DNA of 64,000 bases from Corynebacterium liangguodongii (GTDB lineage Bacteria; Actinomycetota; Actinomycetes; Mycobacteriales; Mycobacteriaceae): contig NZ_CP026948.1 of assembly GCF_003070865.1 (NCBI RefSeq), forward strand, positions 868,001-932,000, in the 5' to 3' direction. The notes beneath the pieces are model-generated. The model did not search any database. It worked only from the letters and a program-made list of their open reading frames with translations, and was not told where the DNA came from. Shown here in pieces: positions 1 through 64,000 of the stretch; positions within the stretch are counted from its first letter, which is position 1, and every line of letters starts with the position of its first letter. The position numbers and the translations under genes were made by a program.

Positions 1-1305
1 CACTGCGGAGAGGGCGGCGACGGCGAGGATCTGGTAGCGCGCGGAGGCGTCGAAAAGCATGAGCGCGACGATGCCGATGAGCACGACGAGCGTGGCGGGA
101 GCAAGCCACGCCGGGCTGTGCTCCATGCCTGCCGCCGCGAGCCGGGGGCGCAGCCGCCGGTAGCTCAGCGCGATCATCACCCAGGTGACGATGAGACAGC
201 CGCCGACAGCGTTCATGAGAAACGCCAGGAGCCCCGGCGGGTTCCACCACTGCAGGCCCACCGAGCAGAACGCGAAGAACACCGAGACGAGCACGGAATT
301 AATGGGCACACCTTGGGCGTTCGTCGCCCGCAGCCAGGCCGGGGCGTCGCCGTCGAGTGCCTGCTGGTAGGCCATGCGGGAGGAGCCGAAGATCTGCGCA
401 TTGAACGCCGAGAGCAGCGCGAGCACGATGATCGCCTCCATGAAACCGGCCGCGCCCGGGATATGCGCCATGCCGAGCACCTGGGTAAACGGCGAATCCG
501 CCGCCGAATCAGCGGCGTCAATCTCTGAGTACGGCAACAGCAGGATGATGATGATCACCGAGCCGATGTAGAACAACCCGATGCGCCAGATGATCGAGTT
601 CACCGCCCGCTTGACCGCAGCGACCGGGTTTTCCGACTCGGCCGCGGCGATGGTGACCACCTCAATGCCGCCGAAGGCAAACGCCACCGCCAGCAAGCCC
701 GCGGCGATACCCGCCACCCCGTTCGGGGCAAAACCCGCCTCGGCGGCATTACCGAAGCCGACGAAGCTCGTACCGGGGAACAGGCCGAAAAACAGCGCCG
801 CGCCCACGATCAGGAAGCCCACGATGACGACGACCTTGATCATGGCGAACCAGTATTCAAACTCGCCGAAGCCCTTGACCTGCGCCAGGTTCACCGCGGC
901 GAAGAACGCCACCGCGATCAGCGCCGGGATCCACTGGGGGACGTCGAACCAACCTGCCATGATCGCCGCGGCGCCGGTGATCTCCGCGCCGCCGACCATG
1001 ATGAGGAGGAACCAGTAGAGCCATCCCAGCAGGAACCCCGCCCAATTGCCGAAGGCGAGGCGCCCGTAGGTGGCGAACGACCCAGGTGAAGGATGCGCAG
1101 CCGCCATCTCCCCGAGCATGCGCATCACGGCCACGACGATGGCCCCGGCGATGACGTAGGCGATGAGGATCGCAGGCCCGGCCGCGCGGATGCCCGCGCC
1201 GACTCCAAGAAACAGGCCCGCGCCGACGGCCATGCCCAGGCCCATCAGCGTCAGGTGGCGCGACTTTAACCCCGTGCCGAGGGCGGGGGTGTGCTTAGTT
1301 GTCAT
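1..1305 (-). CDS. Amino acid permease, APC family (C-terminus cut by window edge)
   Basis: Reading the minus strand from the ATG at 1305 gives 435 uninterrupted residues before the window ends, so the gene is partial at its 3' end. The N-terminus (residues about 8-35) has the basic leader plus the glycine-rich first helix typical of AnsP/GabP/ProY-type amino acid-polyamine-organocation transporters (LKSRHLTLMGLGMAVGAGLF). About eleven hydrophobic segments follow. It should import an amino acid by proton symport across the cytoplasmic membrane; the substrate cannot be read from sequence. Its start lies inside the 3' end of the upstream permease gene (11-bp overlap), so the two are cotranscribed and probably translationally coupled. 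They are paralogues, visibly similar along their length. Confidence 0.88.
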   Translation of the reverse strand, partial: MTTKHTPALGTGLKSRHLTLMGLGMAVGAGLFLGVGAGIRAAGPAILIAYVIAGAIVVAVMRMLGEMAAAHPSPGSFATYGRLAFGNWAGFLLGWLYWFLLIMVGGAEITGAAAIMAGWFDVPQWIPALIAVAFFAAVNLAQVKGFGEFEYWFAMIKVVVIVGFLIVGAALFFGLFPGTSFVGFGNAAEAGFAPNGVAGIAAGLLAVAFAFGGIEVVTIAAAESENPVAAVKRAVNSIIWRIGLFYIGSVIIIILLLPYSEIDAADSAADSPFTQVLGMAHIPGAAGFMEAIIVLALLSAFNAQIFGSSRMAYQQALDGDAPAWLRATNAQGVPINSVLVSVFFAFCSVGLQWWNPPGLLAFLMNAVGGCLIVTWVMIALSYRRLRPRLAAAGMEHSPAWLAPATLVVLIGIVALMLFDASARYQILAVAALSAV

Positions 1306-2713
1306 GAGAGTTCTCCTCGAGGGTGAGTGCAGCGCGTCGGGAAAACGCGCCGGAGGTGGTCCATAAAATACCAGCGAAGGTGATTACGCCGACAACAACG
1401 GCGACGGAGAGCATCTGGGCACGGCCAGCGGGGTCGGTAAGCATGAGCACCACGATCCCGCCCGCCAGCGCGATCGTCGCCCACGGCAAGACGGAGGGCC
1501 ACCACATCCGCACCTCGGTGACCTCACCGCGCTCGGCCAGGCGCGGGTGCAGCCGGATGAACGACAGGGCAATGGCAAACCAGAGCACGATGAGGCAGCC
1601 GCCCACCGCATTGAGGAGGAAAGCCAAGAGCCCCGGCGGGTTCCAATACTGCAGGGCGACGGCGACAAACCCGAAGAACACGGAGACAATCACGGCGCGC
1701 AGCGGCACCCCGCGAGAGTTAGTGGCGGCGAAGGCCGCGGGGGCGTCGCCACGCAGAGCGAGGTTGTGCAAAAACCGCGACGAACCGTAGATCTGTGTAT
1801 TGCATGCCGAGAGCAGCGCAATCGCGATCACGGCCTCCATGATGCCTACCGAACCTGGGATGCCCGCGAGCTGGAGCACCGCGGTGAAGGGCGACTCAGA
1901 TGCATCCCGCGCACCGCCGATCTGTTCGAACGGCAGCAACAGAATGATCAGCGCCACCGAGCCGAGGTAGAACACCGTGATCCGCCAAATGATCGAGCGA
2001 ATCGCCGAATGCACCGCCACCTCCGGATCCTCCGACTCGGCCGCGGCGATGGTCACCATCTCGATCCCGCCGAACGCAAATGCCACCGCGAGCAGCGCCG
2101 TGGCCACACCAGCCAAGCCGTTGGGCATGAAGCCGACCTCAGCAACATTGGACAGACCGACAAACTCAGACCCCGGCAACCAGCCCAACCACAAAAGCAG
2201 CCCAAGGGCGAGGAACGCGACGATCACGCTCACCTTGATCAGCGCGAACCAAAACTCGAACTCGCCGAGGTTGCGCACGGCCGCGAAATTGACCACGGTG
2301 AACACAGCAATTGCCACCAAAGCCGGAATCCACGGCGAAACACCGAGCCAGCCGGCGATGATTGCCGACGCCCCCGTCACCTCGACGGCCACAATCATGA
2401 TCATCATGAACCAATAGAGCCAGCCGACCGCAAACCCGGCCCACGGGCCAAAAGCCTGCTCGGCGTATGTGGAAAACGTTCCGGAGGATGGGCGGGCGGC
2501 GACCAGCTCGGCGAGCATTTGCATCACGCACACGGTGATCGCCCCGGCAATAAAATAGGCGATGATGACAGCCGGGCCGGCGGCCTGGATGCCGACACCC
2601 GTGCCGAGGAAGAGCCCGGCGCCAATGGCGGAGCCGAGGCCCATCATAGTGAGGTGGCGCGTCTTTAAACCGCGGCGGAGCGCCGTCACAGGGTGGGGGG
2701 CGGTAGTGGACAT
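1295..2713 (-). CDS. Amino acid permease, APC family
   Basis: A 472-residue polytopic membrane protein of the usual length for the amino acid-polyamine-organocation family. Residues about 14-40 carry the family N-terminal signature (LKTRHLTMMGLGSAIGAGLF), and the central region around residues 215-240 has the conserved FAFGGIEMVTIAAAESEDP stretch seen in AroP/GabP/ProY carriers. About twelve membrane segments are visible. It is expected to be a proton-coupled amino acid importer of unknown substrate. It is the first gene of a two-permease minus-strand unit; the next permease starts 11 bp before this gene stops. No clear Shine-Dalgarno precedes the ATG at 2713. Its upstream neighbour is IS debris, so the promoter region may have been reshaped by insertion. 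Confidence 0.9.
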   Translation of the reverse strand: MSTTAPHPVTALRRGLKTRHLTMMGLGSAIGAGLFLGTGVGIQAAGPAVIIAYFIAGAITVCVMQMLAELVAARPSSGTFSTYAEQAFGPWAGFAVGWLYWFMMIMIVAVEVTGASAIIAGWLGVSPWIPALVAIAVFTVVNFAAVRNLGEFEFWFALIKVSVIVAFLALGLLLWLGWLPGSEFVGLSNVAEVGFMPNGLAGVATALLAVAFAFGGIEMVTIAAAESEDPEVAVHSAIRSIIWRITVFYLGSVALIILLLPFEQIGGARDASESPFTAVLQLAGIPGSVGIMEAVIAIALLSACNTQIYGSSRFLHNLALRGDAPAAFAATNSRGVPLRAVIVSVFFGFVAVALQYWNPPGLLAFLLNAVGGCLIVLWFAIALSFIRLHPRLAERGEVTEVRMWWPSVLPWATIALAGGIVVLMLTDPAGRAQMLSVAVVVGVITFAGILWTTSGAFSRRAALTLEENSHDN

Positions 2714-2801
2714 GCGAAAAGCATAATCGGGGGTGGGCAGGAGGGTGACCCGGGGGTCTCGACGCCGGTCGTGGGTGGGTTATTGCCTGGGGCGGCCTAC
2801 C

Positions 2802-2878
2802 GAGATGTCGCATTTTCGGGGTTGTTCGATGTGGCTGCCTGGGGTTCGCGGCCTGAAAACCGTTCACTGTGACATCTC
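2802..2878. repeat. Imperfect inverted repeat bounding 77 bp
   Basis: The octamer GAGATGTC at 2802-2809 is repeated inverted as GACATCTC at 2871-2878, with a few further matching positions inward. The enclosed 77 bp has no open frame of note. It sits just upstream of the IS256-like debris and could be the paired ends of a decayed or miniature element, but no transposase accompanies it and the match is short. Confidence 0.35.
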
Positions 2879-2890
2879 AGCTGGCTGGCC

Positions 2891-3198
2891 GAGGGTGTCA
2901 CGTTGTTCGTGTGTGGGGCCTCTGTGGAGGTGTGTTGGAGCGGTCGGGGTAGGAGGCCGCCATGTGGTTGATGGCTTGCTACCAGCGGGTGACGCGTGCT
3001 TATTCGATGAGCCTGCCGGTGGTAGCTCGGGCCTTGCTACCTACTTTGATGCGGCGTCGGGCACGTGTGTCTTCGATGGTGCAGATCAATCAACCACAAC
3101 GTCTTCAACGTGGACTCATCGTTGGTGAACTGGTCCCTGTTTCGGGTGGCTTGAGGCAGCTCGTCGTTGAACGACCCGATTGAGTTCGTGGTGTATAT
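2891..3198 (-). pseudogene. Decayed 3' end of an IS256-family transposase (second IS type)
   Basis: From 2891 the sequence starts with an IS256-type terminal repeat (GAGGGTGTCACGTTGTTCGT) and continues as a mutated version of the transposase 3' region. Stretches match the intact neighbouring copy at 3261-3515, for example the bases around 2964-2990, 3074-3110 and 3176-3198 (the 'gagttcgtggtgtat' segment encoding the TTNSIES region). The reading frame is broken throughout and only about the last 85 codons' worth remains. It is a remnant of a different IS256-like element from the intact one, since the terminal repeats differ. The first 127 bp recur at 4651-4778. Confidence 0.75.
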
Positions 3199-3200
3199 CA

Positions 3201-4643
3201 GAGGGTGTCCGATTCTTTGTGTGCGGGGGGGCTTGGTTTACAAGTAGTCCGCGAATCGGTCGGGGTAAGCCACGGCTAGTTGGTTGATGGCTTGTTTCCA
3301 CCCGGTGGCTTTCGCTCCTTCAATATAGCCGTTGCATTCGATGGCGCGCTTCGCTTTCTTCGCTCGCTGGGCAGCGCGCTTGTCCTCGATGTTGCAGATC
3401 ATCAGCCACAGCGTTTTCAGCGCCGCGGTATCGTTCGGAAACTGGCCCCGGTTGCGGGTGGCTTTCCGCAGTTCAGCATTCAGCGATTCGATCGAATTCG
3501 TGGTGTAGAGTACCCGCCGTGCCGCAGGCGGGAACTGCAGAAACGGCACGAACCGATCCCACGCATCACGCCAGACCTTCACCGACTGCGGGTACTTCTG
3601 GCCAAGCTCAGAGGTTTCGAACGCATCTAAGCTGGCACGGGCGGTATCTTCGTTTGCGGCCGTGTAGATCGCACGTAGCGCGCTGGAGACGGGTTTTCGG
3701 TCCTGATAGGACACCCACCGGTTCGCCGCCCGGATCAGGTGCACGATGCAGGTCTGCACCATCGAATGTGGCCAGGTTGCCTCCACGGCTTCCGGTAGGC
3801 CTTGAAGACCATCGCAGCAGACGATGAACACGTCTTGGACCCCACGGTTGGCCAGATCTGCGCACACAGATGCCCAAAAGGCGGCACCTTCATTATCAGC
3901 AATCCACAAGCCCAGGATGTGCTTGATACCGTCCATGTCGATGCCCACCGCCATGTAGCACGCCTTGTTGACCACGCGGTGGCCATCGCGGATCTTCACG
4001 CGTAGCGCATCAAGGAAGATTACTGGGTAGAACTCGTCGAGCTGACGGTTTTGCCAGATCATGACCTCGTCTAAGACTGCATCGGTAATCGTGCTGATCG
4101 TATCTGGGCTCATATCCACCCCGAGGGTGGTGGCGAGATGGTGCTGAATATCGCGCACGGTCATCCCACCGGCGTACAGCGAGATGATCATGTCGTCGAG
4201 CTCTGTGAGCCGGCGTGAGCCTTTGGGCACCATCTGGGGAGTAAACGTACCGGCACGATCCCTGGGCACGGTCACTTCCAACGCGCCGTACCCAGAATTG
4301 ACGGTCTTGGTGTACGACCCGTTGCGGTGGTTACTACCCTGTGTTGGTTCAACCTGGGCCTTCATCTTCCGGTCGGAATGACCATAGCCCAAATGGGCAT
4401 CCATTTCCGCCTGCAGACCAGCGTTAATCGATGCCTGCAACAGACCTTTGACCAGGTCGCTGGCGTCATCGGTGGACGTCGACAACTCGCCAATCAGCTT
4501 GGCGAGCTCAGGATTTTCCATCAGCTTCTCGCTGATCTCGTTGACCTTGTCCTGGTCATGGTTTTTCTTCGTTGTCACCGTTGTCATTATCGGTGAAACT
4601 CCTTCTGGATCAGAGCCTCACACACAAATTTCCTGACACCCTC
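3201..4643. mobile_element. Intact IS256-family insertion sequence
   Basis: The element is about 1443 bp and encodes one full-length mutator-type transposase. Imperfect terminal inverted repeats of roughly 28-30 bp bound it: the left end at 3201-3230 and the reverse complement of 4616-4643 share GAGGGTGTC, a following GA, and TTTGTGTG. Eight-base flanks (3193-3200 and 4644-4651) do not match, so no target duplication is visible. That suggests recombination between copies, or decay, rather than a simple recent insertion. It is surrounded by fragments of a related element. Confidence 0.85.
3238..4587 (-). CDS. IS256-family (mutator) transposase
   Basis: 449 residues, slightly longer than typical IS256 transposases (about 400). 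The DDE catalytic residues are visible: the first Asp in VIFLDALRVKIRDG (about residue 194), the second in VCCDGLQGLPEAV (about 259), and the Glu in TNSIESLNAELRK (about 366). An N-terminal region (residues 1-60) resembles the DNA-binding part of the family. The ATG at 4587 is 29 bp inside the element's right inverted repeat. The frame is intact and all three acidic residues are present, so the protein is probably active. It cuts and pastes its own element, and sits between the permease genes and dapD. Confidence 0.93.
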   Translation of the reverse strand: MTTVTTKKNHDQDKVNEISEKLMENPELAKLIGELSTSTDDASDLVKGLLQASINAGLQAEMDAHLGYGHSDRKMKAQVEPTQGSNHRNGSYTKTVNSGYGALEVTVPRDRAGTFTPQMVPKGSRRLTELDDMIISLYAGGMTVRDIQHHLATTLGVDMSPDTISTITDAVLDEVMIWQNRQLDEFYPVIFLDALRVKIRDGHRVVNKACYMAVGIDMDGIKHILGLWIADNEGAAFWASVCADLANRGVQDVFIVCCDGLQGLPEAVEATWPHSMVQTCIVHLIRAANRWVSYQDRKPVSSALRAIYTAANEDTARASLDAFETSELGQKYPQSVKVWRDAWDRFVPFLQFPPAARRVLYTTNSIESLNAELRKATRNRGQFPNDTAALKTLWLMICNIEDKRAAQRAKKAKRAIECNGYIEGAKATGWKQAINQLAVAYPDRFADYL

Positions 4644-4650
4644 AATATTG

Positions 4651-4778
4651 GGGGTGTCACGTTGTTCGTGTGTGGGGCCTCTGTGGAGGTGTGTTGGAGC
4701 GGTCGGGGGTAGGAGGCCGCCACGTGGTTGATGGCTTGCTTCCAGCGGGTGACGCGTGCTTATTCGATGAGCCTGCCG
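4651..4778. repeat. Second copy of IS256-like element end (direct repeat of 2892-3018)
   Basis: 128 bp nearly identical to 2892-3018, differing by one extra G and a few substitutions, in the same orientation. It begins with the terminal-repeat sequence GGGTGTCACGTTGTTCGTGT and stops abruptly after GCCTGCCG, where it joins unrelated DNA. The two copies flank the intact IS256 element as direct repeats. The right copy restarts at the element's end rather than continuing the left fragment, so this is not a simple nested insertion. Confidence 0.8.
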
Positions 4779-4934
4779 CGACGCCACATCGAAGCCCCGC
4801 GAGACTGTGACCGCCTGGGCAAATGCAGCCACGATAACCTCAGATATGACGTTTCGGAACCGTAGGGTCACACCGATGCCCTGGCAAGACCCGCACAATC
4901 CCGGGGCCCATCGACCGCAGTGAATCGGCAGCAC
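4779..4934. other. Unassigned intergenic stretch between IS debris and dapD
   Basis: About 156 bp with no intact gene. A minus-strand frame is open across part of it but shows no motif I recognise. It could be the tail of another decayed element or the original region downstream of dapD. No terminator hairpin with a T-run is evident for dapD. Confidence 0.4.
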
Positions 4935-5867
4935 CTACCGGGGCCGCAGCACCGGGCAAGGGGAGTCCGGCTCGTTGGTAATTGCGATGTCGCTAAGTCC
5001 GGCGATGGCGCCGGCTGAGATCATGGTGCCGGAGCGTGAATCCATGATCGTGGTTGAAGGCTCGAGCATGACGTTGACTCCGACCTCGCAGCGGTCGCCC
5101 AGGTTAACTCCGATGACGCCGGCGGAGGGGTGGAGCTTGCACTCCCGGCCGAGGCGCAGGGGAGTGCGGTTGCGGCGCTCGGCACGGGTGGCCATGACGG
5201 TGGTGGAAAGCCCGATGTCGCAGCCCTCGCCGATGACGACGGAGGAGGATAGCCGCCCTTCGATGCGCGCAGGCCCAAGGGAACCGGAGTTGAACGAGAC
5301 GTAGCCCTCGCGCATCACAGAGGTGCCCGGTGCGAGGTAGGCGCCCAGGCGCACGCGCTCGGCTTCGGCGATGGAGACACCGGTGGGAACGACGTAGTCG
5401 ACCATGCGGGGCAGGCGCTCGATGCCGTAGACGTGGATCTGGCCGCGGGAGCGCAGGTTTGTGCGCACGTTTTCGAAATTGTCCGCCAGGCACGGGCCCT
5501 TGTTCGTCCACACCACGTCGACGAGGTGCTCGAGGCAATCGGCCATGTTGAGCTCGAGCGGGCGCACCAGGCGGTGGGAGAGGAGGTGGAGGCGGAGGTA
5601 GACGTCGTGGGCGTCGATGGCGGGGGCGGAGAGGTCGGCGATGACGGTGCGCACCGGGACGAGTTCGACGAGGCGGTCGCGGTCGGCGCCGACGATCTGG
5701 AGGAAGCTGTCGGAGAGGTCGCGGGCGCTGACTCTCTCGGAGCCGGGCGAGGGGGCGTCGCCAAGCGAAGTGCTCTCGACCAGCCGTGGCGAGGGGTACC
5801 ACGTGTCAAGAACCGTCCCGTCGATGGCGATGTTGGCGATCCCTGTCGCGACTGCTCCAAGCGGCAT
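4935..5867 (-). CDS. dapD: Tetrahydrodipicolinate N-succinyltransferase-like protein (DapD family)
   Basis: 310 residues. The actinobacterial DapD N-domain is clear: LRLHLLSHRLVRP, VVWTNKGPC and RLPRMVDYVVPTGV are followed by left-handed beta-helix repeats (RLGAYLAPGTSVMREGYVSFNSGS). The family reaction is succinyl-CoA plus tetrahydrodipicolinate in the succinylase route to meso-diaminopimelate and lysine. In the C-terminal part the glycine-rich GGGASIMGTLSGGG-type segment of well-studied actinobacterial DapD is replaced by IGLSTTVMATRAERR. This could therefore be a DapD paralogue rather than the main enzyme. The start chosen is ATG 5867, because a TAAGAT -10 box at 5875-5880 overlaps the alternative ATG at 5876. 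It is divergent from dapE, 30 bp away. Confidence 0.8.
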   Translation of the reverse strand: MPLGAVATGIANIAIDGTVLDTWYPSPRLVESTSLGDAPSPGSERVSARDLSDSFLQIVGADRDRLVELVPVRTVIADLSAPAIDAHDVYLRLHLLSHRLVRPLELNMADCLEHLVDVVWTNKGPCLADNFENVRTNLRSRGQIHVYGIERLPRMVDYVVPTGVSIAEAERVRLGAYLAPGTSVMREGYVSFNSGSLGPARIEGRLSSSVVIGEGCDIGLSTTVMATRAERRNRTPLRLGRECKLHPSAGVIGVNLGDRCEVGVNVMLEPSTTIMDSRSGTMISAGAIAGLSDIAITNEPDSPCPVLRPR

Positions 5868-5874
5868 GGTCCAC

Positions 5875-5880
5875 ATCTTA
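5875..5880 (-). promoter_or_regulatory. -10 box of dapD, leaderless transcript
   Basis: TAAGAT on the minus strand, 7 nt before the ATG at 5867. With the usual distance from -10 to transcription start, the mRNA would begin at the start codon, which explains the absence of a ribosome-binding site. Confidence 0.6.
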
Positions 5881-5884
5881 AACG

Positions 5885-5890
5885 TAGGAT
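5885..5890 (+). promoter_or_regulatory. -10 box of dapE, leaderless transcript
   Basis: TAGGAT, 7 nt before the GTG at 5898. It favours GTG 5898 over the in-frame ATG at 5889, which overlaps the box. The two divergent -10 boxes of dapD and dapE are only 4 bp apart, so their promoters must overlap heavily and probably compete. Confidence 0.6.
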
Positions 5891-5897
5891 GCGTGGG

Positions 5898-6980
5898 GTG
5901 GCTGATCTAAACCTATGTGCGGACCCCGTCGAGCTCACCGCGGCGTTGATTGACATCGAGTCGCCGTCCCACCATGAGCGCCCGCTTGCCGACGCCATCG
6001 AGGCCGCCCTGCACACACTCGAGGGCGTGGAGGTCATCCGCACCGGCAACACGGTGGTCGCCCGCACCCACCACGGCCTGGGCCAGCGCGTCGTGCTCGC
6101 CGGGCACATCGATACGGTTCCGCTGGCGGGCAACACGCCCCACCGCATCGAGGACGAGACGCTCTACGGTTGCGGTGCTGTGGACATGAAGTCCGGCCTT
6201 GCCTGCTACCTCGGTGCGTTCGCCCGCTTGTCCGCGCCGGGTGCGAGCGCGGTCGATTTGACCCTCATTGCCTACGAGTGCGAGGAGGTCGCGATCACCG
6301 ATAACGGCCTCTACCATCTGGAGCGAGACCACCCCGAGCTGCTCGCTGGTGATATCGCCCTGTTGGGCGAGCCCTCCGGCGCAGTCATCGAGGCCGGTTG
6401 CCAGGGCACCATCCGGGTGTTCGTCGAAGCGCGCGGCGTGCGCGCCCACTCCGCGCGCAGCTGGCTCGGCGACAACGCCGCGCACAAGCTCGCCGGGGTG
6501 CTCACCCGTGTGGCCAACTATTCCCCACGCCGAGTGACCATCGCGGGGTGCGAATACCGCGAGGGCCTCAACGTTGTGGGCATGGACGGCTTCGTGGCCA
6601 CCAACACCATCCCCGACGCCGCCCGGCTGACCATTAACTTCCGGTTCGCGCCGGACCGCAGCGTCGAGGACGCAAAGGCGCACCTCGTTGATGTCCTCGC
6701 CCTCGAGGAGGGCCTCGAGCTGGTCTTCGATGACGTCGCGCCGGGAGCCATGCCCGGCCTGGACCAGCCCGTGGCCCGTGATCTCGTGCGCGCCGTCGGC
6801 GGCGAAGTGCGGGCGAAGTTCGGATGGACGGATGTCTCGAGGTTCTCTACCCTTGGAATTCCGGCCGTGAACTTCGGGCCCGGCGACCCGGGCTATGCCC
6901 ACAAGGTCGATGAGCAATGCCCGACCGAGCAGATCCGCACCGTGGCGCGGGTGCTTGGCGAGTACCTCGCCGCGAGATAG
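5898..6980 (+). CDS. dapE: Succinyl-diaminopimelate desuccinylase
   Basis: 360 residues, M20-family zinc amidohydrolase. Metal-binding motifs are present: GHIDTVP (about residues 72-78), then GCGAVDMKSG with the bridging Asp, and YECEEV with the catalytic/metal Glu pair. It releases succinate from N-succinyl-LL-diaminopimelate in the cytosol, the step after DapD and DapC in the succinylase pathway to lysine and peptidoglycan diaminopimelate. The start is set at GTG 5898 because of the -10 box seven bases upstream; ATG 5889 is the alternative. It is divergent from the DapD-like gene and heads a plus-strand run into the LOG protein and folP2. Confidence 0.93.
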   Translation: MADLNLCADPVELTAALIDIESPSHHERPLADAIEAALHTLEGVEVIRTGNTVVARTHHGLGQRVVLAGHIDTVPLAGNTPHRIEDETLYGCGAVDMKSGLACYLGAFARLSAPGASAVDLTLIAYECEEVAITDNGLYHLERDHPELLAGDIALLGEPSGAVIEAGCQGTIRVFVEARGVRAHSARSWLGDNAAHKLAGVLTRVANYSPRRVTIAGCEYREGLNVVGMDGFVATNTIPDAARLTINFRFAPDRSVEDAKAHLVDVLALEEGLELVFDDVAPGAMPGLDQPVARDLVRAVGGEVRAKFGWTDVSRFSTLGIPAVNFGPGDPGYAHKVDEQCPTEQIRTVARVLGEYLAAR

Positions 6981-7022
6981 CACGCGATCCAGCAGTTCAA
7001 CGACAAGCAAAGAGGCAGATAC

Positions 7023-7823
7023 GTGGCGCCCACCATCACCCCCAAGCCAGAACGAGACCGCAAGCTGCGTGGCCCCATCATGCTGCGTAGCGACGCCCAG
7101 CAGCCGACCACGCACGACCAGCGCCTGCTGGAATCTTTGGGCAGCAGCGACCACGATTGGAGGCACGCCGACCCATGGCGGGTCATGCGCATCCAATCCG
7201 AGTTCGTCGCAGGCTTCGATGCGCTCTCCGACCTGCCCAAGGCCGTCACCGTCTTCGGCTCCGCGCGGCTCGGTGAGGGCACCCCGGAATACGCCAAGGC
7301 GCGCGAGATCGGGGAGGCGCTGGTGTCAGCGGGCTATGCCGTTATCACCGGCGGGGGTCCCGGGCTGATGGAGGGGCCGAACCGGGGCGCGCACGAGGCC
7401 GGCGGGCTCTCCGTCGGCTTGGGCATCGAGCTGCCCTTCGAGCAGGGGCTCAACGACTGGGTCGACTTGGGGCTCAACTTCCGCTACTTTTTCGCCCGGA
7501 AGACGATGTTTTTGAAGTACTCCCAGGCGTTTATCGCCCTGCCGGGAGGCTTTGGCACCCTCGACGAGGTCTTCGAGGTGCTGTGCATGGTGCAAACCGG
7601 CAAGGTGACCAACTTCCCGATCGTGCTCATGGGCACCGATTTCTGGGGCGGGCTCGTGGAATGGATCCGCTCCCAGCAGCTCGCCCGCGGCCTGATCTCC
7701 GAGGGCGACGACGAGCTGTTCCTGGTCACCGACTCCGTAAGCGATGCCATCGCGTATATCGTTAAGACCCACAAGATCATGACGGACAACCGGCTCAAGA
7801 CCCCGGAGAAAGGCGCCGAGTAA
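7023..7823 (+). CDS. LOG-family Rossmann protein (TIGR00730 type)
   Basis: 266 residues with the LOG/lysine decarboxylase-like fold. Motifs are VFGSARLGEGTPEY, ITGGGPGLMEGPNRGA, and the diagnostic PGGFGTLDE (about residues 179-187). Members hydrolyse nucleoside monophosphates to a base plus ribose 5-phosphate, and some act as cytokinin-activating phosphoribohydrolases. The mycobacterial homologue (Rv1205) sits in the same position. Start is GTG 7023 with an AGAGG-like ribosome site 8-10 bp upstream. It follows dapE by 42 bp and precedes folP2 by 3 bp, so it is probably cotranscribed. Confidence 0.88.
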   Translation: MAPTITPKPERDRKLRGPIMLRSDAQQPTTHDQRLLESLGSSDHDWRHADPWRVMRIQSEFVAGFDALSDLPKAVTVFGSARLGEGTPEYAKAREIGEALVSAGYAVITGGGPGLMEGPNRGAHEAGGLSVGLGIELPFEQGLNDWVDLGLNFRYFFARKTMFLKYSQAFIALPGGFGTLDEVFEVLCMVQTGKVTNFPIVLMGTDFWGGLVEWIRSQQLARGLISEGDDELFLVTDSVSDAIAYIVKTHKIMTDNRLKTPEKGAE

Positions 7824-7826
7824 GCG

Positions 7827-8663
7827 GTGTCGGACGACTTGGCCACGGTGATGGCCATTATTAACCGCACGCCCGATTCCTTCTACGACCGCGGCGCGAC
7901 CTTCGGCATCGAGGCCGCGCTCGCGCGGGCCGAGGACGTCGTGGACGCCGGGGCGGGAATCCTCGATGTGGGCGGGGTGAAGGCCGGGCCGGGATCGACG
8001 GTGGGGGTGGCAGAGGAGATCGACCGGGTCGTCCCCCTCATCGAGGCGATCCGTAGGAGGCACGCGAGCATCGGCATCTCGGTGGATACGTGGCGCGCTC
8101 CGGTCGCCGACGCCGCTATCGCGGCCGGGGCGGACCTCATCAACGACACGTGGGCTGGCTACGATCCGGAGCTTGTCGAGGTCGCGGCGGCGCACAAGGT
8201 CGGCTACGTGTGCTCCCACACCGGCGGGGTAGTGCCGCGGACGAGGCCGCACCGCGTCCACTTCGACGACGTCGTCGCAGAGGTCGTGCGCGATACCGTG
8301 GCCTTAGCGGAGAGGGCGGCCTCCCTCGGAGTTCCGGAGGGAAAGGTCTACATCGACCCGGCCCACGATTTTGGCAAGAACACCTTCCACGGCTTGGAGA
8401 TTTTGCGCCGCGTCGACGAACTGGTGGCCACGGGCTGGCCTGTGCTTATGGCGCTGTCGAACAAGGACTTCGTGGGGGAGACGGTCGGCGCGCCGGTGGG
8501 CGGCCGCGTCGCCGGAACGCTCGCCGCTACCGCCTGGGCCGCGGCGCGGGGGGTGGCGGTCTTTCGCGCCCACGAGGTGCGCGAGACCGTCGACGTGATC
8601 CGCATGACCGCGGCGATCGCGGGTGGGGCGGCGCCGCTGCAGACGGTGCGGGGGCTGGCGTGA
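7827..8663 (+). CDS. folP2: Dihydropteroate synthase-like protein FolP2
   Basis: 278 residues with the pterin-binding TIM-barrel signatures: INRTPDSFYDRG near the N-terminus, LDVGGVKAGPG, and the DPAHDFGKN segment replacing the usual DPG(I/F)GF motif. In mycobacteria the gene at this locus, folP2, is the paralogue that does not supply folate-pathway activity, and its true substrate is unsettled. Synteny and the altered motif suggest the same here. Start GTG 7827; an ATG at 7851 is a shorter alternative. The stop overlaps the gpgS start in a GTGA junction, so translation is coupled to glucosyl-3-phosphoglycerate synthase, hinting at a shared role. Confidence 0.85.
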   Translation: MSDDLATVMAIINRTPDSFYDRGATFGIEAALARAEDVVDAGAGILDVGGVKAGPGSTVGVAEEIDRVVPLIEAIRRRHASIGISVDTWRAPVADAAIAAGADLINDTWAGYDPELVEVAAAHKVGYVCSHTGGVVPRTRPHRVHFDDVVAEVVRDTVALAERAASLGVPEGKVYIDPAHDFGKNTFHGLEILRRVDELVATGWPVLMALSNKDFVGETVGAPVGGRVAGTLAATAWAAARGVAVFRAHEVRETVDVIRMTAAIAGGAAPLQTVRGLA

Positions 8664-9409
8664 GCGGGGCGTCGATTAGCGTGGTCATCCCGGCCCTCAA
8701 CGAGGAGGACACCGTCGTCGCCGTGGTCCGCGCCTGCCTCGCCTCGGTCGCCAGCGAGGTCATCGTGCTCGATTCCGACTCGACGGACGAGACGGCGCAG
8801 CGCGCAACTGAGGCCGGCGCGAGGGTGGTCAACTGGGCGGAGGCGTGCCCAGAGGTGCCCACCCGGCCGGGCAAGGGTGAGGCGTTGTGGCGCGGGGTGC
8901 GGGCCGCGGCCGGCGAGATCGTCGTCTTTGTCGATGCCGACGTCACCACGGCCGAGCCGTGGTGGGTAGGCGCGCTCGCCGCCCCGCTCGCATCGCCTAC
9001 CGTGCACATGGTCAAGGCCTCCTATCGCCGCGCGATGGGGCGGTCCGACTCCGGCGGCGGAAGGGTCACCGAACTCACGGCGAAGCCGTTGCTACGCCAG
9101 CTCTTCCCGGAGCTCGCCGGCATCGATCAGCCGCTTGCGGGGGAATACGCGATCCGCCGCTCGACCGCCCTGCGTCTGCCTTTCGTGGATGGCTACGGGG
9201 TGGAGGCGGGGCTGCTGATCGATATCGCCCGCGTCTACGGGCCCGCCGCGATCGCCCAGGCGGAGCTGGGCCTGCGCCGCCACCGCAACCGCCCGCTCGA
9301 AGAGCTGGCGCGCACCGCGGACGAGGTCGCGGCGACGATCCTCTCGCGTGCGGGCGTGGGCGCGGCGCGGGTTTCGCAGCGGCCCGCCGAGCCACCCGAT
9401 AGGATATGA
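8660..9409 (+). CDS. gpgS: Glucosyl-3-phosphoglycerate synthase
   Basis: 249 residues, GT-A fold glycosyltransferase (family GT81). It opens with SISVVIPALNEEDTV, then VLDSDSTDETA and VFVDADV (the metal-binding DxD equivalent). It also has a conserved ELTAKPLL and a long acceptor-binding segment. It transfers glucose from UDP- or ADP-glucose to 3-phosphoglycerate, the first step of glucosylglycerate and 6-O-methylglucose lipopolysaccharide synthesis. It is shorter than the mycobacterial enzyme (324 residues) because it lacks N- and C-terminal extensions. It starts with GTG 8660 inside the folP2 stop. A -10 box for the next gene lies in its final codons. Confidence 0.9.
   Translation: MSGASISVVIPALNEEDTVVAVVRACLASVASEVIVLDSDSTDETAQRATEAGARVVNWAEACPEVPTRPGKGEALWRGVRAAAGEIVVFVDADVTTAEPWWVGALAAPLASPTVHMVKASYRRAMGRSDSGGGRVTELTAKPLLRQLFPELAGIDQPLAGEYAIRRSTALRLPFVDGYGVEAGLLIDIARVYGPAAIAQAELGLRRHRNRPLEELARTADEVAATILSRAGVGAARVSQRPAEPPDRI
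9400..9405 (+). promoter_or_regulatory. -10 box within the gpgS end, leaderless start of the next gene
   Basis: TAGGAT ends 7 nt before the ATG at 9413 and lies in the last codons of gpgS. This would give the downstream DivIVA-like gene its own leaderless transcript in addition to read-through. Confidence 0.5.
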
Positions 9410-9412
9410 CCC

Positions 9413-9721
9413 ATGCTCTCTTGGGTCCTGATCATCCTCGGCATCGCGATTGTGTGCCTGCTCGGCATCATGGGCAGCGCCGAGCTCTTCGGCCGCGGCG
9501 AGGCCGCCCCGGAGCTGGCGGAGACCACCGATGTCATCGAGCACAACCGGCGCGCGGTTGCCGCCGGTGATCTCGGTCGGATCCAGCTTGAGGTGGTCCA
9601 CAGAGGCTACCGGATGGATCAGGTCGACGCCTTAATCGCCCAGCTATCCGGTGAATCTGGCGGTGTCGGGGCCGAAAGGCGCGTAGAGTTGGAGCCACAC
9701 GCCTGCGTTGACAAGGAGTAA
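9413..9721 (+). CDS. Small membrane protein with a DivIVA-like domain
   Basis: 102 residues. A single N-terminal membrane helix (about residues 4-25, WVLIILGIAIVCLLGIMG) is followed by a short cytoplasmic part. That part contains VVHRGYRMDQVDALIAQL, the usual DivIVA-domain (DivI1A) signature found in small actinobacterial proteins at this locus (Rv1209 position). Function is unknown; such domains often recruit proteins to the membrane at growth poles. The start ATG 9413 is supported by a -10 box seven bases upstream. It is followed after 5 bp by the DUF3117 gene. Confidence 0.8.
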   Translation: MLSWVLIILGIAIVCLLGIMGSAELFGRGEAAPELAETTDVIEHNRRAVAAGDLGRIQLEVVHRGYRMDQVDALIAQLSGESGGVGAERRVELEPHACVDKE

Positions 9722-9726
9722 TACCC

Positions 9727-9897
9727 ATGGCAGCAATGAAACCGCGCACCGGTAACGGCCCGATGGAGGCCGTGGTCGAGAGCCGCAAGATCGTCATGCG
9801 CATCCCCTCGGACGGCGGCGGCCGCCTCGTCGTGGAGCTCAACGCGGAGGAGGCCTCCGAGCTGGGCGCCCTGTTGCTCGAGGCTGCCGGAGAATAG
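9727..9897 (+). CDS. DUF3117 protein
   Basis: A 56-residue protein read from ATG 9727 to TAG 9895-9897. It begins MAAMKPRTGNGPMEAV and contains RKIVMRIPSDGGGRLVVELN, a short conserved actinobacterial family (the Rv1211 position). No function is established. An AAGGAG ribosome site at 9713-9718 is well placed. In M. tuberculosis a DNA-3-methyladenine glycosylase gene (tagA) stands between this gene and the DivIVA-like gene; it is absent here. Confidence 0.88.
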   Translation: MAAMKPRTGNGPMEAVVESRKIVMRIPSDGGGRLVVELNAEEASELGALLLEAAGE

Positions 9898-9905
9898 CGC
9901 GCCGT

Positions 9906-10763
9906 ATGCTCAAAGACGTTGTTGATGTCCTCGCCGACCCGATCGATGGGTCCGCGCTGCGCGGGGCAGACGATTACTCCCGCTTAGTCTCTGCCTCCGG
10001 GCATTCCTTCGATGTGGCCAAGCAGGGCTACGTCACCCTCAGCGCCGGATCGGGGTTGAACCACGAGGGCGATAGCTTGGAGATGGTCACCTCGCGCGAG
10101 GTGTTCCTCTCGCAGGGCCACTTTGCCCCGTTCGTCGAGTCGGTCACCGAGCATGTGTGTCACGCCGCCGCGGCGACGGGCGCGGCCGAGCCTGTCATCC
10201 TCGAGGTCGGCGCGGGCACCGGATACTACCTCTCCCACACGCTCGATAGCATTGAGTCCTCGCGCGGGGTCGGCATCGACATCTCGGTGCCCGCCGCGAA
10301 GCGCCTGGCCAAGTCGCACCCGCGCGTCGGCGCGGTCGTCGCGGATGTGTGGGAGGGCCTCCCGCTTATCGACGCCTCAGTGAGCGCCATCGAGGTCGTT
10401 TTCGCCCCGCGCAACCCCGCGGAATTCGCCCGCGTGCTCGTCCCCGGCGGGGAGGTTGTCTGCCTCATCGCCTCCCGCGGACACCTCGACGAGCTGCGTG
10501 CCCCGCTGGGGATTCTCGGCGTGGAAGAAGGCAAGCTCGAGCGCATGCTCGAGCAGGCGTCCGGCCACCTCGAACTGGCCGCTGATCCCACGCAGGTCGA
10601 GTTCACGATGAGGCTTGATCGCGCGTCAATCGCCGCGCAGGTAGGCATGAGCCCGTCGGCGCACCACGTCGAGCCGTCGACGCTGCGGCAACGGCTTGAG
10701 AAGCTGCCGGATTTCATGGACGTGACCGCCCGCGGCACCTTGGTGCGGATGCGTAAGCTCTAA
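9906..10763 (+). CDS. RlmA-like 23S rRNA (guanine-N1) methyltransferase
   Basis: 285 residues. The N-terminus has ASGHSFDVAKQGYVTLS, and the Rossmann SAM motif is ILEVGAGTGYYLSHTL (about residues 98-113), followed by GIDISVPAAKRLAK. This is the RlmA(I/II) layout: the enzyme methylates G745 or G748 of 23S rRNA, and the RlmA(II) type affects tylosin-class macrolide binding. The N-terminal zinc ribbon of the family normally has a CPxC pair; here it reads VLADPIDGSALRG with no cysteines, so zinc binding appears lost. It ends the plus-strand run. Its stop overlaps that of the GH32 gene on the other strand by 4 bp. Confidence 0.78.
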   Translation: MLKDVVDVLADPIDGSALRGADDYSRLVSASGHSFDVAKQGYVTLSAGSGLNHEGDSLEMVTSREVFLSQGHFAPFVESVTEHVCHAAAATGAAEPVILEVGAGTGYYLSHTLDSIESSRGVGIDISVPAAKRLAKSHPRVGAVVADVWEGLPLIDASVSAIEVVFAPRNPAEFARVLVPGGEVVCLIASRGHLDELRAPLGILGVEEGKLERMLEQASGHLELAADPTQVEFTMRLDRASIAAQVGMSPSAHHVEPSTLRQRLEKLPDFMDVTARGTLVRMRKL

Positions 10764-12166
10764 GCGCCGCGGTGCCAGCCGTTGATGACCTGGGCCTGGC
10801 CGTGGGTGGTTACCCGGAGCCCGGAGCACCCGCCCTCCGGCCAGAAGCGCGAGGACATGGCCACGACACCACCGCCGGCAAAGACTTCGATGGTCGAGCT
10901 GTCGACAACGATGGTGATGTTGTCCTCGTCGTCCTCGCCGACGATCGCTGAGGCCGGTGCCCCGTCGAGGCGGTCGAGACGGACCTCGTCTCCCGAGTGG
11001 GTGACCACGGCAGCGACCTCGCCCGCGCCGTCGAGTACCTCAGCGACCACGGCGGAGCCTACGGGGATCTCGCACAGCCCGGTCCACAGGTGGGCCCGCT
11101 CCGTCTCCGCGACCGCGTCGGGCAGACCGCGCGGCGGGGTCTGGTAGAGCGCGCCGTTTTGCAGCGTGATGCGCCGCGGCAGCGTCAGGGTCCGCGACCA
11201 GCCCTCGGCCTCCCAGTTCGGCTCCGCCGTCGGGTCGCCCCCGCGCCCGACGTCCGTCATGAGGCCGTAGATGTAGGCGTGGCTGAGGCGGTCGCCTTCG
11301 GAGATGCTGCCCGGGGAGTAGTTCGTACTGCGGGGGCGGGTGAAGTCGTGGCCGAGGTCGATCCGGCGCGCCTCTTTCGAGACGGTGAAGACGTTGCCCT
11401 CGAGCGTGCCCACGATGTAGCCGGTCGTGTCCTTCCCGCGGCGCTCAAGGGTAAACATGAGCACGTCGTAGATGCGGGCATCGACCTCGTCGCGCAGCCT
11501 GATGATGCGCGGGGCGACGAGGGCCTCAGCGGCGGGATCGAAGCCGGGGTCGCCGGCGAACGTCAAGGGCCCGCTGAGCGTCCACGCGGTGCCGTCTGTC
11601 GAGGAGAGCACGACGGGCACGGGGCGCTCGGGCTCGCCGGTCATGGCGAGCATGAGCCAGCCCGACTGGCCTTTGGTGCGATCACCGGATTCGCGCCAGT
11701 CGGGTACGACACAGGGGGAGCGGAAGCGGGTGTAGCCGGCTTCGTTGACAAGCACCGCCCCAAGCCTGCGCACGGCGGGGTCGACCTGGTAGGAATCGTC
11801 GACGTCCTCGCACAGCGCGTCGAGATTGGGGGTGCGCGCGATCTGGATGGACATCCCCGCCTCCGTCACGGAGGTGAAGTAGAGGTCCGCGCCCTGCTCG
11901 TGCGCGACAACCGAGCCCGCACGCACCGCGATCTCGCCGCCGATGGGTACGACGGTGTCGTTGCACTCGACCCAGTCGAAGGCGTTGCCCTCCGAGCAGC
12001 TGTGACCCCAGCGGCTCGGGGCCTCGGGCGTTGCGCGGTATTGGTAGAAGATGTGCCAGACGTCTTTCGCCTGCGCGGCGTCGCCGTCGCGCAGGATGCC
12101 CGCGGCGGCGTCGAGGATCCCAGCCTCGGCCGTGACATGTAGTTCTGGTCTATAAACGCTCATCAT
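10760..12166 (-). CDS. GH32-like beta-fructosidase-fold protein with altered catalytic motifs
   Basis: 468 residues, the length of sucrose/fructan hydrolases. The five-bladed propeller start is recognisable in DVWHIFYQYR and RWGHSCSEG, and a C-terminal beta-sandwich carries SSTIEVFAGGGVVAMSSRFWP. The canonical motifs are changed. WMNDPNG becomes GILDAAAGI (Asp 19 may be the retained nucleophile), RDP becomes RSP (about residues 149-151), and the EC acid/base motif reads VAP (about 217-219). It may be inactive, a binding protein, or act on another sugar. It lies 11 bp downstream of glgA on the same strand, in an alpha-glucan locus. The second ATG (12163) has better spacing to the AAGGA site than the first. 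Confidence 0.72.
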   Translation of the reverse strand: MMSVYRPELHVTAEAGILDAAAGILRDGDAAQAKDVWHIFYQYRATPEAPSRWGHSCSEGNAFDWVECNDTVVPIGGEIAVRAGSVVAHEQGADLYFTSVTEAGMSIQIARTPNLDALCEDVDDSYQVDPAVRRLGAVLVNEAGYTRFRSPCVVPDWRESGDRTKGQSGWLMLAMTGEPERPVPVVLSSTDGTAWTLSGPLTFAGDPGFDPAAEALVAPRIIRLRDEVDARIYDVLMFTLERRGKDTTGYIVGTLEGNVFTVSKEARRIDLGHDFTRPRSTNYSPGSISEGDRLSHAYIYGLMTDVGRGGDPTAEPNWEAEGWSRTLTLPRRITLQNGALYQTPPRGLPDAVAETERAHLWTGLCEIPVGSAVVAEVLDGAGEVAAVVTHSGDEVRLDRLDGAPASAIVGEDDEDNITIVVDSSTIEVFAGGGVVAMSSRFWPEGGCSGLRVTTHGQAQVINGWHRGA

Positions 12167-12177
12167 AGGTCCTTCAC

Positions 12178-13338
12178 TTAGATCAAGCTTCGGTATACAT
12201 CGACGGTCTGGCGTGCGATCGCGTCCCAGGTGAAGTCCTTGTGCACCCGCGCGAGCCCGGCCTGCCCCATCGCCTGCGTGCGGTCGGAATCGGCGGCCAG
12301 AGCGTTGACGGCCTCGGCGAGGCCGCGCTCGAATGCGGCCGGGTCAGCTTCGGAGTAGTCCACCAACACTCCGGTTTCGCCGTCGACGACGACCTCTGGG
12401 ATGCCGCCGACGCGTGAGGCGACCACGGCTGTGCCGCACGCCATTGCTTCGAGGTTGACGATGCCCAGCGGTTCGTAGATTGAGGGGCAGACGAAGATGT
12501 CGGCGGCGGCGTAGACCTCTCGGATCTTCTCCGGCGGCAGCATGTCCTTGATCCAGTGGATTCCCCCGCGCCGACGAGAGAGCTCGTCGACTAGAGTCTG
12601 GGTCTCCGCGGCGATCTCAGGGGTATCCGGGGCCCCGGCGCACAAGACCAGCTGGATGCCATCGTCGAAGTGAGCGGCGGCCTTGAGCAGGTGGTTGACG
12701 CCCTTTTGCCGCGTGATGCGGCCGACGAAGGCGACAATCGGACGGGATTCGTCCACGCCGAGCCCCGCCGCGATGTCGCCCTTGCCCGGGAACCACTTCT
12801 GCGTGTCGACGCCGTTGAGCACGACATGGACCCGGGAGGCGTCTATCCGCGGGTAGGCGCGCAGGATCGCCTCGCGCATCCCTGTGGAGACAGCAATGAC
12901 AGCATCGGCGTATTCCATGGCGTTTTTCTCGGACCAGGACGACACGTCGTAGCCGCCGCCGAGCTGCTCCCGTTTCCACGGCCGGTCCGGTTCAAGCGAG
13001 TGTGCGGTGACCACGTGGGGGATGTCGTAGAGCAGGCCGGTGAGGTGGCCCCCCAGGCCCGCGTACCAGGTATGGGAATGGGCGACGTCAAGGTCGCGTG
13101 CGGCGTTCGCGATGCGCAGTCCCGTGGACAGTGTCTTGATCGCGCCGTTTGCCCCCTCGAGCTCGGGGTCGACGCCGTGGACGATCACACCGTCCTCATC
13201 GCGCGGCGCACCCATGCAGTGCACGTCGACGTCAACGTCGTCGATTCGGCGCATGAAACGGGTGAGCTCGGTGACGTGCACCCCTGCTCCGCCGTATACC
13301 TCCGGCGGGTATTCCCGCGTGAACATTCCCACTTTCAT
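12178..13338 (-). CDS. glgA: Glycogen synthase / glucosyltransferase, actinobacterial GlgA (GlgM) type
   Basis: 386 residues, GT4 family with GT-B fold. The N-terminal substrate loop is REYPPEVYGGAGVH, and the donor-binding Glu pair with seven intervening residues lies in YEPLGIVNLEAMACG (about residues 288-302). The mycobacterial orthologue (Rv1212c) makes maltose 1-phosphate from ADP-glucose and glucose 1-phosphate, feeding alpha-glucan assembly. The corynebacterial one is called GlgA and is needed for glycogen. It is divergent from glgC, which makes its ADP-glucose substrate. The ATG at 13338 is 8 nt from a TAAGCT -10 box, indicating a leaderless transcript. Confidence 0.9.
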   Translation of the reverse strand: MKVGMFTREYPPEVYGGAGVHVTELTRFMRRIDDVDVDVHCMGAPRDEDGVIVHGVDPELEGANGAIKTLSTGLRIANAARDLDVAHSHTWYAGLGGHLTGLLYDIPHVVTAHSLEPDRPWKREQLGGGYDVSSWSEKNAMEYADAVIAVSTGMREAILRAYPRIDASRVHVVLNGVDTQKWFPGKGDIAAGLGVDESRPIVAFVGRITRQKGVNHLLKAAAHFDDGIQLVLCAGAPDTPEIAAETQTLVDELSRRRGGIHWIKDMLPPEKIREVYAAADIFVCPSIYEPLGIVNLEAMACGTAVVASRVGGIPEVVVDGETGVLVDYSEADPAAFERGLAEAVNALAADSDRTQAMGQAGLARVHKDFTWDAIARQTVDVYRSLI

Positions 13339-13346
13339 GACTGCCG

Positions 13347-13352
13347 AGCTTA
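13347..13352 (-). promoter_or_regulatory. -10 box of glgA, leaderless transcript
   Basis: TAAGCT on the minus strand, 8 nt before the ATG at 13338. The same hexamer drives glgC in the opposite direction, so the two partner genes share an identical -10 sequence. Confidence 0.55.
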
Positions 13353-13414
13353 GTGAGGAAACCGGCAGGCTGCATGGATCCCCGCGTTTGCGTGCATGAT
13401 GACGCGGGATTCAA

Positions 13415-13420
13415 TAAGCT
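13415..13420 (+). promoter_or_regulatory. -10 box of glgC, leaderless transcript
   Basis: TAAGCT, 8 nt before the GTG at 13429. It supports that GTG as the start rather than the ATGs at 13396/13399, which lie upstream of the expected transcription start. Confidence 0.55.
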
Positions 13421-13428
13421 TAATCACT

Positions 13429-14646
13429 GTGAAGACACAGCCCCGAGTTCTCGCCATCGTCCTCGCGGGCGGCGAAGGGAAGCGGCTCTTTCCGCTGACT
13501 GCCGACCGCGCCAAGCCCGCCGTTCCCTTCGCCGGAAATTACAGGCTCATCGACTTCGTGTTGTCGAACCTGGTCAATGCCGGATACATGCGCATTGCCG
13601 TGCTCACCCAGTACAAGTCGCACTCGCTCGACCGCCACGTGGCCACGGCATGGAACGTCTCCGGCCCCACGCCGCAATATATCGCCTCCGTGCCCGCCCA
13701 GCAGCGGCGCGGCAAGCGCTGGTTCTCGGGCTCGGCGGACGCGATTGTGCAGTCGCTCAACCTGATCTACGACGACAAGCCGGACTACGTCCTCGTTTTC
13801 GGCGCTGACCACGTCTACCGTATGGACCCCTCTCAGATGGTCGAGGACCACATCGCCTCCGGCATGGACGCGACCGTGGCCGGCATCCGCGTGCCGCGCC
13901 GTGAGGCGACGGCGTTTGGCTGCATTCAGGCCGATGAGACCGGTGCCATTACGGAATTCCTCGAAAAGCCGGCCGACCCTCCGGGTACACCGGACGACCC
14001 GGAGGCCACGTTTGCCTCGATGGGCAACTACGTCTTCTCCACCGAGGCGCTCATCGATGCGCTGCTTGAGGACGAAAAGAACGACGAATCCGCCCACGAC
14101 ATGGGCGGGGATATCATCCCTTATTTCGTGGGCAAGGGCCGCGCCCACGTCTACGACTTTTCGAGCAACGAGGTCCCCGGCGCGACAGAGCGTGACAAGG
14201 GCTATTGGCGCGACGTCGGCACCATTGACTCGTTCTACGACGCGCACATGGACCTCATCTCTTCGCACCCGATTTTCAACCTCTACAACAAGGCGTGGCC
14301 GATCCACTCCACAGAGGAGGACAATCTACCTCCCGCAAAGTTCGTCCTCGGCGGCATCGCGCAGGAATCGATCGTGGCCTCCGGCTCGATCGTCTCCGGT
14401 GCGACGGTGCGCAACTCGGTTGTCTCCACGGACGTGCTCGTGGAGGAGGGCGCGACGGTGGAAGGATCCGTCCTGTTGCCGGGCGTGCGTGTGGGTAAAG
14501 GCGCAGTGGTGCGCCGCGCCATTCTCGATAAGAACGTCTACGTCTCCGATGGGGAGATCGTCGGCGTCGACCTCGAGCGCGACCGCGGGCGGTTTACCGT
14601 CTCCGACAACGGGGTCGTCGTCGTCGGCAAAAACGAAGTGATCTAG
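13429..14646 (+). CDS. glgC: Glucose-1-phosphate adenylyltransferase (ADP-glucose pyrophosphorylase)
   Basis: 405 residues. The nucleotidyltransferase signature [19 protein letters not shown] is at about residues 12-30, with [17 protein letters not shown] next and a left-handed beta-helix C-terminal domain ([20 protein letters not shown]). It makes ADP-glucose from glucose 1-phosphate and ATP, the committed step to glycogen and alpha-glucan. The start is GTG 13429, preferred over an upstream in-frame ATG because of the -10 box and because family members begin a few residues before [11 protein letters not shown]. It is divergent from glgA, and its stop directly abuts that of the convergent O-methyltransferase gene. 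Confidence 0.93.
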
Positions 14647-15309
14647 CTAGCGTTTCGTTATCAAGGTCAGCCCGCCGTCGAGCGGCAGGCGGGCGATGGT
14701 GGCGGCGCCGCTCTCGGAGAGCTCCTCGGCGGCCGCGTCGGCGGCGCGTGCTGCCTCGGTGGCGCGGTCGCGCCGGGTGGGGTCGGCCACGGTGCCGTCG
14801 AGAAGCGAGCCCGCGATGACCACAGTGCCGCCCTGCGCGACGAGCGGCCAGGCGACATCGATGGCCGGGCCGAACTCGACCGGGTCGACGTCGAGATAGA
14901 CCAGGCGGTAGGACGCGGGGGCGAGTCGCCCCATGACGTCGAGGGGGCGTGCGGTGAGGAAGCGCGCGCGGGAGGCAGGGAAACCGGCCAGCCGGAAGGC
15001 CTCGCGCGCGCTGGCTTGGTGCGCGGCCTCCGGATCAATGCAGGTCACCGCGGCTTTTTCTGCAAGACCGTGGAGGATGCTCAGCCCGACGGCCCCGGCT
15101 GCCGGGGTGACCGCGACCGCGCCGTGCGTGCCGTGTGCCGCCGACCCGCCCGCGGCGAGGGCGCTGAGGAGCGACAACGTCGCCGCGCTTGGCACGCTCA
15201 AGGCGTTTTCTTCAGCGTCGGTGCGCGCGAACTCGACCCCGGCGGCCGCGCCGGGCGCGGGGCGCGAAGAAATGTAGTCGGACATTAAGGTAAAGGCGGA
15301 ATCACTCAC
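14647..15309 (-). CDS. O-methyltransferase family protein
   Basis: 220 residues, SAM-dependent methyltransferase of the small-molecule O-methyltransferase (family 3) type, at the Rv1220c position. SAM-binding elements include AVAVTPAAGAVGLSILHGL and VTCIDPE, and the YLDVDPVEFGPAIDVAWPLVAQGGTVVI stretch matches the family's active-site region. The first glycine motif is looser than usual (TPAAGAVG rather than GTGxG). Substrate unknown. It is divergent from sigE. The GTG at 15309 is preceded at 6 nt by a TAAGAT -10 box. Confidence 0.82.
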   Translation of the reverse strand: MSDSAFTLMSDYISSRPAPGAAAGVEFARTDAEENALSVPSAATLSLLSALAAGGSAAHGTHGAVAVTPAAGAVGLSILHGLAEKAAVTCIDPEAAHQASAREAFRLAGFPASRARFLTARPLDVMGRLAPASYRLVYLDVDPVEFGPAIDVAWPLVAQGGTVVIAGSLLDGTVADPTRRDRATEAARAADAAAEELSESGAATIARLPLDGGLTLITKR

Positions 15310-15315
15310 GCCCCT

Positions 15316-15321
15316 ATCTTA
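15316..15321 (-). promoter_or_regulatory. -10 box of the O-methyltransferase gene, leaderless
   Basis: TAAGAT on the minus strand, 6 nt before the GTG at 15309. Confidence 0.5.
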
Positions 15322-15433
15322 GGCCACATCTTAGGCCGCACCGCGCGCCCCGCTCCGGTGCACCTGCTCGGTCTACAGGCATTTAAAAGCCGCATTTCTG
15401 GATTTTTCGATAGCGGCGTGAAAACATTGGTGC

Positions 15434-16060
15434 ATGGACCCGCTGCCCGCCCCGGATACCGCCCCCGCCGCCTCCTCGCCAGACGTTCTCGAAGGAACCG
15501 CCGCGTTCGACGCGGGCGTGGGCCGGATGCCGAGCTGGGCCGAGCTGGTCGAGGAGCACGCCGATAGCGTCTACCGGCTGGCGTTTCGTCTCTCTGGTAA
15601 TCAGCACGACGCAGAGGACCTCACCCAGGAGACCTTCATGCGCGTCTTCCGCAGCCTGAAGTCCTACAAGCCGGGAACCTTCGAGGGGTGGCTGCACCGC
15701 ATCACCACAAACCTCTTCCTCGATATGGTGCGCCACCGCGCGAAGATTCGCATGGAGGCCCTGCCGGAGGACTACGAGCGCGTGCCGGGCACGGATATGA
15801 CGCCGGAGCAGGCGTATTCCGTCGCTAACCTCGACCCTGCGCTGCAGAAGGCGCTCGATGGCTTAGGCCCGGATTTTCGCGTCGCCGTCGTCCTGTGCGA
15901 CGTGGTGGGGATGACCTACGAGGAGATCGCGGAGACACTCGGGGTGAAGATGGGCACGGTGCGCTCGCGCATCCACCGCGGCCGCACGCAGCTGCGATTA
16001 AGCCTCGAGGAACAGGCGGCGCGCGACGAGAGCGCCCGGGAACTCATCCAAAGCCGGTAG
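15434..16060 (+). CDS. sigE: ECF sigma factor SigE
   Basis: 208 residues. Region 2 contains [30 protein letters not shown] in pieces (about residues 47-77), and region 4 has the helix-turn-helix [23 protein letters not shown] sigma factors redirect RNA polymerase to stress promoters; in mycobacteria and corynebacteria SigE responds to cell-surface stress. A zinc-binding anti-sigma gene follows 42 bp later and tatB after that, the conserved arrangement. The N-terminal 35 residues before the sigma fold are proline/alanine rich and poorly conserved, so a shorter start (for example at the Met before [10 protein letters not shown], 15527) is possible. No ribosome site is obvious at 15434. Confidence 0.9.
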
Positions 16061-16102
16061 CATGGGGTGAGATCTCAACGCTTGATTGAAGGAGGCCCCG
16101 CC

Positions 16103-16495
16103 ATGGCGATTCCCCGCCCGGGAGAGCCGCCGCGGAAGAAGCGTCCGTTTTCTTCCACCGACCACCTCAGCCCCGAAGCCGTCGCCGCGTTCGCAGACTC
16201 CGAGCTCTCCCCGACGGCGCTGCACCGCGCCCGAGTGCACATTGTCAAGTGCGAGGAGTGCCGCGGGGCGGTCAGCGAGCAGCGCGCCGCCGCGGAGAGG
16301 CTGCGCCACTGCGACGCCGACGGGGAGGTCCGTGCCCCGTTGGCGCTGGTGGAAAGGCTGGCGAAGCTGCCGGCCGAATCTGCCGGGCAGGACATCAGCT
16401 ATGTCGATCGCCGGGAGCCCTACAGCGTTGCCGAGTTCGTGGGCGGGGCGTACCGGGCGCTGCTCGGGCGCGGTCACGGCGGGACAAAGGGGTAG
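16103..16495 (+). CDS. cseE: Anti-sigma factor for SigE (RseA/CseE-like)
   Basis: 130 residues. The zinc-coordinating anti-sigma motif HxxxCxxC is visible as HIVKCEEC (about residues 49-56), within the ZAS helix that binds and blocks an ECF sigma factor. There is no transmembrane segment, so it is a soluble cytoplasmic regulator. Its position directly after sigE identifies the partner. The start is ATG 16103, with a strong GAAGGAGG ribosome site eight bases upstream; an in-frame ATG further upstream (16067) lacks one. Its final bases hold the -10 box of tatB. Confidence 0.88.
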   Translation: MAIPRPGEPPRKKRPFSSTDHLSPEAVAAFADSELSPTALHRARVHIVKCEECRGAVSEQRAAAERLRHCDADGEVRAPLALVERLAKLPAESAGQDISYVDRREPYSVAEFVGGAYRALLGRGHGGTKG

Positions 16496-16498
16496 AGT
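16493..16498 (+). promoter_or_regulatory. -10 box of tatB, leaderless transcript
   Basis: TAGAGT spans the cseE stop codon and ends 7 nt before the GTG at 16506, so tatB can be transcribed apart from the sigE unit. Confidence 0.5.
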
Positions 16499-16505
16499 AT
16501 AGGCC

Positions 16506-16934
16506 GTGTTTTCAAGCATCGGTTGGGGCGAGATCTTCTTCATCGTCATCATCGGGCTGATCGTGATCGGCCCCGAGCGCCTCCCTGAGGTGATCAAGGA
16601 CGTCCGCGCGGGCATCTACGCGGCGCGCAAGGCCATCGCCAACGCGCGCAAGGAACTCGATGGCGAGCTCGGGGGTTTCGACGAGTTGCGCCAACCTCTC
16701 AGCACCGTTACCGAGTACGCGGCCATGGGGCCGCGCAAGGCGATCACGAAGGTCTTTCTCGATGGTGACGAGAGCTTCTTCGAGGATTTCGACCCGCGCA
16801 GCCAGCTTGGCGACGCATCGACGGCCCCGCCCAGGCCCCCGGCGGGCTCAGGACCGCGCCCCCGTCCGGAGCAGGGCGCGCCCGCGCCGAAGCGCGAGGG
16901 TGGCGCCAGTTTTTCCTGGGCGGATATCACCTAG
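16506..16934 (+). CDS. tatB: Sec-independent protein translocase subunit TatB
   Basis: 142 residues. It opens with the membrane anchor of TatA/B proteins, GWGEIFFIVIIGLIVIGPERLPEVI, followed by an amphipathic helix (KDVRAGIYAARKAIANARKEL). The C-terminal tail is proline-rich. TatB pairs with TatC to form the receptor for twin-arginine signal peptides in the cytoplasmic membrane. The GTG start at 16506 follows a -10 box by seven bases. Its stop shares the CTAG tetranucleotide with the stop of mrp on the opposite strand. Confidence 0.92.
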   Translation: MFSSIGWGEIFFIVIIGLIVIGPERLPEVIKDVRAGIYAARKAIANARKELDGELGGFDELRQPLSTVTEYAAMGPRKAITKVFLDGDESFFEDFDPRSQLGDASTAPPRPPAGSGPRPRPEQGAPAPKREGGASFSWADIT

Positions 16935-18064
16935 CGGGGGCTTACCCCGAGGCTCTTTCCCACCAGAGTGGAGCGGCGCACCTTGAGCTTCGCCGCGATC
17001 GCGGCAATCGCGCGCGCCGAAGGCGAATCCGGCTCCGAGAGCACGACGGGGGTGCCGTCGTCACCATGGGTGCGCAGCCGCGGATCGAGCGGAACGGAAC
17101 CGAGCAGCTCGACATCGGCGGAGTCGGTCAAAGCGCTCAATCGCTGGGCCACGGCCTCCCCGCCGCCGGTGCCAAAGACGTCTAAGACGGTGCCGTCCGG
17201 CAAGACCATGGCGGACATGTTCTCGATCACTCCAGCGATGGGCTGCCCGGTCTGCTGCGAGATCGTCCCCGCCCGCTCGGCGACCTCTGCGGCGGCGGAC
17301 TGTGGGGTGGTCACGACGATGAGCTGGGCGTTGGGGATGAGCTGGGCGACCGTGATGGCCACATCTCCCGTGCCGGGAGGCAGATCGAGCAGCAAGACGT
17401 CGAGGTCACCCCAATAGACGTCGCTGAGGAACTGCTGGATCGCGCGGGTGAGCATCGGCCCGCGCCACACGATTGGGGCGTTGCCATCGACGAACTGGCC
17501 GACGGAGATGTGCCGAACGCCGTGACTGATGGGGGGCATGATCATGTCGTCGACAAGTGTGGGGGCCTGGCCCGCCGAGCCAAGCAGGCCGGGGACGGAA
17601 TGCCCGTAGATATCGGCGTCGAGCACGCCCACCGTAAGCCCTTCGGCGGCGAGCGCGACGGCAAGGTTGACCGTCATGGAAGACTTGCCCACTCCGCCCT
17701 TGCCGGACGCCACAGCAAAGACGCGGGTGCGCGAGTCGGGGTCCGCGAACGGGATCGAGGGGGTGGCCTGGGTGCCGCGCAGCTTCTGGCTCAGCGCCCG
17801 GCGCTGCTCGTCGCTCATCGTGTGCATGTGCACGTCGACGCTACTGACCCCGTTGAGTTCTTCAAGAACGGCCCGTGCGTTCGAGTGGATCGTCTCGCGC
17901 ATTGGGCACCCCGCGATGGTGAGGTAGATGCCGACGGAGACGTCAGAGCCGTCGATAGAAACCGATTCGATCATGTCGAGCTCGGTGATCGGCCGGCCGA
18001 TCTCGGGGTCTTCGACACGGGAGAGGGCCTCGAGTACCTGTTGCGTGGAGAGTTGCTCAGTCAT
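16931..18064 (-). CDS. mrp: Iron-sulfur cluster carrier ATPase Mrp/ApbC
   Basis: 377 residues. An N-terminal MIP18/DUF59 domain (LSRVEDPEIGRPITELDMIESV) precedes a ParA/MinD-type P-loop ATPase. The deviant Walker A motif is ASGKGGVGKSSM (about residues 119-130), followed by DADIYGHSVPGLLG and LLLDLPPGTGD. Mrp proteins bind and transfer [4Fe-4S] clusters in the cytosol. The start is ATG 18064, directly after a TATACT -10 box; the in-frame extension further upstream contains no homologous sequence. It is convergent with tatB and divergent from the stress-type membrane protein gene. Confidence 0.92.
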   Translation of the reverse strand: MTEQLSTQQVLEALSRVEDPEIGRPITELDMIESVSIDGSDVSVGIYLTIAGCPMRETIHSNARAVLEELNGVSSVDVHMHTMSDEQRRALSQKLRGTQATPSIPFADPDSRTRVFAVASGKGGVGKSSMTVNLAVALAAEGLTVGVLDADIYGHSVPGLLGSAGQAPTLVDDMIMPPISHGVRHISVGQFVDGNAPIVWRGPMLTRAIQQFLSDVYWGDLDVLLLDLPPGTGDVAITVAQLIPNAQLIVVTTPQSAAAEVAERAGTISQQTGQPIAGVIENMSAMVLPDGTVLDVFGTGGGEAVAQRLSALTDSADVELLGSVPLDPRLRTHGDDGTPVVLSEPDSPSARAIAAIAAKLKVRRSTLVGKSLGVSPR

Positions 18065-18072
18065 TGAGTGCA

Positions 18073-18078
18073 AGTATA
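18073..18078 (-). promoter_or_regulatory. -10 box of mrp, leaderless transcript
   Basis: TATACT on the minus strand, 8 nt before the ATG at 18064; a near-consensus hexamer. Confidence 0.6.
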
Positions 18079-18124
18079 AGCGCGCAGCTAGCGGCGGGCG
18101 CCATACGGTCGACCGAAAAATGTG

Positions 18125-18130
18125 TAAACT
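18125..18130 (+). promoter_or_regulatory. -10 box of the stress-type membrane protein gene, leaderless
   Basis: TAAACT, 7 nt before the ATG at 18138. It lies about 50 bp from the divergent mrp -10 box. Confidence 0.55.
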
Positions 18131-18137
18131 CTCACCT

Positions 18138-18659
18138 ATGACTAGTGCACAATCCAATTCCCAGCACAACATTCGCCAGGACATCGCCCGCGTCCGCCCC
18201 GCCGGGTGGCCGGTTGGTTCCTTCGACACCTACGAAGAGGCGCAACGCGCCGTCGACGGGCTCTCGGACCACGAGTTTAGCGTTGAAGACCTCAAGATCG
18301 TCGGCGTCGACCTCATGCAGGTTGAAAACGTCACCGGCCGGCTCACCTGGCCGCGCATTCTCCTCTCCGGGGCCCTCTCGGGCGCGTGGTTCGGCCTCTT
18401 CATCGGCCTGATCTTCGCCCTGTTCGCCCTGCCCGGCACGGGCTGGGGCATCTTCGGCTGGTCCATCCTCATCGGCGCGGTCTTCGGCCTCATTTTCGCG
18501 GCCGTCGGCTACGCCCTGACGGGCGGTAAGCGTGACTTCGCCTCGATGACCACCATCGTCGCCGGGCGCTACGACATCATCTGCGACCCGCAGTCCGCAC
18601 CGCGCGCCCGCGACATGATCGCGGAGATGGGTTTCGCGCCCGCCAAGGACGCGCAATAG
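18138..18659 (+). CDS. Membrane protein with a general-stress-protein-17M-like domain
   Basis: 173 residues. The N-terminal part (WPVGSFDTYEEAQRAVDGLSD...VEDLKIVGVD) matches the flavin-reductase-like/GSP17M-type domain that starts many small actinobacterial stress proteins. Two strongly hydrophobic helices follow (about residues 75-100 and 103-125), then a cytoplasmic tail (GRYDIICDPQSAPRARDMIAEMG). Function is unknown; it is probably an inner-membrane stress protein. ATG 18138 is set by the -10 box seven bases upstream. It is divergent from mrp. Confidence 0.78.
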   Translation: MTSAQSNSQHNIRQDIARVRPAGWPVGSFDTYEEAQRAVDGLSDHEFSVEDLKIVGVDLMQVENVTGRLTWPRILLSGALSGAWFGLFIGLIFALFALPGTGWGIFGWSILIGAVFGLIFAAVGYALTGGKRDFASMTTIVAGRYDIICDPQSAPRARDMIAEMGFAPAKDAQ

Positions 18660-18688
18660 CCTCCCGCAGCGAGAACTACCGCCCCGGG

Positions 18689-18694
18689 TAGGAT
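18689..18694 (+). promoter_or_regulatory. -10 box of the OpuAC-like lipoprotein gene, leaderless
   Basis: TAGGAT, 6 nt before the ATG at 18701. Confidence 0.5.
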
Positions 18695-18700
18695 GAGCCC

Positions 18701-19456
18701 ATGCTCACCCGACCTGGATTCACCACCACCGCCGCCGTCGCCCTGTGCGCCGCGGCGGTGTGTGCGCTCGGCGCGTGCGGCCGCCCCGCGGAGACCGCCG
18801 CGGAGGGATACATCATCGGGATTAAGCCCGATTCCGTCGAGCAGGAGGTCTTAGGGGAGATCTACCGCGCCCTGCTCGTCTCCGTCGGCCAGCCCGCCAC
18901 GGTTGAGCGGCTCCCAGCGGCGGCGGGGACTACGGCTGTTGACCTCGTGGGAACGGGAGAGGCGGACGTGGCCATCGCGTGCACGGGCGAGATCCTCGGG
19001 CAGCTCAACCCGGCGCTCGCCGAAGAGACGCAGCGCGACATCGAGGAAGACGAAACGGCGGGCGATATGAACGACGACTCCGCCTCCAAGGCCGTCTACG
19101 AAGACGCCGTGGGCACCTTTCCCGGCGGGGTGATGACGATCGACCCCTCGCCCGCCGAGGGCTGCGCCGAAAAGGGCGCTCAGCGAGGCGAGGGGACTCT
19201 GCCGATGAATATCATCCCGGTGTTTCGCAAGACCGAACTTAACCGGGGACAGGTCAACCGATTGAACTTTGTCAACCGTGTGATCAGCACCGACGACCTC
19301 GACGCGATGGTCGGCGAGGTCGAGGGGGGAGCGCCAGTGCGCCGTGTCGTCGCGTCCTGGATGCTCGAGCACACCAAGGTTGGCGTGGACCCGCAGTCCA
19401 TCGAGGAAGGCGAGTCCGGCGCCTCGGACAAGCTGCTCGACCAGCCGCCCGTCTAG
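18701..19456 (+). CDS. Lipoprotein resembling OpuAC-type substrate-binding proteins
   Basis: 251 residues. The signal peptide ends in a lipobox, ALGAC, with the modified cysteine at residue 26, so it should be anchored to the outer face of the cytoplasmic membrane. The mature part begins IIGIKPDSVEQEVLGEIYRALL and includes DLVGTGEADVAIACTGEIL. This recalls the opening of glycine-betaine/choline-binding proteins of osmoprotectant ABC importers. No permease or ATPase gene is adjacent, so a transport role is only an inference. It is convergent with odhA. The two stop codons lie in an 8-bp inverted repeat (CCGTCTAG at 19449-19456 and CTAGACGG at 19473-19480). Confidence 0.7.
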   Translation: MLTRPGFTTTAAVALCAAAVCALGACGRPAETAAEGYIIGIKPDSVEQEVLGEIYRALLVSVGQPATVERLPAAAGTTAVDLVGTGEADVAIACTGEILGQLNPALAEETQRDIEEDETAGDMNDDSASKAVYEDAVGTFPGGVMTIDPSPAEGCAEKGAQRGEGTLPMNIIPVFRKTELNRGQVNRLNFVNRVISTDDLDAMVGEVEGGAPVRRVVASWMLEHTKVGVDPQSIEEGESGASDKLLDQPPV

Positions 19457-19472
19457 CCAGCGCGGCAGGAAG

Positions 19473-22400
19473 CTAGACGGCGAAGGCCTCGTCGATGAGC
19501 TGGCGCTCTTCCTGCTGGTGCACCTTGGCCACGCCGGTCGCCGTCGTCGACTGGGAGCGGCGGGAGACGCGGACCATCTCCGGCATATTGTCCACGAGCT
19601 GGCGCAGGTGCTCGTTGTAGAACGGCCACGGGCCCTGGTTGGCGGGCTCATCCTGAACAAACCGGATCTGCTTCGCGTTGGGGTAGTTGGCAAACGCGTC
19701 GGAGAGGCGGTTGAACGGGATGGGGTGGAGCATCTCGATGCGCACGATGGCCACGTCGTCGCGCTTGTCCTTCTGGCGGCGCTTGTCCAGCTCCCAGTAG
19801 ATCTTGCCCGAGCACAGGAGGATCGTGGTCACCTTCGAGTGGTCCGCGCCTGCGACCTTGGTGTTTCCGCGCTCGACGAAGAAGGGATCGTCGATGACGG
19901 ACTGGAATCGATCGACCTCGATGAAGTCGGACGGCTGCGAGACCGCGGCCTTGTTGCGCAGCATCGACTTCGGGGTGAAGACGATGAGCGGACGCTTCAT
20001 GTCGCCGAGGGCCTGGCGACGCAGGAGGTGGAAGTGGTTCGCCGGGGTAGACGGCTGAGCAACCGTCATTGAGCCCTCGGCGACGAGCTGCAGGAAGCGC
20101 TCGATGCGCGCCGAGGAGTGATCCGGTCCCTGGCCCTCGTATCCGTGGGGGAGAAGGGCGATGAGCCCGGAGAGCTGGCCCCACTTCGTCTCGCCGGAGG
20201 AGATGTATTCGTCGATGATGGTCTGGCCGCCGTTGGCGAAGTCGCCGAACTGGGCCTCCCACGCGACGACCGCTGAACGGTTGCCAATGGTGTAGCCGTA
20301 CTCGAAGCCGAGGCCTGCGTATTCGGTAAGCGCCGAGTTAAACACCTGGAAGCGCCCGCCGTTGCCGGCGTTGACCGCGTTGACGTCGAGCGGGTTGAGC
20401 AGGTCTCCGGTCTCCGGGTCGTAGAGCACAGCGTGGCGCTGGGTAAACGTGCCGCGCTGGGAGTCCTCGCCGGCGAGACGGACGAGCTTGCCCTGCTCGG
20501 CGAGCGAGCCGAAGGCGAGCAGCTCGCCCCAGCCCCAGTCGATGTCGCCTTCGCTTAGCGACGCCCCACGCTTCTTCAACACCGAGTTCAGCCGCTTGTT
20601 CGGCGTGAAGTCCGCCGGCAAGTTGGCGTACGCGTCGGCCAGGCGGGCGAAGGTCTCCTTTGAGATGTTCGTGCTCAGGCCGGTGGTCAGCTCCTGAGCC
20701 TCGGTGATGCCCGTCTGCTCGCTCGGCTTGCCTTCGCTGGCCTTGACGTCGGAGAAGACGGAATCCAGCTGGTCGTGGAAGTCCTGCGCGGCGATGTCCG
20801 CCTCGTCGGCGGTGATGTCGCCGCGGCCGATCAGGTCGTTGGTGTAGCGGGTGCGCACCGTCGGGTGGGCCTGGATCTTCTCGTACATCAGCGGCTGGGT
20901 CACCGTCGGGTCGTCGGCCTCGTTGTGGCCGCGCAGGCGGTAGCAGATGAGGTCGATGAAGACGTCCTTGCCAAACTCGCGGCGGTACTCGGTGGCGAGC
21001 TGCGCGACCCAGGCCGCAGCCTCGGGGTCGTCGCCGTTGACGTGGAAGACCGGGCAATCGAAGCCCTTGGCCAGGTCGGTGGCGTAGTACGTCGAGCGGC
21101 CGGAGTCCGGGGTAGTGGTAAAGCCGATCTGGTTGTTCACCACGATGTGCACGGTGCCGCCCACGGTGTAGCCGGTGAGGTTGGACAGGTTGAGCGTCTC
21201 TTGCACGATGCCAAGCCCGGCGAAGGAGGCGTCGCCATGAAGCATGAGCGGCACGATCGGGTGGTCCGTGCGGCCCTTCGTGCGGCTTGCCTCGTCGTCT
21301 TTCGCGCGCGCCATGCCCACCATGACCGGGTCAACGGCCTCGAGGTGGGAGGGGTTGGCAGCGAGCGAGACCTTGATCTCACCGTCGCCGAACATCTGGA
21401 TGTGCTCGCCCTCGAAGCCGAGGTGGTATTTCACGTCGCCGGAGCCACCCTGCTGGGCGGACTGCATGTTGCCCTCGAACTCGTTGAAGATGGTGGAGAC
21501 GGGCTTGCCCACGATGTTGAACAAGACGTTGAGGCGGCCGCGATGCGGCATACCGATGACGACTTCCTCGAGGCCCTGGCCCGCCGCGGTGTCGATGACC
21601 GCGTCCATGAGCGGGATGAGGGTCTCCGCGCCCTCGAGGGAGAAGCGCTTCTGGCCGAGGTACTTCGTCTGCAGGAAGTTCTCAAATGCTTCCGCGGCAT
21701 TGAGCTTTTGCAGAATGTACTTCTGCTCGGCGTTGGTCGGCTTCGGCATTCCGGCCTCGATGCGGTCGCGCAGCCACTCGCGCTCGTCGCGGTCGAGGAT
21801 GTGAGTGTATTCGGCGCCAACGTGGAGGGTGTAGGCCGCGCGCAGGCGAGAGAGTACCTCGCGCAGCGTCATCGTTTCCTTGCCGCCGAACCCGCCGACG
21901 TGGAACGTGCGGTCGAGGTCCCACAGAGTCAGCCCGTGGGTCTCCATATCGAGGTCGCGCGAATCCGGCTTCGGCAGGCCGGGCTGGTGCCAGCTCAGCG
22001 GGTTCGTATCCGCGATGAGGTGGCCGCGGGAGCGGTAGGCCTCGATGAGCTGCATGACGCGGGTGTCCTTGTTGATGCCGGAGTTCGGCAGGTCCTGCGC
22101 CCACCGCAGCGGGGCGTAGGGGATGCCCATCGCGGCGAAGATCTCGTCCCAGAATGCGTCATCGATAAGCAGCTGCGAGATGGTGCGCAGGAACTCGCCC
22201 GACTCCGCGCCCTGGACCACGCGGTGGTCGTAGGTAGAGGTTAGCGTCACGAGCTTGCCCACACCGAGTTCAGCCAGTCGGTCCTCGGAGGCGCCGGCGA
22301 ACTCAGCGGGGTAGTCCATCGCCCCGACGCCGACGATGGTGCCGATACCGTTGGTCAACCGCGGGATGGAGTGGCGGGTGCCAATGCCGCCGGGGTTGGT

Positions 22401-23210
22401 CAGCTGGATGGTCACCCCCTGGAAGTCATCGACGGTGAGCTTGTTGTCCCGGGCCCTGGTGACAATGTCTTCGTAGCCCTCGACGAACTTGTCAAAGGAG
22501 AGGTTCTCGCACTCTTTGATCGAAGCGACGACGAGGGCGCGGGTGCCGTCCTTCTGTGGCAGGTCGATGGCGAGGCCGAGGTTGATGTGCTCCGGCTGGA
22601 CGACGAACGGCTTGCCGTTTTCCACCTTGTAATTGACGTTCATGCCCGGGTGGAGCTGGGCTGCCTTGACCACGGCGTAGCCAATGATGTGCGTAAAGGA
22701 GATCTTGCCGCCCCGTGTGCGGGTGAGGTGATCGTTGACCAAGGAGCGGTTTTCGAACATGAGCTTGACAGGCATGTCTCGCACCGACGTTGCCGTCGGC
22801 AGCGACAGAGACGCATCCATGTTCTTGGCGATGGACTTGTAGATGCCCTTGAGCTGCTTCTCGCCGGGCTCGCGCTCCACGGAGCCGAGTTTCTCTAACG
22901 GGGAAGCTGTCTTCCTGCGGGCCGGTTTGGCCGGCTTTAACGCTTCGTCCACGTGGGTTGCGCGGCCGTCCTGGCTCGGCGCGCCGGTGGTGCGGGAGAC
23001 ACGGGGATCGGTCTTCTTGCGCTCTGCGCCGGCGGACGTCGTGCCCGAAGCGGGGGTAGCAACGCTCCCCCCGGAGGTGACCTTTGATGAGCTGTCCCGT
23101 GCAAACAGGTCGCGCCACTCCGGGTCAACGGAGCTCGGGTCCTGTTGATACTGCTGGTACATCTCGTCGACTAACCAGTCGTTTTGCCCGAAAGTGCTGT
23201 CGCTGCTCAC
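19473..23210 (-). CDS. odhA: 2-oxoglutarate dehydrogenase E1/E2 fusion OdhA
   Basis: 1245 residues from GTG 23210, the actinobacterial OdhA/Kgd type. After an N-terminal tail (STFGQNDWLVDEMYQQYQQDP) there is a succinyltransferase E2 catalytic domain without lipoyl domain, ending near DHRVVQGAESGEFLR. The thiamine-diphosphate E1 dehydrogenase follows, with GDASFAGLGIVQETL and HIVVNNQIGFTT forming the cofactor motif. In a complex with AceF and Lpd it oxidises 2-oxoglutarate to succinyl-CoA in the TCA cycle. In corynebacteria it is inhibited by OdhI. An in-frame extension to ATG 23276 exists, but GTG 23210 matches the usual SSxSTFGQN start. It lies downstream of the ABC exporter gene on the same strand. 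Confidence 0.95.
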   Translation of the reverse strand: MSSDSTFGQNDWLVDEMYQQYQQDPSSVDPEWRDLFARDSSSKVTSGGSVATPASGTTSAGAERKKTDPRVSRTTGAPSQDGRATHVDEALKPAKPARRKTASPLEKLGSVEREPGEKQLKGIYKSIAKNMDASLSLPTATSVRDMPVKLMFENRSLVNDHLTRTRGGKISFTHIIGYAVVKAAQLHPGMNVNYKVENGKPFVVQPEHINLGLAIDLPQKDGTRALVVASIKECENLSFDKFVEGYEDIVTRARDNKLTVDDFQGVTIQLTNPGGIGTRHSIPRLTNGIGTIVGVGAMDYPAEFAGASEDRLAELGVGKLVTLTSTYDHRVVQGAESGEFLRTISQLLIDDAFWDEIFAAMGIPYAPLRWAQDLPNSGINKDTRVMQLIEAYRSRGHLIADTNPLSWHQPGLPKPDSRDLDMETHGLTLWDLDRTFHVGGFGGKETMTLREVLSRLRAAYTLHVGAEYTHILDRDEREWLRDRIEAGMPKPTNAEQKYILQKLNAAEAFENFLQTKYLGQKRFSLEGAETLIPLMDAVIDTAAGQGLEEVVIGMPHRGRLNVLFNIVGKPVSTIFNEFEGNMQSAQQGGSGDVKYHLGFEGEHIQMFGDGEIKVSLAANPSHLEAVDPVMVGMARAKDDEASRTKGRTDHPIVPLMLHGDASFAGLGIVQETLNLSNLTGYTVGGTVHIVVNNQIGFTTTPDSGRSTYYATDLAKGFDCPVFHVNGDDPEAAAWVAQLATEYRREFGKDVFIDLICYRLRGHNEADDPTVTQPLMYEKIQAHPTVRTRYTNDLIGRGDITADEADIAAQDFHDQLDSVFSDVKASEGKPSEQTGITEAQELTTGLSTNISKETFARLADAYANLPADFTPNKRLNSVLKKRGASLSEGDIDWGWGELLAFGSLAEQGKLVRLAGEDSQRGTFTQRHAVLYDPETGDLLNPLDVNAVNAGNGGRFQVFNSALTEYAGLGFEYGYTIGNRSAVVAWEAQFGDFANGGQTIIDEYISSGETKWGQLSGLIALLPHGYEGQGPDHSSARIERFLQLVAEGSMTVAQPSTPANHFHLLRRQALGDMKRPLIVFTPKSMLRNKAAVSQPSDFIEVDRFQSVIDDPFFVERGNTKVAGADHSKVTTILLCSGKIYWELDKRRQKDKRDDVAIVRIEMLHPIPFNRLSDAFANYPNAKQIRFVQDEPANQGPWPFYNEHLRQLVDNMPEMVRVSRRSQSTTATGVAKVHQQEERQLIDEAFAV

Positions 23211-23297
23211 GGCAGGTGCTCGCCTCACTTCTGTGTTTGATTGCGCTAACGTCATCGACTCTAATGAACAGCCCACAACGCGGGGTAACCACCCCCG

Positions 23298-26200
23298 CTA
23301 GCGGTGGGCGGACCACATCCTGGCGTATTGCCCTCCAGCTGCCAGGAGCTCGTCGTGGGAACCGTCTTCCATGATACGTCCTTGGTTGACAACGAGTATT
23401 CGGTCGGCCCGCCGCGCGGTGGCGAGCCGGTGGGCAACGATGATCGCGGTGCGCCCGGCGGCGGTGTGTTCGGTCGCTTCCAGCACCAGCGCCTCGGTCG
23501 CGGGGTCGAGGGTGGCGGTGGCTTCGTCGAAGAGCACGACGCCCGGCTCGAGCATCTCTGCGCGCGCGAGCGCGATGATCTGCCGCTGCCCGGAGCTCAA
23601 GCCCCGCCCGCGCTCGCCGACGTCGTGGTTGAACCCGCCGGGGATCGACGCGATGATCCCCAGGGCGCCGATGCGCGCCACGGCGGCCTCGATCTGCTCC
23701 TCGGTTGCCCTGTCGACCCCGTAGGCGATGTTCTCGGCCACCGTGCCGGGAAAGAGGTACGCCTCCTGCGGCACCTGCGCGAGCGCGCGGCGCCAGTCCT
23801 TTAAGGGGAAGCGGGCAATATCGCGTGACGACGCCCGAATCGCCCCTTCCGTCGGGTCGTAGAAGCGCGCGAGGAGTTTGATGATGGTCGATTTCCCCGC
23901 GCCCGTCGGCCCAACAAGCGCGACGGTCTCGCCCGGCGCGAAGGTGACGGTCACGTCGCGCAGCACGAGCGCCGCCTCACCCCCGGCCGGGTCGTAGGAA
24001 AAGGAGACGGCGTCCATTTCGAGCGGCCCGCGGGCGGCCTCGGCGGCGCCCGGGGCGCGCCCGGTGTCCGCCACGGTCGTGCGCGTGGAGAGCAGCTCCG
24101 TGATGCGCCCGAAGCTCACGGTGGCCTGCTGCCATGAATCGAAAAGCGCACCGAGCTGTTGGATGGGCCCGTAGAGCAACCCGAGGTACATCGTGAAGGC
24201 GACGAGGACGCCGACGCTCAGGTCCCCGCTAGCCACCCGTCCGGCCCCGGCGCCGACGACCGCGGCCGTCATCACCTGGGAGATAGCCTGCATGCCGGGG
24301 AAGTAGAGGGCCAAGAGGTTCACCGAGCGCATCCGCATGCGGCGGTAGGACTCGCTGGCGGCCGCGAAGGAGGCGAGCGAGGCCGCCTCGGCGCGGTGGG
24401 TCTGGGTGATGCGGATCCCGCCGATGCGCTCGGCAAACTCCCCGTTGACCAGCGAGATCTGCGCGCGGGCGGCATGGTAGTAGCGCTTGGAGAGGATCCG
24501 GAAGACCACCGTCGCCGCCACGATGACGGGCACGGCCGCGAGCGCGACCAGCGTGAGCTGGCGGTCCGTGGCCACGAGCATGACAACAACGCCGACGAGC
24601 GTGCCGGCGGCGACGATCGACTGGGCCAAGCCGGTTTGCAAAAAAGACGACAAGGTATCGATGTCCGTGGTCATCCGCGTCATAATCCGCCCGGAGAGGT
24701 TGCGCTCGAAGTAGCTCAACCCCAGCTGCTGCAGGTGGGCGTAGCTGCGCAGGCGCAACCCGTAGAGCAGCCGCTCGCCGGCACGCGCGCTAAGCGTCGT
24801 AACCAAGGATTCGGCGGCCCACGCGCACACGACGACGCCGAGCGCTGCGGCCCCGACCACCCATAGCGCACCCGTATCGCCGGGGACGATACCCCTGTCG
24901 ATCGCGGCGCGGATTAAGGTGGGCAGCGCGAGCTCGGCAAGCACGCCGACGACGAGCAGCGCGACGGTTGCGGCGATAAGCCAGCGCACCGCCCGGAACA
25001 ACCGGGAGAGACTGAACTCGCCGACCGGGTTGCGCAGCGCAGCGCGCGCGCCGGCTCCAAGCCCCGGGTCCTCGGTGGCCGGCGGGAGTGCGCGTATCCG
25101 CGCGAGGAGCTCCGGGGTGGCGGTGCCGACGCGGGGTGTGCGCTGCACTTCCGGCCACAGCTCCTCGCGGGGGATGACGGCGGGGCGAGCGGGCGCATCG
25201 TCATCCGGTTCCATCAGCGCGCGGTAGGCCGGCGTGGCCACGACGGCGTCGCGCGGGCCGAGCTCGACGACGCGGCCGCGCTCGACTACGGCGACGCGCT
25301 CGGCGCGATCGACGGTGGATTGGCGGTGCGCCACGGCGATGACGGTCACGCCCGCGAGGTGAGCCCGCAAGTTGTCGAGGATGACCGCCTCGGTCTCGGC
25401 GTCGATGGCGCTCGTGGCGTCGTCAAGCAGCAACACCTTGGGGGAGGAGAGCAGAGCGCGAGCCAGGGCGATGCGCTGGCGCTGGCCGCCGGAGAGGGTG
25501 AGGCCCCGCTCGCCGACGACGGTGTCGTAGCCCTCCGGTAGTTCCTCGATGAAGCTCGCCGCAGCAGCCATCCGGGCAGCGGCGCGGACCTCTGCGTCGG
25601 TCGCGCCGCTGTCCATCGCGATGTTGTCCCGGATGGAGGAAGAGAACAAAAACGCCTCGTCGAACACGCAGGTCACCTTCGACCGGATGTCGGCGGAGTG
25701 GAGGCGGGAATAATCGGTGCGTTTCCCTGAGGCGTCGAGAAGCGAGATGCTGCCCGCATCTGGGGCGTAGAACGCGCCCGCGAGCGCCACCGCCATCGAC
25801 TTGCCCGCCCCGGCCGGTCCAACGAGCGCGACGACCTCGCCGGGGCGCGCTTTGAGGCTGAACCCGTCGAGCACGCGTTCGCCGCCGGACGAGTAGGACA
25901 CGGAGTCGAACTCAATGCCCAACGCGCCGGGCGGAGGGGAGAGCGCATCGGCGGGCTCCGCGCGCTGCGGCGAGAGGGTGAGGACCTCATCGAGGCGGTC
26001 GAGCGAGCTCATGCCCATCTGCAGCCGCACGTACTGGTTGGTGAGCATCGACATCAGCGACGACATCGACGAGAGGTAGGCGGTAAACGCGACGAAGCCG
26101 CCCACGCTGATGCCGCCTCCCGCCGCGATGAGGCCGCCGAGGACGATGGTGACCACGAGCGCCAGCTTCGGGAGCTGCGACAAAACGGGCTGGAAGCGGG

Positions 26201-26732
26201 CGGTGAGTCGGGCCGTTCGCATCTTCGCTGCGTAAAGCCTGCGGCCGAGCTCATCGAGCCGGTCGATCTCGCGGTCCTCGCGCCCGAACGCCTTGACCAC
26301 GCGTACGCCGGAGACCGTTTGCTCAACGTGGCTGGCCACATCCGCGGCGGCGTGTTGGTTGACCCAGGTCGCGGCGTAGAGCGCGCGGCGGGAACGATTG
26401 GCTTCCCACAAAATGAGAGGCATGAACGCCAGCGAGAGCGCCGTGAGGCGTAAGTCCATCGCCGCCATGATGACCAGGGTGGCGGCGAGCTGCAGCGCGC
26501 GCGTGAGAAACATCGGCGCCGAGCCAAGCACGACGTGGAACTGGTTGAGGTCCGAGATCGAGCGCGAGATGATCTCGCCGGTGACGATGTCGTCTTGGCC
26601 CGGCCCGTCGAGTCGCTGCAGCGTTTCAAGCAGGCCTGTGCGCACCCAGTGCTGCGAGCTCGCAGCCAGGTGCCCTGAGCTGTGGCGGCGCACCCAGCTC
26701 AGCGCGTAAGTCAGCAGCGCGAGCCCCACCAT
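23298..26732 (-). CDS. Fused double ABC exporter (TMD-NBD-TMD-NBD)
   Basis: 1144 residues from ATG 26732. Two complete half-exporters are joined in one chain. The first nucleotide-binding domain has VGPAGAGKSMAVAL and LSGGQRQRIALARALL; the second has VGPTGAGKSTIIKLL and LSSGQRQIIALARAEML. It should export a hydrophobic compound, lipid or peptide using ATP. Homologues next to odhA are known in corynebacteria and mycobacteria. The ATG falls in the second membrane helix: the in-frame codons upstream to 26897 encode a convincing first helix (LFYRALAANRAAAAAAFG), but no ATG, GTG or TTG lies between the upstream stop near 26970 and 26732. A CTG at 26897 would give 1199 residues. Confidence 0.88.
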   Translation of the reverse strand: MVGLALLTYALSWVRRHSSGHLAASSQHWVRTGLLETLQRLDGPGQDDIVTGEIISRSISDLNQFHVVLGSAPMFLTRALQLAATLVIMAAMDLRLTALSLAFMPLILWEANRSRRALYAATWVNQHAAADVASHVEQTVSGVRVVKAFGREDREIDRLDELGRRLYAAKMRTARLTARFQPVLSQLPKLALVVTIVLGGLIAAGGGISVGGFVAFTAYLSSMSSLMSMLTNQYVRLQMGMSSLDRLDEVLTLSPQRAEPADALSPPPGALGIEFDSVSYSSGGERVLDGFSLKARPGEVVALVGPAGAGKSMAVALAGAFYAPDAGSISLLDASGKRTDYSRLHSADIRSKVTCVFDEAFLFSSSIRDNIAMDSGATDAEVRAAARMAAAASFIEELPEGYDTVVGERGLTLSGGQRQRIALARALLSSPKVLLLDDATSAIDAETEAVILDNLRAHLAGVTVIAVAHRQSTVDRAERVAVVERGRVVELGPRDAVVATPAYRALMEPDDDAPARPAVIPREELWPEVQRTPRVGTATPELLARIRALPPATEDPGLGAGARAALRNPVGEFSLSRLFRAVRWLIAATVALLVVGVLAELALPTLIRAAIDRGIVPGDTGALWVVGAAALGVVVCAWAAESLVTTLSARAGERLLYGLRLRSYAHLQQLGLSYFERNLSGRIMTRMTTDIDTLSSFLQTGLAQSIVAAGTLVGVVVMLVATDRQLTLVALAAVPVIVAATVVFRILSKRYYHAARAQISLVNGEFAERIGGIRITQTHRAEAASLASFAAASESYRRMRMRSVNLLALYFPGMQAISQVMTAAVVGAGAGRVASGDLSVGVLVAFTMYLGLLYGPIQQLGALFDSWQQATVSFGRITELLSTRTTVADTGRAPGAAEAARGPLEMDAVSFSYDPAGGEAALVLRDVTVTFAPGETVALVGPTGAGKSTIIKLLARFYDPTEGAIRASSRDIARFPLKDWRRALAQVPQEAYLFPGTVAENIAYGVDRATEEQIEAAVARIGALGIIASIPGGFNHDVGERGRGLSSGQRQIIALARAEMLEPGVVLFDEATATLDPATEALVLEATEHTAAGRTAIIVAHRLATARRADRILVVNQGRIMEDGSHDELLAAGGQYARMWSAHR

Positions 26733-26910
26733 TGCCCAGGCGATCGGGCCTACCGAACCGGCGGCCTCGCCCGTGGCTACGTCGACAGCGCGCCCGGTGA
26801 GCGCAGGCAGGGAGGCCTGTGCAAAAGCGGCGATGATCGCAGCGCCGAACGCCGCAGCCGCGGCGGCACGGTTGGCCGCAAGCGCTCTGTAAAACAGGCG
26901 CGGGAAAGGC

Positions 26911-27882
26911 CTAGCTGCGCCGACGGCGGAAGAACCGCCTGCCGGCCGACGTATCGCTTTCGTTGCCTTGCTCCTTCACTGTCGCTGCCGAGTCGTCGCT
27001 GTCGCCGCTGCCGTCGCTGCCGTCGCTCTTGCCGGGCGTGATCGCCGAGACGACGAAACCAATGAACTCCCGCGGCGAGGAGGCCCGCTTGACGTCCTTT
27101 TCTTCCTCGCTCTCCGTGGCGGGCAGCGCCTCGGCGAAGCGCTGCGGAAGGGGGCCGAGCGAGGAGGCGATGTTATCGCGCACCACGCGCGCGAGCTTGC
27201 GGTTGGCCATGGTGCCCGCCACCGCGCCGACGCCCAAGGGGAGGAACTTGCCCAGCCAGGCGCGGCGCAGGCGCTTGGTCACGCTGCGCAGCGCGGCGCG
27301 CGTCAAGATGTTGTTCGCCTCCACGAGGGTCGGACCGGAAAAGCGCGAGAGGGTGCGGAGGTTGCTCACCCCGCCCTGCGCACCGAGGATTGTGTCGACG
27401 ATCGCGAGCCCCTGGGCGCCGGTGAGGGCGACGAGCACGACGGCGCGGCGGCGCTGCGGATCGTCGATGTCGACCCCGCGCAGGTAGGCGCTGGCCACGG
27501 TGTAGAAGGCAGCGAGGTCGAGGAAGACGACGGATTCACTCGCGATCGCCGCGGCCCCGGTGACCAGCCCGATGCCGGGCACGGCCGAGGCAAGCCCCGC
27601 GCCGGCGCCCGTGCCGGAGACGGTGGTGCGGAAGTGGCGGTCCATCTTTTCTTGCACCTGCGCCGGGGTCGCCTCAGGGTTTTGGCGACGCAGCCAGTGG
27701 ACGTAGGCCTTGATGCTGGACGATTGCAGCCGGACGGCGGTATCGACGGCTGTGATGAAGCTCTTGCCCATCCAGCCCGCCTGCGCCTCCAGCGTCGCGG
27801 GGTCGGAGTGGATGGCGTCGGTAATAATGTCTGAGGCCGCCTGGCCGTTACCCAGGTGGTGCGATTCAAAGCGCCCGAACAT
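26911..27882 (-). CDS. Unknown protein with hydrophobic core, possibly EcsC-like
   Basis: 323 residues, not confidently assigned. The middle holds a glycine/alanine-rich hydrophobic region (AGLASAVPGIGLVTGAAAIASES, then VVFLDLAAFYTVASAYLRGVD) reminiscent of EcsC-domain proteins. A second hydrophobic segment, FLPLGVGAVAGTMANRKLAR, follows. The C-terminus (residues about 265-323) is a charged, serine/aspartate-rich tail ending in arginines. An AAGGAG ribosome site sits seven bases before ATG 27882. It runs directly into the ABC exporter frame, whose coding potential overlaps this gene's last codons, so the two are probably one unit with odhA downstream. Confidence 0.62.
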   Translation of the reverse strand: MFGRFESHHLGNGQAASDIITDAIHSDPATLEAQAGWMGKSFITAVDTAVRLQSSSIKAYVHWLRRQNPEATPAQVQEKMDRHFRTTVSGTGAGAGLASAVPGIGLVTGAAAIASESVVFLDLAAFYTVASAYLRGVDIDDPQRRRAVVLVALTGAQGLAIVDTILGAQGGVSNLRTLSRFSGPTLVEANNILTRAALRSVTKRLRRAWLGKFLPLGVGAVAGTMANRKLARVVRDNIASSLGPLPQRFAEALPATESEEEKDVKRASSPREFIGFVVSAITPGKSDGSDGSGDSDDSAATVKEQGNESDTSAGRRFFRRRRS

Positions 27883-28001
27883 GGTCTTCTCCTTGGATAG
27901 GTCTCTGCGGCTCGGTCCATTCTAGAAGATCCGCCCGCGCGCGGCGCGCCGGAGCGGTGTATACCGTATACATTGAGCAATGCGAAAGCGAGGCCAACGC
28001 A

Positions 28002-29582
28002 GTGGCGCAACAAGGTCCCGTGGTGCGCACCTCCTCGGGGCAGGTGCGTGGCGTCGTCGACCCGCTCACCGGCGCGCGCACCTGGCGCGGGGTGCCCTTT
28101 GGTGCGTCGACGGCCGGCCCGCAGCGCTTCCGCGCGCCGCGCCCTGCCCCCGAGTGGGAGGGTGTGCGGGAGGCCGTCGAGTACGCGCCCCCGGCGGTGC
28201 AGACGACGCTGAGCCTGCGGGAGACCGTGGTGGGCAGCGAGGATTGCCTCACGCTCGATGTGGTGCGCCCGGATACCGACGACGAGCTGCCCGTCGTGGT
28301 GTATTTTCACGGCGGTACCTTCGTCACCGGCGCCTCGCACGAAAAGGTCCTGCAGGGCCACTACCTGGCCCAATCGACCAACGTGGTCTACGTTTCGGTG
28401 AACTTTCGCCTCGGCGCGCTGGGGTATTTGGACATGCGTTCGCTGGGCGATGATTGCGTGGCTAACCCCGCGCTCTACGATCAGATCCTCGCGCTGCGCT
28501 GGGTGCACGACAACATCGCCGCGTTCGGTGGCAACCCCGGCGCGGTGACCTTGATGGGGGAGTCCGCCGGGGGCGCGGCGGTGCTGCATCTGATGTGTGC
28601 GCCCGCCGCGCGGGGGTTGTTCCATCGGGCGATTGCGCAGTCGCCGCCGTCGGCAAGCGTGCACTCGCGCGTGCAGGCAGCGATGTGGGTGCGCAAGCTT
28701 ATCGACGGCCTCTCCCTGCCCCGCGATACAACACTGGCCGACCTACGCGCCGTGCCGGCCGATGATATCGTGCGGGTTGGCCGCTCGATGATGCTTACGG
28801 GCAAGGAGGTCGTGCAGTTTAACACTGCGTTTATGCCTACCGTCGATGGGTCGAGCCTGCCCCGCCACCCGATCGATGCGTTCGCCGCGGGGGAGCAGGC
28901 TTCCGTGCCGTTGATTATTGGGACGAATTCCGACGAGGCGAGCTTTGCCAAGGCGATGTACCAGACCACACGGTCGCGGCAGCGCGCTGCGCGCCGGGCC
29001 CTGGAGGTCTTCGACGCGGAGAACGCCCTCATGGTGCTCAAGGCCTACGGCTACGCAGGCGGGCGCGCCGATTTTGCGGACCTCATCGCCGATGCAGTGT
29101 TTTGGGCGCCCTCGGTCATGCTCGCCACCGCGCATCGTGTTTCCGCTCCGACCTGGATGTACAGGTTCGACTACGCATCGACCGCGATGCACCTGCTGGG
29201 GCTCGGCGCGATGCACTCGGCGGATCTTGTCGCGGTGTTCGGCGACCCGTATGCCACCCGGGTCTCAAAATTAGATCGCTTCGGATCGAGGGAGGCATTC
29301 GAAGAGGTCAGCCGCGAGATGCAGGCGCATTGGGGCGCGTTCTTCCACACAGGCAGGCCGGGAGAGAAGTGGCCGGAGTACGGTTTCCGCCGCGATGATC
29401 GCCCGGGCCGCGCGACAGCGGTGTTCGGGAAGGGTTTTGCGGTGGAGTACGACCCGAAGGCGGCGCAACGCAGGGCGTGGGAGGGCTTTGACATGCGCCA
29501 GTGGGGAAACAATCGCGATGATCTGATGGAGTCACTGGCGGAGTTCTTCGGCTTCGATATCCCGGAAAGCGACGACGAGTAA
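28002..29582 (+). CDS. Type-B carboxylesterase (alpha/beta hydrolase)
   Basis: 526 residues from GTG 28002. It has the hallmarks of the carboxylesterase/lipase type-B family: the oxyanion motif VVYFHGGTF, EDCLTLDVVRP, the nucleophile elbow LMGESAGGAAV (Ser about residue 188), the acid region GTNSDEASF and a late His in LGAMHSADLV. It hydrolyses carboxylic esters; the natural substrate is unknown. No signal peptide is seen. The start was chosen for a GCGAGG ribosome-like site eight bases upstream. The longer in-frame GTG at 27957 overlaps promoter-like TATACC/TATACA hexamers (27960-27972). It is divergent from the unknown membrane protein gene. Confidence 0.87.
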   Translation: MAQQGPVVRTSSGQVRGVVDPLTGARTWRGVPFGASTAGPQRFRAPRPAPEWEGVREAVEYAPPAVQTTLSLRETVVGSEDCLTLDVVRPDTDDELPVVVYFHGGTFVTGASHEKVLQGHYLAQSTNVVYVSVNFRLGALGYLDMRSLGDDCVANPALYDQILALRWVHDNIAAFGGNPGAVTLMGESAGGAAVLHLMCAPAARGLFHRAIAQSPPSASVHSRVQAAMWVRKLIDGLSLPRDTTLADLRAVPADDIVRVGRSMMLTGKEVVQFNTAFMPTVDGSSLPRHPIDAFAAGEQASVPLIIGTNSDEASFAKAMYQTTRSRQRAARRALEVFDAENALMVLKAYGYAGGRADFADLIADAVFWAPSVMLATAHRVSAPTWMYRFDYASTAMHLLGLGAMHSADLVAVFGDPYATRVSKLDRFGSREAFEEVSREMQAHWGAFFHTGRPGEKWPEYGFRRDDRPGRATAVFGKGFAVEYDPKAAQRRAWEGFDMRQWGNNRDDLMESLAEFFGFDIPESDDE

Positions 29583-29700
29583 AGAGTGTCTGGTCGGCGC
29601 GAGTTCTGCGCGTGTATCAGCGGGGCGGGCGTTTCGCCGCTAGGCTGGGGCCGTCGCACGTGACACATCGAGTTTTCCCACTTGGAAGGAATGGTTCGCC

Positions 29701-30588
29701 GTGAGCTTTTTCGAGGATATCGCCGCCGCATTGGACCGTGACGGCATCGAATCGCGCGTCCACGATGAGACCATGTTCGTCCCGATCACCGCGGACGTGG
29801 AGATCCAATTTGTCGAGATTGACCCGCACCTGCCGGCCGCGAACGTCTATATCGCCGCGGCCGACGTCGATGAGGACGACGAGGAGTTTGAGGCCGTGCT
29901 GGTCTCCGTCGTGTTCTCTGTCGAGGACGCGGTGAACACAGTGAGCGAGCACGTCGCCACAGACCAAGTGGTGACCGTGCTCCGCGACTTGCACGAGGCG
30001 ACCGACGAACGGATCAGCGATCTGGAGTTCTTCCCCGACCCGGTCAACACCCAGCTCATGCGCGCTGAGGTGGGACAGAGCGCCGAGCTGCAGGTCTTGG
30101 TCGAGGTTGTCGACGGGGAGCCGTGCGCATCTGTGACTTTTGTCGCGCTGGCGGAAAGCTACGATGACCTTGTCGACGATGCGATCGGGGAGCTGTGGGA
30201 ATCCGACGGGGATGCCGAGCTCACCGACGAGGACCGGGCGCGTCTGTTTGAGACCATCCACGCTGAGGCCGTTGCAGAGGCCGAGGTGCTCGATCTCGGC
30301 CGTTTCGCGGATTTCGACAGGCTTTTCGACGTCCTCTCGCTCGCCGCCGACCAAGCCGAGGAGTGGGAGGCCCAGCTCCTGCCCGTTGAAGATGGCTTCG
30401 ACGAGCCCGAGGTCTACGACATCTTTGGGCGCGACGGCCTCGATGACGAGCTCGAAGGGCTTGACGATGTCGATGATGATGACGAGGAAGGCTTCGACGA
30501 CGACTTCGATTTCGACGACGAAGACGAAGACAACCCCGCGGCCGGCATCGACCCCGAGTCCCAGGTCCCGCTCAACGACGAGGTCTAG
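29701..30588 (+). CDS. Unknown acidic protein with Asp/Glu-rich tail
   Basis: 295 residues, extremely acidic. Residues about 1-170 look like a folded domain with alternating strands (FEDIAAALDRDGIESRVHDE, then VEIQFVEIDPHLPAANVYIA), faintly like YbjN-type chaperone-like domains. Residues about 235-290 are mostly Asp and Glu (LDDVDDDDEEGFDDDFDFDD) and surely disordered. I do not recognise the family. The GTG start at 29701 follows a GGAAGGA site ten bases upstream. It is convergent with the small LexA-box gene, whose stop is 10 bp away. The tail might mimic nucleic acid or act as a solubility tag, but nothing in the sequence proves either. Confidence 0.7.
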   Translation: MSFFEDIAAALDRDGIESRVHDETMFVPITADVEIQFVEIDPHLPAANVYIAAADVDEDDEEFEAVLVSVVFSVEDAVNTVSEHVATDQVVTVLRDLHEATDERISDLEFFPDPVNTQLMRAEVGQSAELQVLVEVVDGEPCASVTFVALAESYDDLVDDAIGELWESDGDAELTDEDRARLFETIHAEAVAEAEVLDLGRFADFDRLFDVLSLAADQAEEWEAQLLPVEDGFDEPEVYDIFGRDGLDDELEGLDDVDDDDEEGFDDDFDFDDEDEDNPAAGIDPESQVPLNDEV

Positions 30589-30597
30589 GCAGCCGGC

Positions 30598-31047
30598 TTA
30601 GGCGGCAAACATCCCGTCGAACATTGAGGCTGGGGAAAACACCGGCCGGAACGTCCTATCGGCGAGCCACACGAAGGTAGCCGCTCGCGAGGCGGGTAGC
30701 GCGTGCACGGCGTCGGCAAATTCCTCAGTGACCAGTGCGTCGACCCATGCACGGGCGAGCGTGCCGTCGACCGGGACGCCCGTGGGGTCTGCGATGCGGA
30801 TCTCGATGAGATAGGCGGGCACGTGTTGTTCGCCCCAACCCTGAATTCGCGCCCTCGCTCGTGGACCGACACGACGACGAGTGATGGCCGCGGAGAGCCT
30901 CGGTCCGGAATCGAGAGGAGGAAGTGCCTTCACGGGCGGGCGCCACGCGGCGCTCGGGCGCGCGAGCGAACGCGGGTGGTGAATGATGGTGTGGAGGTCT
31001 TCGAGGGCGAGGGGATGGCGGTGGGCGATGGCAGTGGTGTGTGTCAT
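30598..31047 (-). CDS. Unknown small protein, probably SOS-controlled
   Basis: 149 residues, family not recognised. The N-terminus is His/Pro-rich (MTHTTAIAHRHPLALEDLH). The C-terminal half looks like a compact alpha/beta domain (HVPAYLIEIRIADPTGVPVDG, ARAWVDALVTEEFADAVHAL, ASRAATFVWLADRTF). The ATG at 31047 is 7 nt from a TACTTT -10 box. A perfect 16-bp palindrome of LexA-box type lies 45 bp upstream. If the box is functional the product belongs to the DNA-damage response. It is convergent with the acidic-protein gene and divergent from the palindrome array and MFS gene. Confidence 0.6.
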   Translation of the reverse strand: MTHTTAIAHRHPLALEDLHTIIHHPRSLARPSAAWRPPVKALPPLDSGPRLSAAITRRRVGPRARARIQGWGEQHVPAYLIEIRIADPTGVPVDGTLARAWVDALVTEEFADAVHALPASRAATFVWLADRTFRPVFSPASMFDGMFAA

Positions 31048-31054
31048 GGCTTAA

Positions 31055-31060
31055 AAAGTA
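31055..31060 (-). promoter_or_regulatory. -10 box of the small SOS-type gene, leaderless
   Basis: TACTTT on the minus strand, 7 nt before the ATG at 31047. The LexA-type palindrome lies about 32 bp further upstream, overlapping the expected -35 region. Confidence 0.45.
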
Positions 31061-31091
31061 GAACACCGGTGCGACACGGCATGAACGGATG

Positions 31092-31107
31092 TAGAACATT
31101 TGTTCTA
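31092..31107. promoter_or_regulatory. LexA box (SOS operator)
   Basis: TAGAACATTTGTTCTA is a perfect palindrome containing GAAC-N4-GTTC, the core of the Gram-positive/actinobacterial LexA site. It lies 45 bp upstream of the small minus-strand gene at 30598-31047. A weaker half-match (GAAC-ACCG-GTGC) lies nearer the gene at 31061-31072. Confidence 0.72.
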
Positions 31108-31131
31108 AAAAGTTTGTCGGTGATCAACGGA

Positions 31132-31160
31132 TCTCCAGAGCGCGAAGGGCTCTCTGGAGA
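31132..31160. repeat. Hairpin at the head of the palindrome array
   Basis: TCTCCAGAG at 31132-31140 and CTCTGGAGA at 31152-31160 form a 9-bp perfect stem with an 11-nt loop. It immediately precedes the tandem palindromes and is unrelated to them in sequence. Confidence 0.6.
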
Positions 31161-31168
31161 GGATTGTG

Positions 31169-31490
31169 ACTCTGCAGCTGCAGAGTGGGAAGGGTTTCGG
31201 CCTCGGCGGGGGCTCCGCATTGCGGAGTTTTCCGGCCCGTCCCTCGACTCCGCAGCTGCAGAGTGAACCTCCCGCTGACTCCGCATTGCGGAGTTTTCCG
31301 GCCCGTCCCTCGACTCCGCAGTTGCAGAGTCACCCCCTGTGGACTCCGCATTGCGGAGTTTTTCCGGCCGCACCTCGACTCCGCAGTTGCAGAGTGAACT
31401 TCCCGCTGACTCCGCGTTGCGGAGTTTTTTCGGCCGCACCTCGACTCCGCAGCTGCAGAGTCACCCCCGCAGGCTCCGCAGCTGCAGAGT
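31169..31490. repeat. Tandem array of two alternating palindromes, 65/66-bp period
   Basis: Two palindromes alternate. Type B (ACTCYGCAGYTGCRGAGT, 18 bp) occurs at 31169, 31247, 31313, 31378, 31444 and 31473. Type A (ACTCCGCATTGCGGAGT, 17 bp) occurs at about 31212, 31278, 31343 and 31409. Copies of each are spaced 66, 65 and 66 bp apart. Every A palindrome is followed by a run of 4 to 6 T, so each resembles a Rho-independent terminator in the plus direction. The joining segments are also repeated, in two alternating versions (GAACCTCCCGCTG and CACCCCCTGTGG types). The array ends 77 bp before the MFS permease start. It is not coding: the frame is not kept. Confidence 0.85.
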
Positions 31491-31566
31491 CATCCAACCT
31501 CGAATGAAGCCGCGCGCACCACCCCGCGCCACCGAGATGGCTTGTGAGGGCTACCCTGAGGTCGAC

Positions 31567-32775
31567 ATGTCTACACCGTTGCCCTCGCAGTCCTCCGCGC
31601 CGAAGATCCCGGCCACCATCTGGGTGCTGACAGCCGCAGCCTTTGTCATTGCGCTCGGATACGGGTTTATTGCGCCCATTCTTCCGCAGTTCACGGCAAG
31701 CTTTGGTGTGTCCATGGCCGCTGCTGGTGCTGTGGTCTCTGTCTTCGCCGCCGCCCGCCTTCTTGGTGCGCCGGGTGCGGGGCTTCTGGTGGATAAGCTC
31801 GGCTCCCGGCCTGTCTACATAGCGGGCCTGCTCATCGTCGCTGTATCTACGTTCTTTGTTGCGTATGCGCAGGCGTATTGGCACGTCTTCGCCTTGCGCT
31901 TTATCGCGGGGTTTGGCTCGACGATGTTTACTCTCTCCGCCCAGGCCCTCATTGTGAGGGTTGCGCCGCCGACGATCCGCGGCCGCGCGAGCGCGGTGTA
32001 CGCTTCTGCGTTCCTGCTCGGCAACATCATTGGCCCCATCATGGGGGCGCTGCTCGCCTCCCTCGGATACCGCATCCCGTTTGCCGTCTACGGCGCGGGC
32101 GTTGCTTTGGCCGCGGGGATCGTGTGGGTGGCCACCTCCTCCCCGAGGCGCCGGGCGCCGCTCCCGCCGAAGCTCCCCCCGATGCGGTTTGCAGACGCCG
32201 CTGCGTTGCCAACGTACCAGGCGCTGTTGACCTCTGGTTTTGCTAACGGGTGGGCGAACTTGGGCGCGCGGGTGTCCGTCTTGCCGCTGTTCGCGGCCAG
32301 CGTCTTCGCTAATGGCGCCGCTGCCGCGGGTCTGGCGCTCACAGCGTTCGCGGTGGGAACCGCGATTACGTTGCAGTTCTCCGGGCGCTTGGCTGATAGG
32401 TTGGGGCGCAAGCCGCTGATTGTCGCAGGCCTGGCCGCTACAGCGGTGTTTACGGGCTTCCTCGGCTTTGCCACAAGCGTGTGGGCGCTGCTTCTTATGT
32501 CCGTCTGTGCCGGGGTGGGCGGCGGGTTGATGAACCCGGCTCAGCAGGCGGCGTTGGCGGATATCGTCGGCAATGAGCGCTCAGGCGGTAAGGTACTCTC
32601 GACGTTTCAGATGACGATGGACGCGGGCCAGATTTTCGCCCCGATTATCGTGGGCATGTTGGCGCAGTCCGTCGGGTTTGCCGCCGCTTTTGCTTCGTGC
32701 GGGGCGATCGCTGCGGTGTCTTTGGCAGTGTGGCTGGTGCGCGGGGTTGACACCCTCGCAGCGGAAAAGAACTAG
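31567..32775 (+). CDS. Major facilitator superfamily permease
   Basis: 402 residues with about twelve membrane helices. The loop 2-3 motif is GLLVDKLGSRP (about residues 75-85) and its pseudo-repeat in the second half is GRLADRLGRKP, typical of MFS proton antiporters and exporters. ATG 31567 follows a TGAGG ribosome-like site and a TACCCT hexamer. The open frame extends back through the palindrome array but that part is repeat DNA, not protein. A nucleoside hydrolase gene starts 4 bp after its stop, so a nucleoside or base is a possible substrate, though drug export is equally compatible. Confidence 0.87.
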   Translation: MSTPLPSQSSAPKIPATIWVLTAAAFVIALGYGFIAPILPQFTASFGVSMAAAGAVVSVFAAARLLGAPGAGLLVDKLGSRPVYIAGLLIVAVSTFFVAYAQAYWHVFALRFIAGFGSTMFTLSAQALIVRVAPPTIRGRASAVYASAFLLGNIIGPIMGALLASLGYRIPFAVYGAGVALAAGIVWVATSSPRRRAPLPPKLPPMRFADAAALPTYQALLTSGFANGWANLGARVSVLPLFAASVFANGAAAAGLALTAFAVGTAITLQFSGRLADRLGRKPLIVAGLAATAVFTGFLGFATSVWALLLMSVCAGVGGGLMNPAQQAALADIVGNERSGGKVLSTFQMTMDAGQIFAPIIVGMLAQSVGFAAAFASCGAIAAVSLAVWLVRGVDTLAAEKN

Positions 32776-32779
32776 GGAG

Positions 32780-33787
32780 GTGCGGGCTATCAAGCGCGTC
32801 ATCATCGATTGTGACCCGGGAATTGACGATTCGCTGGCGTTGATCTACCTCGCAGCACTGCACCACGAGGGTGCCATCGAGCTAGAGGCGGTGACCACGA
32901 GCGCCGGCAACGTCGGGGCGGAGCAGTGCGCCATTAATGCGGCGTGGGTGCTCGCGCAGTGCGGGCTGCGCACGGTCTCGCTTGCGGCGGGTCTGCCGGG
33001 CCCCCTCGTCTACAGCTTGACGACGACCCCGGAGACCCACGGCCCGACAGGCGTGGGGTATGCCACGGCACCCGATCGCCACGTGGAGCACGATTGGGAT
33101 GCCTTATGGTGCGATGCGATCGAGCGCAGTACCGAGGACCTCCACCTCATCGTCACCGGGCCGCTGACCAACCTCGCGGCCTTCGCGCAGCTCCACCCGG
33201 GCCATTTCGCTCGGCTGCGCCACATCACCGTCATGGGTGGAGCGTTTTTCTATCCCGGTAACACCACTCCGAGCGCGGAGTGGAATTTCTGGGTCGACCC
33301 GCACGCCGCCGCCGAGGTTTTTTCCCGCACGCCTGTGCCGGTGACCGTGTGCTCTCTCGGGCTCACCGAGCAGATGGTGATTGATCCTGCGGCGCTGCGC
33401 AGGTGCGTCGATACGCTGGGGCCCGCCCCGATTGCCGCCGAGCTTGGGGAGATGATGCGCTTCTACTTCGAGTTCCACGACGAGATGGGGGAGGGCTACC
33501 TCGCGCAGGTCCACGACTTGCTCACGGCGCAAGTGGCGCTGGGCGCCCTGCGTGTCGACGCCCACGCCGCCACCGTCGACGTCGAGGCCGATTCCGAACT
33601 CATGCGCGGGACCTCGGTGGAAGACACCCGCGGGTTTTTCGAGCGAGAGGCAAACGCCGTGGTGGTCACGGGCGCCGATATTGAGCAGGCCCATCGGGAG
33701 TTCCTGCGGGCCTGCGAGGTGCACGCGAAGTTCTTCGGCGGCAGCCGCGACCTCGAGCGGGCGCGCGACGCCCGCGCCGAGGACTAG
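32780..33787 (+). CDS. Inosine-uridine-type nucleoside hydrolase
   Basis: 335 residues. The calcium-binding Asp cluster DCDPGIDDSLAL near the N-terminus is diagnostic. VTGPLTNLAAF and ITVMGGAFFYPGNTTPSAEWNFWVDPHAA follow as in IU-nucleoside hydrolases. It splits ribonucleosides to ribose and free base for salvage. The start is awkward: GTG 32780 overlaps the only good ribosome site (AGGGAGG, 32774-32780), while that site is ideally placed, eight bases away, for an ATC codon at 32789. It is cotranscribed with the MFS permease upstream and ends at a strong terminator. Confidence 0.88.
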   Translation: MRAIKRVIIDCDPGIDDSLALIYLAALHHEGAIELEAVTTSAGNVGAEQCAINAAWVLAQCGLRTVSLAAGLPGPLVYSLTTTPETHGPTGVGYATAPDRHVEHDWDALWCDAIERSTEDLHLIVTGPLTNLAAFAQLHPGHFARLRHITVMGGAFFYPGNTTPSAEWNFWVDPHAAAEVFSRTPVPVTVCSLGLTEQMVIDPAALRRCVDTLGPAPIAAELGEMMRFYFEFHDEMGEGYLAQVHDLLTAQVALGALRVDAHAATVDVEADSELMRGTSVEDTRGFFEREANAVVVTGADIEQAHREFLRACEVHAKFFGGSRDLERARDARAED

Positions 33788-33824
33788 TCGGCCGAAGGTG
33801 CCCTTATACGCAAGGCGTAGCAAG

Positions 33825-33866
33825 GCTCTCCCTGGGGGTACCCGCCAGGGAGAGCGTTTTCGTTTG
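33825..33866 (+). terminator. Rho-independent terminator after the nucleoside hydrolase gene
   Basis: An 11-bp perfect stem, GCTCTCCCTGG at 33825-33835 with CCAGGGAGAGC at 33845-33855, closes a 9-nt loop and is followed by GTTTTCGTTT. It ends the permease/hydrolase unit. Confidence 0.85.
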
Positions 33867-34239
33867 GCAGTGCTTCCCTTACGGACGCTGGCGCTCAGCC
33901 ATACCTCGTCTTCGCGCCAACGTCCTAACAACTTCATCCAGCAGGCGCAGACGCACACAAGCGTGCGGCTCGGAATCAGCCTCAGTAGGAACGGGCAAGG
34001 TCCACGACTGTGTGGACAACATCCCGCTCGATGCGGAAAAGGTCGCATCGGCGCAGAACTGATGAAAGTCAAGAAGCTGGAGACCTGTAGGGCAACTGAT
34101 CGCGAGTGGGCTATGCGGGAGTTCAGCCGGGTGTCGCTGAGGTTTCGGCAGCCAAACCTATCGAGCGGCATACACAAGGGCGAGAGCCATCGCGGCAGAA
34201 ACGATTGGGCGAAGTTTTGTTCCCCGCGTCTTAGCTTTC
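33867..34239. other. Gene-poor stretch between terminator and ldh
   Basis: About 370 bp with no convincing gene. One plus-strand frame ending near 34061 reads like a protein tail (KVHDCVDNIPLDAEKVASAQ) but has no start or homology I recognise. It may be the last trace of a lost gene. No hairpin with a T-run for ldh is apparent. Confidence 0.4.
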
Positions 34240-35238
34240 TCAGGCCTCCAGTCCCGAGTCCTCGATGACGCGGCGCAGAGTCGCGGCGGAGGCGTCGAAT
34301 CGGGCGAACTCACCCGGGTCGAGGCGCAACTCGACGACGTTGCGGACCCCGCCGCGGTTGAGGATGGTGGGGGTGCCGATGAAGACGTCGTCACGCGCGT
34401 ACTCTCCCTGCAAGAGCGCGGAGACGGGCAGGGCGACGTCCTCGTTGCGCAGGATCGCCCGCGTGATGCGCGCGAGCGCCGAGCCGATGCCGTAGGACGT
34501 GTTGCCCTTGCGGCGGATGATGTCGTACGCGGCGTCGCGGGTGGCGCGGAACATCTCGTCGATGCGCTCATGGACGTGCGGGTCCTTCTCTGCTTCTTTC
34601 TCCACGATGCGGGGGATGGGCACACCGGCGATACTTCCCGACGACAACACCGGCAGCTCGGAATCGCCGTGCTCGCCGATGACGTAGGCGTGTACGGCCG
34701 ACGGCGCGATGTCGAAGTAGCGCCCGAGGTTGTGGCGCCAGCGTGCGGTATCAAGAACCGTGCCGGAACCGATGACCTGCGCGGCGGGAAGGCCCGTCTG
34801 TTTCCATGTGGCGTAGGAGAGCACGTCGACCGGGTTCGTGGCCACGAGGTAGATGCCGTTGAAGCCGTTGTCCATCACCTGGCGGTTGATGGCGTCGAAG
34901 ATGGCGATGTTGCGGGCCACGAGGTCGAGGCGCGTCTCGCCCTCGCGCTGGGCGACGCCAGCGCAGTTCACCACGATCGCCGCGTCGCGGCAGTCGGCGT
35001 AGGTGCCGACCGTAACCTGGATGTTTTGGCCGGAAAACGGCACGGAGTGGGAGAGGTCTTCGACCTGTGCCCAGGCCATCTCCTCGTCGAGGTCGATAAT
35101 CGCGAGGTGGTCAGTCAGGCCCTGGTTGAGCAGGGCGTAGGCGTAGGCAATGCCGACGGCGCCGGCGCCAATGAGCACGATCTTGTTGCCGTGGGTGGGC
35201 GCGGTCGGGTGCGTGGCAGGACGAGCGGCTTGGGTCAT
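34240..35238 (-). CDS. ldh: L-lactate dehydrogenase
   Basis: 332 residues. The NAD-binding motif KIVLIGAGAVGIAYAYAL is at about residues 19-36, the substrate-specificity region is at NCAGVAQREGETR, and the catalytic histidine lies in VIGEHGDSELPV. It interconverts pyruvate and L-lactate with NADH in the cytosol, the main lactate-forming enzyme under oxygen limitation. The start is ATG 35238; the open frame extends upstream but without family similarity. A GAAGGGA site is about 12 bases upstream. It is divergent from the DEAD-box helicase gene, about 100 bp away. Confidence 0.94.
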   Translation of the reverse strand: MTQAARPATHPTAPTHGNKIVLIGAGAVGIAYAYALLNQGLTDHLAIIDLDEEMAWAQVEDLSHSVPFSGQNIQVTVGTYADCRDAAIVVNCAGVAQREGETRLDLVARNIAIFDAINRQVMDNGFNGIYLVATNPVDVLSYATWKQTGLPAAQVIGSGTVLDTARWRHNLGRYFDIAPSAVHAYVIGEHGDSELPVLSSGSIAGVPIPRIVEKEAEKDPHVHERIDEMFRATRDAAYDIIRRKGNTSYGIGSALARITRAILRNEDVALPVSALLQGEYARDDVFIGTPTILNRGGVRNVVELRLDPGEFARFDASAATLRRVIEDSGLEA

Positions 35239-35338
35239 GGCGGGCGGGTCCCTTCGCTGTCTTAACTGGTGGGCAGGGTGAGGGGCACTGACGTCCCAGA
35301 TAGTAATACTCGCGCGCCTCGCGTAGTGTGGGATAGCA

Positions 35339-37384
35339 ATGAGCACTTCCGAAAACGCTACCGGCAGCGAGTTTGAGCCGGACATGACACTGTCGGAAAA
35401 TCAGGATGCCCCGCAGGCTGTCGCAGAAGAAGACACCAGGGATGCGGGAGATTCTGAGAACGCCGGCGCTTCGGCCACGCCCGAAGCCACCGCCACTGAG
35501 AATGAACACAACGAAGATGACGCCCCGTCTACCGAGGCTGCCCCGGCGAATCCCGCCGACGAGGTAGCTGAAGAGCCCGCCAACGGGTTCGAAGCCCTCG
35601 ACCTGCCGAAAGACGTCGTCAACGCCGTGAAGAAGGTCGGCTTCGAGCAGCCCTCGCCCATTCAGGCGCAGACCATCCCGCTGCTCATGGAGGGCCGCGA
35701 TGTCGTCGGCCTCGCGCAGACCGGTACCGGCAAGACCGCCGCGTTCGCGCTGCCCGTGCTCAGCCAGATCGATCCTTCGCTGCGCCACCCGCAGGCGCTC
35801 GTCCTTGCGCCGACGCGCGAGCTCGCCCTGCAGGTCGCCGACTCCTTCCAATCCTTCGCCGACCACCTGGGCAAGATCCAGGTCCTGCCGATCTACGGCG
35901 GCCAGGCCTACGGCATCCAGCTCTCCGGGCTGCGCCGCGGGGCCCAGATCATCGTCGGCACCCCGGGCCGCGTCATCGACCACCTGGAGAAGGGCTCGCT
36001 GGACATCTCCAACCTGCGCTTCCTCGTGCTTGATGAGGCCGACGAGATGCTCAACATGGGCTTCCAGGAAGACGTCGAGCGCATCCTCGCGGATACCCCG
36101 GACGACAAGCAGGTCGCGCTGTTCTCGGCGACGATGCCGAACGGCATCCGCCGGATTTCCAAGCAGTACCTCAACGACCCGGCCGAGGTGACGGTCAAGT
36201 CCGAGACCCGCACCAACACCAACATCACGCAGCGCTACCTGTTTACCGCGCACCGCAACAAGCTCGACGCGATCACGCGCATCCTCGAGGTCACCGAGTT
36301 TGAGGCGATGATCGTGTTCGTGCGCACCAAGCATGAGACCGAGGAGCTCGCCGAGAAGCTGCGCGCTCGCGGCTTCTCCGCCGCCGCGATCAACGGCGAC
36401 ATCGCCCAGCAGCAGCGCGAGCGTACTGTCGATCAGCTTCGCGACGGCCGGCTCGACATCCTGGTGGCCACCGACGTCGCCGCCCGCGGCCTCGACGTCG
36501 AGCGCATCAGCCATGTGTTCAACTACGACATCCCGAACGATACGGAAAGCTACGTCCACCGCATCGGGCGCACGGGCCGTGCCGGGCGCACCGGCGAGGC
36601 GATCTTGTTTGTCACCCCGCGCGAGCGCCGCATGCTGCGCTCTATCGAGCGCGTGACCAACGCGACGATCGAAGAGATGGACTTGCCGACGGTCGACGAG
36701 GTCAACGAGAGCCGCAAGCTGAAGTTCATGGACTCGATCACGGAGTCGCTGGAGTCGAAGGACCAAGACGTGTTCAAGGCCATGGTGCGCGAATACTCCA
36801 GCGCCAACGACGTGCCCATGGACGACATCGCCGCGGCGCTGGCCGCGCAGGCGAACGCCGGCGACGAGTTCTTGATGAAGGAGCCGCCGAAGGACAAGCG
36901 TGACCGCCGCGACCGCGATTTCGACCGCGACGACCGGGGTGGGCGCGGGCGGCGCGACCGGTTCGACCGTGATGATCGCGGTGGGCGCGGGCGGCGCGAC
37001 CGGTTCGACCGTGATGATCGCGGCGGGCGCGGTGGCCGCGGGCGCTTTGGCGACGACAGCGAGAACTTCGATACCTACCGCCTCGATGTGGGCAAGCGCC
37101 AGCACGTGCGCCCCGGCGCCATCGTTGGTGCGCTCGCGAACGAGGGCGGGCTGAACTCCCGCGACTTCGGCCGTATCACCATCGGCGGTGACTTCACGCT
37201 CGTGGAGCTGCCGAAGAACATGGACCGCTCCGTGCTAGACAGGCTTTCCGATACCCGCATTTCGGGACAGCTGATCAACATTCAGCGCGACAAGGGCGGT
37301 GCGGCGCGCAGGGATTCCGACCGCGGCGGCCGCGGCGGCGGGTTCCGGGGGCGCGGCGGACAGGGCCGCGGCTGGCGGGACTAG
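35339..37384 (+). CDS. DEAD-box ATP-dependent RNA helicase
   Basis: 681 residues. An acidic N-terminal extension of about 85 residues precedes the helicase core: Q motif FEQPSPIQAQTIPLL, motif I AQTGTGKT, motif II VLDEADEML, SAT in FSATMP, and motif VI HRIGRTGRAGR. A linker then carries Arg/Gly/Asp repeats (the 14-residue unit RDRFDRDDRGGRGR twice, plus variants). A DbpA-type RNA-binding domain (HVRPGAIVGALANEGGLNSRDFGRITIG) and a short RGG tail end the protein. This matches CsdA/DeaD helicases that remodel rRNA and mRNA, notably in the cold. No ribosome site is clear; a TAGTGT hexamer lies 9 nt before ATG 35339. Confidence 0.92.
   Translation: MSTSENATGSEFEPDMTLSENQDAPQAVAEEDTRDAGDSENAGASATPEATATENEHNEDDAPSTEAAPANPADEVAEEPANGFEALDLPKDVVNAVKKVGFEQPSPIQAQTIPLLMEGRDVVGLAQTGTGKTAAFALPVLSQIDPSLRHPQALVLAPTRELALQVADSFQSFADHLGKIQVLPIYGGQAYGIQLSGLRRGAQIIVGTPGRVIDHLEKGSLDISNLRFLVLDEADEMLNMGFQEDVERILADTPDDKQVALFSATMPNGIRRISKQYLNDPAEVTVKSETRTNTNITQRYLFTAHRNKLDAITRILEVTEFEAMIVFVRTKHETEELAEKLRARGFSAAAINGDIAQQQRERTVDQLRDGRLDILVATDVAARGLDVERISHVFNYDIPNDTESYVHRIGRTGRAGRTGEAILFVTPRERRMLRSIERVTNATIEEMDLPTVDEVNESRKLKFMDSITESLESKDQDVFKAMVREYSSANDVPMDDIAAALAAQANAGDEFLMKEPPKDKRDRRDRDFDRDDRGGRGRRDRFDRDDRGGRGRRDRFDRDDRGGRGGRGRFGDDSENFDTYRLDVGKRQHVRPGAIVGALANEGGLNSRDFGRITIGGDFTLVELPKNMDRSVLDRLSDTRISGQLINIQRDKGGAARRDSDRGGRGGGFRGRGGQGRGWRD
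36913..37040 (+). repeat. In-frame 42-bp tandem repeat in the helicase gene
   Basis: A 42-bp unit (14 codons) is repeated nearly identically, beginning at about 36955 and 36997, with degenerate partial copies on both sides. It encodes the RDRFDRDDRGGRGR repeats. Such repeats can change copy number between strains without breaking the frame. Confidence 0.75.
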
Positions 37385-37416
37385 CCAGCCAGCCCCCCGG
37401 GCCTACATAGCGCTAC

Positions 37417-37455
37417 AAAAGCGGCCTCCCCACGCACGATGGGGAGGCCGCTTTT
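37417..37455. terminator. Bidirectional terminator
   Basis: A 16-bp perfect inverted repeat (AAAAGCGGCCTCCCCA at 37417-37432 and TGGGGAGGCCGCTTTT at 37440-37455) with a 7-nt loop. A-runs and T-runs flank the stem on both sides, so it can stop the helicase transcript and the convergent membrane-protein transcript. Confidence 0.88.
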
Positions 37456-37471
37456 GCGCGCGCAGTACTGC

Positions 37472-37960
37472 CTAGGCGAAGATGCTCGACGGGAGGTACA
37501 TCAGGATCAACACGATCATGACAAGCAGGTTAAACAGGCCTGCTCCGGCGGTCGCCTTGGCCTTCGTGCCTTCGAAGTTCGAGGTGAAATCGCTCTGGTC
37601 AGCCTCGGCGGGATCAAGGGCGTTAATCGCCCCCATCATCTTGCGCTGTTGAGGGATGACCATGCCGAAGAGGACGCCCCAGGCGATGAGCGCGAGGACG
37701 ATCGCCGTGTGGAGGAAAAAGTTCGTCTTGAACTCCTCCCAGCCGAAGATGAGAACTACCGCGCCGAGCAGGGGCACTGCTGCGGAGAGCATGCCGTAGG
37801 TCGAGGTGATGCGGTAGAGGATCGAGGCGCGGCCCGCGGCGTACGCATCGCCCTTGCGGGCCTCCGCGGCCTGGCGCGGGAACATGGAGGTGGCGACGAT
37901 GACGGGGCCAAGCAGCAGGATCGCTGCGGCCACGTGGAAGACAACAAGAACAGTAGTCAT
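37472..37960 (-). CDS. Small integral membrane protein
   Basis: 162 residues with four hydrophobic segments, for example TVLVVFHVAAAILLLGPVIV, then YGMLSAAVPLLGAVVLIFG and TAIVLALIAWGVLFGMVIP, resembling DUF2269-type membrane proteins. Function unknown. The ATG at 37960 is 7 nt from a TAAGGT -10 box that uses the TAA stop codon of the upstream HNH gene. The protein ends close to the bidirectional terminator. Confidence 0.75.
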   Translation of the reverse strand: MTTVLVVFHVAAAILLLGPVIVATSMFPRQAAEARKGDAYAAGRASILYRITSTYGMLSAAVPLLGAVVLIFGWEEFKTNFFLHTAIVLALIAWGVLFGMVIPQQRKMMGAINALDPAEADQSDFTSNFEGTKAKATAGAGLFNLLVMIVLILMYLPSSIFA

Positions 37961-37967
37961 GCACACC

Positions 37968-37973
37968 ACCTTA
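37968..37973 (-). promoter_or_regulatory. -10 box overlapping the upstream stop codon, leaderless
   Basis: TAAGGT on the minus strand; its TAA is the stop codon of the HNH nuclease gene, and the ATG at 37960 follows 7 nt after the box. Confidence 0.5.
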
Positions 37974-38579
37974 CAGTGCCCTGTCAGAGAGCACGCCTCG
38001 CAATCCCGCGCAGGCGCGTCGTGCGGCACGCGCGTCAGCCCGCGGCAGCGCGAGGCCGTAGGCCTGGGCGACCGCGACGAGCTGCCGCGCATACGGGCAA
38101 TGGGCGCGGCGCCGCGGCGGGAGCCACTCGCTGGGGAGATGGTCGGATTTTTCGCGGTTAGCCTTCGCGGAGGTGACCACGAGGTTTCGCGGGTCGTTGG
38201 CGAAGGCGACGCGCTTATCCGCGCTCCATGCATGCGCCCCGAGGTCCCACGCCGCGGCGAGCGGGTATACGTGGTCGATCTCCACCTCGGCGGGGTCGAG
38301 CGGGCTACCCGTATAGGGATCCGTAATGGGCGAGGCGGAAAGCGTCTCCCGCCTGCCACACGATGCCGCGCCGAAGGCCGCGGCCATCAGTGCGGAGCGG
38401 GTGTCGCACCCGCCGGGGGCCGGGGCCCAGCCCGGCCCGAAGGCGTCGCGCTCGTAGCCGATTACGCGTGCGCGCTGGGGTGTGGAGGGTACGTGTGCCG
38501 CAAGCCCGTAAGTAAGCGGCGTGGGAAACGGGACGACGGCAACGGTGAGGGCAATGAGCAGACAGAGATAGGTGCGCAT
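37971..38579 (-). CDS. Secreted HNH nuclease (DUF1524/GmrSD C-terminal type)
   Basis: 202 residues. The N-terminus is a signal peptide (TYLCLLIALTVAVVPFPTPLTYGLA). The mature part has EIDHVYPLAAAWDLGA, with the catalytic DH, then FANDPRNLVVTSAKANREKSDHLPSEW, the DUF1524 HNH pattern with conserved Asn and His. It should be exported and cut DNA outside the membrane, perhaps for nutrition or against competitors. The conserved active-site residues suggest it is active. It lies between the small membrane protein and putP on the minus strand. Confidence 0.85.
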   Translation of the reverse strand: MRTYLCLLIALTVAVVPFPTPLTYGLAAHVPSTPQRARVIGYERDAFGPGWAPAPGGCDTRSALMAAAFGAASCGRRETLSASPITDPYTGSPLDPAEVEIDHVYPLAAAWDLGAHAWSADKRVAFANDPRNLVVTSAKANREKSDHLPSEWLPPRRRAHCPYARQLVAVAQAYGLALPRADARAARRACAGLRGVLSDRAL

Positions 38580-38603
38580 ACCCTCTTAGACTGCGCGAGG
38601 CGC

Positions 38604-40166
38604 CTAGCGGTTCCGTCCTTCCACCGCGTCGAGCGCGTCGTCAAAGGATGCCGTGGGGTTGTCCATAGCGTAGTCGTTGACGCGCACCGCGGCGTTGAAC
38701 TGCTCGATGGCCTCCGGCTTGGCTCGGGTGGCAAGCGAGACAGCGACCATTGCCACGGTGGCGACGATCACGCCGGGCACGATCTCGTAGAGCTCGGTGA
38801 GCGCCGAATCAATCGAGCCCCACACGAAGACCGTCACCGCGCCGGAGAGCATCGCCGCAATCGCGCCGGGGGCGGTGAGGCGCTTCCAGTAGAGCGAGGC
38901 GACGACGACGGGGCCGAAGGCCGCGCCGAACCCGGCCCACGCGAAGCCGACGAGGCCCAAGACAGTATCGGAGGGGTTGACGGCCAGGGCGACGGCGATG
39001 AGCGCGATGGCAACGACCATGCCGCGGGAGGCCAGCAGCAGCCACCGCCCGGACACCTCGCGCTTAGCCACGACGCGGTAGAGGTCCTCGATGAGCGCCG
39101 AGGAGGTGATGAGGAGCTGGGAGGACATCGTCGACATGATCGCGGCGAGCACGGCGGTCAAGATGATGCCGGCAATGAGCGGGTGGAAGAGCAGCTTCGC
39201 CAGGTCGAGGAAGACGGTCTCGCCGCTGGCGTCGGTAATCTGAGCGCCGGTCTGGGAAAAGTAGACGGTGCCCACGAGCGCGGTAAACACGGCACCGATG
39301 TAGCACACGGAGACCCAGGTCGTGCCGGTGCGCCGGGCAGAGGCAGCCTCGGCCGGCGAGCGCAGCGCCATGAAGCGGGTGACGATGTGCGGCTGGCCCA
39401 TATAGCCCAGGCCCCAGGCGAGGTTGCCGATGATGGTCACGGCTGAGACCCCGGCGAAGAGGTTGAAATAGGTGGGGTTTGCCTCCGGGTAGGGCCCGTA
39501 GGGGTTCTCTGCCGCGAAGGAGAAGATGTCCGCCGGGTTGTTGAGCACGAACAGCGCCGTAATCGGCACGGCGAGCAGGGCTGCGAACATGAGCATGCCC
39601 TGGACCACGTCGGTGTAGGACACGGCAAGGAAGCCGCCGATGAGGGTGTAGATGACGGTGACGGCGCCGACGATGAGCATGCCGGTGAGGTAGTTGCCGC
39701 CGAAGGTCGACTCGTAGTACTTGCCGCCCGCGACCATGCCGGAGGAGACGTAGAAGGTGAAGAAGAAGATGATGATCACAGCCGCGACCACGCGGAGCAC
39801 GCGGGAGGTATCGTGGGTGCGGTTTTCAAAAAAGCTCGGGAGCGTGATCGAATCCCCGGAGACCTCCGAGAACGAGCGCAGCCTGGGGGCGACCCACTTC
39901 CAGTTGGCCCAGGTGCCCATGAGCAGGCCAATCATGATCCACAGCTCGCTCATGCCGGTGGCGAACAGTGCGCCGGGCAGGCCCATGAGGAGCCAGCCCG
40001 ACATGTCCGAGGCGCCGGCCGAGATCGCCGCTACGAAAGGCGGGAGGTCGCGGCCGCCGAGGACGTAGTCGTCGTATTTGCTTGTCTTACGCCACGAGTA
40101 GTAGCCGATGGCGAGCATGACGGCGAAGTAGAGCACTATGGCCGTAATCATCCACGCGTTGTTCAC
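38604..40166 (-). CDS. putP: Sodium/proline symporter
   Basis: 520 residues with about thirteen helices, sodium:solute symporter family. N-terminal features are GYYSWRKTSKYDDYVLGGRDLPPFVAAISAGASDMSGWLL in pieces, the PutP sodium-site region; GLGYMGQPHIVTRFMALRS and LLITSSALIEDLYR also match PutP. It takes up L-proline with Na+, for nutrition and osmoprotection. The start is GTG 40166, which has an AAGGAG site nine bases upstream; the longer frame to 40196 lies upstream of that site. It is divergent from the SNF2 gene. Confidence 0.92.
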   Translation of the reverse strand: MNNAWMITAIVLYFAVMLAIGYYSWRKTSKYDDYVLGGRDLPPFVAAISAGASDMSGWLLMGLPGALFATGMSELWIMIGLLMGTWANWKWVAPRLRSFSEVSGDSITLPSFFENRTHDTSRVLRVVAAVIIIFFFTFYVSSGMVAGGKYYESTFGGNYLTGMLIVGAVTVIYTLIGGFLAVSYTDVVQGMLMFAALLAVPITALFVLNNPADIFSFAAENPYGPYPEANPTYFNLFAGVSAVTIIGNLAWGLGYMGQPHIVTRFMALRSPAEAASARRTGTTWVSVCYIGAVFTALVGTVYFSQTGAQITDASGETVFLDLAKLLFHPLIAGIILTAVLAAIMSTMSSQLLITSSALIEDLYRVVAKREVSGRWLLLASRGMVVAIALIAVALAVNPSDTVLGLVGFAWAGFGAAFGPVVVASLYWKRLTAPGAIAAMLSGAVTVFVWGSIDSALTELYEIVPGVIVATVAMVAVSLATRAKPEAIEQFNAAVRVNDYAMDNPTASFDDALDAVEGRNR

Positions 40167-40238
40167 GGGGAGGGTCTCCTTACATTTCTTATGCATGGGT
40201 ACGGACTTTTTCCAGGGTAACGTGAACCAGTGTCATGG

Positions 40239-40244
40239 TATAAG
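40239..40244 (+). promoter_or_regulatory. -10-like box of the SNF2 gene, leaderless
   Basis: TATAAG, 7 nt before the ATG at 40252. It lacks the usual final T but keeps the TA start and spacing. Confidence 0.4.
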
Positions 40245-40251
40245 GGTGGTT

Positions 40252-43200
40252 ATGCCTAAATTCCTCCTCCACGGGCTCTGGATGCGCGAGTCCGGGCTCA
40301 ACCTGTGGGTTGAGCAGGTGGAAGGGCGCAAGGTCGTGCTGCCGTCCCAAGTTCCGGAGGGGACGTTCCCGCCCGAGGTCGCCGCGGAGCTCGTCGACGA
40401 AAGGTTCCGGCACCGCGAGCGGGTCACGTTGCAAACCCCGCGCGGCAAGCACGTCGAGCTGCGGGTTCCTACCGCGGCGTTCGCGCCGGCAGACGCGGTG
40501 GCTTTCCTCGCGGCGCTCGCGCGTTACGACGACCCCTCGGCGCTCGCCCCGCCGCCCCAGGGCGAGTCCCTCGCCCCCGACATTATGTGGCTGGTGCGCC
40601 TCTTTAGCGGACTGTCCCGATTTGTTCGCGCGGGCCGGGTGAGCCTCCACGTGCCCTACCGCGACGGGGCGTTCTACGCCCAGTGGCAGCTCGGCACCGG
40701 GGTTGACGAGCGCGGGTGGCTTGCGGAGATGATCGCGGCGGCGCCGGGGGTGTTAACGGCGAACAACCCCAGCCTGGACGAGGGTGTCTCGCAGACCCTC
40801 GTGCACTGGATTGCCACGGCCATCCTCTCGCGCCTGGACGAGGGGACGCGGCCCTACCCCTGGCACGACTTCGTCCGCTCGCTGCTCAGCGGTACGCCAC
40901 TGCGCCGCGGCGGGGCCGAGCTCGCCCGCAAGCTCAGTGATTGGAACGGCTCGATTACCGCGGTGAACCTCCAGCTGGTGTTCATCGTCGAGCCGCCTGG
41001 GGGCGACGATGATTCGGACGACGTGGACGACGCGGTCGACGCGGGCGATTCGGGGGCATACGAGGCGGAGGCGAGGTGGCCGGTGCGCGCGCAGGTGCGC
41101 TCCGGGACGGATTCTCCGCGGCCGGTGGTGCTCAGCGACTTCGACGCCGCCACCGCCCAGACGTTGCGCCGCGAGTTGGAGCGCGCCATCGAGGTGAGCG
41201 ATCTGGTCGATCCCGTCGCCCACCCGCGCGCTGCGGGCGCGCTGTTTGCCGAGGGCGAGGGGGAGTGGGACGCCTTCCTCGACACCGAGGAGATCGTCCG
41301 CTTCGTCCAGCGCGACGCCGCGCGGCTGCGCCACAACAACTTCGCCGTGATGTTGCCGCGGGCTTGGTCCGAGGCGGAGACGCGTGCGCGGCTATCGGTG
41401 GCGGATCCCGGCGATCCGCACGATTCCTCCACGGTGACGCACCTCGGGTTCGATACGCTGGTCTCCTACGACTGGCGGCTCTCCGTCGGCGACGTCGAGC
41501 TCAACGACGAGGAGATGGCACGCCTCATCGAGTCGAAGTCCGGGCTGGTCAAGCTGCGCGGCCAGTGGGTGCTTGCCGACTCCCGCTCGCTGGCCAGGAC
41601 GCGCCGCTACATGGATAGGCTCGCGGCGGCTCACAAAGACTCGCCTGCCGCAGGGGAGGACGATTCCGCGTTTGGGGGCACCGTCACCGCGGCGGAGCTA
41701 CGCGCCCTGGCGTTGGAATCGGCGGCCGAGGCCGACATCGACGTCGTGGAGTTCGCCGGGTCGCCGTGGTTTACCTCGCTGGTCTCCGGCACCCAGCGCC
41801 CGGCGCCCGAGCGCGTCGAGCTCCCGGGCTGGGTCTGCGCCGAGCTGCGGGAATACCAGCGCCGTGGCGTGGATTGGCTCTACTTCATGTCGCGCTCCGG
41901 GCTGGGGGCGGTGCTCGCTGACGATATGGGGCTGGGCAAGACGCTGCAGCTGCTCACGCTGTTTGCCGTGGAGGCCGAGCGCGGGGATCGCATGGGGCCC
42001 AGCCTCGTCGTGGCGCCGACGTCCGTGGTGGGCAACTGGGCGCGGGAGGCGGCGAGGTTCGTCCCGCGACTGCGGGTCTTAGTCCACCACGGCTCGCGCC
42101 GCCTCGCCGGTGACGAGCTCGCCGCCGCGATCGAGTCGGCGGACGTGGTGGTGACCTCGTACGGTGTCGCCGGGCGCGACGTGGCCTCTCTGGCGCGGGT
42201 CGGGTGGGACCACGTGGTGTTGGATGAGGCGCAGGCGATTAAGAATGCGTCGACGAAGGCGTCGAAAAGCGTGCGCGCGATCCCCGCTCGCCACCGCATT
42301 GCGCTCACGGGCACGCCGATCGAAAACAAGCTCTCGGAGCTGCGCAGCCTGCTCGATTTCACCAACCCCGGCATCCTCGGCAGCCAGACGTTTTTCCGCA
42401 ACCACTTCGCGAAGGTGATTGAGTCGCGCCGCGACGAGGAGCTCGCCGCCGAGATGAGCGAGCGGCTGCGCAGGCTCACCACCCCGTTTATCCTGCGGCG
42501 TCTGAAGACCGACCCGGCGATTATCGACGATCTGCCGGAGAAGAACGAGCACATCGTCGCCGTCGACATGACAGCCGAGCAGGCGGCCCTCTACACCGCG
42601 CTCGTGCGCGACGTCGAGCGCGAGCTTTCGCGCCGCAAGGGCATGGCCCGCAAAGGACTGGTGCTGGCCTCAATCACGCGCATCAAGCAGATCTGTAACC
42701 ACCCGGCGCACTACCTCGGTGACGGCTCGCCGGTGACGGTGAAGGGCGTCCACCGCTCTGGGAAGGTCCAGATGCTCATGCAGCTGCTCGGCGAGGCCAT
42801 GGACTCCGGCCAGCGGGTGCTCATCTTCACCCAGTACAAGGCCTTCGGCTCCCTGCTCCAGCCCTACCTCGAAGAACGCCTCGGTGAGGAGGTTCCGTTC
42901 CTGCACGGCGGGGTGGGAAAAGAGGCGCGCGACGCGATGGTCGAGCGCTTCCAGGCCGAGGATGGGCCACGCGCCATGGTGCTCTCGCTCAAGGCGGGCG
43001 GCACCGGGCTCAACCTCACCTCGGCCTCGGTGGTCATCCACCTCGACCGCTGGTGGAACCCGGCGGTGGAGAATCAGGCCACTGACCGCGCCTACCGCAT
43101 TGGGCAAACAAAGGACGTCACCGTCTATAAGATGATCACCCGCGGCACGCTGGAGGAATCTATCCAAGACGTCCTCGACGGCAAGATGCAGCTCGCGGGC

Positions 43201-43290
43201 ACGGTCGTCGGCGAAGGCGAGGGATGGATCACGGAGCTCGATACGGAGGACCTCGCTAGGCTTATGAGCTACCGGAATCAGGAGGATTAA
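40252..43290 (+). CDS. SNF2-family DNA-dependent ATPase (DEAD/H helicase)
   Basis: 1012 residues. Residues about 1-530 hold a long N-terminal region with the SNF2-associated bacterial domain. The SNF2 motor then shows YQRRGVDWLYFMSRSGLGAVLADDMGLGKT, with motif I DDMGLGKT, motif II LDEAQAIKN and GTPIENKLSELRSL, then the C-lobe VLIFTQYKAFGSLL and WWNPAVENQATDRAYRIGQ. Such enzymes translocate on duplex DNA and remodel protein-DNA complexes. In bacteria they occur in repair and RNA-polymerase recycling, and often next to a SWIM protein, as here (3 bp gap). ATG 40252 is set by the -10 box; an in-frame extension upstream overlaps putP. Confidence 0.92.
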   Translation: MPKFLLHGLWMRESGLNLWVEQVEGRKVVLPSQVPEGTFPPEVAAELVDERFRHRERVTLQTPRGKHVELRVPTAAFAPADAVAFLAALARYDDPSALAPPPQGESLAPDIMWLVRLFSGLSRFVRAGRVSLHVPYRDGAFYAQWQLGTGVDERGWLAEMIAAAPGVLTANNPSLDEGVSQTLVHWIATAILSRLDEGTRPYPWHDFVRSLLSGTPLRRGGAELARKLSDWNGSITAVNLQLVFIVEPPGGDDDSDDVDDAVDAGDSGAYEAEARWPVRAQVRSGTDSPRPVVLSDFDAATAQTLRRELERAIEVSDLVDPVAHPRAAGALFAEGEGEWDAFLDTEEIVRFVQRDAARLRHNNFAVMLPRAWSEAETRARLSVADPGDPHDSSTVTHLGFDTLVSYDWRLSVGDVELNDEEMARLIESKSGLVKLRGQWVLADSRSLARTRRYMDRLAAAHKDSPAAGEDDSAFGGTVTAAELRALALESAAEADIDVVEFAGSPWFTSLVSGTQRPAPERVELPGWVCAELREYQRRGVDWLYFMSRSGLGAVLADDMGLGKTLQLLTLFAVEAERGDRMGPSLVVAPTSVVGNWAREAARFVPRLRVLVHHGSRRLAGDELAAAIESADVVVTSYGVAGRDVASLARVGWDHVVLDEAQAIKNASTKASKSVRAIPARHRIALTGTPIENKLSELRSLLDFTNPGILGSQTFFRNHFAKVIESRRDEELAAEMSERLRRLTTPFILRRLKTDPAIIDDLPEKNEHIVAVDMTAEQAALYTALVRDVERELSRRKGMARKGLVLASITRIKQICNHPAHYLGDGSPVTVKGVHRSGKVQMLMQLLGEAMDSGQRVLIFTQYKAFGSLLQPYLEERLGEEVPFLHGGVGKEARDAMVERFQAEDGPRAMVLSLKAGGTGLNLTSASVVIHLDRWWNPAVENQATDRAYRIGQTKDVTVYKMITRGTLEESIQDVLDGKMQLAGTVVGEGEGWITELDTEDLARLMSYRNQED

Positions 43291-43293
43291 CCT

Positions 43294-44121
43294 ATGGCCA
43301 GGCCGCGCGAGGACAACGTCATCTACGCCAACTTCGGGGCACGACGCCGCGTGTCGACGCCCGAGGAGGCGCGCCATCCCGGCGCCGAGGCCCCGCTTCG
43401 CGCCTCCGCGTACTCCCCGGCGGCGATGCGTCTGGTCAACGCCGCGGTGCGCCAGACAGACCCCGGGCGCGTCAAGCGCGGCCACCTCTACGCTGAGGGC
43501 GGCCACGTCTTAGAGCTCACCCCGCGGATGGGGGGATGCGACGGGCTCGTGGCGGGCAGCCAGAACGAGCCGTTTACGGTGACCATCCAGCTCCCGGCGC
43601 GCGAGAGGGCGGATATCCAGGTCGCCCTGGATATGATGGCGCGCCGGGCGGGATCGGTGGCGCGGGCGCGCGCAGGAGAATTCGACGACGATGTCCTCGA
43701 TATCCTCATCGCGCCCGATGCCTCGAGCGTGCGCTTCCTCTGTAGCTGCCCGGACCCCGCCGCCGTGTGCAAGCACGCGGTGGCGGTGGCGGAGAAGTTG
43801 GCCGAGCTCATCGATACCCGACCCGAGACCATCTTTTCCATGCGCAGCCTCACCCTCGCCTCGATTGAAAATGGCGTGCGCCTGCGCGCGGTGTCGGTAG
43901 CGCGGGAGAATTCGCAGGTTGGCTCTGAATTCTTCTGGTCGGGCCGCGACCTGCCTTCCTTGCCGGAGCCGGATATCGCCCCGATGATCGCGGACTCCGA
44001 CATCGATCTGTTGCACCGCGCAATGCAGTCGGTGTCTTTTACCAACATCGACCAGCTTCGAGCGGTGGCTGACATCGAGGACCTCTACGAGGAGCTGACG
44101 AGCCTGGACGCGCGAGAATAG
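43294..44121 (+). CDS. SWIM zinc-finger protein
   Basis: 275 residues. The SWIM finger CxC...CxH is seen as LCSCPDPAAVCKHAVAVAEKL (about residues 149-169). These proteins usually sit beside an SNF2 ATPase gene and are thought to be its DNA- or protein-binding partner. A GGAGG ribosome site precedes ATG 43294. It follows the SNF2 stop by 3 bp and is clearly cotranscribed. Residues 1-50 are basic and probably flexible. Confidence 0.88.
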   Translation: MARPREDNVIYANFGARRRVSTPEEARHPGAEAPLRASAYSPAAMRLVNAAVRQTDPGRVKRGHLYAEGGHVLELTPRMGGCDGLVAGSQNEPFTVTIQLPARERADIQVALDMMARRAGSVARARAGEFDDDVLDILIAPDASSVRFLCSCPDPAAVCKHAVAVAEKLAELIDTRPETIFSMRSLTLASIENGVRLRAVSVARENSQVGSEFFWSGRDLPSLPEPDIAPMIADSDIDLLHRAMQSVSFTNIDQLRAVADIEDLYEELTSLDARE

Positions 44122-44178
44122 AACGTATATTCGATAGTCGGCGGGCCGCTGTCCACGAGATTTGGTAGAAGTGCACCC

Positions 44179-45327
44179 ATGAGCGATCTCACCTTCATCC
44201 ACACCTCTGACCTGCAGCTGGGAATGACGAGAAAATTTCTCCCGCCCGAGGCCCAGTCCCGGTTCGACGAGGCGCGGCTGCGCGCCGTCGCGCGGATCGG
44301 GGAGCTCGCAAGCGAGCGGGGCGCGGAGTTTATCGTCGTCGCGGGCGACGTCTTCGAGCACAACTCCCTCCAGGCGCTCACCCGTGGGCGAGCGCTCGAG
44401 GCGCTGCGGAAGCTGCCCGTACCCGTCTACCTCCTGCCCGGCAACCACGACCCGCTGGTGGCGGACTCGATCTTCCGCCGCACCGAGGAGATCCCCAACG
44501 TCACGGTGCTTGGCACCTTCGAGCCGATCGAGGTGCGCCCCGGGGTTGAGATCGTCGCCGCTCCGCTGAAGGCGAAGAAGGCCGCGGAGGACCTGTGCGC
44601 GAAGGCGCTCGGCCCGCTCGAGCCGACCGAGGCCATCCGGGTGCTCGTCGCGCACGGTCAGGTCGAGGCGCGCACCGGAGAGTTCGCCCCCGATGTCATC
44701 GACCTGCCCAACCTCGAAGCGAGCCTGGCTGATCGCACGATCGATTACGTCGCTTTAGGCGATACCCACTCCACCCGCAGCCTCGGCACCAGCGGCCGCG
44801 TGTGGTTTTCCGGCTCGCCCGAGACGACCGACTTCTTCGATCACACACCGGGGGTGGCGGGAGGAGAAGTCGACTCCGGCAACGCCCTCGTCGTGAGCCT
44901 GTCAAAGGGCCAGGATACCCGCGAGATCGAGGTGGAGAAGGTCCCCGTCGGCGGGTGGACATTTGACGCGTTGTTTTTCGACGTCGCAGATAGGCGCGAT
45001 GTGGATGCGCTGCTCGAGCGGCTGCGCGCCTACCCGGAGAAGGACCGCACTGTGGTGAAATACGCCATCAAGGGCACCCTCGGCCTGGAGGACACCCGCC
45101 GGCTCGAGCAGGGGATCGGCGACCTCGAGCCGCTCTTTGCCTCGCTGCGCGAGAGGGCCAGGCTTATGGATCTCCACCTCGAGCCCGGGGACGAGGAGCT
45201 CGAAAACCTCCCCCTCAGCGGGTTCGCGGCCTCCGCCGCCCGCGAGCTCGCCGCCAGCGCGGCCGACGGAGACGCCGTTGCCCGCGATGCGATCAATGTC
45301 CTATTCCGCCTGACCTCGGAGGCCTAG
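44179..45327 (+). CDS. SbcD/Mre11-like DNA repair exonuclease
   Basis: 382 residues, calcineurin-like metallophosphoesterase. Motifs in order: FIHTSDLQLGM (Asp/His metal site), IVVAGDVFEHN (GDxFE), LLPGNHDPL (GNHD), VAHGQ and LGDTHSTRS (GHxH equivalent with Asp-x-His). The Mre11-type nuclease processes DNA ends together with the Rad50-type ATPase encoded 5 bp downstream. TAGAAG at 44166-44171 lies 7 nt before ATG 44179, a possible leaderless start separate from the SNF2/SWIM pair (57-bp gap). Confidence 0.88.
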   Translation: MSDLTFIHTSDLQLGMTRKFLPPEAQSRFDEARLRAVARIGELASERGAEFIVVAGDVFEHNSLQALTRGRALEALRKLPVPVYLLPGNHDPLVADSIFRRTEEIPNVTVLGTFEPIEVRPGVEIVAAPLKAKKAAEDLCAKALGPLEPTEAIRVLVAHGQVEARTGEFAPDVIDLPNLEASLADRTIDYVALGDTHSTRSLGTSGRVWFSGSPETTDFFDHTPGVAGGEVDSGNALVVSLSKGQDTREIEVEKVPVGGWTFDALFFDVADRRDVDALLERLRAYPEKDRTVVKYAIKGTLGLEDTRRLEQGIGDLEPLFASLRERARLMDLHLEPGDEELENLPLSGFAASAARELAASAADGDAVARDAINVLFRLTSEA

Positions 45328-45332
45328 AGCAC

Positions 45333-47972
45333 ATGAAGATCCACTCCTTAGAACTGCGCAACGTCCGCGGTGTCGAGCACCTTGTGCTAAGCGATATCCC
45401 CGCAACCGGCGTGATGATCATCCACGGGGATAACGAAGCGGGAAAGTCCACCATCCTCGACGGTCTCGCTGCCGTGCTCAACGTCAAGTACAGCTCGAAG
45501 GGAAAAGACATCAAGGCGCTCGCTCCTGTGGGCAAAGACGTCGCGCCCGAGGTCACGCTGAAGGCGACCATCGGGCCATACACCTTCCGGATATGGAAGC
45601 GGTTTCTCCGCAAACCTAAATGCGAGCTGAACATCACCGCCCCTCAACACCAGCAGTTCGCCGGCCGGGAAGCAGATGACAGGCTAGCGGAGATCATCTC
45701 CGGCCACCTGGACGAGACCCTCGCCGAGGCGCTGTTCCTGCGACAGGGGGAGCTCGATCTCGGCATCGCGGCCGCCGGCATCCCCTCGATCACCCACGCC
45801 CTCGACGGGGTAAGCGAGGAGGGTGGCTCCGGGACAGAGGACACCGCGCTCATGGAGCGCATCTCGAAGGAATACGGCGAGTATTTCACGGACAAGGGCC
45901 AAGAAAAGGCGTCGTACAAGGCACTGGAGGTGGCGGTGAATGAGCGCGAGGCGGAGCTTCGCGTCCTCGCCGAGGAGTGGGAGAGTTTGCGCCAATTCGT
46001 CGAGGAGGTTGAACGGCGCGAAGAGGAGCTCCGCACGATCGAGCGGGAGTTGCCTGAAGCTGTCATCGAGGAGGAAGAACGGGGCGCTGAAGCAAAGGCG
46101 GCCGCGGAGCTTGCGGAGAAAGCAGCCCGCGCCGGGGAGGAGGAACAGCGCCGCGCCAAGGAGCGCGACCGCGCCGAGGCCGACCTCGCGGCGCGCACGG
46201 AGGCCGTAGCCCAACTCGCCGCCTTAGAGAAGGACGCTGTGGCGCAGGGCGCCAAGCTCGCCGAGGCCGCCGAGCAGGCCGAGGAAGAGGCAGGCAAGGC
46301 TGCGGAGCTCACGGAGGTGCGAGATGAGGCAAAGGCGGCGGTGGCTCGAGCGCGCGAGGAGGCCAAGCGTGCCGAGGCTGCCCGCCAGCGCTCCCGCTCC
46401 CGCGCCAAGCTGGCCGAGCTCGACGCGCTTATCACGCGTCTCGACGAGGCGGACGAAGAGCTCTCCGCCCTCAAGGCGAAGCGGCCCGACGTGGTCGTGA
46501 CCGCGGCGGACCTCCGCGCGTTAGAGAAGGCACACGAAAAGGTTGCGGTGGCCTCCAGCCTCGCGTCCGCCGCGGCGGCGAAGCTAGAGGTCACGGGCCC
46601 CTCGGACGGGACCTTACGCATCGACGGGGAAGAGGTGGCCTTCGACGGACGCGCTACTGTGAGCGCCCTCGAGGGCACGGCCGTCGGAATCGGGGAATAC
46701 ACCGTGACCTACCGTGCCGGCGACGGTGCGGGCGATCGGAATGAGAAGCTGGAAGAGGCGCTGCGTGCAGAGGAGAAGCTTCTGGCCGCGCTCGGGTGCG
46801 CCGACCTTGACCAAGCCCGCGCGCGTCGCGACGAGCACGCAGAGCTTCTCACTGCGATCGAGGCGAGCGAGCGCCGCGTGAAAGACCTCCTCGACGGGAG
46901 GAACGCCCAAGAGCTAAAGGAGGAGCGGGACCGCCTGCGCGCCCGCGAGGAGGAGCACGGGGAGGCAGGCGTCGGCAGGGGAGCGGCCGACGAAACGGAG
47001 GCCGAGGCCGTTCTCGAAGGCGCTCAGCGCCGGCTTGACGAGGCGACGGAGGAGCTCGAACGCGCGGAGGCCGAGCTCAAGCCCTGGGCGGAGCGCAAGC
47101 ACGCCACCGCCCTGGCGGTGCTGGAGTCGAGGGCGGAATCAACGAGGGCGCAGATCAGCGCCGCGCAGGCGAAGTTGGAGGAGGCCCGCGCCGCCGCCTC
47201 GGACGGTGACCTTGAGGCGGCCCGCGACGCGGCCGCCACCGCGCTCGAGGAAGCGCGCCGGGCGGCGGGGGAGTTCGGAGAGCAACTCGCCGCGGCCAAC
47301 CCCGCGCTCGCCGCGAACCTGCTCGAGGGTGCCCGCACGCGCGTGCGTAACCTCAAGACCCGCCACTCCGAGGCAACGAACCGGGTTGCCGAGCTCAAGG
47401 GGCGGATTGAACAGGCCACGGGCGTTGCGGAGGAAGCGGATCAGGCGGAGGCACGGCTCGACGCCGCTCGCACGGACCTGGCGCGCGCGAGAAAGCGCGC
47501 CGAGGCGATCAAGCTCCTGCGCGAGACCATGATGCGCCACCGGGACGCGGCGCGGGCGCGCTACGCAGCCCCGTTTGCCCAGGCCTTAACGCGCTACGCC
47601 GAGGTGGTCTTCGGTGCGGGCGTCGAATTCGAGCTCAGCGATTCTCTGGAGGTGCGTGCGCGGACCCAGGGTGATACGACGGTGGATCTCCCCCAGCTCT
47701 CGGGCGGGGCCCAGGAACAGCTTGCCTTGTGCATCCGCTTCGCCATCGCGGATCTCGTGGGGGCGGGGGAGGACTCGGCGGAGGAGGTCCCGGTGATCAT
47801 CGATGATGCCCTCGGTGCGACCGACCCCACCAGGCTAAGCCTGATGAACTCACTGGTCGCCCGGGTGGGTGCACGCACCCAGGTGTTTGTGTTGACGTGC
47901 TATCCCCAGAGGTTTGACCGCGTGCCAGCCGCCAAGCTCGCCTCGATTGAGGAGCTCAAGGCTAGGGCTTAG
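45333..47972 (+). CDS. SbcC/Rad50-like ATPase
   Basis: 879 residues, SMC-like. N-terminal Walker A is IIHGDNEAGKSTILDGL (about residues 29-45). A long coiled coil spans about residues 190-770, very rich in Ala/Glu/Arg (AEEAGKAAELTEVRDEAKAA). The C-terminus has the ABC signature LSGGAQEQLALCIRFAIADL and Walker B VPVIIDDALGATDP. The coiled coil is shorter than in classical SbcC and has no obvious CxxC zinc hook; its apex near residues 415-460 reads like a small folded insert (GPSDGTLRIDGEEVAFDG). With the SbcD-like partner it should tether and trim DNA ends. It ends convergently with the YceI gene. Confidence 0.88.
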   Translation: MKIHSLELRNVRGVEHLVLSDIPATGVMIIHGDNEAGKSTILDGLAAVLNVKYSSKGKDIKALAPVGKDVAPEVTLKATIGPYTFRIWKRFLRKPKCELNITAPQHQQFAGREADDRLAEIISGHLDETLAEALFLRQGELDLGIAAAGIPSITHALDGVSEEGGSGTEDTALMERISKEYGEYFTDKGQEKASYKALEVAVNEREAELRVLAEEWESLRQFVEEVERREEELRTIERELPEAVIEEEERGAEAKAAAELAEKAARAGEEEQRRAKERDRAEADLAARTEAVAQLAALEKDAVAQGAKLAEAAEQAEEEAGKAAELTEVRDEAKAAVARAREEAKRAEAARQRSRSRAKLAELDALITRLDEADEELSALKAKRPDVVVTAADLRALEKAHEKVAVASSLASAAAAKLEVTGPSDGTLRIDGEEVAFDGRATVSALEGTAVGIGEYTVTYRAGDGAGDRNEKLEEALRAEEKLLAALGCADLDQARARRDEHAELLTAIEASERRVKDLLDGRNAQELKEERDRLRAREEEHGEAGVGRGAADETEAEAVLEGAQRRLDEATEELERAEAELKPWAERKHATALAVLESRAESTRAQISAAQAKLEEARAAASDGDLEAARDAAATALEEARRAAGEFGEQLAAANPALAANLLEGARTRVRNLKTRHSEATNRVAELKGRIEQATGVAEEADQAEARLDAARTDLARARKRAEAIKLLRETMMRHRDAARARYAAPFAQALTRYAEVVFGAGVEFELSDSLEVRARTQGDTTVDLPQLSGGAQEQLALCIRFAIADLVGAGEDSAEEVPVIIDDALGATDPTRLSLMNSLVARVGARTQVFVLTCYPQRFDRVPAAKLASIEELKARA

Positions 47973-47986
47973 CCGAGAGGGGATGT

Positions 47987-48523
47987 CTACGCCTTGATGG
48001 CGGAGCCCTCAATCTCGATGTCGACCTTCGTGGACAGCAGCACGCCACCGGAGTTCAGCGGGGCGTTGAAGTCGATCCCGAAGGCAGTGCGGTCGATGCT
48101 GGTGCTGGCCTCGAACCCGGCGCGGACGTTGCCCGAGGGATCGGTCTGCACGCCGAAGGTTTCCACGGCGAGAGTGACAGGCTTGGTCACGCCCTTGATG
48201 GTGAGGTTGCCCTCGACGGTGCCGTTGCCAGAGTCGTCGACACGAAAAGCGGTGGACTCGAAGGTCATCTCCGGGTAGCTCTCCGCATCGAAGAAGTCCT
48301 CACCGCGCACGTGCGCATCGCGGTCGGCGTTTCCCGTGTTGAGGGAGCCGGTCTTGACCGAGGCAGTGACGCGGGAGCGTTCGGGGGCCTCGCCGTCCAC
48401 GGTGAGCGTGGCGGCGGCGTCGGTGAAGGTGCCGCGCACCTTGGAGACCATCGCGTGGCGGACGACGAACCCGACAGATGAGTGGGCGGGGTCGAGGTTC
48501 CAGGTACCGGTGAGATCGTGCAT
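47987..48523 (-). CDS. YceI-family lipocalin-like (polyisoprenoid-binding) protein
   Basis: 178 residues. The family start LTGTWNLDPAHSSVGFVVRHAMVSKVRGTF is unmistakable, and SLNTGNADRDAHVRGEDFFDAESYPEM and LTIKGVTKPVTL are the conserved later strands. YceI proteins are beta-barrels that bind isoprenoid-type lipids; there is no signal peptide here. The ATG at 48523 has an AAGGAG site eight bases upstream. It is divergent from a RosR-type regulator, and a RosR-like operator lies 20 bp upstream of its start, so it is probably derepressed by oxidants. Confidence 0.9.
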   Translation of the reverse strand: MHDLTGTWNLDPAHSSVGFVVRHAMVSKVRGTFTDAAATLTVDGEAPERSRVTASVKTGSLNTGNADRDAHVRGEDFFDAESYPEMTFESTAFRVDDSGNGTVEGNLTIKGVTKPVTLAVETFGVQTDPSGNVRAGFEASTSIDRTAFGIDFNAPLNSGGVLLSTKVDIEIEGSAIKA

Positions 48524-48543
48524 CTGTGTATCTCCTTGAGTAG

Positions 48544-48561
48544 TTGTTGACGTGTTAACAA
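48544..48561. promoter_or_regulatory. RosR-type operator 1
   Basis: TTGTTGACGTGTTAACAA. From memory the C. glutamicum RosR motif is TTGTTGAYRYRTCAACWA; this 18-mer matches at all positions but one. It lies between the YceI start and the regulator gene, close to the YceI gene. Confidence 0.7.
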
Positions 48562-48583
48562 AGGCCATCATAGCCCGTGAGAG

Positions 48584-48597
48584 TGACGTGTCAACAT
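48584..48597. promoter_or_regulatory. RosR-type operator 2 (partial)
   Basis: TGACGTGTCAACAT shares TGACGTGTYAACA with operator 1, 36 bp away in direct orientation. Its left arm is degenerate, so it would be a weaker site. Confidence 0.5.
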
Positions 48598-48689
48598 AAG
48601 GGGGATGGCGGACGGTCTATGCAGGTGGAGTGCGTAAATGGTGCCCTCCTCATCGTTCCGATCCGTTTCGTTTTGCGCGCTCGACGATG

Positions 48690-48695
48690 TAGCGT
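48690..48695 (+). promoter_or_regulatory. -10 box of rosR, leaderless transcript
   Basis: TAGCGT, 8 nt before the ATG at 48704. Confidence 0.45.
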
Positions 48696-48703
48696 TGAAT
48701 GCT

Positions 48704-49228
48704 ATGGCTCAACAACCTCGCTGGCTTAACGACGACGAACAGGACCTGTGGCGCCTCATGCTCTCGGCGTCCCGGAAGCTCAACCGGGTTATCGAGGAGA
48801 CGCTGCAGGCCACCTCGGACCTCTCCGCCTCCGAATTTGGCGTCCTCGTCGCGCTCTCGGAGGCCCCCGGCCACGAGTTGCGGCTGCGCGACCTGTGCGT
48901 CGCGCTCGAGTGGGACCGATCGAGGACCTCTCACCAGGTCACCCGCATGGAAAAGCGTGGTTTGCTGACCAAAAGCAAGTGTCCCGGCGATGCGCGCGGC
49001 GTCTTAGTTCAGCTCACCGAGGACGGGATGCGCAGAGTGACCGAGGCCGCCCCAGACCATGTGGAGTCCGTGCGCCGCGTCGTCTTCGACCACCTCGGGC
49101 GCGAAGACGCGGCCGCGTTGCGACGCTTCCTCTCAGGCATCATCGAGGTGGACAACGTTCTCGGCGCATCGCCGCGGATCCCCGCGTGCCAACGGGTGCC
49201 GGAATCAACGCTGGGATCAGGGGATTAA
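48704..49228 (+). CDS. rosR: MarR-family redox regulator RosR
   Basis: 174 residues, winged helix-turn-helix (ASEFGVLVALSEAPGHELRLRDLC then WDRSRTSHQVTRMEKRGLL, about residues 43-88). It has three cysteines, at residues 65, 93 and 162. C. glutamicum RosR is recalled to carry three redox-active cysteines at similar positions and to be encoded divergently from a YceI-type gene, as here. It would repress its targets until oxidised. ATG 48704 is supported by a -10 box eight bases upstream; the in-frame extension to 48638 has no homology. Identification rests on genomic position, cysteine pattern and the adjacent operator. Confidence 0.8.
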   Translation: MAQQPRWLNDDEQDLWRLMLSASRKLNRVIEETLQATSDLSASEFGVLVALSEAPGHELRLRDLCVALEWDRSRTSHQVTRMEKRGLLTKSKCPGDARGVLVQLTEDGMRRVTEAAPDHVESVRRVVFDHLGREDAAALRRFLSGIIEVDNVLGASPRIPACQRVPESTLGSGD

Positions 49229-49331
49229 TCAGGGAAAACCCTGATGCGTGCCGGTCGGCGGCGGCGTTCAATGAAGTGTGTCAGAGGCCATGAGGCCACC
49301 TAAGACCGCGTCAGAGAAAGGCTTTTCCATC

Positions 49332-49559
49332 ATGTCCACGCCCACCACTCCCACCAACGGCTCTGACCCCATCAAGCGGCTCACGCGCTCGAGCTCCGAA
49401 AAGATGATCGCCGGCGTGTGCGGCGGCCTCGCACACTACTTCGCGCTCGATCCCGTCCTCATCCGCCTCATCGTCGCTGCCGCCACTGTTGTCACCGGCT
49501 TCGTGCCGGGCATCCTAGCCTACGCCGTCGCCTGGTTCATCATGCCCGAAGGTGTTTAG
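49332..49559 (+). CDS. PspC-domain membrane protein
   Basis: 75 residues. It contains the PspC motif KMIAGVCGGLAHYFALDPVLIRL followed by one membrane helix (IVAAATVVTGFVPGILAYAVAWFIM). PspC proteins sense or respond to membrane stress; small stand-alone versions are common in actinobacteria. ATG 49332 has a GAGAAAGG site about ten bases upstream; an upstream in-frame ATG (49278) is less likely. Confidence 0.85.
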   Translation: MSTPTTPTNGSDPIKRLTRSSSEKMIAGVCGGLAHYFALDPVLIRLIVAAATVVTGFVPGILAYAVAWFIMPEGV

Positions 49560-49630
49560 GGGGGGGCGGTGATTCGCTCTATCCGGAAGCCGGGTGATAA
49601 CCTCTTTACACGTGCGAGTCGCTCGCGTAT

Positions 49631-49707
49631 GTCTTCGTAGCTCAGTGGATTAGAGCATCGGTTTCCGGTACCGAAGGTCGCAGGTTCGAATCCTGTCGGG
49701 GACACCA
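49631..49707 (+). tRNA. tRNA-Arg (anticodon CCG)
   Basis: A full cloverleaf can be drawn: acceptor GTCTTCG paired with CGGGGAC (two G-U pairs), D stem GCTC/GAGC, anticodon stem TCGGT/ACCGA with loop TTCCGGT (anticodon CCG), and T stem GCAGG/CCTGT with loop TTCGAAT. CCA is encoded (49705-49707). It reads the CGG arginine codon. An IS481 remnant begins 2 bp downstream. Confidence 0.95.
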
Positions 49708-49708
49708 T

Positions 49709-50450
49709 TGTCATCAGTCGCGTCATGGTGGACAAACCGGCGTCCCAGTGTTTGTGTTCGTGGGGCGCTGGTTTTGTGCGTCAGGCCAGGGGTGGGTCGC
49801 CTTGTCGCCAGGATGGTTTTGGTGGTGGCGGGTGGTGTCGATGGAGTGTTCGGCGATGGTATTGCCGGTGTCTTTTAGCGATGTCGTTGCGCACCCGCCA
49901 TTCTTCGTCCGGTGTGAACGGGGGTGTGGCTTTCGACCCTGTGGTGCAGGCGGTCTCGGGGGTGCGGCGTCCAAGGGATCGGTGTGGGCGTTGTGTGTAG
50001 TAGTAGGCGGTGAATTCGTCGAGTTGGTGTCGTAGCTGTGTGATGGTTTTACTGGTGCGTGATGATTCGGCGGATTGTTGATGGTGACGGTGCGCGCAGG
50101 CCTTGCCGCTGAAGGTGGAAGGCAATGGTGTCCGGGCCCGCATCGATGCCGGCCCGGGTAAGTTCGGTGCGCATCTCGATGATGCGGTTGCGAAGCCTGT
50201 CGGGTATGGCGTGCGGGTGGGTGTGCGGTGCGCGGGATTTCGGGGCGATTGCCGCGGGGCTTCCGGCGTCATAGTCCGCTAGGAGTTTGTAGACGCGTTG
50301 GCGGGAGATGTTGAAGCGGGCGGCGACTTTCGCTACGGGTTCGTGTTGTTCTCTGACGGCTTTGACGAGGGCGAGGTTGCGGTTGGGACTGTATACCTTG
50401 TCAACCATCACCTCAGGCATGGTCTGTCAACTATGTCGCGCCTACAGACA
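49709..50450. mobile_element. Internally deleted IS481-family element
   Basis: Terminal inverted repeats of 26 bp with 19 matches bound it: TGTCATCAGTCGCGTCATGG at 49709 onward and, reversed, TGTCTGTAGGCGCGACATAG ending at 50450. The element is only about 742 bp where intact IS481 members exceed 1 kb. The transposase has lost its central catalytic part. No target duplication is visible. It abuts the 3' end of tRNA-Arg. Confidence 0.75.
49781..50420 (-). pseudogene. IS481 transposase remnant, catalytic core deleted
   Basis: The N-terminal 123 codons (from ATG 50420) encode the two helix-turn-helix domains (VAARFNISRQRVYKLLADYD, then PDTIAFHLQRQGL...TIRRIITHQ). A stop at 50049-50051 is followed in another frame by the C-terminal part (LDEFTAYYYTQRPHRSLGRRTPE). 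Everything between the DNA-binding and C-terminal regions, including the DDE acidic residues except the final RPHRSL area, is missing. It cannot transpose itself, but with both ends kept it might be moved by a related transposase. Confidence 0.8.
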
Positions 50451-50521
50451 CCTCTGGGCGCACCATCTTGCCCCGGGGCTATGGCCTGGGGGTTTGCGTG
50501 TGCGCACCGTGCCATTGAGGG

Positions 50522-50588
50522 TAAACCCGGACGGGTAAGAATGCCCAAAAAATGACGCTCCGGGCGCATTCTTACCCGTCCGGGTTTA
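50522..50588. repeat. 23-bp perfect inverted repeat
   Basis: Arms at 50522-50544 (TAAACCCGGACGGGTAAGAA...) and 50566-50588 are exact reverse complements of each other across 23 bp, with a 21-bp centre that starts CCAAAAAATG. It separates the IS481 remnant from the broken DJ-1/PfpI gene. It has no T-run, so it is not an ordinary terminator. A regulatory site, a recombination relic or an imported end are possible. Confidence 0.8.
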
Positions 50589-50599
50589 GGCGCATCTGC

Positions 50600-51186
50600 C
50601 TAGAACACGACGACGCATCGCAGCGGGTTTTGGTCCGAGGAGTTCACCACCCCGTGCGAGGTCTTCCGCGACGCGGGCTGGGATGCCACGGTGGCCACCC
50701 CCGGCGGGCGCACGCCTGTGGCGGACCCTGTAAGCCTCAACGATGAGCAGGAAGCGAAGCCCGCGGTGCTGTCGTCGGTGCTTGGTGCCCCGGCGGTGCT
50801 CGAGGAGGTCGACCCGGATGCCTTCGACGTCGTGTTCTACCCGGGTGGGCACGGCCCGATGGAGGACCTGGCGGTCAGCGAGGCGTCGGCACGCATCCTG
50901 TCGAGCAGGCCGGAGCAAGGCCGCACCCTAGCGATGGTGTGCCCGCCTGCGGTCATCGCCGCCACGGGGCGGAAGATGACCGGTTTCTCCAACGCGGAAG
51001 CAAGCGCGGGCGGGCTCGCTGAGAAGGCCTCGTGGCTGCTTGAGGACAAGCTCGTCGAGCTCGGCGTGGACCTACAGCGCCGGCGAGCCGTTTACCTCTC
51101 ATATTGTCGCCGACGGCAACCTCTACACCGGGCAGAACCCGGCATCGTCGCAGGAGCTGGCGACGACGATTATGAAGGGGCTCTAG
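50600..51186 (+). pseudogene. Broken DJ-1/PfpI-family (HchA-like) gene
   Basis: Reading from about 50600, HRSGFWSEEFTTPCEVFRDAG, ATVATPGG and FDVVFYPGGHGPMEDLAVSE match the DJ-1/PfpI superfamily, whose members act as deglycases, chaperones or amidases. No start codon or first roughly 20 residues remain. The nucleophile elbow, normally CHAPA-like, reads VCPPAV, with local shortening. After LVELGVD (about 51070) the frame must shift to recover the expected GEPFTSHIVADGNLYTGQNP and TIMKGL tail ending in the TAG at 51184-51186. Loss of the start next to an inverted repeat and IS debris suggests inactivation by rearrangement. Confidence 0.78.
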
Positions 51187-52796
51187 CGAGCCTCAAAGTA
51201 GCCGGGCGCGTCGGTGACCTCGGTGCGCCCGGTGCGCAGGTAGTCGATGACGATGCGGTCGACTGCCTTGTTGCCCAGCCCGACGTGGCCGTGGCCCGGG
51301 CCGTGAACCGTCACGAGGTGAGAGCCCATCGCCCCCGCGATGGTGCCGCGGCCGGAGTAGACGGTCTGCGGATCGCCGGTGGCGTTGATTTGCAGCGGGC
51401 GCACCGCCAGCTGTGAGCCGTCGAGCTCGACCGGGCCTGCGACGGGCTGCGTACCGGAGCACTGCATCCCAGAGGCCAGCACCGCGTTGGGGGCGGTAAA
51501 GAGGTCATTGCTGACGTAGCGCGCCCACAGCGCGGTGGGCAGCAGCCCGTGGTCTGGGGCAGTGATGTTTTCGTTGCACTGTTGCACGGTGGCGAGCTGG
51601 ATCATCCCCATGCTTTGCAGGATCTGCTCCTCGGCCAGCTTCTTGGTCTCCTCCTCGGAGAGCCCCTCAGTCCCGTCATGAGGGGGCAGCGTCCCGTTGG
51701 TCATGCGCGCGAGGCTGTCCCACATCGACGGGGCAGGCAGGAGCGTCCTGGTGGCGTTAAGCAGCCCTGATGCGGCTTGGGTGGCGCCCGGGTGGAGCAT
51801 GCGGGAGACAATCCCTTCGCCCTCCACGCGTGCCTTGCTTGACGACGTCATTGCCTCCGCCCCGAGCTCGCCGGAGGAGCCCAGCCCGGCGGGAAGGTCG
51901 CCCACCTGCGCCGGGGGAGGGGTCACGGTGGGGTTCGTGCCCGTCTCCTCGACGATGCGGGCGGACCAGTACTGGTAGGCCTTTAGCGGCGTATCGCCCA
52001 TGTGGTAGGTCGCGTCGTTGGCGGCGACGAAGGAGAAGTAGTCCTCTAACGCGCGCTCGTACCCGGCGATCTGGCTTGCCGCGAGCGCCTGCCAGCGCAA
52101 GTTCGGGTCCATCGCCGAATCGAGCACGACGCGGTCGGTGTGCTGCGGGTAGAGGGAGGCGTACGCCGAGCCCAGGTAGGTGCCGTAGGACAGGCCCATG
52201 ATGGAGATCTTCTCGTAGCCCAGCGCCGCCCGCACAGACTCCCAATCCATCGCGTTGGTCTGGGTGGTCATCGTGCTCGGATACCCCGGCTGGCCAGACT
52301 CGCAGGCGTCGCGAAGATAGCGCCCGGAGGACAGCTGGGCCTGGGCGATTGTGAGGGGGTCGTCGAGGCCCTGGGCGGGGCAGGCGAGCTGCGTGGAGTG
52401 CACCTGCCCGCGGGGCTGCACCGCGACTAAGTCCCACTCGTTGCGGATCTCGGCCGGCCACTCGAACGTCGAGAGGGGTCCTCCATCGATGCCGAAGTAG
52501 CTATACGCATCGATGCCGGGACCTCCGGGGTTGCCGAAGAGCACACCGCGTCGGGCGGCCGGGTCGGCGGCCGGGATCCGGATGTAGCCGACCGAGATGT
52601 GCGGCCCGGTCGGGTCGTCGTAACGCATGGGCACCTCGACCTGACCGCACTCGGCGCGCGCGGCGTTGACCGTGACCGGGCATTCCTCGCGGGTGACCGC
52701 GGGGGCGTCCTGCGCGCCCGCCTGCGGGGCCGCGACAAGCCCGAGCGCGAGCGCGGCGATGCCGACGGCACCGAGGGAGCGTAAACGTTGGCGCAT
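51183..52796 (-). CDS. Secreted tripeptidyl-aminopeptidase-like alpha/beta hydrolase
   Basis: 537 residues. A signal peptide (RLRSLGAVGIAALALGLVAAPQAGA) ends near residue 28. The mature part shows the TAP/proline-iminopeptidase layout: VLFGNPGGPGIDAY (oxyanion), ISIMGLSYGTYLGSAYA (nucleophile Ser), and a late catalytic His in VHGPGHGHVGLGN. Such Streptomyces/Corynebacterium enzymes release tripeptides or act on cell-surface esters outside the cell. The stop shares CTAG (51183-51186) with the stop of the DJ-1 pseudogene. An AAAGGA site precedes ATG 52796. It is divergent from argS. Confidence 0.87.
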   Translation of the reverse strand: MRQRLRSLGAVGIAALALGLVAAPQAGAQDAPAVTREECPVTVNAARAECGQVEVPMRYDDPTGPHISVGYIRIPAADPAARRGVLFGNPGGPGIDAYSYFGIDGGPLSTFEWPAEIRNEWDLVAVQPRGQVHSTQLACPAQGLDDPLTIAQAQLSSGRYLRDACESGQPGYPSTMTTQTNAMDWESVRAALGYEKISIMGLSYGTYLGSAYASLYPQHTDRVVLDSAMDPNLRWQALAASQIAGYERALEDYFSFVAANDATYHMGDTPLKAYQYWSARIVEETGTNPTVTPPPAQVGDLPAGLGSSGELGAEAMTSSSKARVEGEGIVSRMLHPGATQAASGLLNATRTLLPAPSMWDSLARMTNGTLPPHDGTEGLSEEETKKLAEEQILQSMGMIQLATVQQCNENITAPDHGLLPTALWARYVSNDLFTAPNAVLASGMQCSGTQPVAGPVELDGSQLAVRPLQINATGDPQTVYSGRGTIAGAMGSHLVTVHGPGHGHVGLGNKAVDRIVIDYLRTGRTEVTDAPGYFEAR

Positions 52797-52911
52797 AAGT
52801 GAAGCATCCTTTGCTGGGGGAACGGTGGAACAGGGCTAACACACTCATCGTATCTTTTTTGGAACCTCTGGGGCCCGGCTACCCGCGGGGTGCGGTTGTC
52901 GCAGCCTGAAT

Positions 52912-52917
52912 TAGACT
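52912..52917 (+). promoter_or_regulatory. -10 box of argS, leaderless transcript
   Basis: TAGACT, 8 nt before the ATG at 52926. Confidence 0.5.
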
Positions 52918-52925
52918 TGTGCCCC

Positions 52926-54578
52926 ATGACGCCAGCTGACCTCGCATCGGCCATCAAGCAGGCCGCGACCACCGTCCTTCACGAGCACGACCTCGACGCC
53001 ACCGTCGTCCCCGCCACGGTGACCGTTGAGCGGCCCCGCAACCCGGAGCACGGCGATTACGCCACGAACATCGCCCTCCAGGTGGGCAAGAAGGCTGGCG
53101 CGAACCCCAGGGAGCTTGCCGGCTGGCTCGCAGAGGCGCTTGCGACCAGCCCCGCGATCGCCACCGCAGAGGTCGCCGGACCAGGATTTATTAACCTGCG
53201 CCTCGCCGCCGAGGCGCAGGGAGAGATCGTCGCCGACATCCTCGCCGCCGGCGAGGCCTACGGCCACAGTGACATGTACGCAGGCGAGAGGGTCAACCTC
53301 GAATTCGTCTCCGCGAACCCGACCGGGCCCATCCACCTCGGCGGGACCCGCTGGGCGGCCGTCGGCGACTCGCTCGGCCGCGTGCTCGAGGCCGCCGGGG
53401 CGGAGGTCACCCGCGAATACTACTTCAACGACCACGGCGGCCAGATCGACCGCTTCGCCCGCTCGCTGGTTGCCGCCGCGAAGGGGGAGCCCACTCCCGA
53501 GGACGGATACGGTGGGGCGTACATCTCGGAGATTGCTGGGGCGGTCGTCGATAAGCGGCCCGACGCCCTTGCCGGCGAGCCGGCGCAGGTCCAGGAGACC
53601 TTCCGCGCGGAGGGCGTGGAGATGATGTTTGACCACATCAAGGCCTCGCTCGCGGAGTTCGGCGTCGAGTTCGACGTCTATTTCCACGAAAACTCCCTGT
53701 TCGCCTCCGGTGCCGTGGACAAGGCGATTGCCACCCTGAAGGGCAACGGCAACCTCTACGAGTCGGAGGGCGCGTGGTGGCTGCGCTCGACTGATTTTGG
53801 CGACGACAAGGACCGTGTGGTGATCAAGTCCGACGGCAACGCCGCCTACATCGCCGGGGACATCGCGTACGTGGCCGACAAGTTCGACCGCGGCCACACC
53901 CTGGCCATCTACATGCTCGGCGCCGACCACCACGGCTACATCGCGCGCCTGCGCGCCGCCGCCCAGGCACTCGGCTACGACCCGCAGGCCGTGGAGGTGC
54001 TCATCGGCCAGATGGTCAACCTCGTGCGCGACGGCAAGCCGGTGAAGATGTCCAAGCGCGCCGGCACCATCATCACCCTCGACGACCTGGTCGACGCCAT
54101 CGGGGTCGACGGTGCGCGCTACGCCCTGGCGCGCTCCTCGGTGGATCAAACCCTCGATATCGACCTCGACCTGTGGACGAAGCAATCCTCGGACAACCCC
54201 GTCTACTACGTCCAATACGGCCACGCCCGCCTCTGCTCGATCGCGCGGCGCGCCCACGATGCCGGGGTGGTATACGACGAGCCCGAGCTCGGGCTGCTTG
54301 ACCACGACAAGGAGGGCGACCTGATCCGCACGCTCGGGGAGTTCCCCGCGGTGGTCGGGGCGGCGGCGCAGCTGCGCGAGCCGCACCGCGTGGCCCGCTA
54401 CGCCGAGGAGCTCGCCAGTTCCTTCCACAAGTTCTACGACGCCTGCCAGATCCTGCCGAAGGCTGGCGAGGAGGCCCAGCCGATCCACTCCGCCCGCCTC
54501 GCGCTTGCGATGGCGACGCGCCAGGTGTTGGCCAACGCGCTGGGCCTTGTCGGCGTGAGCGCCCCGGAGCAGATGTAG
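52926..54578 (+). CDS. argS: Arginyl-tRNA synthetase
   Basis: 550 residues, class I synthetase. The nucleotide motif appears as [13 protein letters not shown], in the HLGG form found in actinobacterial ArgRS rather than HIGH, and the second motif as VKMSKRAG. The N-terminal additional domain (residues 1-100) and the anticodon-binding domain ([13 protein letters not shown] and [21 protein letters not shown]) are intact. It charges tRNA-Arg. ATG 52926 follows a -10 box. lysA starts on the next base after its stop, an arrangement conserved in corynebacteria where argS-lysA expression responds to arginine and lysine. Confidence 0.95.
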
Positions 54579-55919
54579 ATGGGATTCAACGAGCTCCCCA
54601 CCCACGTGTGGCCGCGCGGTGCCGCGCGAGGCGCCGACGGCGAGGTCACCATCGGCGGTGTGCCGCTGCCGGAGATCGCCGTGCAGTACGGCACCCCCGT
54701 CATGGTCATCGACGAGGACGATTTCCGTTCCCGCTGCCGCGACATGGCGGCCGCGTTCGGCGCCCCCGAAAACGTCCACTACGCATCGAAGGCGTTCCTC
54801 ACCCGGCAGATCGCGCGCTGGGTCGACGAGGAAGGCCTCGCGCTCGACGTCGCCTCCGAAAACGAGCTTCGCATCGCACTCGCGGCGGGCTTTCCCGCGA
54901 AGCGCATCACCGTGCATGGAAATAACAAGTCCTTAAGCTTTTTGGGCCTGTGCGTGAGCGCCGGCGTGGGCCACGTGGTCGTCGATTCGCACCAGGAGCT
55001 GCGCGAGCTCAACGTCGTGGCGGGCCGGGCAGGTGCCGTGCAGGATGTGTTCATCCGCGTCAAGCCGGGCGTCGACGCCCACACGCACGAGTTCATCGCG
55101 ACGAGCCACGAAGACCAGAAGTTTGGCCTCTCGCTCGCCTCGGGCTCGGCGTATCGGGCCGCGGGGGACGCGATCGCCGCCGATCACCTGCGGCTGACCG
55201 GCCTACACTGCCACGTGGGTTCTCAGGTGTTTGATGCAGAGGGCTTCAAGCTTGCCGCGGAGCGCGTGCTCGGGCTCTACAAGCAGATCTACGCCGAGCA
55301 GTCCGTGGCGCTGGACTACCTCGACCTCGGCGGCGGGTACGGCATTGCCTACGTCGAGCAGGAAGAGCCCCTCGACGTGGCGGCGGTGGCGGCGGACCTG
55401 CTCCGGGCGGTCCGCGAGGTCGCCGACGACCTTGGTATTCCGGCGCCGACTGTGGTGGTGGAGCCGGGCCGGGCGATCGCCGGGCCGTCGACGGTAACTG
55501 TCTACCGCGTCGGCACCGTCAAAGACGTCCACACGTCGCACACGACCACGCGGCGCTACATCGCGGTCGATGGAGGCATGAGCGATAACATCCGCCCGTC
55601 GCTCTACGATTCGCTATACGACGCCCGCGTGGTCAACCGTCTCGTCGACGGCGCGGAGGTGCCCACGCGCCTCGTGGGATCGCACTGCGAGTCGGGCGAC
55701 ATCCTGGTCAACGACGCGTCCTGGCCCGAGGACGTCGCCCCCGGCGACCTCGTGGCGCTCGCGGCAACCGGGGCGTATTGCTACTCGATGAGCTCGAACT
55801 ACAACGCCTTCGGCCGCCCCGCCGTGGTCGCGGTGCGGGCGGGGGAGATCACGCCGATGGTGCGGCGCGAGACGGTCGAGGACCTGCTGGCTCGCGAGTA
55901 CGACCTGCCCGCGATATAG
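54579..55919 (+). CDS. lysA: Diaminopimelate decarboxylase
   Basis: 446 residues, fold-type III PLP enzyme. The PLP lysine is in [10 protein letters not shown] (about residue 68), [11 protein letters not shown] and [11 protein letters not shown] bind the cofactor phosphate, and the EPGRAI and SHCESGDIL segments complete the active site. It decarboxylates meso-diaminopimelate to L-lysine. It begins immediately after the argS stop without a separate ribosome site, so translation is coupled. Together with dapD/dapE earlier in the window it makes lysine from the aspartate family. Confidence 0.95.
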
Positions 55920-55937
55920 ACCGAGCGGTACGTTATG

Positions 55938-55943
55938 TATGCT
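55938..55943 (+). promoter_or_regulatory. -10 box of the hom-thrB operon
   Basis: TATGCT in the 77-bp gap between lysA and hom, about 53 bp before the hom ATG, with an AGGA ribosome-like site near the start. Unlike most genes here hom has a leader. Confidence 0.45.
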
Positions 55944-55996
55944 GGGGGATACACCCGCGTCACCTGCGAATGACAATGTAAGGACCTCTAGGAACC

Positions 55997-57373
55997 ATGA
56001 CTTTTTCGAGCCCTCAACCTACCCCAGTTTCGAATGCCGAAGGCCGCAACGGCAATTACCCGGGCAAGGGCATCGGCGAGCCGGTCGGCGTGGCCGTGTT
56101 GGGCAAGGGCACGGTAGGCACCGAGGTCCTGCGCCTGTTGGCGGAGTTTTCGGACAACCTCGCCCAGCGCATCGGGGGGCCCATCGAGGTGCGCGGAGTG
56201 GCGGTCGCGAACGTCGATAAGCATGTAGGCTCTCCGGAAGTCGCGGGCATTGAGGTCACGGACGATGCCCGCAGCCTCATCGCCCGCGAGGACGTCGACA
56301 TCGTCGTCGAGCTCATCGGGGGGATCGACTACCCGCGCGAGCTGGTCCTCGAAGCCCTCAAGGCGGGTAAGTCCGTCGTCACAGCAAACAAGGCGCTGGT
56401 GGCGGCGCACGCCGATGAGCTCTCGGAGGCCGCCAACGACGCTGGGGTCGACCTCTACTACGAGGCCGCCGTCGCCGCGGCGATCCCCGTCGTGGGCATG
56501 CTGCGCCGCTCTCTGGCTGGTGACCAGGTCCAGCGCATCTCCGGCATCGTCAATGGCACCACGAACTTCATCCTCGACGCGATGGCGACGACCGGAATGA
56601 GCTACGCAGATGCGCTCGCCGAGGCCACCCGCCTGGGCTACGCCGAGGCCGATCCGACCGCAGACGTCGAGGGCCACGACGCGGCGTCGAAGGCCGCCAT
56701 CTTGGCCTCGATGGGTTTCCACACCCGCGTCACCTACGACGACGTCTACTGCGAGGGAATCACCAAGATCACCGCCGAGGACATCGACGCCGCGCGGCAG
56801 TCGAACCAGACGATCAAGCTTTTGGCCATTTGCGAGCGGCTTGTCGACGCATCCGGCGAGACCACCGGGGTCAACGCGCGCGTCCACCCCACCCTGGTGC
56901 CCAACGAACACCCGCTGGCCACGGTGGATAAATCCTACAATGCGATCTTCGTCGAGGCGGAGGCCGCGGGGAGGTTGATGTTCTACGGCAACGGCGCCGG
57001 TGGGGCGCCCACCGCCTCCGCCGTCCTCGGCGATCTCGTCGGCGCCGCGCGCAACAAGATCCACGGCGGGCGCGCGCCGGCAGAAAACCCCTACGCGAAC
57101 TACCCCGTCGTGGCCTTCGGGGAGGTGGACACCCGATACCACATCAATATGACCGTCAACGACCGCATCGGCGTGCTCGCCGACCTGGCGCGGACCTTCT
57201 CAGAGTCTGGGGTCTCGCTCTCGGCGGTGCGCCAGGAGGAATCCGGCGACGGCGCGCATCTCATCGTGGTCACGCACGCCGCGCAGGAGAAGCGGCTGCA
57301 GGGGATCGTTGATAAGCTAGCGGGCCACGCCGACGTGCAGGCAATCAACTCCGTTATTCGACTCGACGCCTAG
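55997..57373 (+). CDS. hom: Homoserine dehydrogenase
   Basis: 458 residues. The NAD(P) motif [17 protein letters not shown] follows a short flexible N-terminus, and the catalytic domain has [29 protein letters not shown] and [19 protein letters not shown]. The C-terminal ACT domain ([21 protein letters not shown]) is the site of threonine feedback inhibition known in C. glutamicum. It reduces aspartate semialdehyde to homoserine, committing carbon to threonine, methionine and isoleucine rather than lysine. thrB follows after 17 bp. Confidence 0.95.
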
Positions 57374-57390
57374 GAAGGCAGGTACGACCC

Positions 57391-58320
57391 ATGCCCACCG
57401 ACCTTCCCGTCGGCCTCAAGGCCACGGTGACCGTTCCGGGTTCCTCGGCCAACCTCGGCCCTGGCTTTGACACCCTCGGCATCGCGCTGGGGATTTTCGA
57501 CACCGTCGAGGTCGAGGTCACCCCGCACGGGCTCGAGGTGGAGATCTTCGGCGAGGGCGCCGGCGACCTGCCGCGCGATTCCTCCCACCTCGTGGTCAAG
57601 GCGATCCGCTCGGGACTCAAGGCCGCTGACGTCAACGCTCCGGGCCTGCGCGTCGTGTGCACGAACACGATCCCGCAATCGCGCGGTCTGGGCTCCTCGG
57701 CGGCCGCCGCGGTGGCCGGCGTCGTCGCCGCGAACACGCTCGCCGGCGGGCCGCTCGACACCGCCGCCGTGGTGCAGCTCTCCTCCGCGTTCGAAGGTCA
57801 CCCAGACAACGCGGCGGCATCAGTGCTCGGCGGGGCGGTGGTCTCCTGGACGGACGTGCCGGTCGACGGGGTGAGCGATCCCTGCTACAAGGCAGTCAGT
57901 ATTGGCGTGCAACCCGATATCAGGGCGACTGCGCTCGTGCCCGACTTTCACGCCTCGACGAACGCGGTCCGGCAGGTGCTGCCGAGCCACGTCACGCATA
58001 TCGACGCCCGCTTTAACGTCTCCCGCACGGCGGTGATGACGGTGGCAATCCAGCACCACCCAGAGCTCCTGTGGGAGGGCACGCGCGACCGCCTCCACCA
58101 GCCCTATCGTGCGGACGTCTTGCCGGTGACCAGCGAATGGGTCAACCACCTGCGCAACCGTGGCTTTGCCGCCTACCTCTCGGGCGCCGGGCCGACCGCG
58201 ATGGTGTTGAGCACCGAGCCGGTACCGGAGAAGATCCTTGATTCCGCCCGCGAGGCCGGGTTGCGGGTGTTGGACCTCGAAGTCGCAGGGCCCGTGACTT
58301 CGAGCCTTGGCAGGGCCTAG
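57391..58320 (+). CDS. thrB: Homoserine kinase
   Basis: 309 residues, GHMP kinase. The phosphate-binding motif is [18 protein letters not shown] (about residues 92-109). The N-terminus ([21 protein letters not shown]) and the C-terminal [12 protein letters not shown] motif are typical. It phosphorylates homoserine with ATP on the way to threonine. It is cotranscribed with hom, with a GAAGG site before ATG 57391. It is convergent with the fadD-type gene. Confidence 0.95.
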
Positions 58321-58326
58321 CGGGCC

Positions 58327-60051
58327 CTACTCGCCGCCGCGGTTTCCCGGCCCCGGCAGCGCGATGATGTCGAAGCGGTCGTTGGCAAGGTGCTTGCGCA
58401 GGTCCTTTTTGTCGAACTTGCCCACGGACGTCTTATCGATGGATCTCACGAACGTCCAATACTCCGGGGCCATCCAGCGCGGCAGCTGGGAGTAGAGCTG
58501 CGTGCGCAGCATCTGGGCGGTCTCTTGCGTGGCGGGGATGTCCCCGCGCAAAACGGTCACCGCGAGCGGGCGCTCGCCCCATTGCTTATCGGGGTAGCCG
58601 ATCACCGCGCACTCGATGACCTCTCCGGATTCCATGATGAGGTTTTCCACCTGCGCGGAATAGATCCACTCGCCGCCGGAGCGGATCACGTCTCGGGCCC
58701 GGTCATAGAGCGTCATGAAGCCGTCGTTGGTCACCGTGCCCACGTCCCCCGTGCGCAGCCACCCGTCGGCGGTAAATGCCTCGCGCACGTCGGTGACCTG
58801 CTCTCCGCGGAACTCGCCGGCGAGCTCCCCGGGTTCTTGGGTGGGCGAGTGGTAGTAGGAGGCGGCGACCATGTTCCCCCGGACCTGGATCTCGCCCTGG
58901 GAGCGGTCGGTCGAGGCCATGACCTTCCCGTCGTTGACCACCTGGTACTCCAAGTCGGGCGCGAAGCGGCCCTGCGAGACGCGAAACGCCAAGCGGGCCT
59001 CACCGAAGACTCCCGAGGGAGGGCGCGCGACGGTGCCGACGGTGGAGGTCTCGGTCATGCCCCAGACGTGGATCACGTCGACGCCGTAGCGCTCCTCCCA
59101 CGCCTTGATCAGCGCGGGCGGGACGGGGGAACCGCCGACGAAAATTTCGGTCAAGCTCATCCGGCCCGGTGGGTTGTCAACGTAGTGGTTGATCAGCTGG
59201 ATCCACAGCGTGGGCACGCCGTGTGCCACCCGCGGGTGAGTCGCCGCGATAAGTGCCGCCAGGGTGGGGGCGGAGACGTCGGAATCGGGCAGTACCAAAG
59301 GCGCCCCGGCGAGGAAGGCCGCGAGCGGGACGCCCCAGCTCAACACGTGGTAGATCGGGATGCAACACAAGAAGGTCTCGCCGTGTGTGATCGCCATCGA
59401 ATCGGTGGCGCGCAGGCTCATCGCCTCAAGCCAAAGGGAGCGATGCGAGTACGCCACCGCCTTCGGTGCCCCCGTCGTCGCGGTGGAATAGACCAGCGCG
59501 GCGGCGGTGGTCTCCGGCAGGTCGGGCCAGTCGTAGACGGTCGAGCGGCCGTCGAGAAGCGACTCGTATGACAGCGCCTCGGTGCCGTCCGGCAGCTCAG
59601 CGGCGAGGGGATCGAGGGGGCCTAGCCCGGTAAAACACACCGCCGTCACCTGTGGGCAGGACGCGAGAACCCGCCCGAGTTTCGCGGCGAGGCGGGGGTC
59701 TGCCACCACCACCCGAGCCTGCGAGTGGTTGAGCACGTATGCGATCTGGTCCTCGACGAGCTGGGAATTCACCGGCGTGAACACGGCGCCTTTTGCCGCC
59801 ACAGCGAACATTACCTCGAGGTGCTCAGCGCAGTTATAGAGCAGCGTGGCCACCCGTTCGTCCCCCGTGACCCCGAGCGAGTCATTGAGTGCGTGCGCAA
59901 ACGCCGCAGCGCGCGCCCCCACCGCGCCGAAGCTCGATTCTTCGGCCTCGCCCGAGCGCCACGTGGTAATCCGCGTCGCCGAATGAATGGTCTCCCCATA
60001 GGAGAGGATCCGAGCGACGGAAAACGGCACTTCCTGCATGGTGGAGAGCAT
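58327..60051 (-). CDS. fadD: Long-chain fatty-acid-CoA ligase-type AMP-binding enzyme
   Basis: 574 residues, acyl-adenylate-forming superfamily. The P-loop appears as VYSTATTGAPKAVAYSHRS, differing from the usual YTSGTTGxPKG. Other motifs are VIHVWGMTETS, DGWLRTGDVGTV and RDVIRSGGEWI, with the C-terminal catalytic Lys in KTSVGKFDKKDLR. It should activate a medium- or long-chain fatty acid to acyl-CoA or acyl-AMP. ATG 60051 follows a TAGAGT -10 box by seven bases; the frame extends upstream without homology. It is divergent from rho. Confidence 0.88.
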   Translation of the reverse strand: MLSTMQEVPFSVARILSYGETIHSATRITTWRSGEAEESSFGAVGARAAAFAHALNDSLGVTGDERVATLLYNCAEHLEVMFAVAAKGAVFTPVNSQLVEDQIAYVLNHSQARVVVADPRLAAKLGRVLASCPQVTAVCFTGLGPLDPLAAELPDGTEALSYESLLDGRSTVYDWPDLPETTAAALVYSTATTGAPKAVAYSHRSLWLEAMSLRATDSMAITHGETFLCCIPIYHVLSWGVPLAAFLAGAPLVLPDSDVSAPTLAALIAATHPRVAHGVPTLWIQLINHYVDNPPGRMSLTEIFVGGSPVPPALIKAWEERYGVDVIHVWGMTETSTVGTVARPPSGVFGEARLAFRVSQGRFAPDLEYQVVNDGKVMASTDRSQGEIQVRGNMVAASYYHSPTQEPGELAGEFRGEQVTDVREAFTADGWLRTGDVGTVTNDGFMTLYDRARDVIRSGGEWIYSAQVENLIMESGEVIECAVIGYPDKQWGERPLAVTVLRGDIPATQETAQMLRTQLYSQLPRWMAPEYWTFVRSIDKTSVGKFDKKDLRKHLANDRFDIIALPGPGNRGGE

Positions 60052-60058
60052 GCACACT

Positions 60059-60064
60059 ACTCTA
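60059..60064 (-). promoter_or_regulatory. -10 box of the fadD-type gene, leaderless
   Basis: TAGAGT on the minus strand, 7 nt before the ATG at 60051. Confidence 0.5.
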
Positions 60065-60112
60065 GCGCTCGCCATGGCGGGGTTGGATCCATGCGTTTCC
60101 GGGCCAATGGGA

Positions 60113-60463
60113 TACAATGCTTGCGAGATCGCCCATCGAGTACTGCTGGGCCGCATGTGCGCCCGGCGAAGACACCCCGATGGCAGCATCGGGCTCAGCC
60201 GCTTCGAGGCTGGTTCGAGCGGTCTTCCGTGATTTCATGCCCCGGCTCACGCCACGCCGCACGCTCGCGGGGATCCCAGCCGAGATTGGTTGAGGCCGCC
60301 CGCGCGAGGCACGCCGTGGGGCGCGCATACTAAGCGCGCACCGTGAGCCGGACAACAGCACACACATTCATTGCACACGAACGCCGCCGGCCTACGCCGG
60401 CTTCGCGCCCCGACACAAAGGGTGCGCGCGGTCGGCGAAGCCGGGGGCGACGAAAGGACTTTC
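60113..60463 (+). promoter_or_regulatory. Promoter and long leader of rho
   Basis: TACAAT at 60113-60118 is a good -10 candidate, implying a leader of roughly 340 nt before the rho GTG at 60464. The stretch holds no recognised gene. It contains a GC-rich hairpin (GCCGGC pairs near 60386-60401) and C-rich segments. A long leader fits Rho autoregulation by early termination, known in other bacteria, but that is inferred here. Confidence 0.45.
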
Positions 60464-62332
60464 GTGACCGAGACGGGCAACGCCGCACAGGGCCACAACG
60501 GCCAAGACCTCACCACCATGAAGCTCCCCGAGCTGCGCAAGTTGGCAGCGGAGAAGGGCCTGCGCGGGGTCTCTACCCTGCGCAAGGGCGACCTGATCCA
60601 GGCGATCACCACTGGCGTCGTGCCCAAGCGCGCGGCGGTCGAGCCGGCCGGGGGCGCGGCAGAAGAGGCCGGGGGTGCGGAGGGTGGCGGCGCCGGGCAG
60701 CGGCGCCGCGCGGCGCGGCGAGCCTCGGGCGCCGCCGAGGACACGGGGGAGCGCTCGCCTGAGGCCCAGGGCAGCGGAGCCGCGGCGGAGTCTGAACAGC
60801 CCGGGCAGTCCGATCGCGGCGAGGCCGAGGAGCAGCGCTACGAGTCCCGGTCGCAGGCGCGCCGGGCGCGCCGCAACCGCGCCAAGGGGGGCGGGGACGA
60901 GGCGCAGCACAGCGACGACGCCGGCCGCGACCAGGGAAGCGAGGTCGACAACGACGCCGACGGGCAGCGCGAAAACAGGGATAACCGGGACAACCGGGAC
61001 AACAGGGAGCGCAACGACGCCGGAGACGGCGACGGGGGCAACCGCCGCGGGCGCCGCGGGCGCCGCAACCGCAACCGCAACGGCGGCGGGAACAACCAGA
61101 ACAACGGCGGCGGGAACAACAACCACAACAACGGTGGCGGGCAGGATTATTCGCAGGACGACCTGCAGGAGGTCGCCGGCATCGTTGACGTTGTGGACAA
61201 CAACACCGCCTTCGTACGCACCACGGGCTACCACGCCAGCTCCGCCGACGTGTTCATTAACAACAAGCTCGTCCGTTCCTGCGGGCTGCGCTCCGGCGAC
61301 GCGGTGATCGGGCAGGTCCGGGCCAACGGCCAGAGCCACACCCACGGAAACGGGCGCAACCGCCAGCGCTACAACCAGCTGGTCCGCGTGGACACGGTCA
61401 ACGCGATGGGGGTCGAGGAGGCGAAGCAGCGTAAGAACTTCCACAAGCTCACCCCGCTCTACCCGAACCAGCGCCTGCGGCTGGAGACGGAGCCGCACAT
61501 CCTCACCACCCGCGTCATCGACCTCGTCATGCCGATTGGCAAGGGGCAGCGCGCGCTCATCGTCTCCCCGCCGAAGGCGGGCAAGACGACGATCATGCAA
61601 AACATCGCCAACGCCATTGCGACCAACAACCCCGAGTGCTACCTCATGGTCGTGCTTGTTGACGAACGCCCGGAGGAGGTGACCGACATGCAGCGCTCCG
61701 TTAAGGGCGAGGTCATCTCCTCGACCTTCGACCGGCCGCCGTCAGAGCACACCGCGGTCGCCGAGCTCGCCATCGAGCGGGCGAAGCGCCTGGTGGAGAT
61801 GGGCAACGACGTCGTCGTGTTGCTCGATTCCATCACCCGCCTGGGCCGCGCGTACAACAACTCCTCCCCGGCGTCGGGCCGCATCCTCTCCGGCGGCGTG
61901 GACTCCAACGCGCTCTACCCGCCGAAGCGCTTCCTCGGCGCGGCGCGCAACATCGAAGAAGGCGGCTCGCTCACGATCATCGCCACCGCGATGGTCGAGA
62001 CCGGCTCGGCCGGCGATACCGTCATCTTCGAGGAGTTCAAGGGCACGGGCAACGCGGAGCTGAAGCTGGATCGCAAGATCGCCGAGCGGCGCGTGTTCCC
62101 GGCCGTCGACGTCAACCCCTCGGGCACCCGCAAGGACGAGCTTCTCCTCGCGCCTGAGGAGGCGCGCATCATGCACAAGCTGCGCCGTATCCTCTCGGCC
62201 CTCGACCCGCAGCAGTCGATCGACATGCTGATCAAGCAGCTGAAGAAGACGAAGACGAACGGCGAGTTCCTCATGGGCGTGGCGCAGTCGGCGCCGATGG
62301 CGGCGGACAAGAACGAAGAGGAGTACCTCTGA
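60464..62332 (+). CDS. rho: Transcription termination factor Rho with actinobacterial insert
   Basis: 622 residues. The N-terminal helix bundle ([33 protein letters not shown] in pieces) is followed by a disordered, charged insert (about residues 50-225) ending in an Asn/Gly/Arg-rich stretch. Then come the cold-shock RNA-binding domain ([23 protein letters not shown]) and the RecA-type ATPase with Walker [15 protein letters not shown] and the Q/R loops ([12 protein letters not shown]). Rho unwinds RNA-DNA and ends transcription. Such inserts occur in actinobacterial Rho and bind RNA. GTG 60464 has a GAAAGGA site five bases upstream. The stop overlaps the prfA start by one base. Confidence 0.95.
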
Positions 62333-63408
62333 TGGCTGGTGAAGTCTCACTCGTTGACGACTACGTCTCCGAATACGAGGGCATCCAGGCCCAGATGGGG
62401 GACCCGGATGTGGCCGGGGACGCCGATCAGTTCCGCAAGCTCTCGAAGCGCTACGCCGAGCTGCAGCCGATCATCAACGTCTATAACCGGCTCACGCAGG
62501 CCCGCGACGATTTCGAGGCGGCCTCCGAGATGGCGAGCGAGGACAAGGAGTTCGCCGAGGAGGCGCAGCGACTTGAGGGCGAGATCGCGGTGCTCGAGGA
62601 AGAGCTGGCCGACCTGCTTGCCCCGCGGGATGAGCACGACGGCGACGACATCATCATGGAGATCAAGGCCGGGGCCGGCGGCGAGGAGGCCGCGCTCTTC
62701 GCCGCGGACCTCGCGCGCATGTACCAGAAATACTGCGAGAAGCACGGCCTGAACTGGGAGGTGTTGGACCTCGCGGAGTCCGACCTCGGCGGCGCCAAGG
62801 ACTTGACGGTGGCGATCAAGGCGAAGACCCCCTCGCGGGACGGGGCGTGGTCGCTGCTGAAGTTCGAAGGCGGCGTCCACCGCGTGCAGCGCGTTCCGGT
62901 GACCGAGTCCCAAGGGCGCATCCAGACCTCCGCGGCCGGGGTGTACGTCTTCCCGGAGCCGGAGGAGGTTGCCTCCGTCAACATCGACGAGAAGGACCTG
63001 CGCATCGATGTCTACCGCTCCTCCGGCAAGGGCGGTCAGGGCGTGAACACGACCGACTCGGCGGTGCGCATCACGCACCTGCCGACGAACATCGTGGTGA
63101 CCTGCCAGAACGAGCGCTCCCAGATCCAGAACAAGGCGCGCGCGATGCAGGTCTTGCAGGCCCGGCTCGACCAGCTCGAACGGGAGAAGGCGGAGGCCGA
63201 GGAGGCCGAGGGCCGCGCCTCCCAGGTGCGCACGATGGACCGCTCCGAGCGCATCCGCACCTATAACTGGCCGGAGAACCGCATCAACGATCACCGGATC
63301 AACTTCAAGGCGAACAACCTCGATTCGGTGCTCGACGGCAACCTCGACGAGCTCATCGCCGCGCTGCAGAAGCATGAGCGCCAGGAGCGCCTTGAAGCAG
63401 AGCAGTAG
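62332..63408 (+). CDS. prfA: Peptide chain release factor 1
   Basis: 358 residues, the standard length. The GGQ motif is in [19 protein letters not shown] (about residues 227-245), and the codon-recognition tripeptide is the PVT of RVPVTESQG, marking RF1 (UAA/UAG) rather than RF2. It triggers peptide release at stop codons on the ribosome. Its ATG shares a base with the rho stop, so translation is coupled. prmC, which methylates the GGQ glutamine of this protein, overlaps its 3' end. Confidence 0.96.
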
Positions 63409-64000
63409 GCAGCTCGTCGCGGCCGCGGCGCGCGTGCTAGCCGACGCCGGGGTCGACACCCCGCTCGTCGACGCGCGCCTCATCGCCGCAGACCTCCTCG
63501 GCCTCGCCCCCCTCGAGGTCAACTTCGCCGAGGTTCCCGACGGGTTCGAGGAGCGCTATAGGGAGCGCATCGCGCGCCGCGCGCGCCGCGAGCCGCTGCA
63601 GCACATCACCGGCGTGGCAGCGTTCGGCCCCCTCGAGCTTGCCGTCGGCCCGGGGGTGTTTATCCCGCGCCCTGAGACGGAGGTGCTCGCGGAGTGGGCG
63701 GTGCGCGCGCTCGCTGGCGTCGACAAGCCGCGCGTGGTGGACCTTGGTACGGGCTCGGGCGCGCTGGCCATCGCTATCGCGCACGCGCGTGGCGACGCCT
63801 CCGTCACCGCCGTCGACGCCTCAACCGTAGCCAGGGACTACGCCGCCGCCAACGCGCGGCGCGCGGGGGTAAGCGTTGACGTCGTCGCCGGGGACTTCAC
63901 CGACCCGGGTCTCCTCGCGCCGCTGCGCGGCCGCGTCGATCTCGTCGTCTCCAACCCGCCCTATGTCCCGGAGAACCCGGGGCTGAGCCCGGAGGTGTAT
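63374..64000 (+). CDS. prmC: Peptide chain release factor N5-glutamine methyltransferase (partial)
   Basis: 209 codons to the window edge, C-terminus missing. Visible are the N-terminal helical domain ([22 protein letters not shown]), [15 protein letters not shown], the SAM motif [16 protein letters not shown], and the catalytic NPPY in [13 protein letters not shown]. It methylates the GGQ glutamine of RF1 and RF2. The start is uncertain: ATG 63374 overlaps prfA by 35 bp, while TTG 63392 has an AGGAG site five bases upstream. Confidence 0.9.

Follow-up and report, generated by a model that had tools for sequence, protein, structure and literature searches.

A tandem array of alternating palindromes in Corynebacterium liangguodongii looks like an amplified copy of a dispersed palindromic repeat

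An array of short palindromes occupies positions 31169-31490 of a 64-kb stretch (the window, G000:C1:868001-932000) of the 2.36 Mb chromosome of Corynebacterium liangguodongii (G000). As the original prediction had it, the array lies between a gene preceded by a LexA-like box and an MFS permease gene, and both neighbours were seen (Table 1). The divergent gene has no Pfam or NCBIfam match; it is preceded, at 31059-31107, by two LexA-like boxes, the first good and the second weak (TAGAACATTTGTTCTA, TAGAACACCGGTGCGA). An inverted repeat with 12-bp arms (TCTCCAGAGCGC...GCTCTCTGGAGA) is found at 31132-31160, between the LexA-like box and the array, and the same intergenic region of the relative G020 holds a different one (CTGAGGT...ACCTCAG). 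The nearest relatives are G020 and G021, with 83% identity of the MFS protein. By eye, TACCCT can be placed at 31552-31557, nine bases before ATG 31567 of the MFS gene, with similar hexamers before the MFS start in relatives (TACGCT in G009, G002 and G016; TAGCCT in G020). Judged from these motifs, a leaderless MFS promoter probably sits just before the ATG, which would leave the array upstream of it; the promoter scan predicted no MFS promoter.

The array itself is composed of six 18-bp and four 17-bp palindromes with a 65/66-bp period (direct-repeat spacing 66, 66, 65), as originally described. A strict palindrome pattern gives 10 matches in the window, all within the array, whereas 20 windows simulated by a first-order Markov model gave no match. 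The alternation that had been proposed holds over most of the array, but it is broken at the 3' end because the last two 18-mers are adjacent. Likewise, the 18-mer is a perfect palindrome in only one of six copies, that at 31169, whereas a C.A mismatch (CTCC...AGAG) is present in each of the remaining five, and the G allowed by the R of the proposed consensus occurs in no window copy. In the window array and at places A and B (see below), the half-sites of the 18-mers vary between C and T and between G and A (CTCC/CTCT, GGAG/AGAG), a transition at CpG that matches what deamination of methylated C would give. Two of the four 17-mers are exactly ACTCCGCATTGCGGAGT, and their 3' T-runs measure 4, 4, 5 and 6 when the last T of the palindrome is counted, in agreement with the 4-6 T first noted. 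The 17-mers would form hairpins of about -10 kcal/mol followed by these T-runs on the + strand; the array folded as a whole is more stable on the - strand (-188 vs -170 kcal/mol), and the terminator scan has no array hairpin among its predictions. A DNA uptake sequence is not supported, as the window shows no excess of single half-sites (beyond the array, its 64 kb contain ASTCCGCA once, against 5.7 expected by chance). Rfam offers no identity either, its best match, isrG, reaching 18.1 bits (E 0.026), far under the cut-off of 100.

Table 1. Features of the window (window coordinates) and places in the chromosome that hold the palindromes (A to K, chromosome coordinates)
Feature	Position	Strand	Remarks
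Divergent gene with LexA-like box, 149 aa	30598..31047	-	syntenic in relatives
18-bp palindrome 1	31169..31186	.	ACTCTGCAGCTGCAGAGT, perfect
17-bp palindrome 1	31212..31228	+	GCTCCGCATTGCGGAGT, then TTT and CCGG
18-bp palindrome 2	31247..31264	.	one C.A mismatch
Whole repeat unit	31247..31312	+	18-mer, 13 bp, 17-mer, TTTTCCGG..
17-bp palindrome 2	31278..31294	+	ACTCCGCATTGCGGAGT, then TTT
18-bp palindrome 3	31313..31330	.	
17-bp palindrome 3	31343..31359	+	then TTTT
18-bp palindrome 4	31378..31395	.	
17-bp palindrome 4	31409..31425	+	ACTCCGCGTTGCGGAGT, then TTTTT
18-bp palindrome 5	31444..31461	.	
18-bp palindrome 6	31473..31490	.	GCTCCGCAGCTGCAGAGT; no 17-mer separating it from palindrome 5
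MFS permease	31567..32775	+	context gene; found without array in relatives
Place A	192015		array
Place B	268891		array
Place C	335975		array
Place D	540279		single 18+17 unit
Place E	630794		inverted pair
Place F	window array		array
Place G	1065756		single 18+17 unit
Place H	1315964		array
Place I	1278061		array
Place J	828302		one core
Place K	1807306		one core

The 66-bp unit and its palindromes are dispersed over the chromosome. The pattern CTCYGCRN{1,2}YGCRGAG has 57 strict matches genome-wide vs 2 for the reversed pattern, and the 13-bp core TCCGCANTGCGGA occurs 20 times vs 0 in the reversed control. At least 11 places, all outside called genes or at a gene edge, were counted. Lone strict matches were left out of this count (283396, 334708, 501663, 1246181, 1296601 and 1876622); those at 501663, 1246181 and 1876622 lie inside called genes, and those at 283396 and 334708 between genes or at a gene edge, so 11 is a lower bound. 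The match at G000:C1:334708 (L019 2709), CTCCGCAGCTGCGGAG, is an isolated 18-bp site with perfect symmetry that falls in the rplJ-rplL leader region, immediately before the probable start of rplJ. Place H displays the 65/66 alternation of the window on the other strand, and place A contains the unit three times among extra 18-mers. With spacers included, the window unit shares 86% identity with one of the A units, 80% with one in H and 70% with that of D. Start-to-start distances are 30-31/34-35 in F and H, 34/37/77/85 in B and 31-45 in A.

At several of these places the corresponding sites in relatives hold no strict palindrome. The MFS and divergent LexA-box genes occur together in G020, G021, G009, G016 and G002 by clear DNA matches, in G022 by fragmentary ones and in G019 from the appearance of the sequence, and no strict palindrome was found at site F in any of these seven; when 3 mismatches were allowed, G002, G020 and G021 gave one match each, inside the divergent gene. 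Nor was a strict match found at site G (rpsA-coaE) or site H (dxs) in G020, G021, G009 and G022, with 344 bases masked at the G021 dxs, or at site B (SerB-like gene) in G020, G009 and G022, the masked flank of G021 having been dropped. The RNase H-fold loci of G020 and G021 likewise lack a strict match at site D, whose orthology is doubtful as the RNase H-fold identity is 47 and 44%. The suggestion that the array serves as serial attenuators for the permease was rejected for the window, as the setting is divergent, the palindromes lie upstream of the probable leaderless promoter and the neighbours occur without the array in relatives. A link to neighbouring genes in general also fell away, since copies are scattered genome-wide with no tie to their flanks, the very outcome that had been named beforehand as contrary to it. 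The observation is real and not tied to neighbouring genes, and is of a known sort, the intergenic palindromic repeat.

Copy number also changes between close relatives. At one array locus common to G020 and G021, with flanks about 95% identical, there are 11 vs 7 palindromes; G020 has an extra block of four palindromes (43+43+54+54 = 194 bp), the length difference between the aligned stretches being 193 bp, a block-wise change. At a second locus the G020 array spans about 620 bp, and the G021 counterpart of about 215 bp holds only a related variant, ACTCTGCCGTGGCAGAGT. The mycobacterial MIRU-VNTR minisatellites are tandem units of about 50-100 bp found at several intergenic loci, with copy number varying between close genomes. 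Compared by layout and not by sequence, the present repeat resembles them in its tandem units and in the differing copy number at the shared locus; it differs in that its units are built from two palindromes of one half-site.

When the genus was searched for the repeat, as had been proposed, TCCGCANTGCGGA was found in 121 of 242 genomes (the organism's own included) and was absent from the other 121, with 5 or more copies in 29 (range 5-43; reversed control 0-2). Outside the genus the maximum is 4 copies, and none of 387 genomes of the order reaches 5 (397 were searched, 10 of them from the genus). Other species have arrays of their own, with periods of 61-67 in G068, 61 in part of G202 and 43-54 in L195 of G020. 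The statement that no described family has this alternation stands for the literature searched; it needs qualifying in that similar 17- and 18-bp palindromes lie side by side in two other species, G020 (L193, L200) and G162 (L202). By eye, the L200 and L202 arrays share long spacer sequences as well as palindromes, and at least one array is therefore older than the split of the two species or has been exchanged. A loose palindrome pattern gives 34 matches in G036 and 13 in G026, and a tighter one 2 and 0, so that these genomes possibly contain a different palindrome family. A second repeat module, made of inverted repeats resembling CCAATNATTGG, is often found close to the core in G061 (L277-L279) and G106 (L281-L282). 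Visual inspection of these two genomes hinted at a second hairpin next to the core; as a general feature it is not supported, since no extra structure emerged in 138 flanks on the downstream side (mean z -0.04) and 134 on the upstream side (mean z 0.09), out of 166, with flanks holding another palindrome dropped and 33 C/G-centre copies excluded.

Searches of wider collections add little to this distribution. The alternation pattern has 10 matches in the genome_contigs collection (84,980 species), none titled Corynebacterium, in a search that may leave out records near the window's genome and whose pattern would miss the G020 and G162 variants. Plasmids gave no match to the window array. Viral contigs yielded 16 stretches with one site each, seen on both strands; judged informally, these look like background, and a phage origin was rejected.

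Within 10 arrays, palindromes are 85-100% identical and like-length spacers 57-80% (two arrays contribute a single spacer pair), a difference that is partly built in because the palindromes were found by pattern. A CRISPR array, for which unique spacers are expected, was rejected on these spacer identities. The greater likeness of the palindromes would suit a protein-binding array: ASTCYGCA half-sites around a centre of 1 or 2 bp would be recognised by a conserved dimeric protein, and the sites would form a platform for a nucleoid organiser, a silencer or titration, while the copies may still be travelling on mobile elements. Arrays of one 13-bp core recur in many species with different flanks, which fits selection for the core and speaks against a neutral, IS-borne repeat. 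The outermost pair points the same way: among 166 copies it is C.C in 62, G-C in 33, C-G in 29 and G.G in 14, and no covariation is seen (71/166 paired vs 64 expected, the core being invariant by search design), as would be the case for independently read half-sites in double-stranded DNA. RNA-level selection on the outer stem was rejected for the same lack of covariation. However, the start-to-start distances have no common helical phase, the distribution is patchy, with half of the genus genomes devoid of a match, and orthologous sites lack palindromes. Binding by a protein is regarded as possible but rather unlikely.

The outer pair and the flanks also bear on a role as serial terminators or attenuators, in which each 17-mer with its T-run would end transcripts, so as to shield the permease or adjust its expression, or to insulate adjacent operons. 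The 17-mer hairpins with their 4-6 T on the + strand are of the right form, and at places A, D and H the palindromes follow a gene in the orientation needed for termination; a hairpin and T-run behind an upstream gene, as in an intrinsic terminator, is present at A and H, though not in the window and not over the family. The genes flanking the window array are divergent and the probable MFS promoter lies on its downstream side; the array hairpins went unlisted in the terminator scan, and the - strand gives the more stable fold. Around 53 palindrome groups the genes are tandem in 19, convergent in 7 and divergent in 6, with 8 groups falling within genes and 13 of unclear setting. These assignments come from a simple gene finder that overlooked the LexA-box gene and scored the window as tandem, so individual ones may be in error. 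Among the groups with a called upstream gene, the window genes being set by hand, 12/34 are co-oriented with the core and 22 anti (two-sided p 0.12). In several species T-runs are absent, and neither covariation of the outer pair nor extra structure beside the core is seen. Serial termination is improbable as an account of the array, even if single hairpins may stop some transcripts.

Dispersed intergenic palindromes, clusters, species-specific expansions and tandem reiteration are also features of REP/BIME and RPE repeats, as portrayed in the available portions of four papers (PMC3733652, PMC12306157, PMC2817692, PMC3116915), and the mixed or head-to-tail clusters of intergenic palindromes observed here would also fit an ordinary REP/BIME family that depends for its movement on a REP-associated tyrosine transposase (RAYT). 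The present repeat differs from these in its shorter core (13 bp), in the lack of a RAYT and of a GTAG/CGTC tag, and in having IS21-like ends instead. The transposase domain Y1_Tnp (PF01797) occurs in 5 of the 242 genus genomes (G018, G141, G150, G231, G232), each with 0 core copies and none palindrome-rich, and is absent from the organism's own genome; the flanks of the 166 copies show AS...ST and no tetranucleotide tag. Membership of this class was rejected because its defining transposase is lacking in palindrome-rich genomes, and such an origin is very improbable, barring an unrelated transposase in the same role. The word stem Corynebacteri is absent from the main texts of PMC3733652 and PMC12306157.

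IS ends are found at some copies. At A, D and G the sequence continues into ends of the TTTTCCGGGTGGGCTACTTTTC type, at J into a diverged version, and ends like those at A, D and G bound a complete istA/istB element of 2.1 kb in G020 (istA NF033546, E 8.9e-58; istB PF01695, E 6.3e-75; both over cut-offs). Profiles of the IS ends detect both ends at A (L016; E 1.3e-6 and 0.002), at J (L261; E 6.1e-7 and 4e-4) and, weakly, at G (L264; E 0.0083 and 0.19), one end at D (L021; E 4.8e-5) and a doubtful match at K (E 0.24). In total, IS21-like ends adjoin palindromes at 4/11 places and both ends at 3/11, one of them weak. IS-related ends on both sides of a short non-coding interior, as in an IS21 MITE, are thus present at A, at J and weakly at G, and not at the window array, in which the profile search found no match. 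The 8-bp TTTTCCGG that follows most window 17-mers does match subterminal IS sequence, short as this match is. At A the IS end follows the last unit without a break, which makes the T-run and CCGG behind the 17-mer of that unit part of the IS.

In other species the two components are arranged in several ways. In G074 and G089 palindromes are located 5 and about 35 bp inside single IS-end-like sites, and at L207 (G162) and L189 (G020) an IS end adjoins the array, with the IS itself outside it. At L207 2000-2045 the IS21-like end ..GCGCTGACA abuts the palindrome TCCGCATTGCGGAGT, an arrangement that resembles insertion of the IS at the palindrome edge. Complete IS21 copies have no palindrome inside. 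Judged by eye, one G020 IS copy (L255) has a 5-bp target-site duplication, GCTTT, and those of the miniature copies are not clean, being at best 4 bp and imperfect at J and decayed at G and A. The IS21-like copy at L255 1021-4650 is interrupted by a Mutator-family transposase gene, and a shorter Mutator transposase frame is found beside array A (L016 1569-2591).

Across the genus, three or more IS-end-like sites occur in 14/29 palindrome-rich genomes vs 9/213 others (Fisher 1.9e-9), and six or more in 12/29 vs 3/213 (3.0e-10), an association that ignores phylogeny and in which the reversed control reaches 3 in single genomes. Fewer than three such sites are found in 15/29 rich genomes and none in seven (G061, G106, G016, G156, G184, G188, G216), indicating that the palindrome can persist or spread without the IS, which is therefore not a full account.

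Taken together, the repeat is best explained as a palindromic unit that is mobile, with IS21-like miniature elements as carriers of at least some copies, and amplified in tandem, neutral or mildly selfish and with incidental hairpins, a reading to which we assign a probability of about 60%. Among the three roles originally proposed, that of a mobile palindromic element is the best supported, through the dispersed copies, empty sites and IS21-like ends. The unit would have travelled as the internal part of a miniature IS21-like element, on whose ends IstA and IstB, complete in a relative, would act in trans. After insertion, the interior may have been multiplied by slippage or unequal recombination, aided by the hairpin-forming palindromes; at the window site the IS ends would have been lost, or the unit may have arrived without them. 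On this view, the T-runs would be left over from subterminal IS sequence, with no need for selection as terminators. The window array looks like a lineage-specific, tandemly amplified copy of the dispersed repeat, one that is expandable and not a switch for a neighbouring gene. An extension of this origin to a corynebacterial DNA-binding system is unlikely: a conserved dimeric protein would read ASTCYGCA at 17- or 18-bp parity, IS21-derived miniature elements would seed the sites, and tandem expansion would turn a selfish repeat into binding arrays, separately in several species, as multi-site platforms organising or silencing the chromosome.

The unit has counterparts among MITEs and MITE-derived repeats (ERIC, RUP, SPRITE, QMITE), as described in passages of a review (PMC10969869): copies at A, G and J are short and non-coding, with IS-derived ends around a palindromic interior, and the repeat is intergenic with empty sites in relatives. 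It differs from them in its IS21-like parent, in the tandem interior at A and in the many copies, the window's included, that lack IS ends; 'IS21' does not occur in the text of that review. A literature text search, with most subscription journals outside its coverage, found the exact repeat strings in none of 5.39 million papers and, among the papers listed, no description of a corynebacterial palindromic, REP-like or MITE family that matches this repeat. Two corynebacterial papers (PMC4696348, PMC3350403) treat REPs and MITEs in general terms only, or CRISPRs, in the parts available.

The finding adds a patchily distributed palindromic repeat family to a genus for which the literature search gave none, and associates palindromic repeats with an IS21-type element, and not with the RAYT transposases that explain REPs. 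Strain typing could draw on the arrays as variable-number loci, and the repeat provides a bait for any protein that may recognise TCCGCAWTGCGGA. If the IS21 link holds, it would represent a second route for the origin and expansion of bacterial palindromic repeats.
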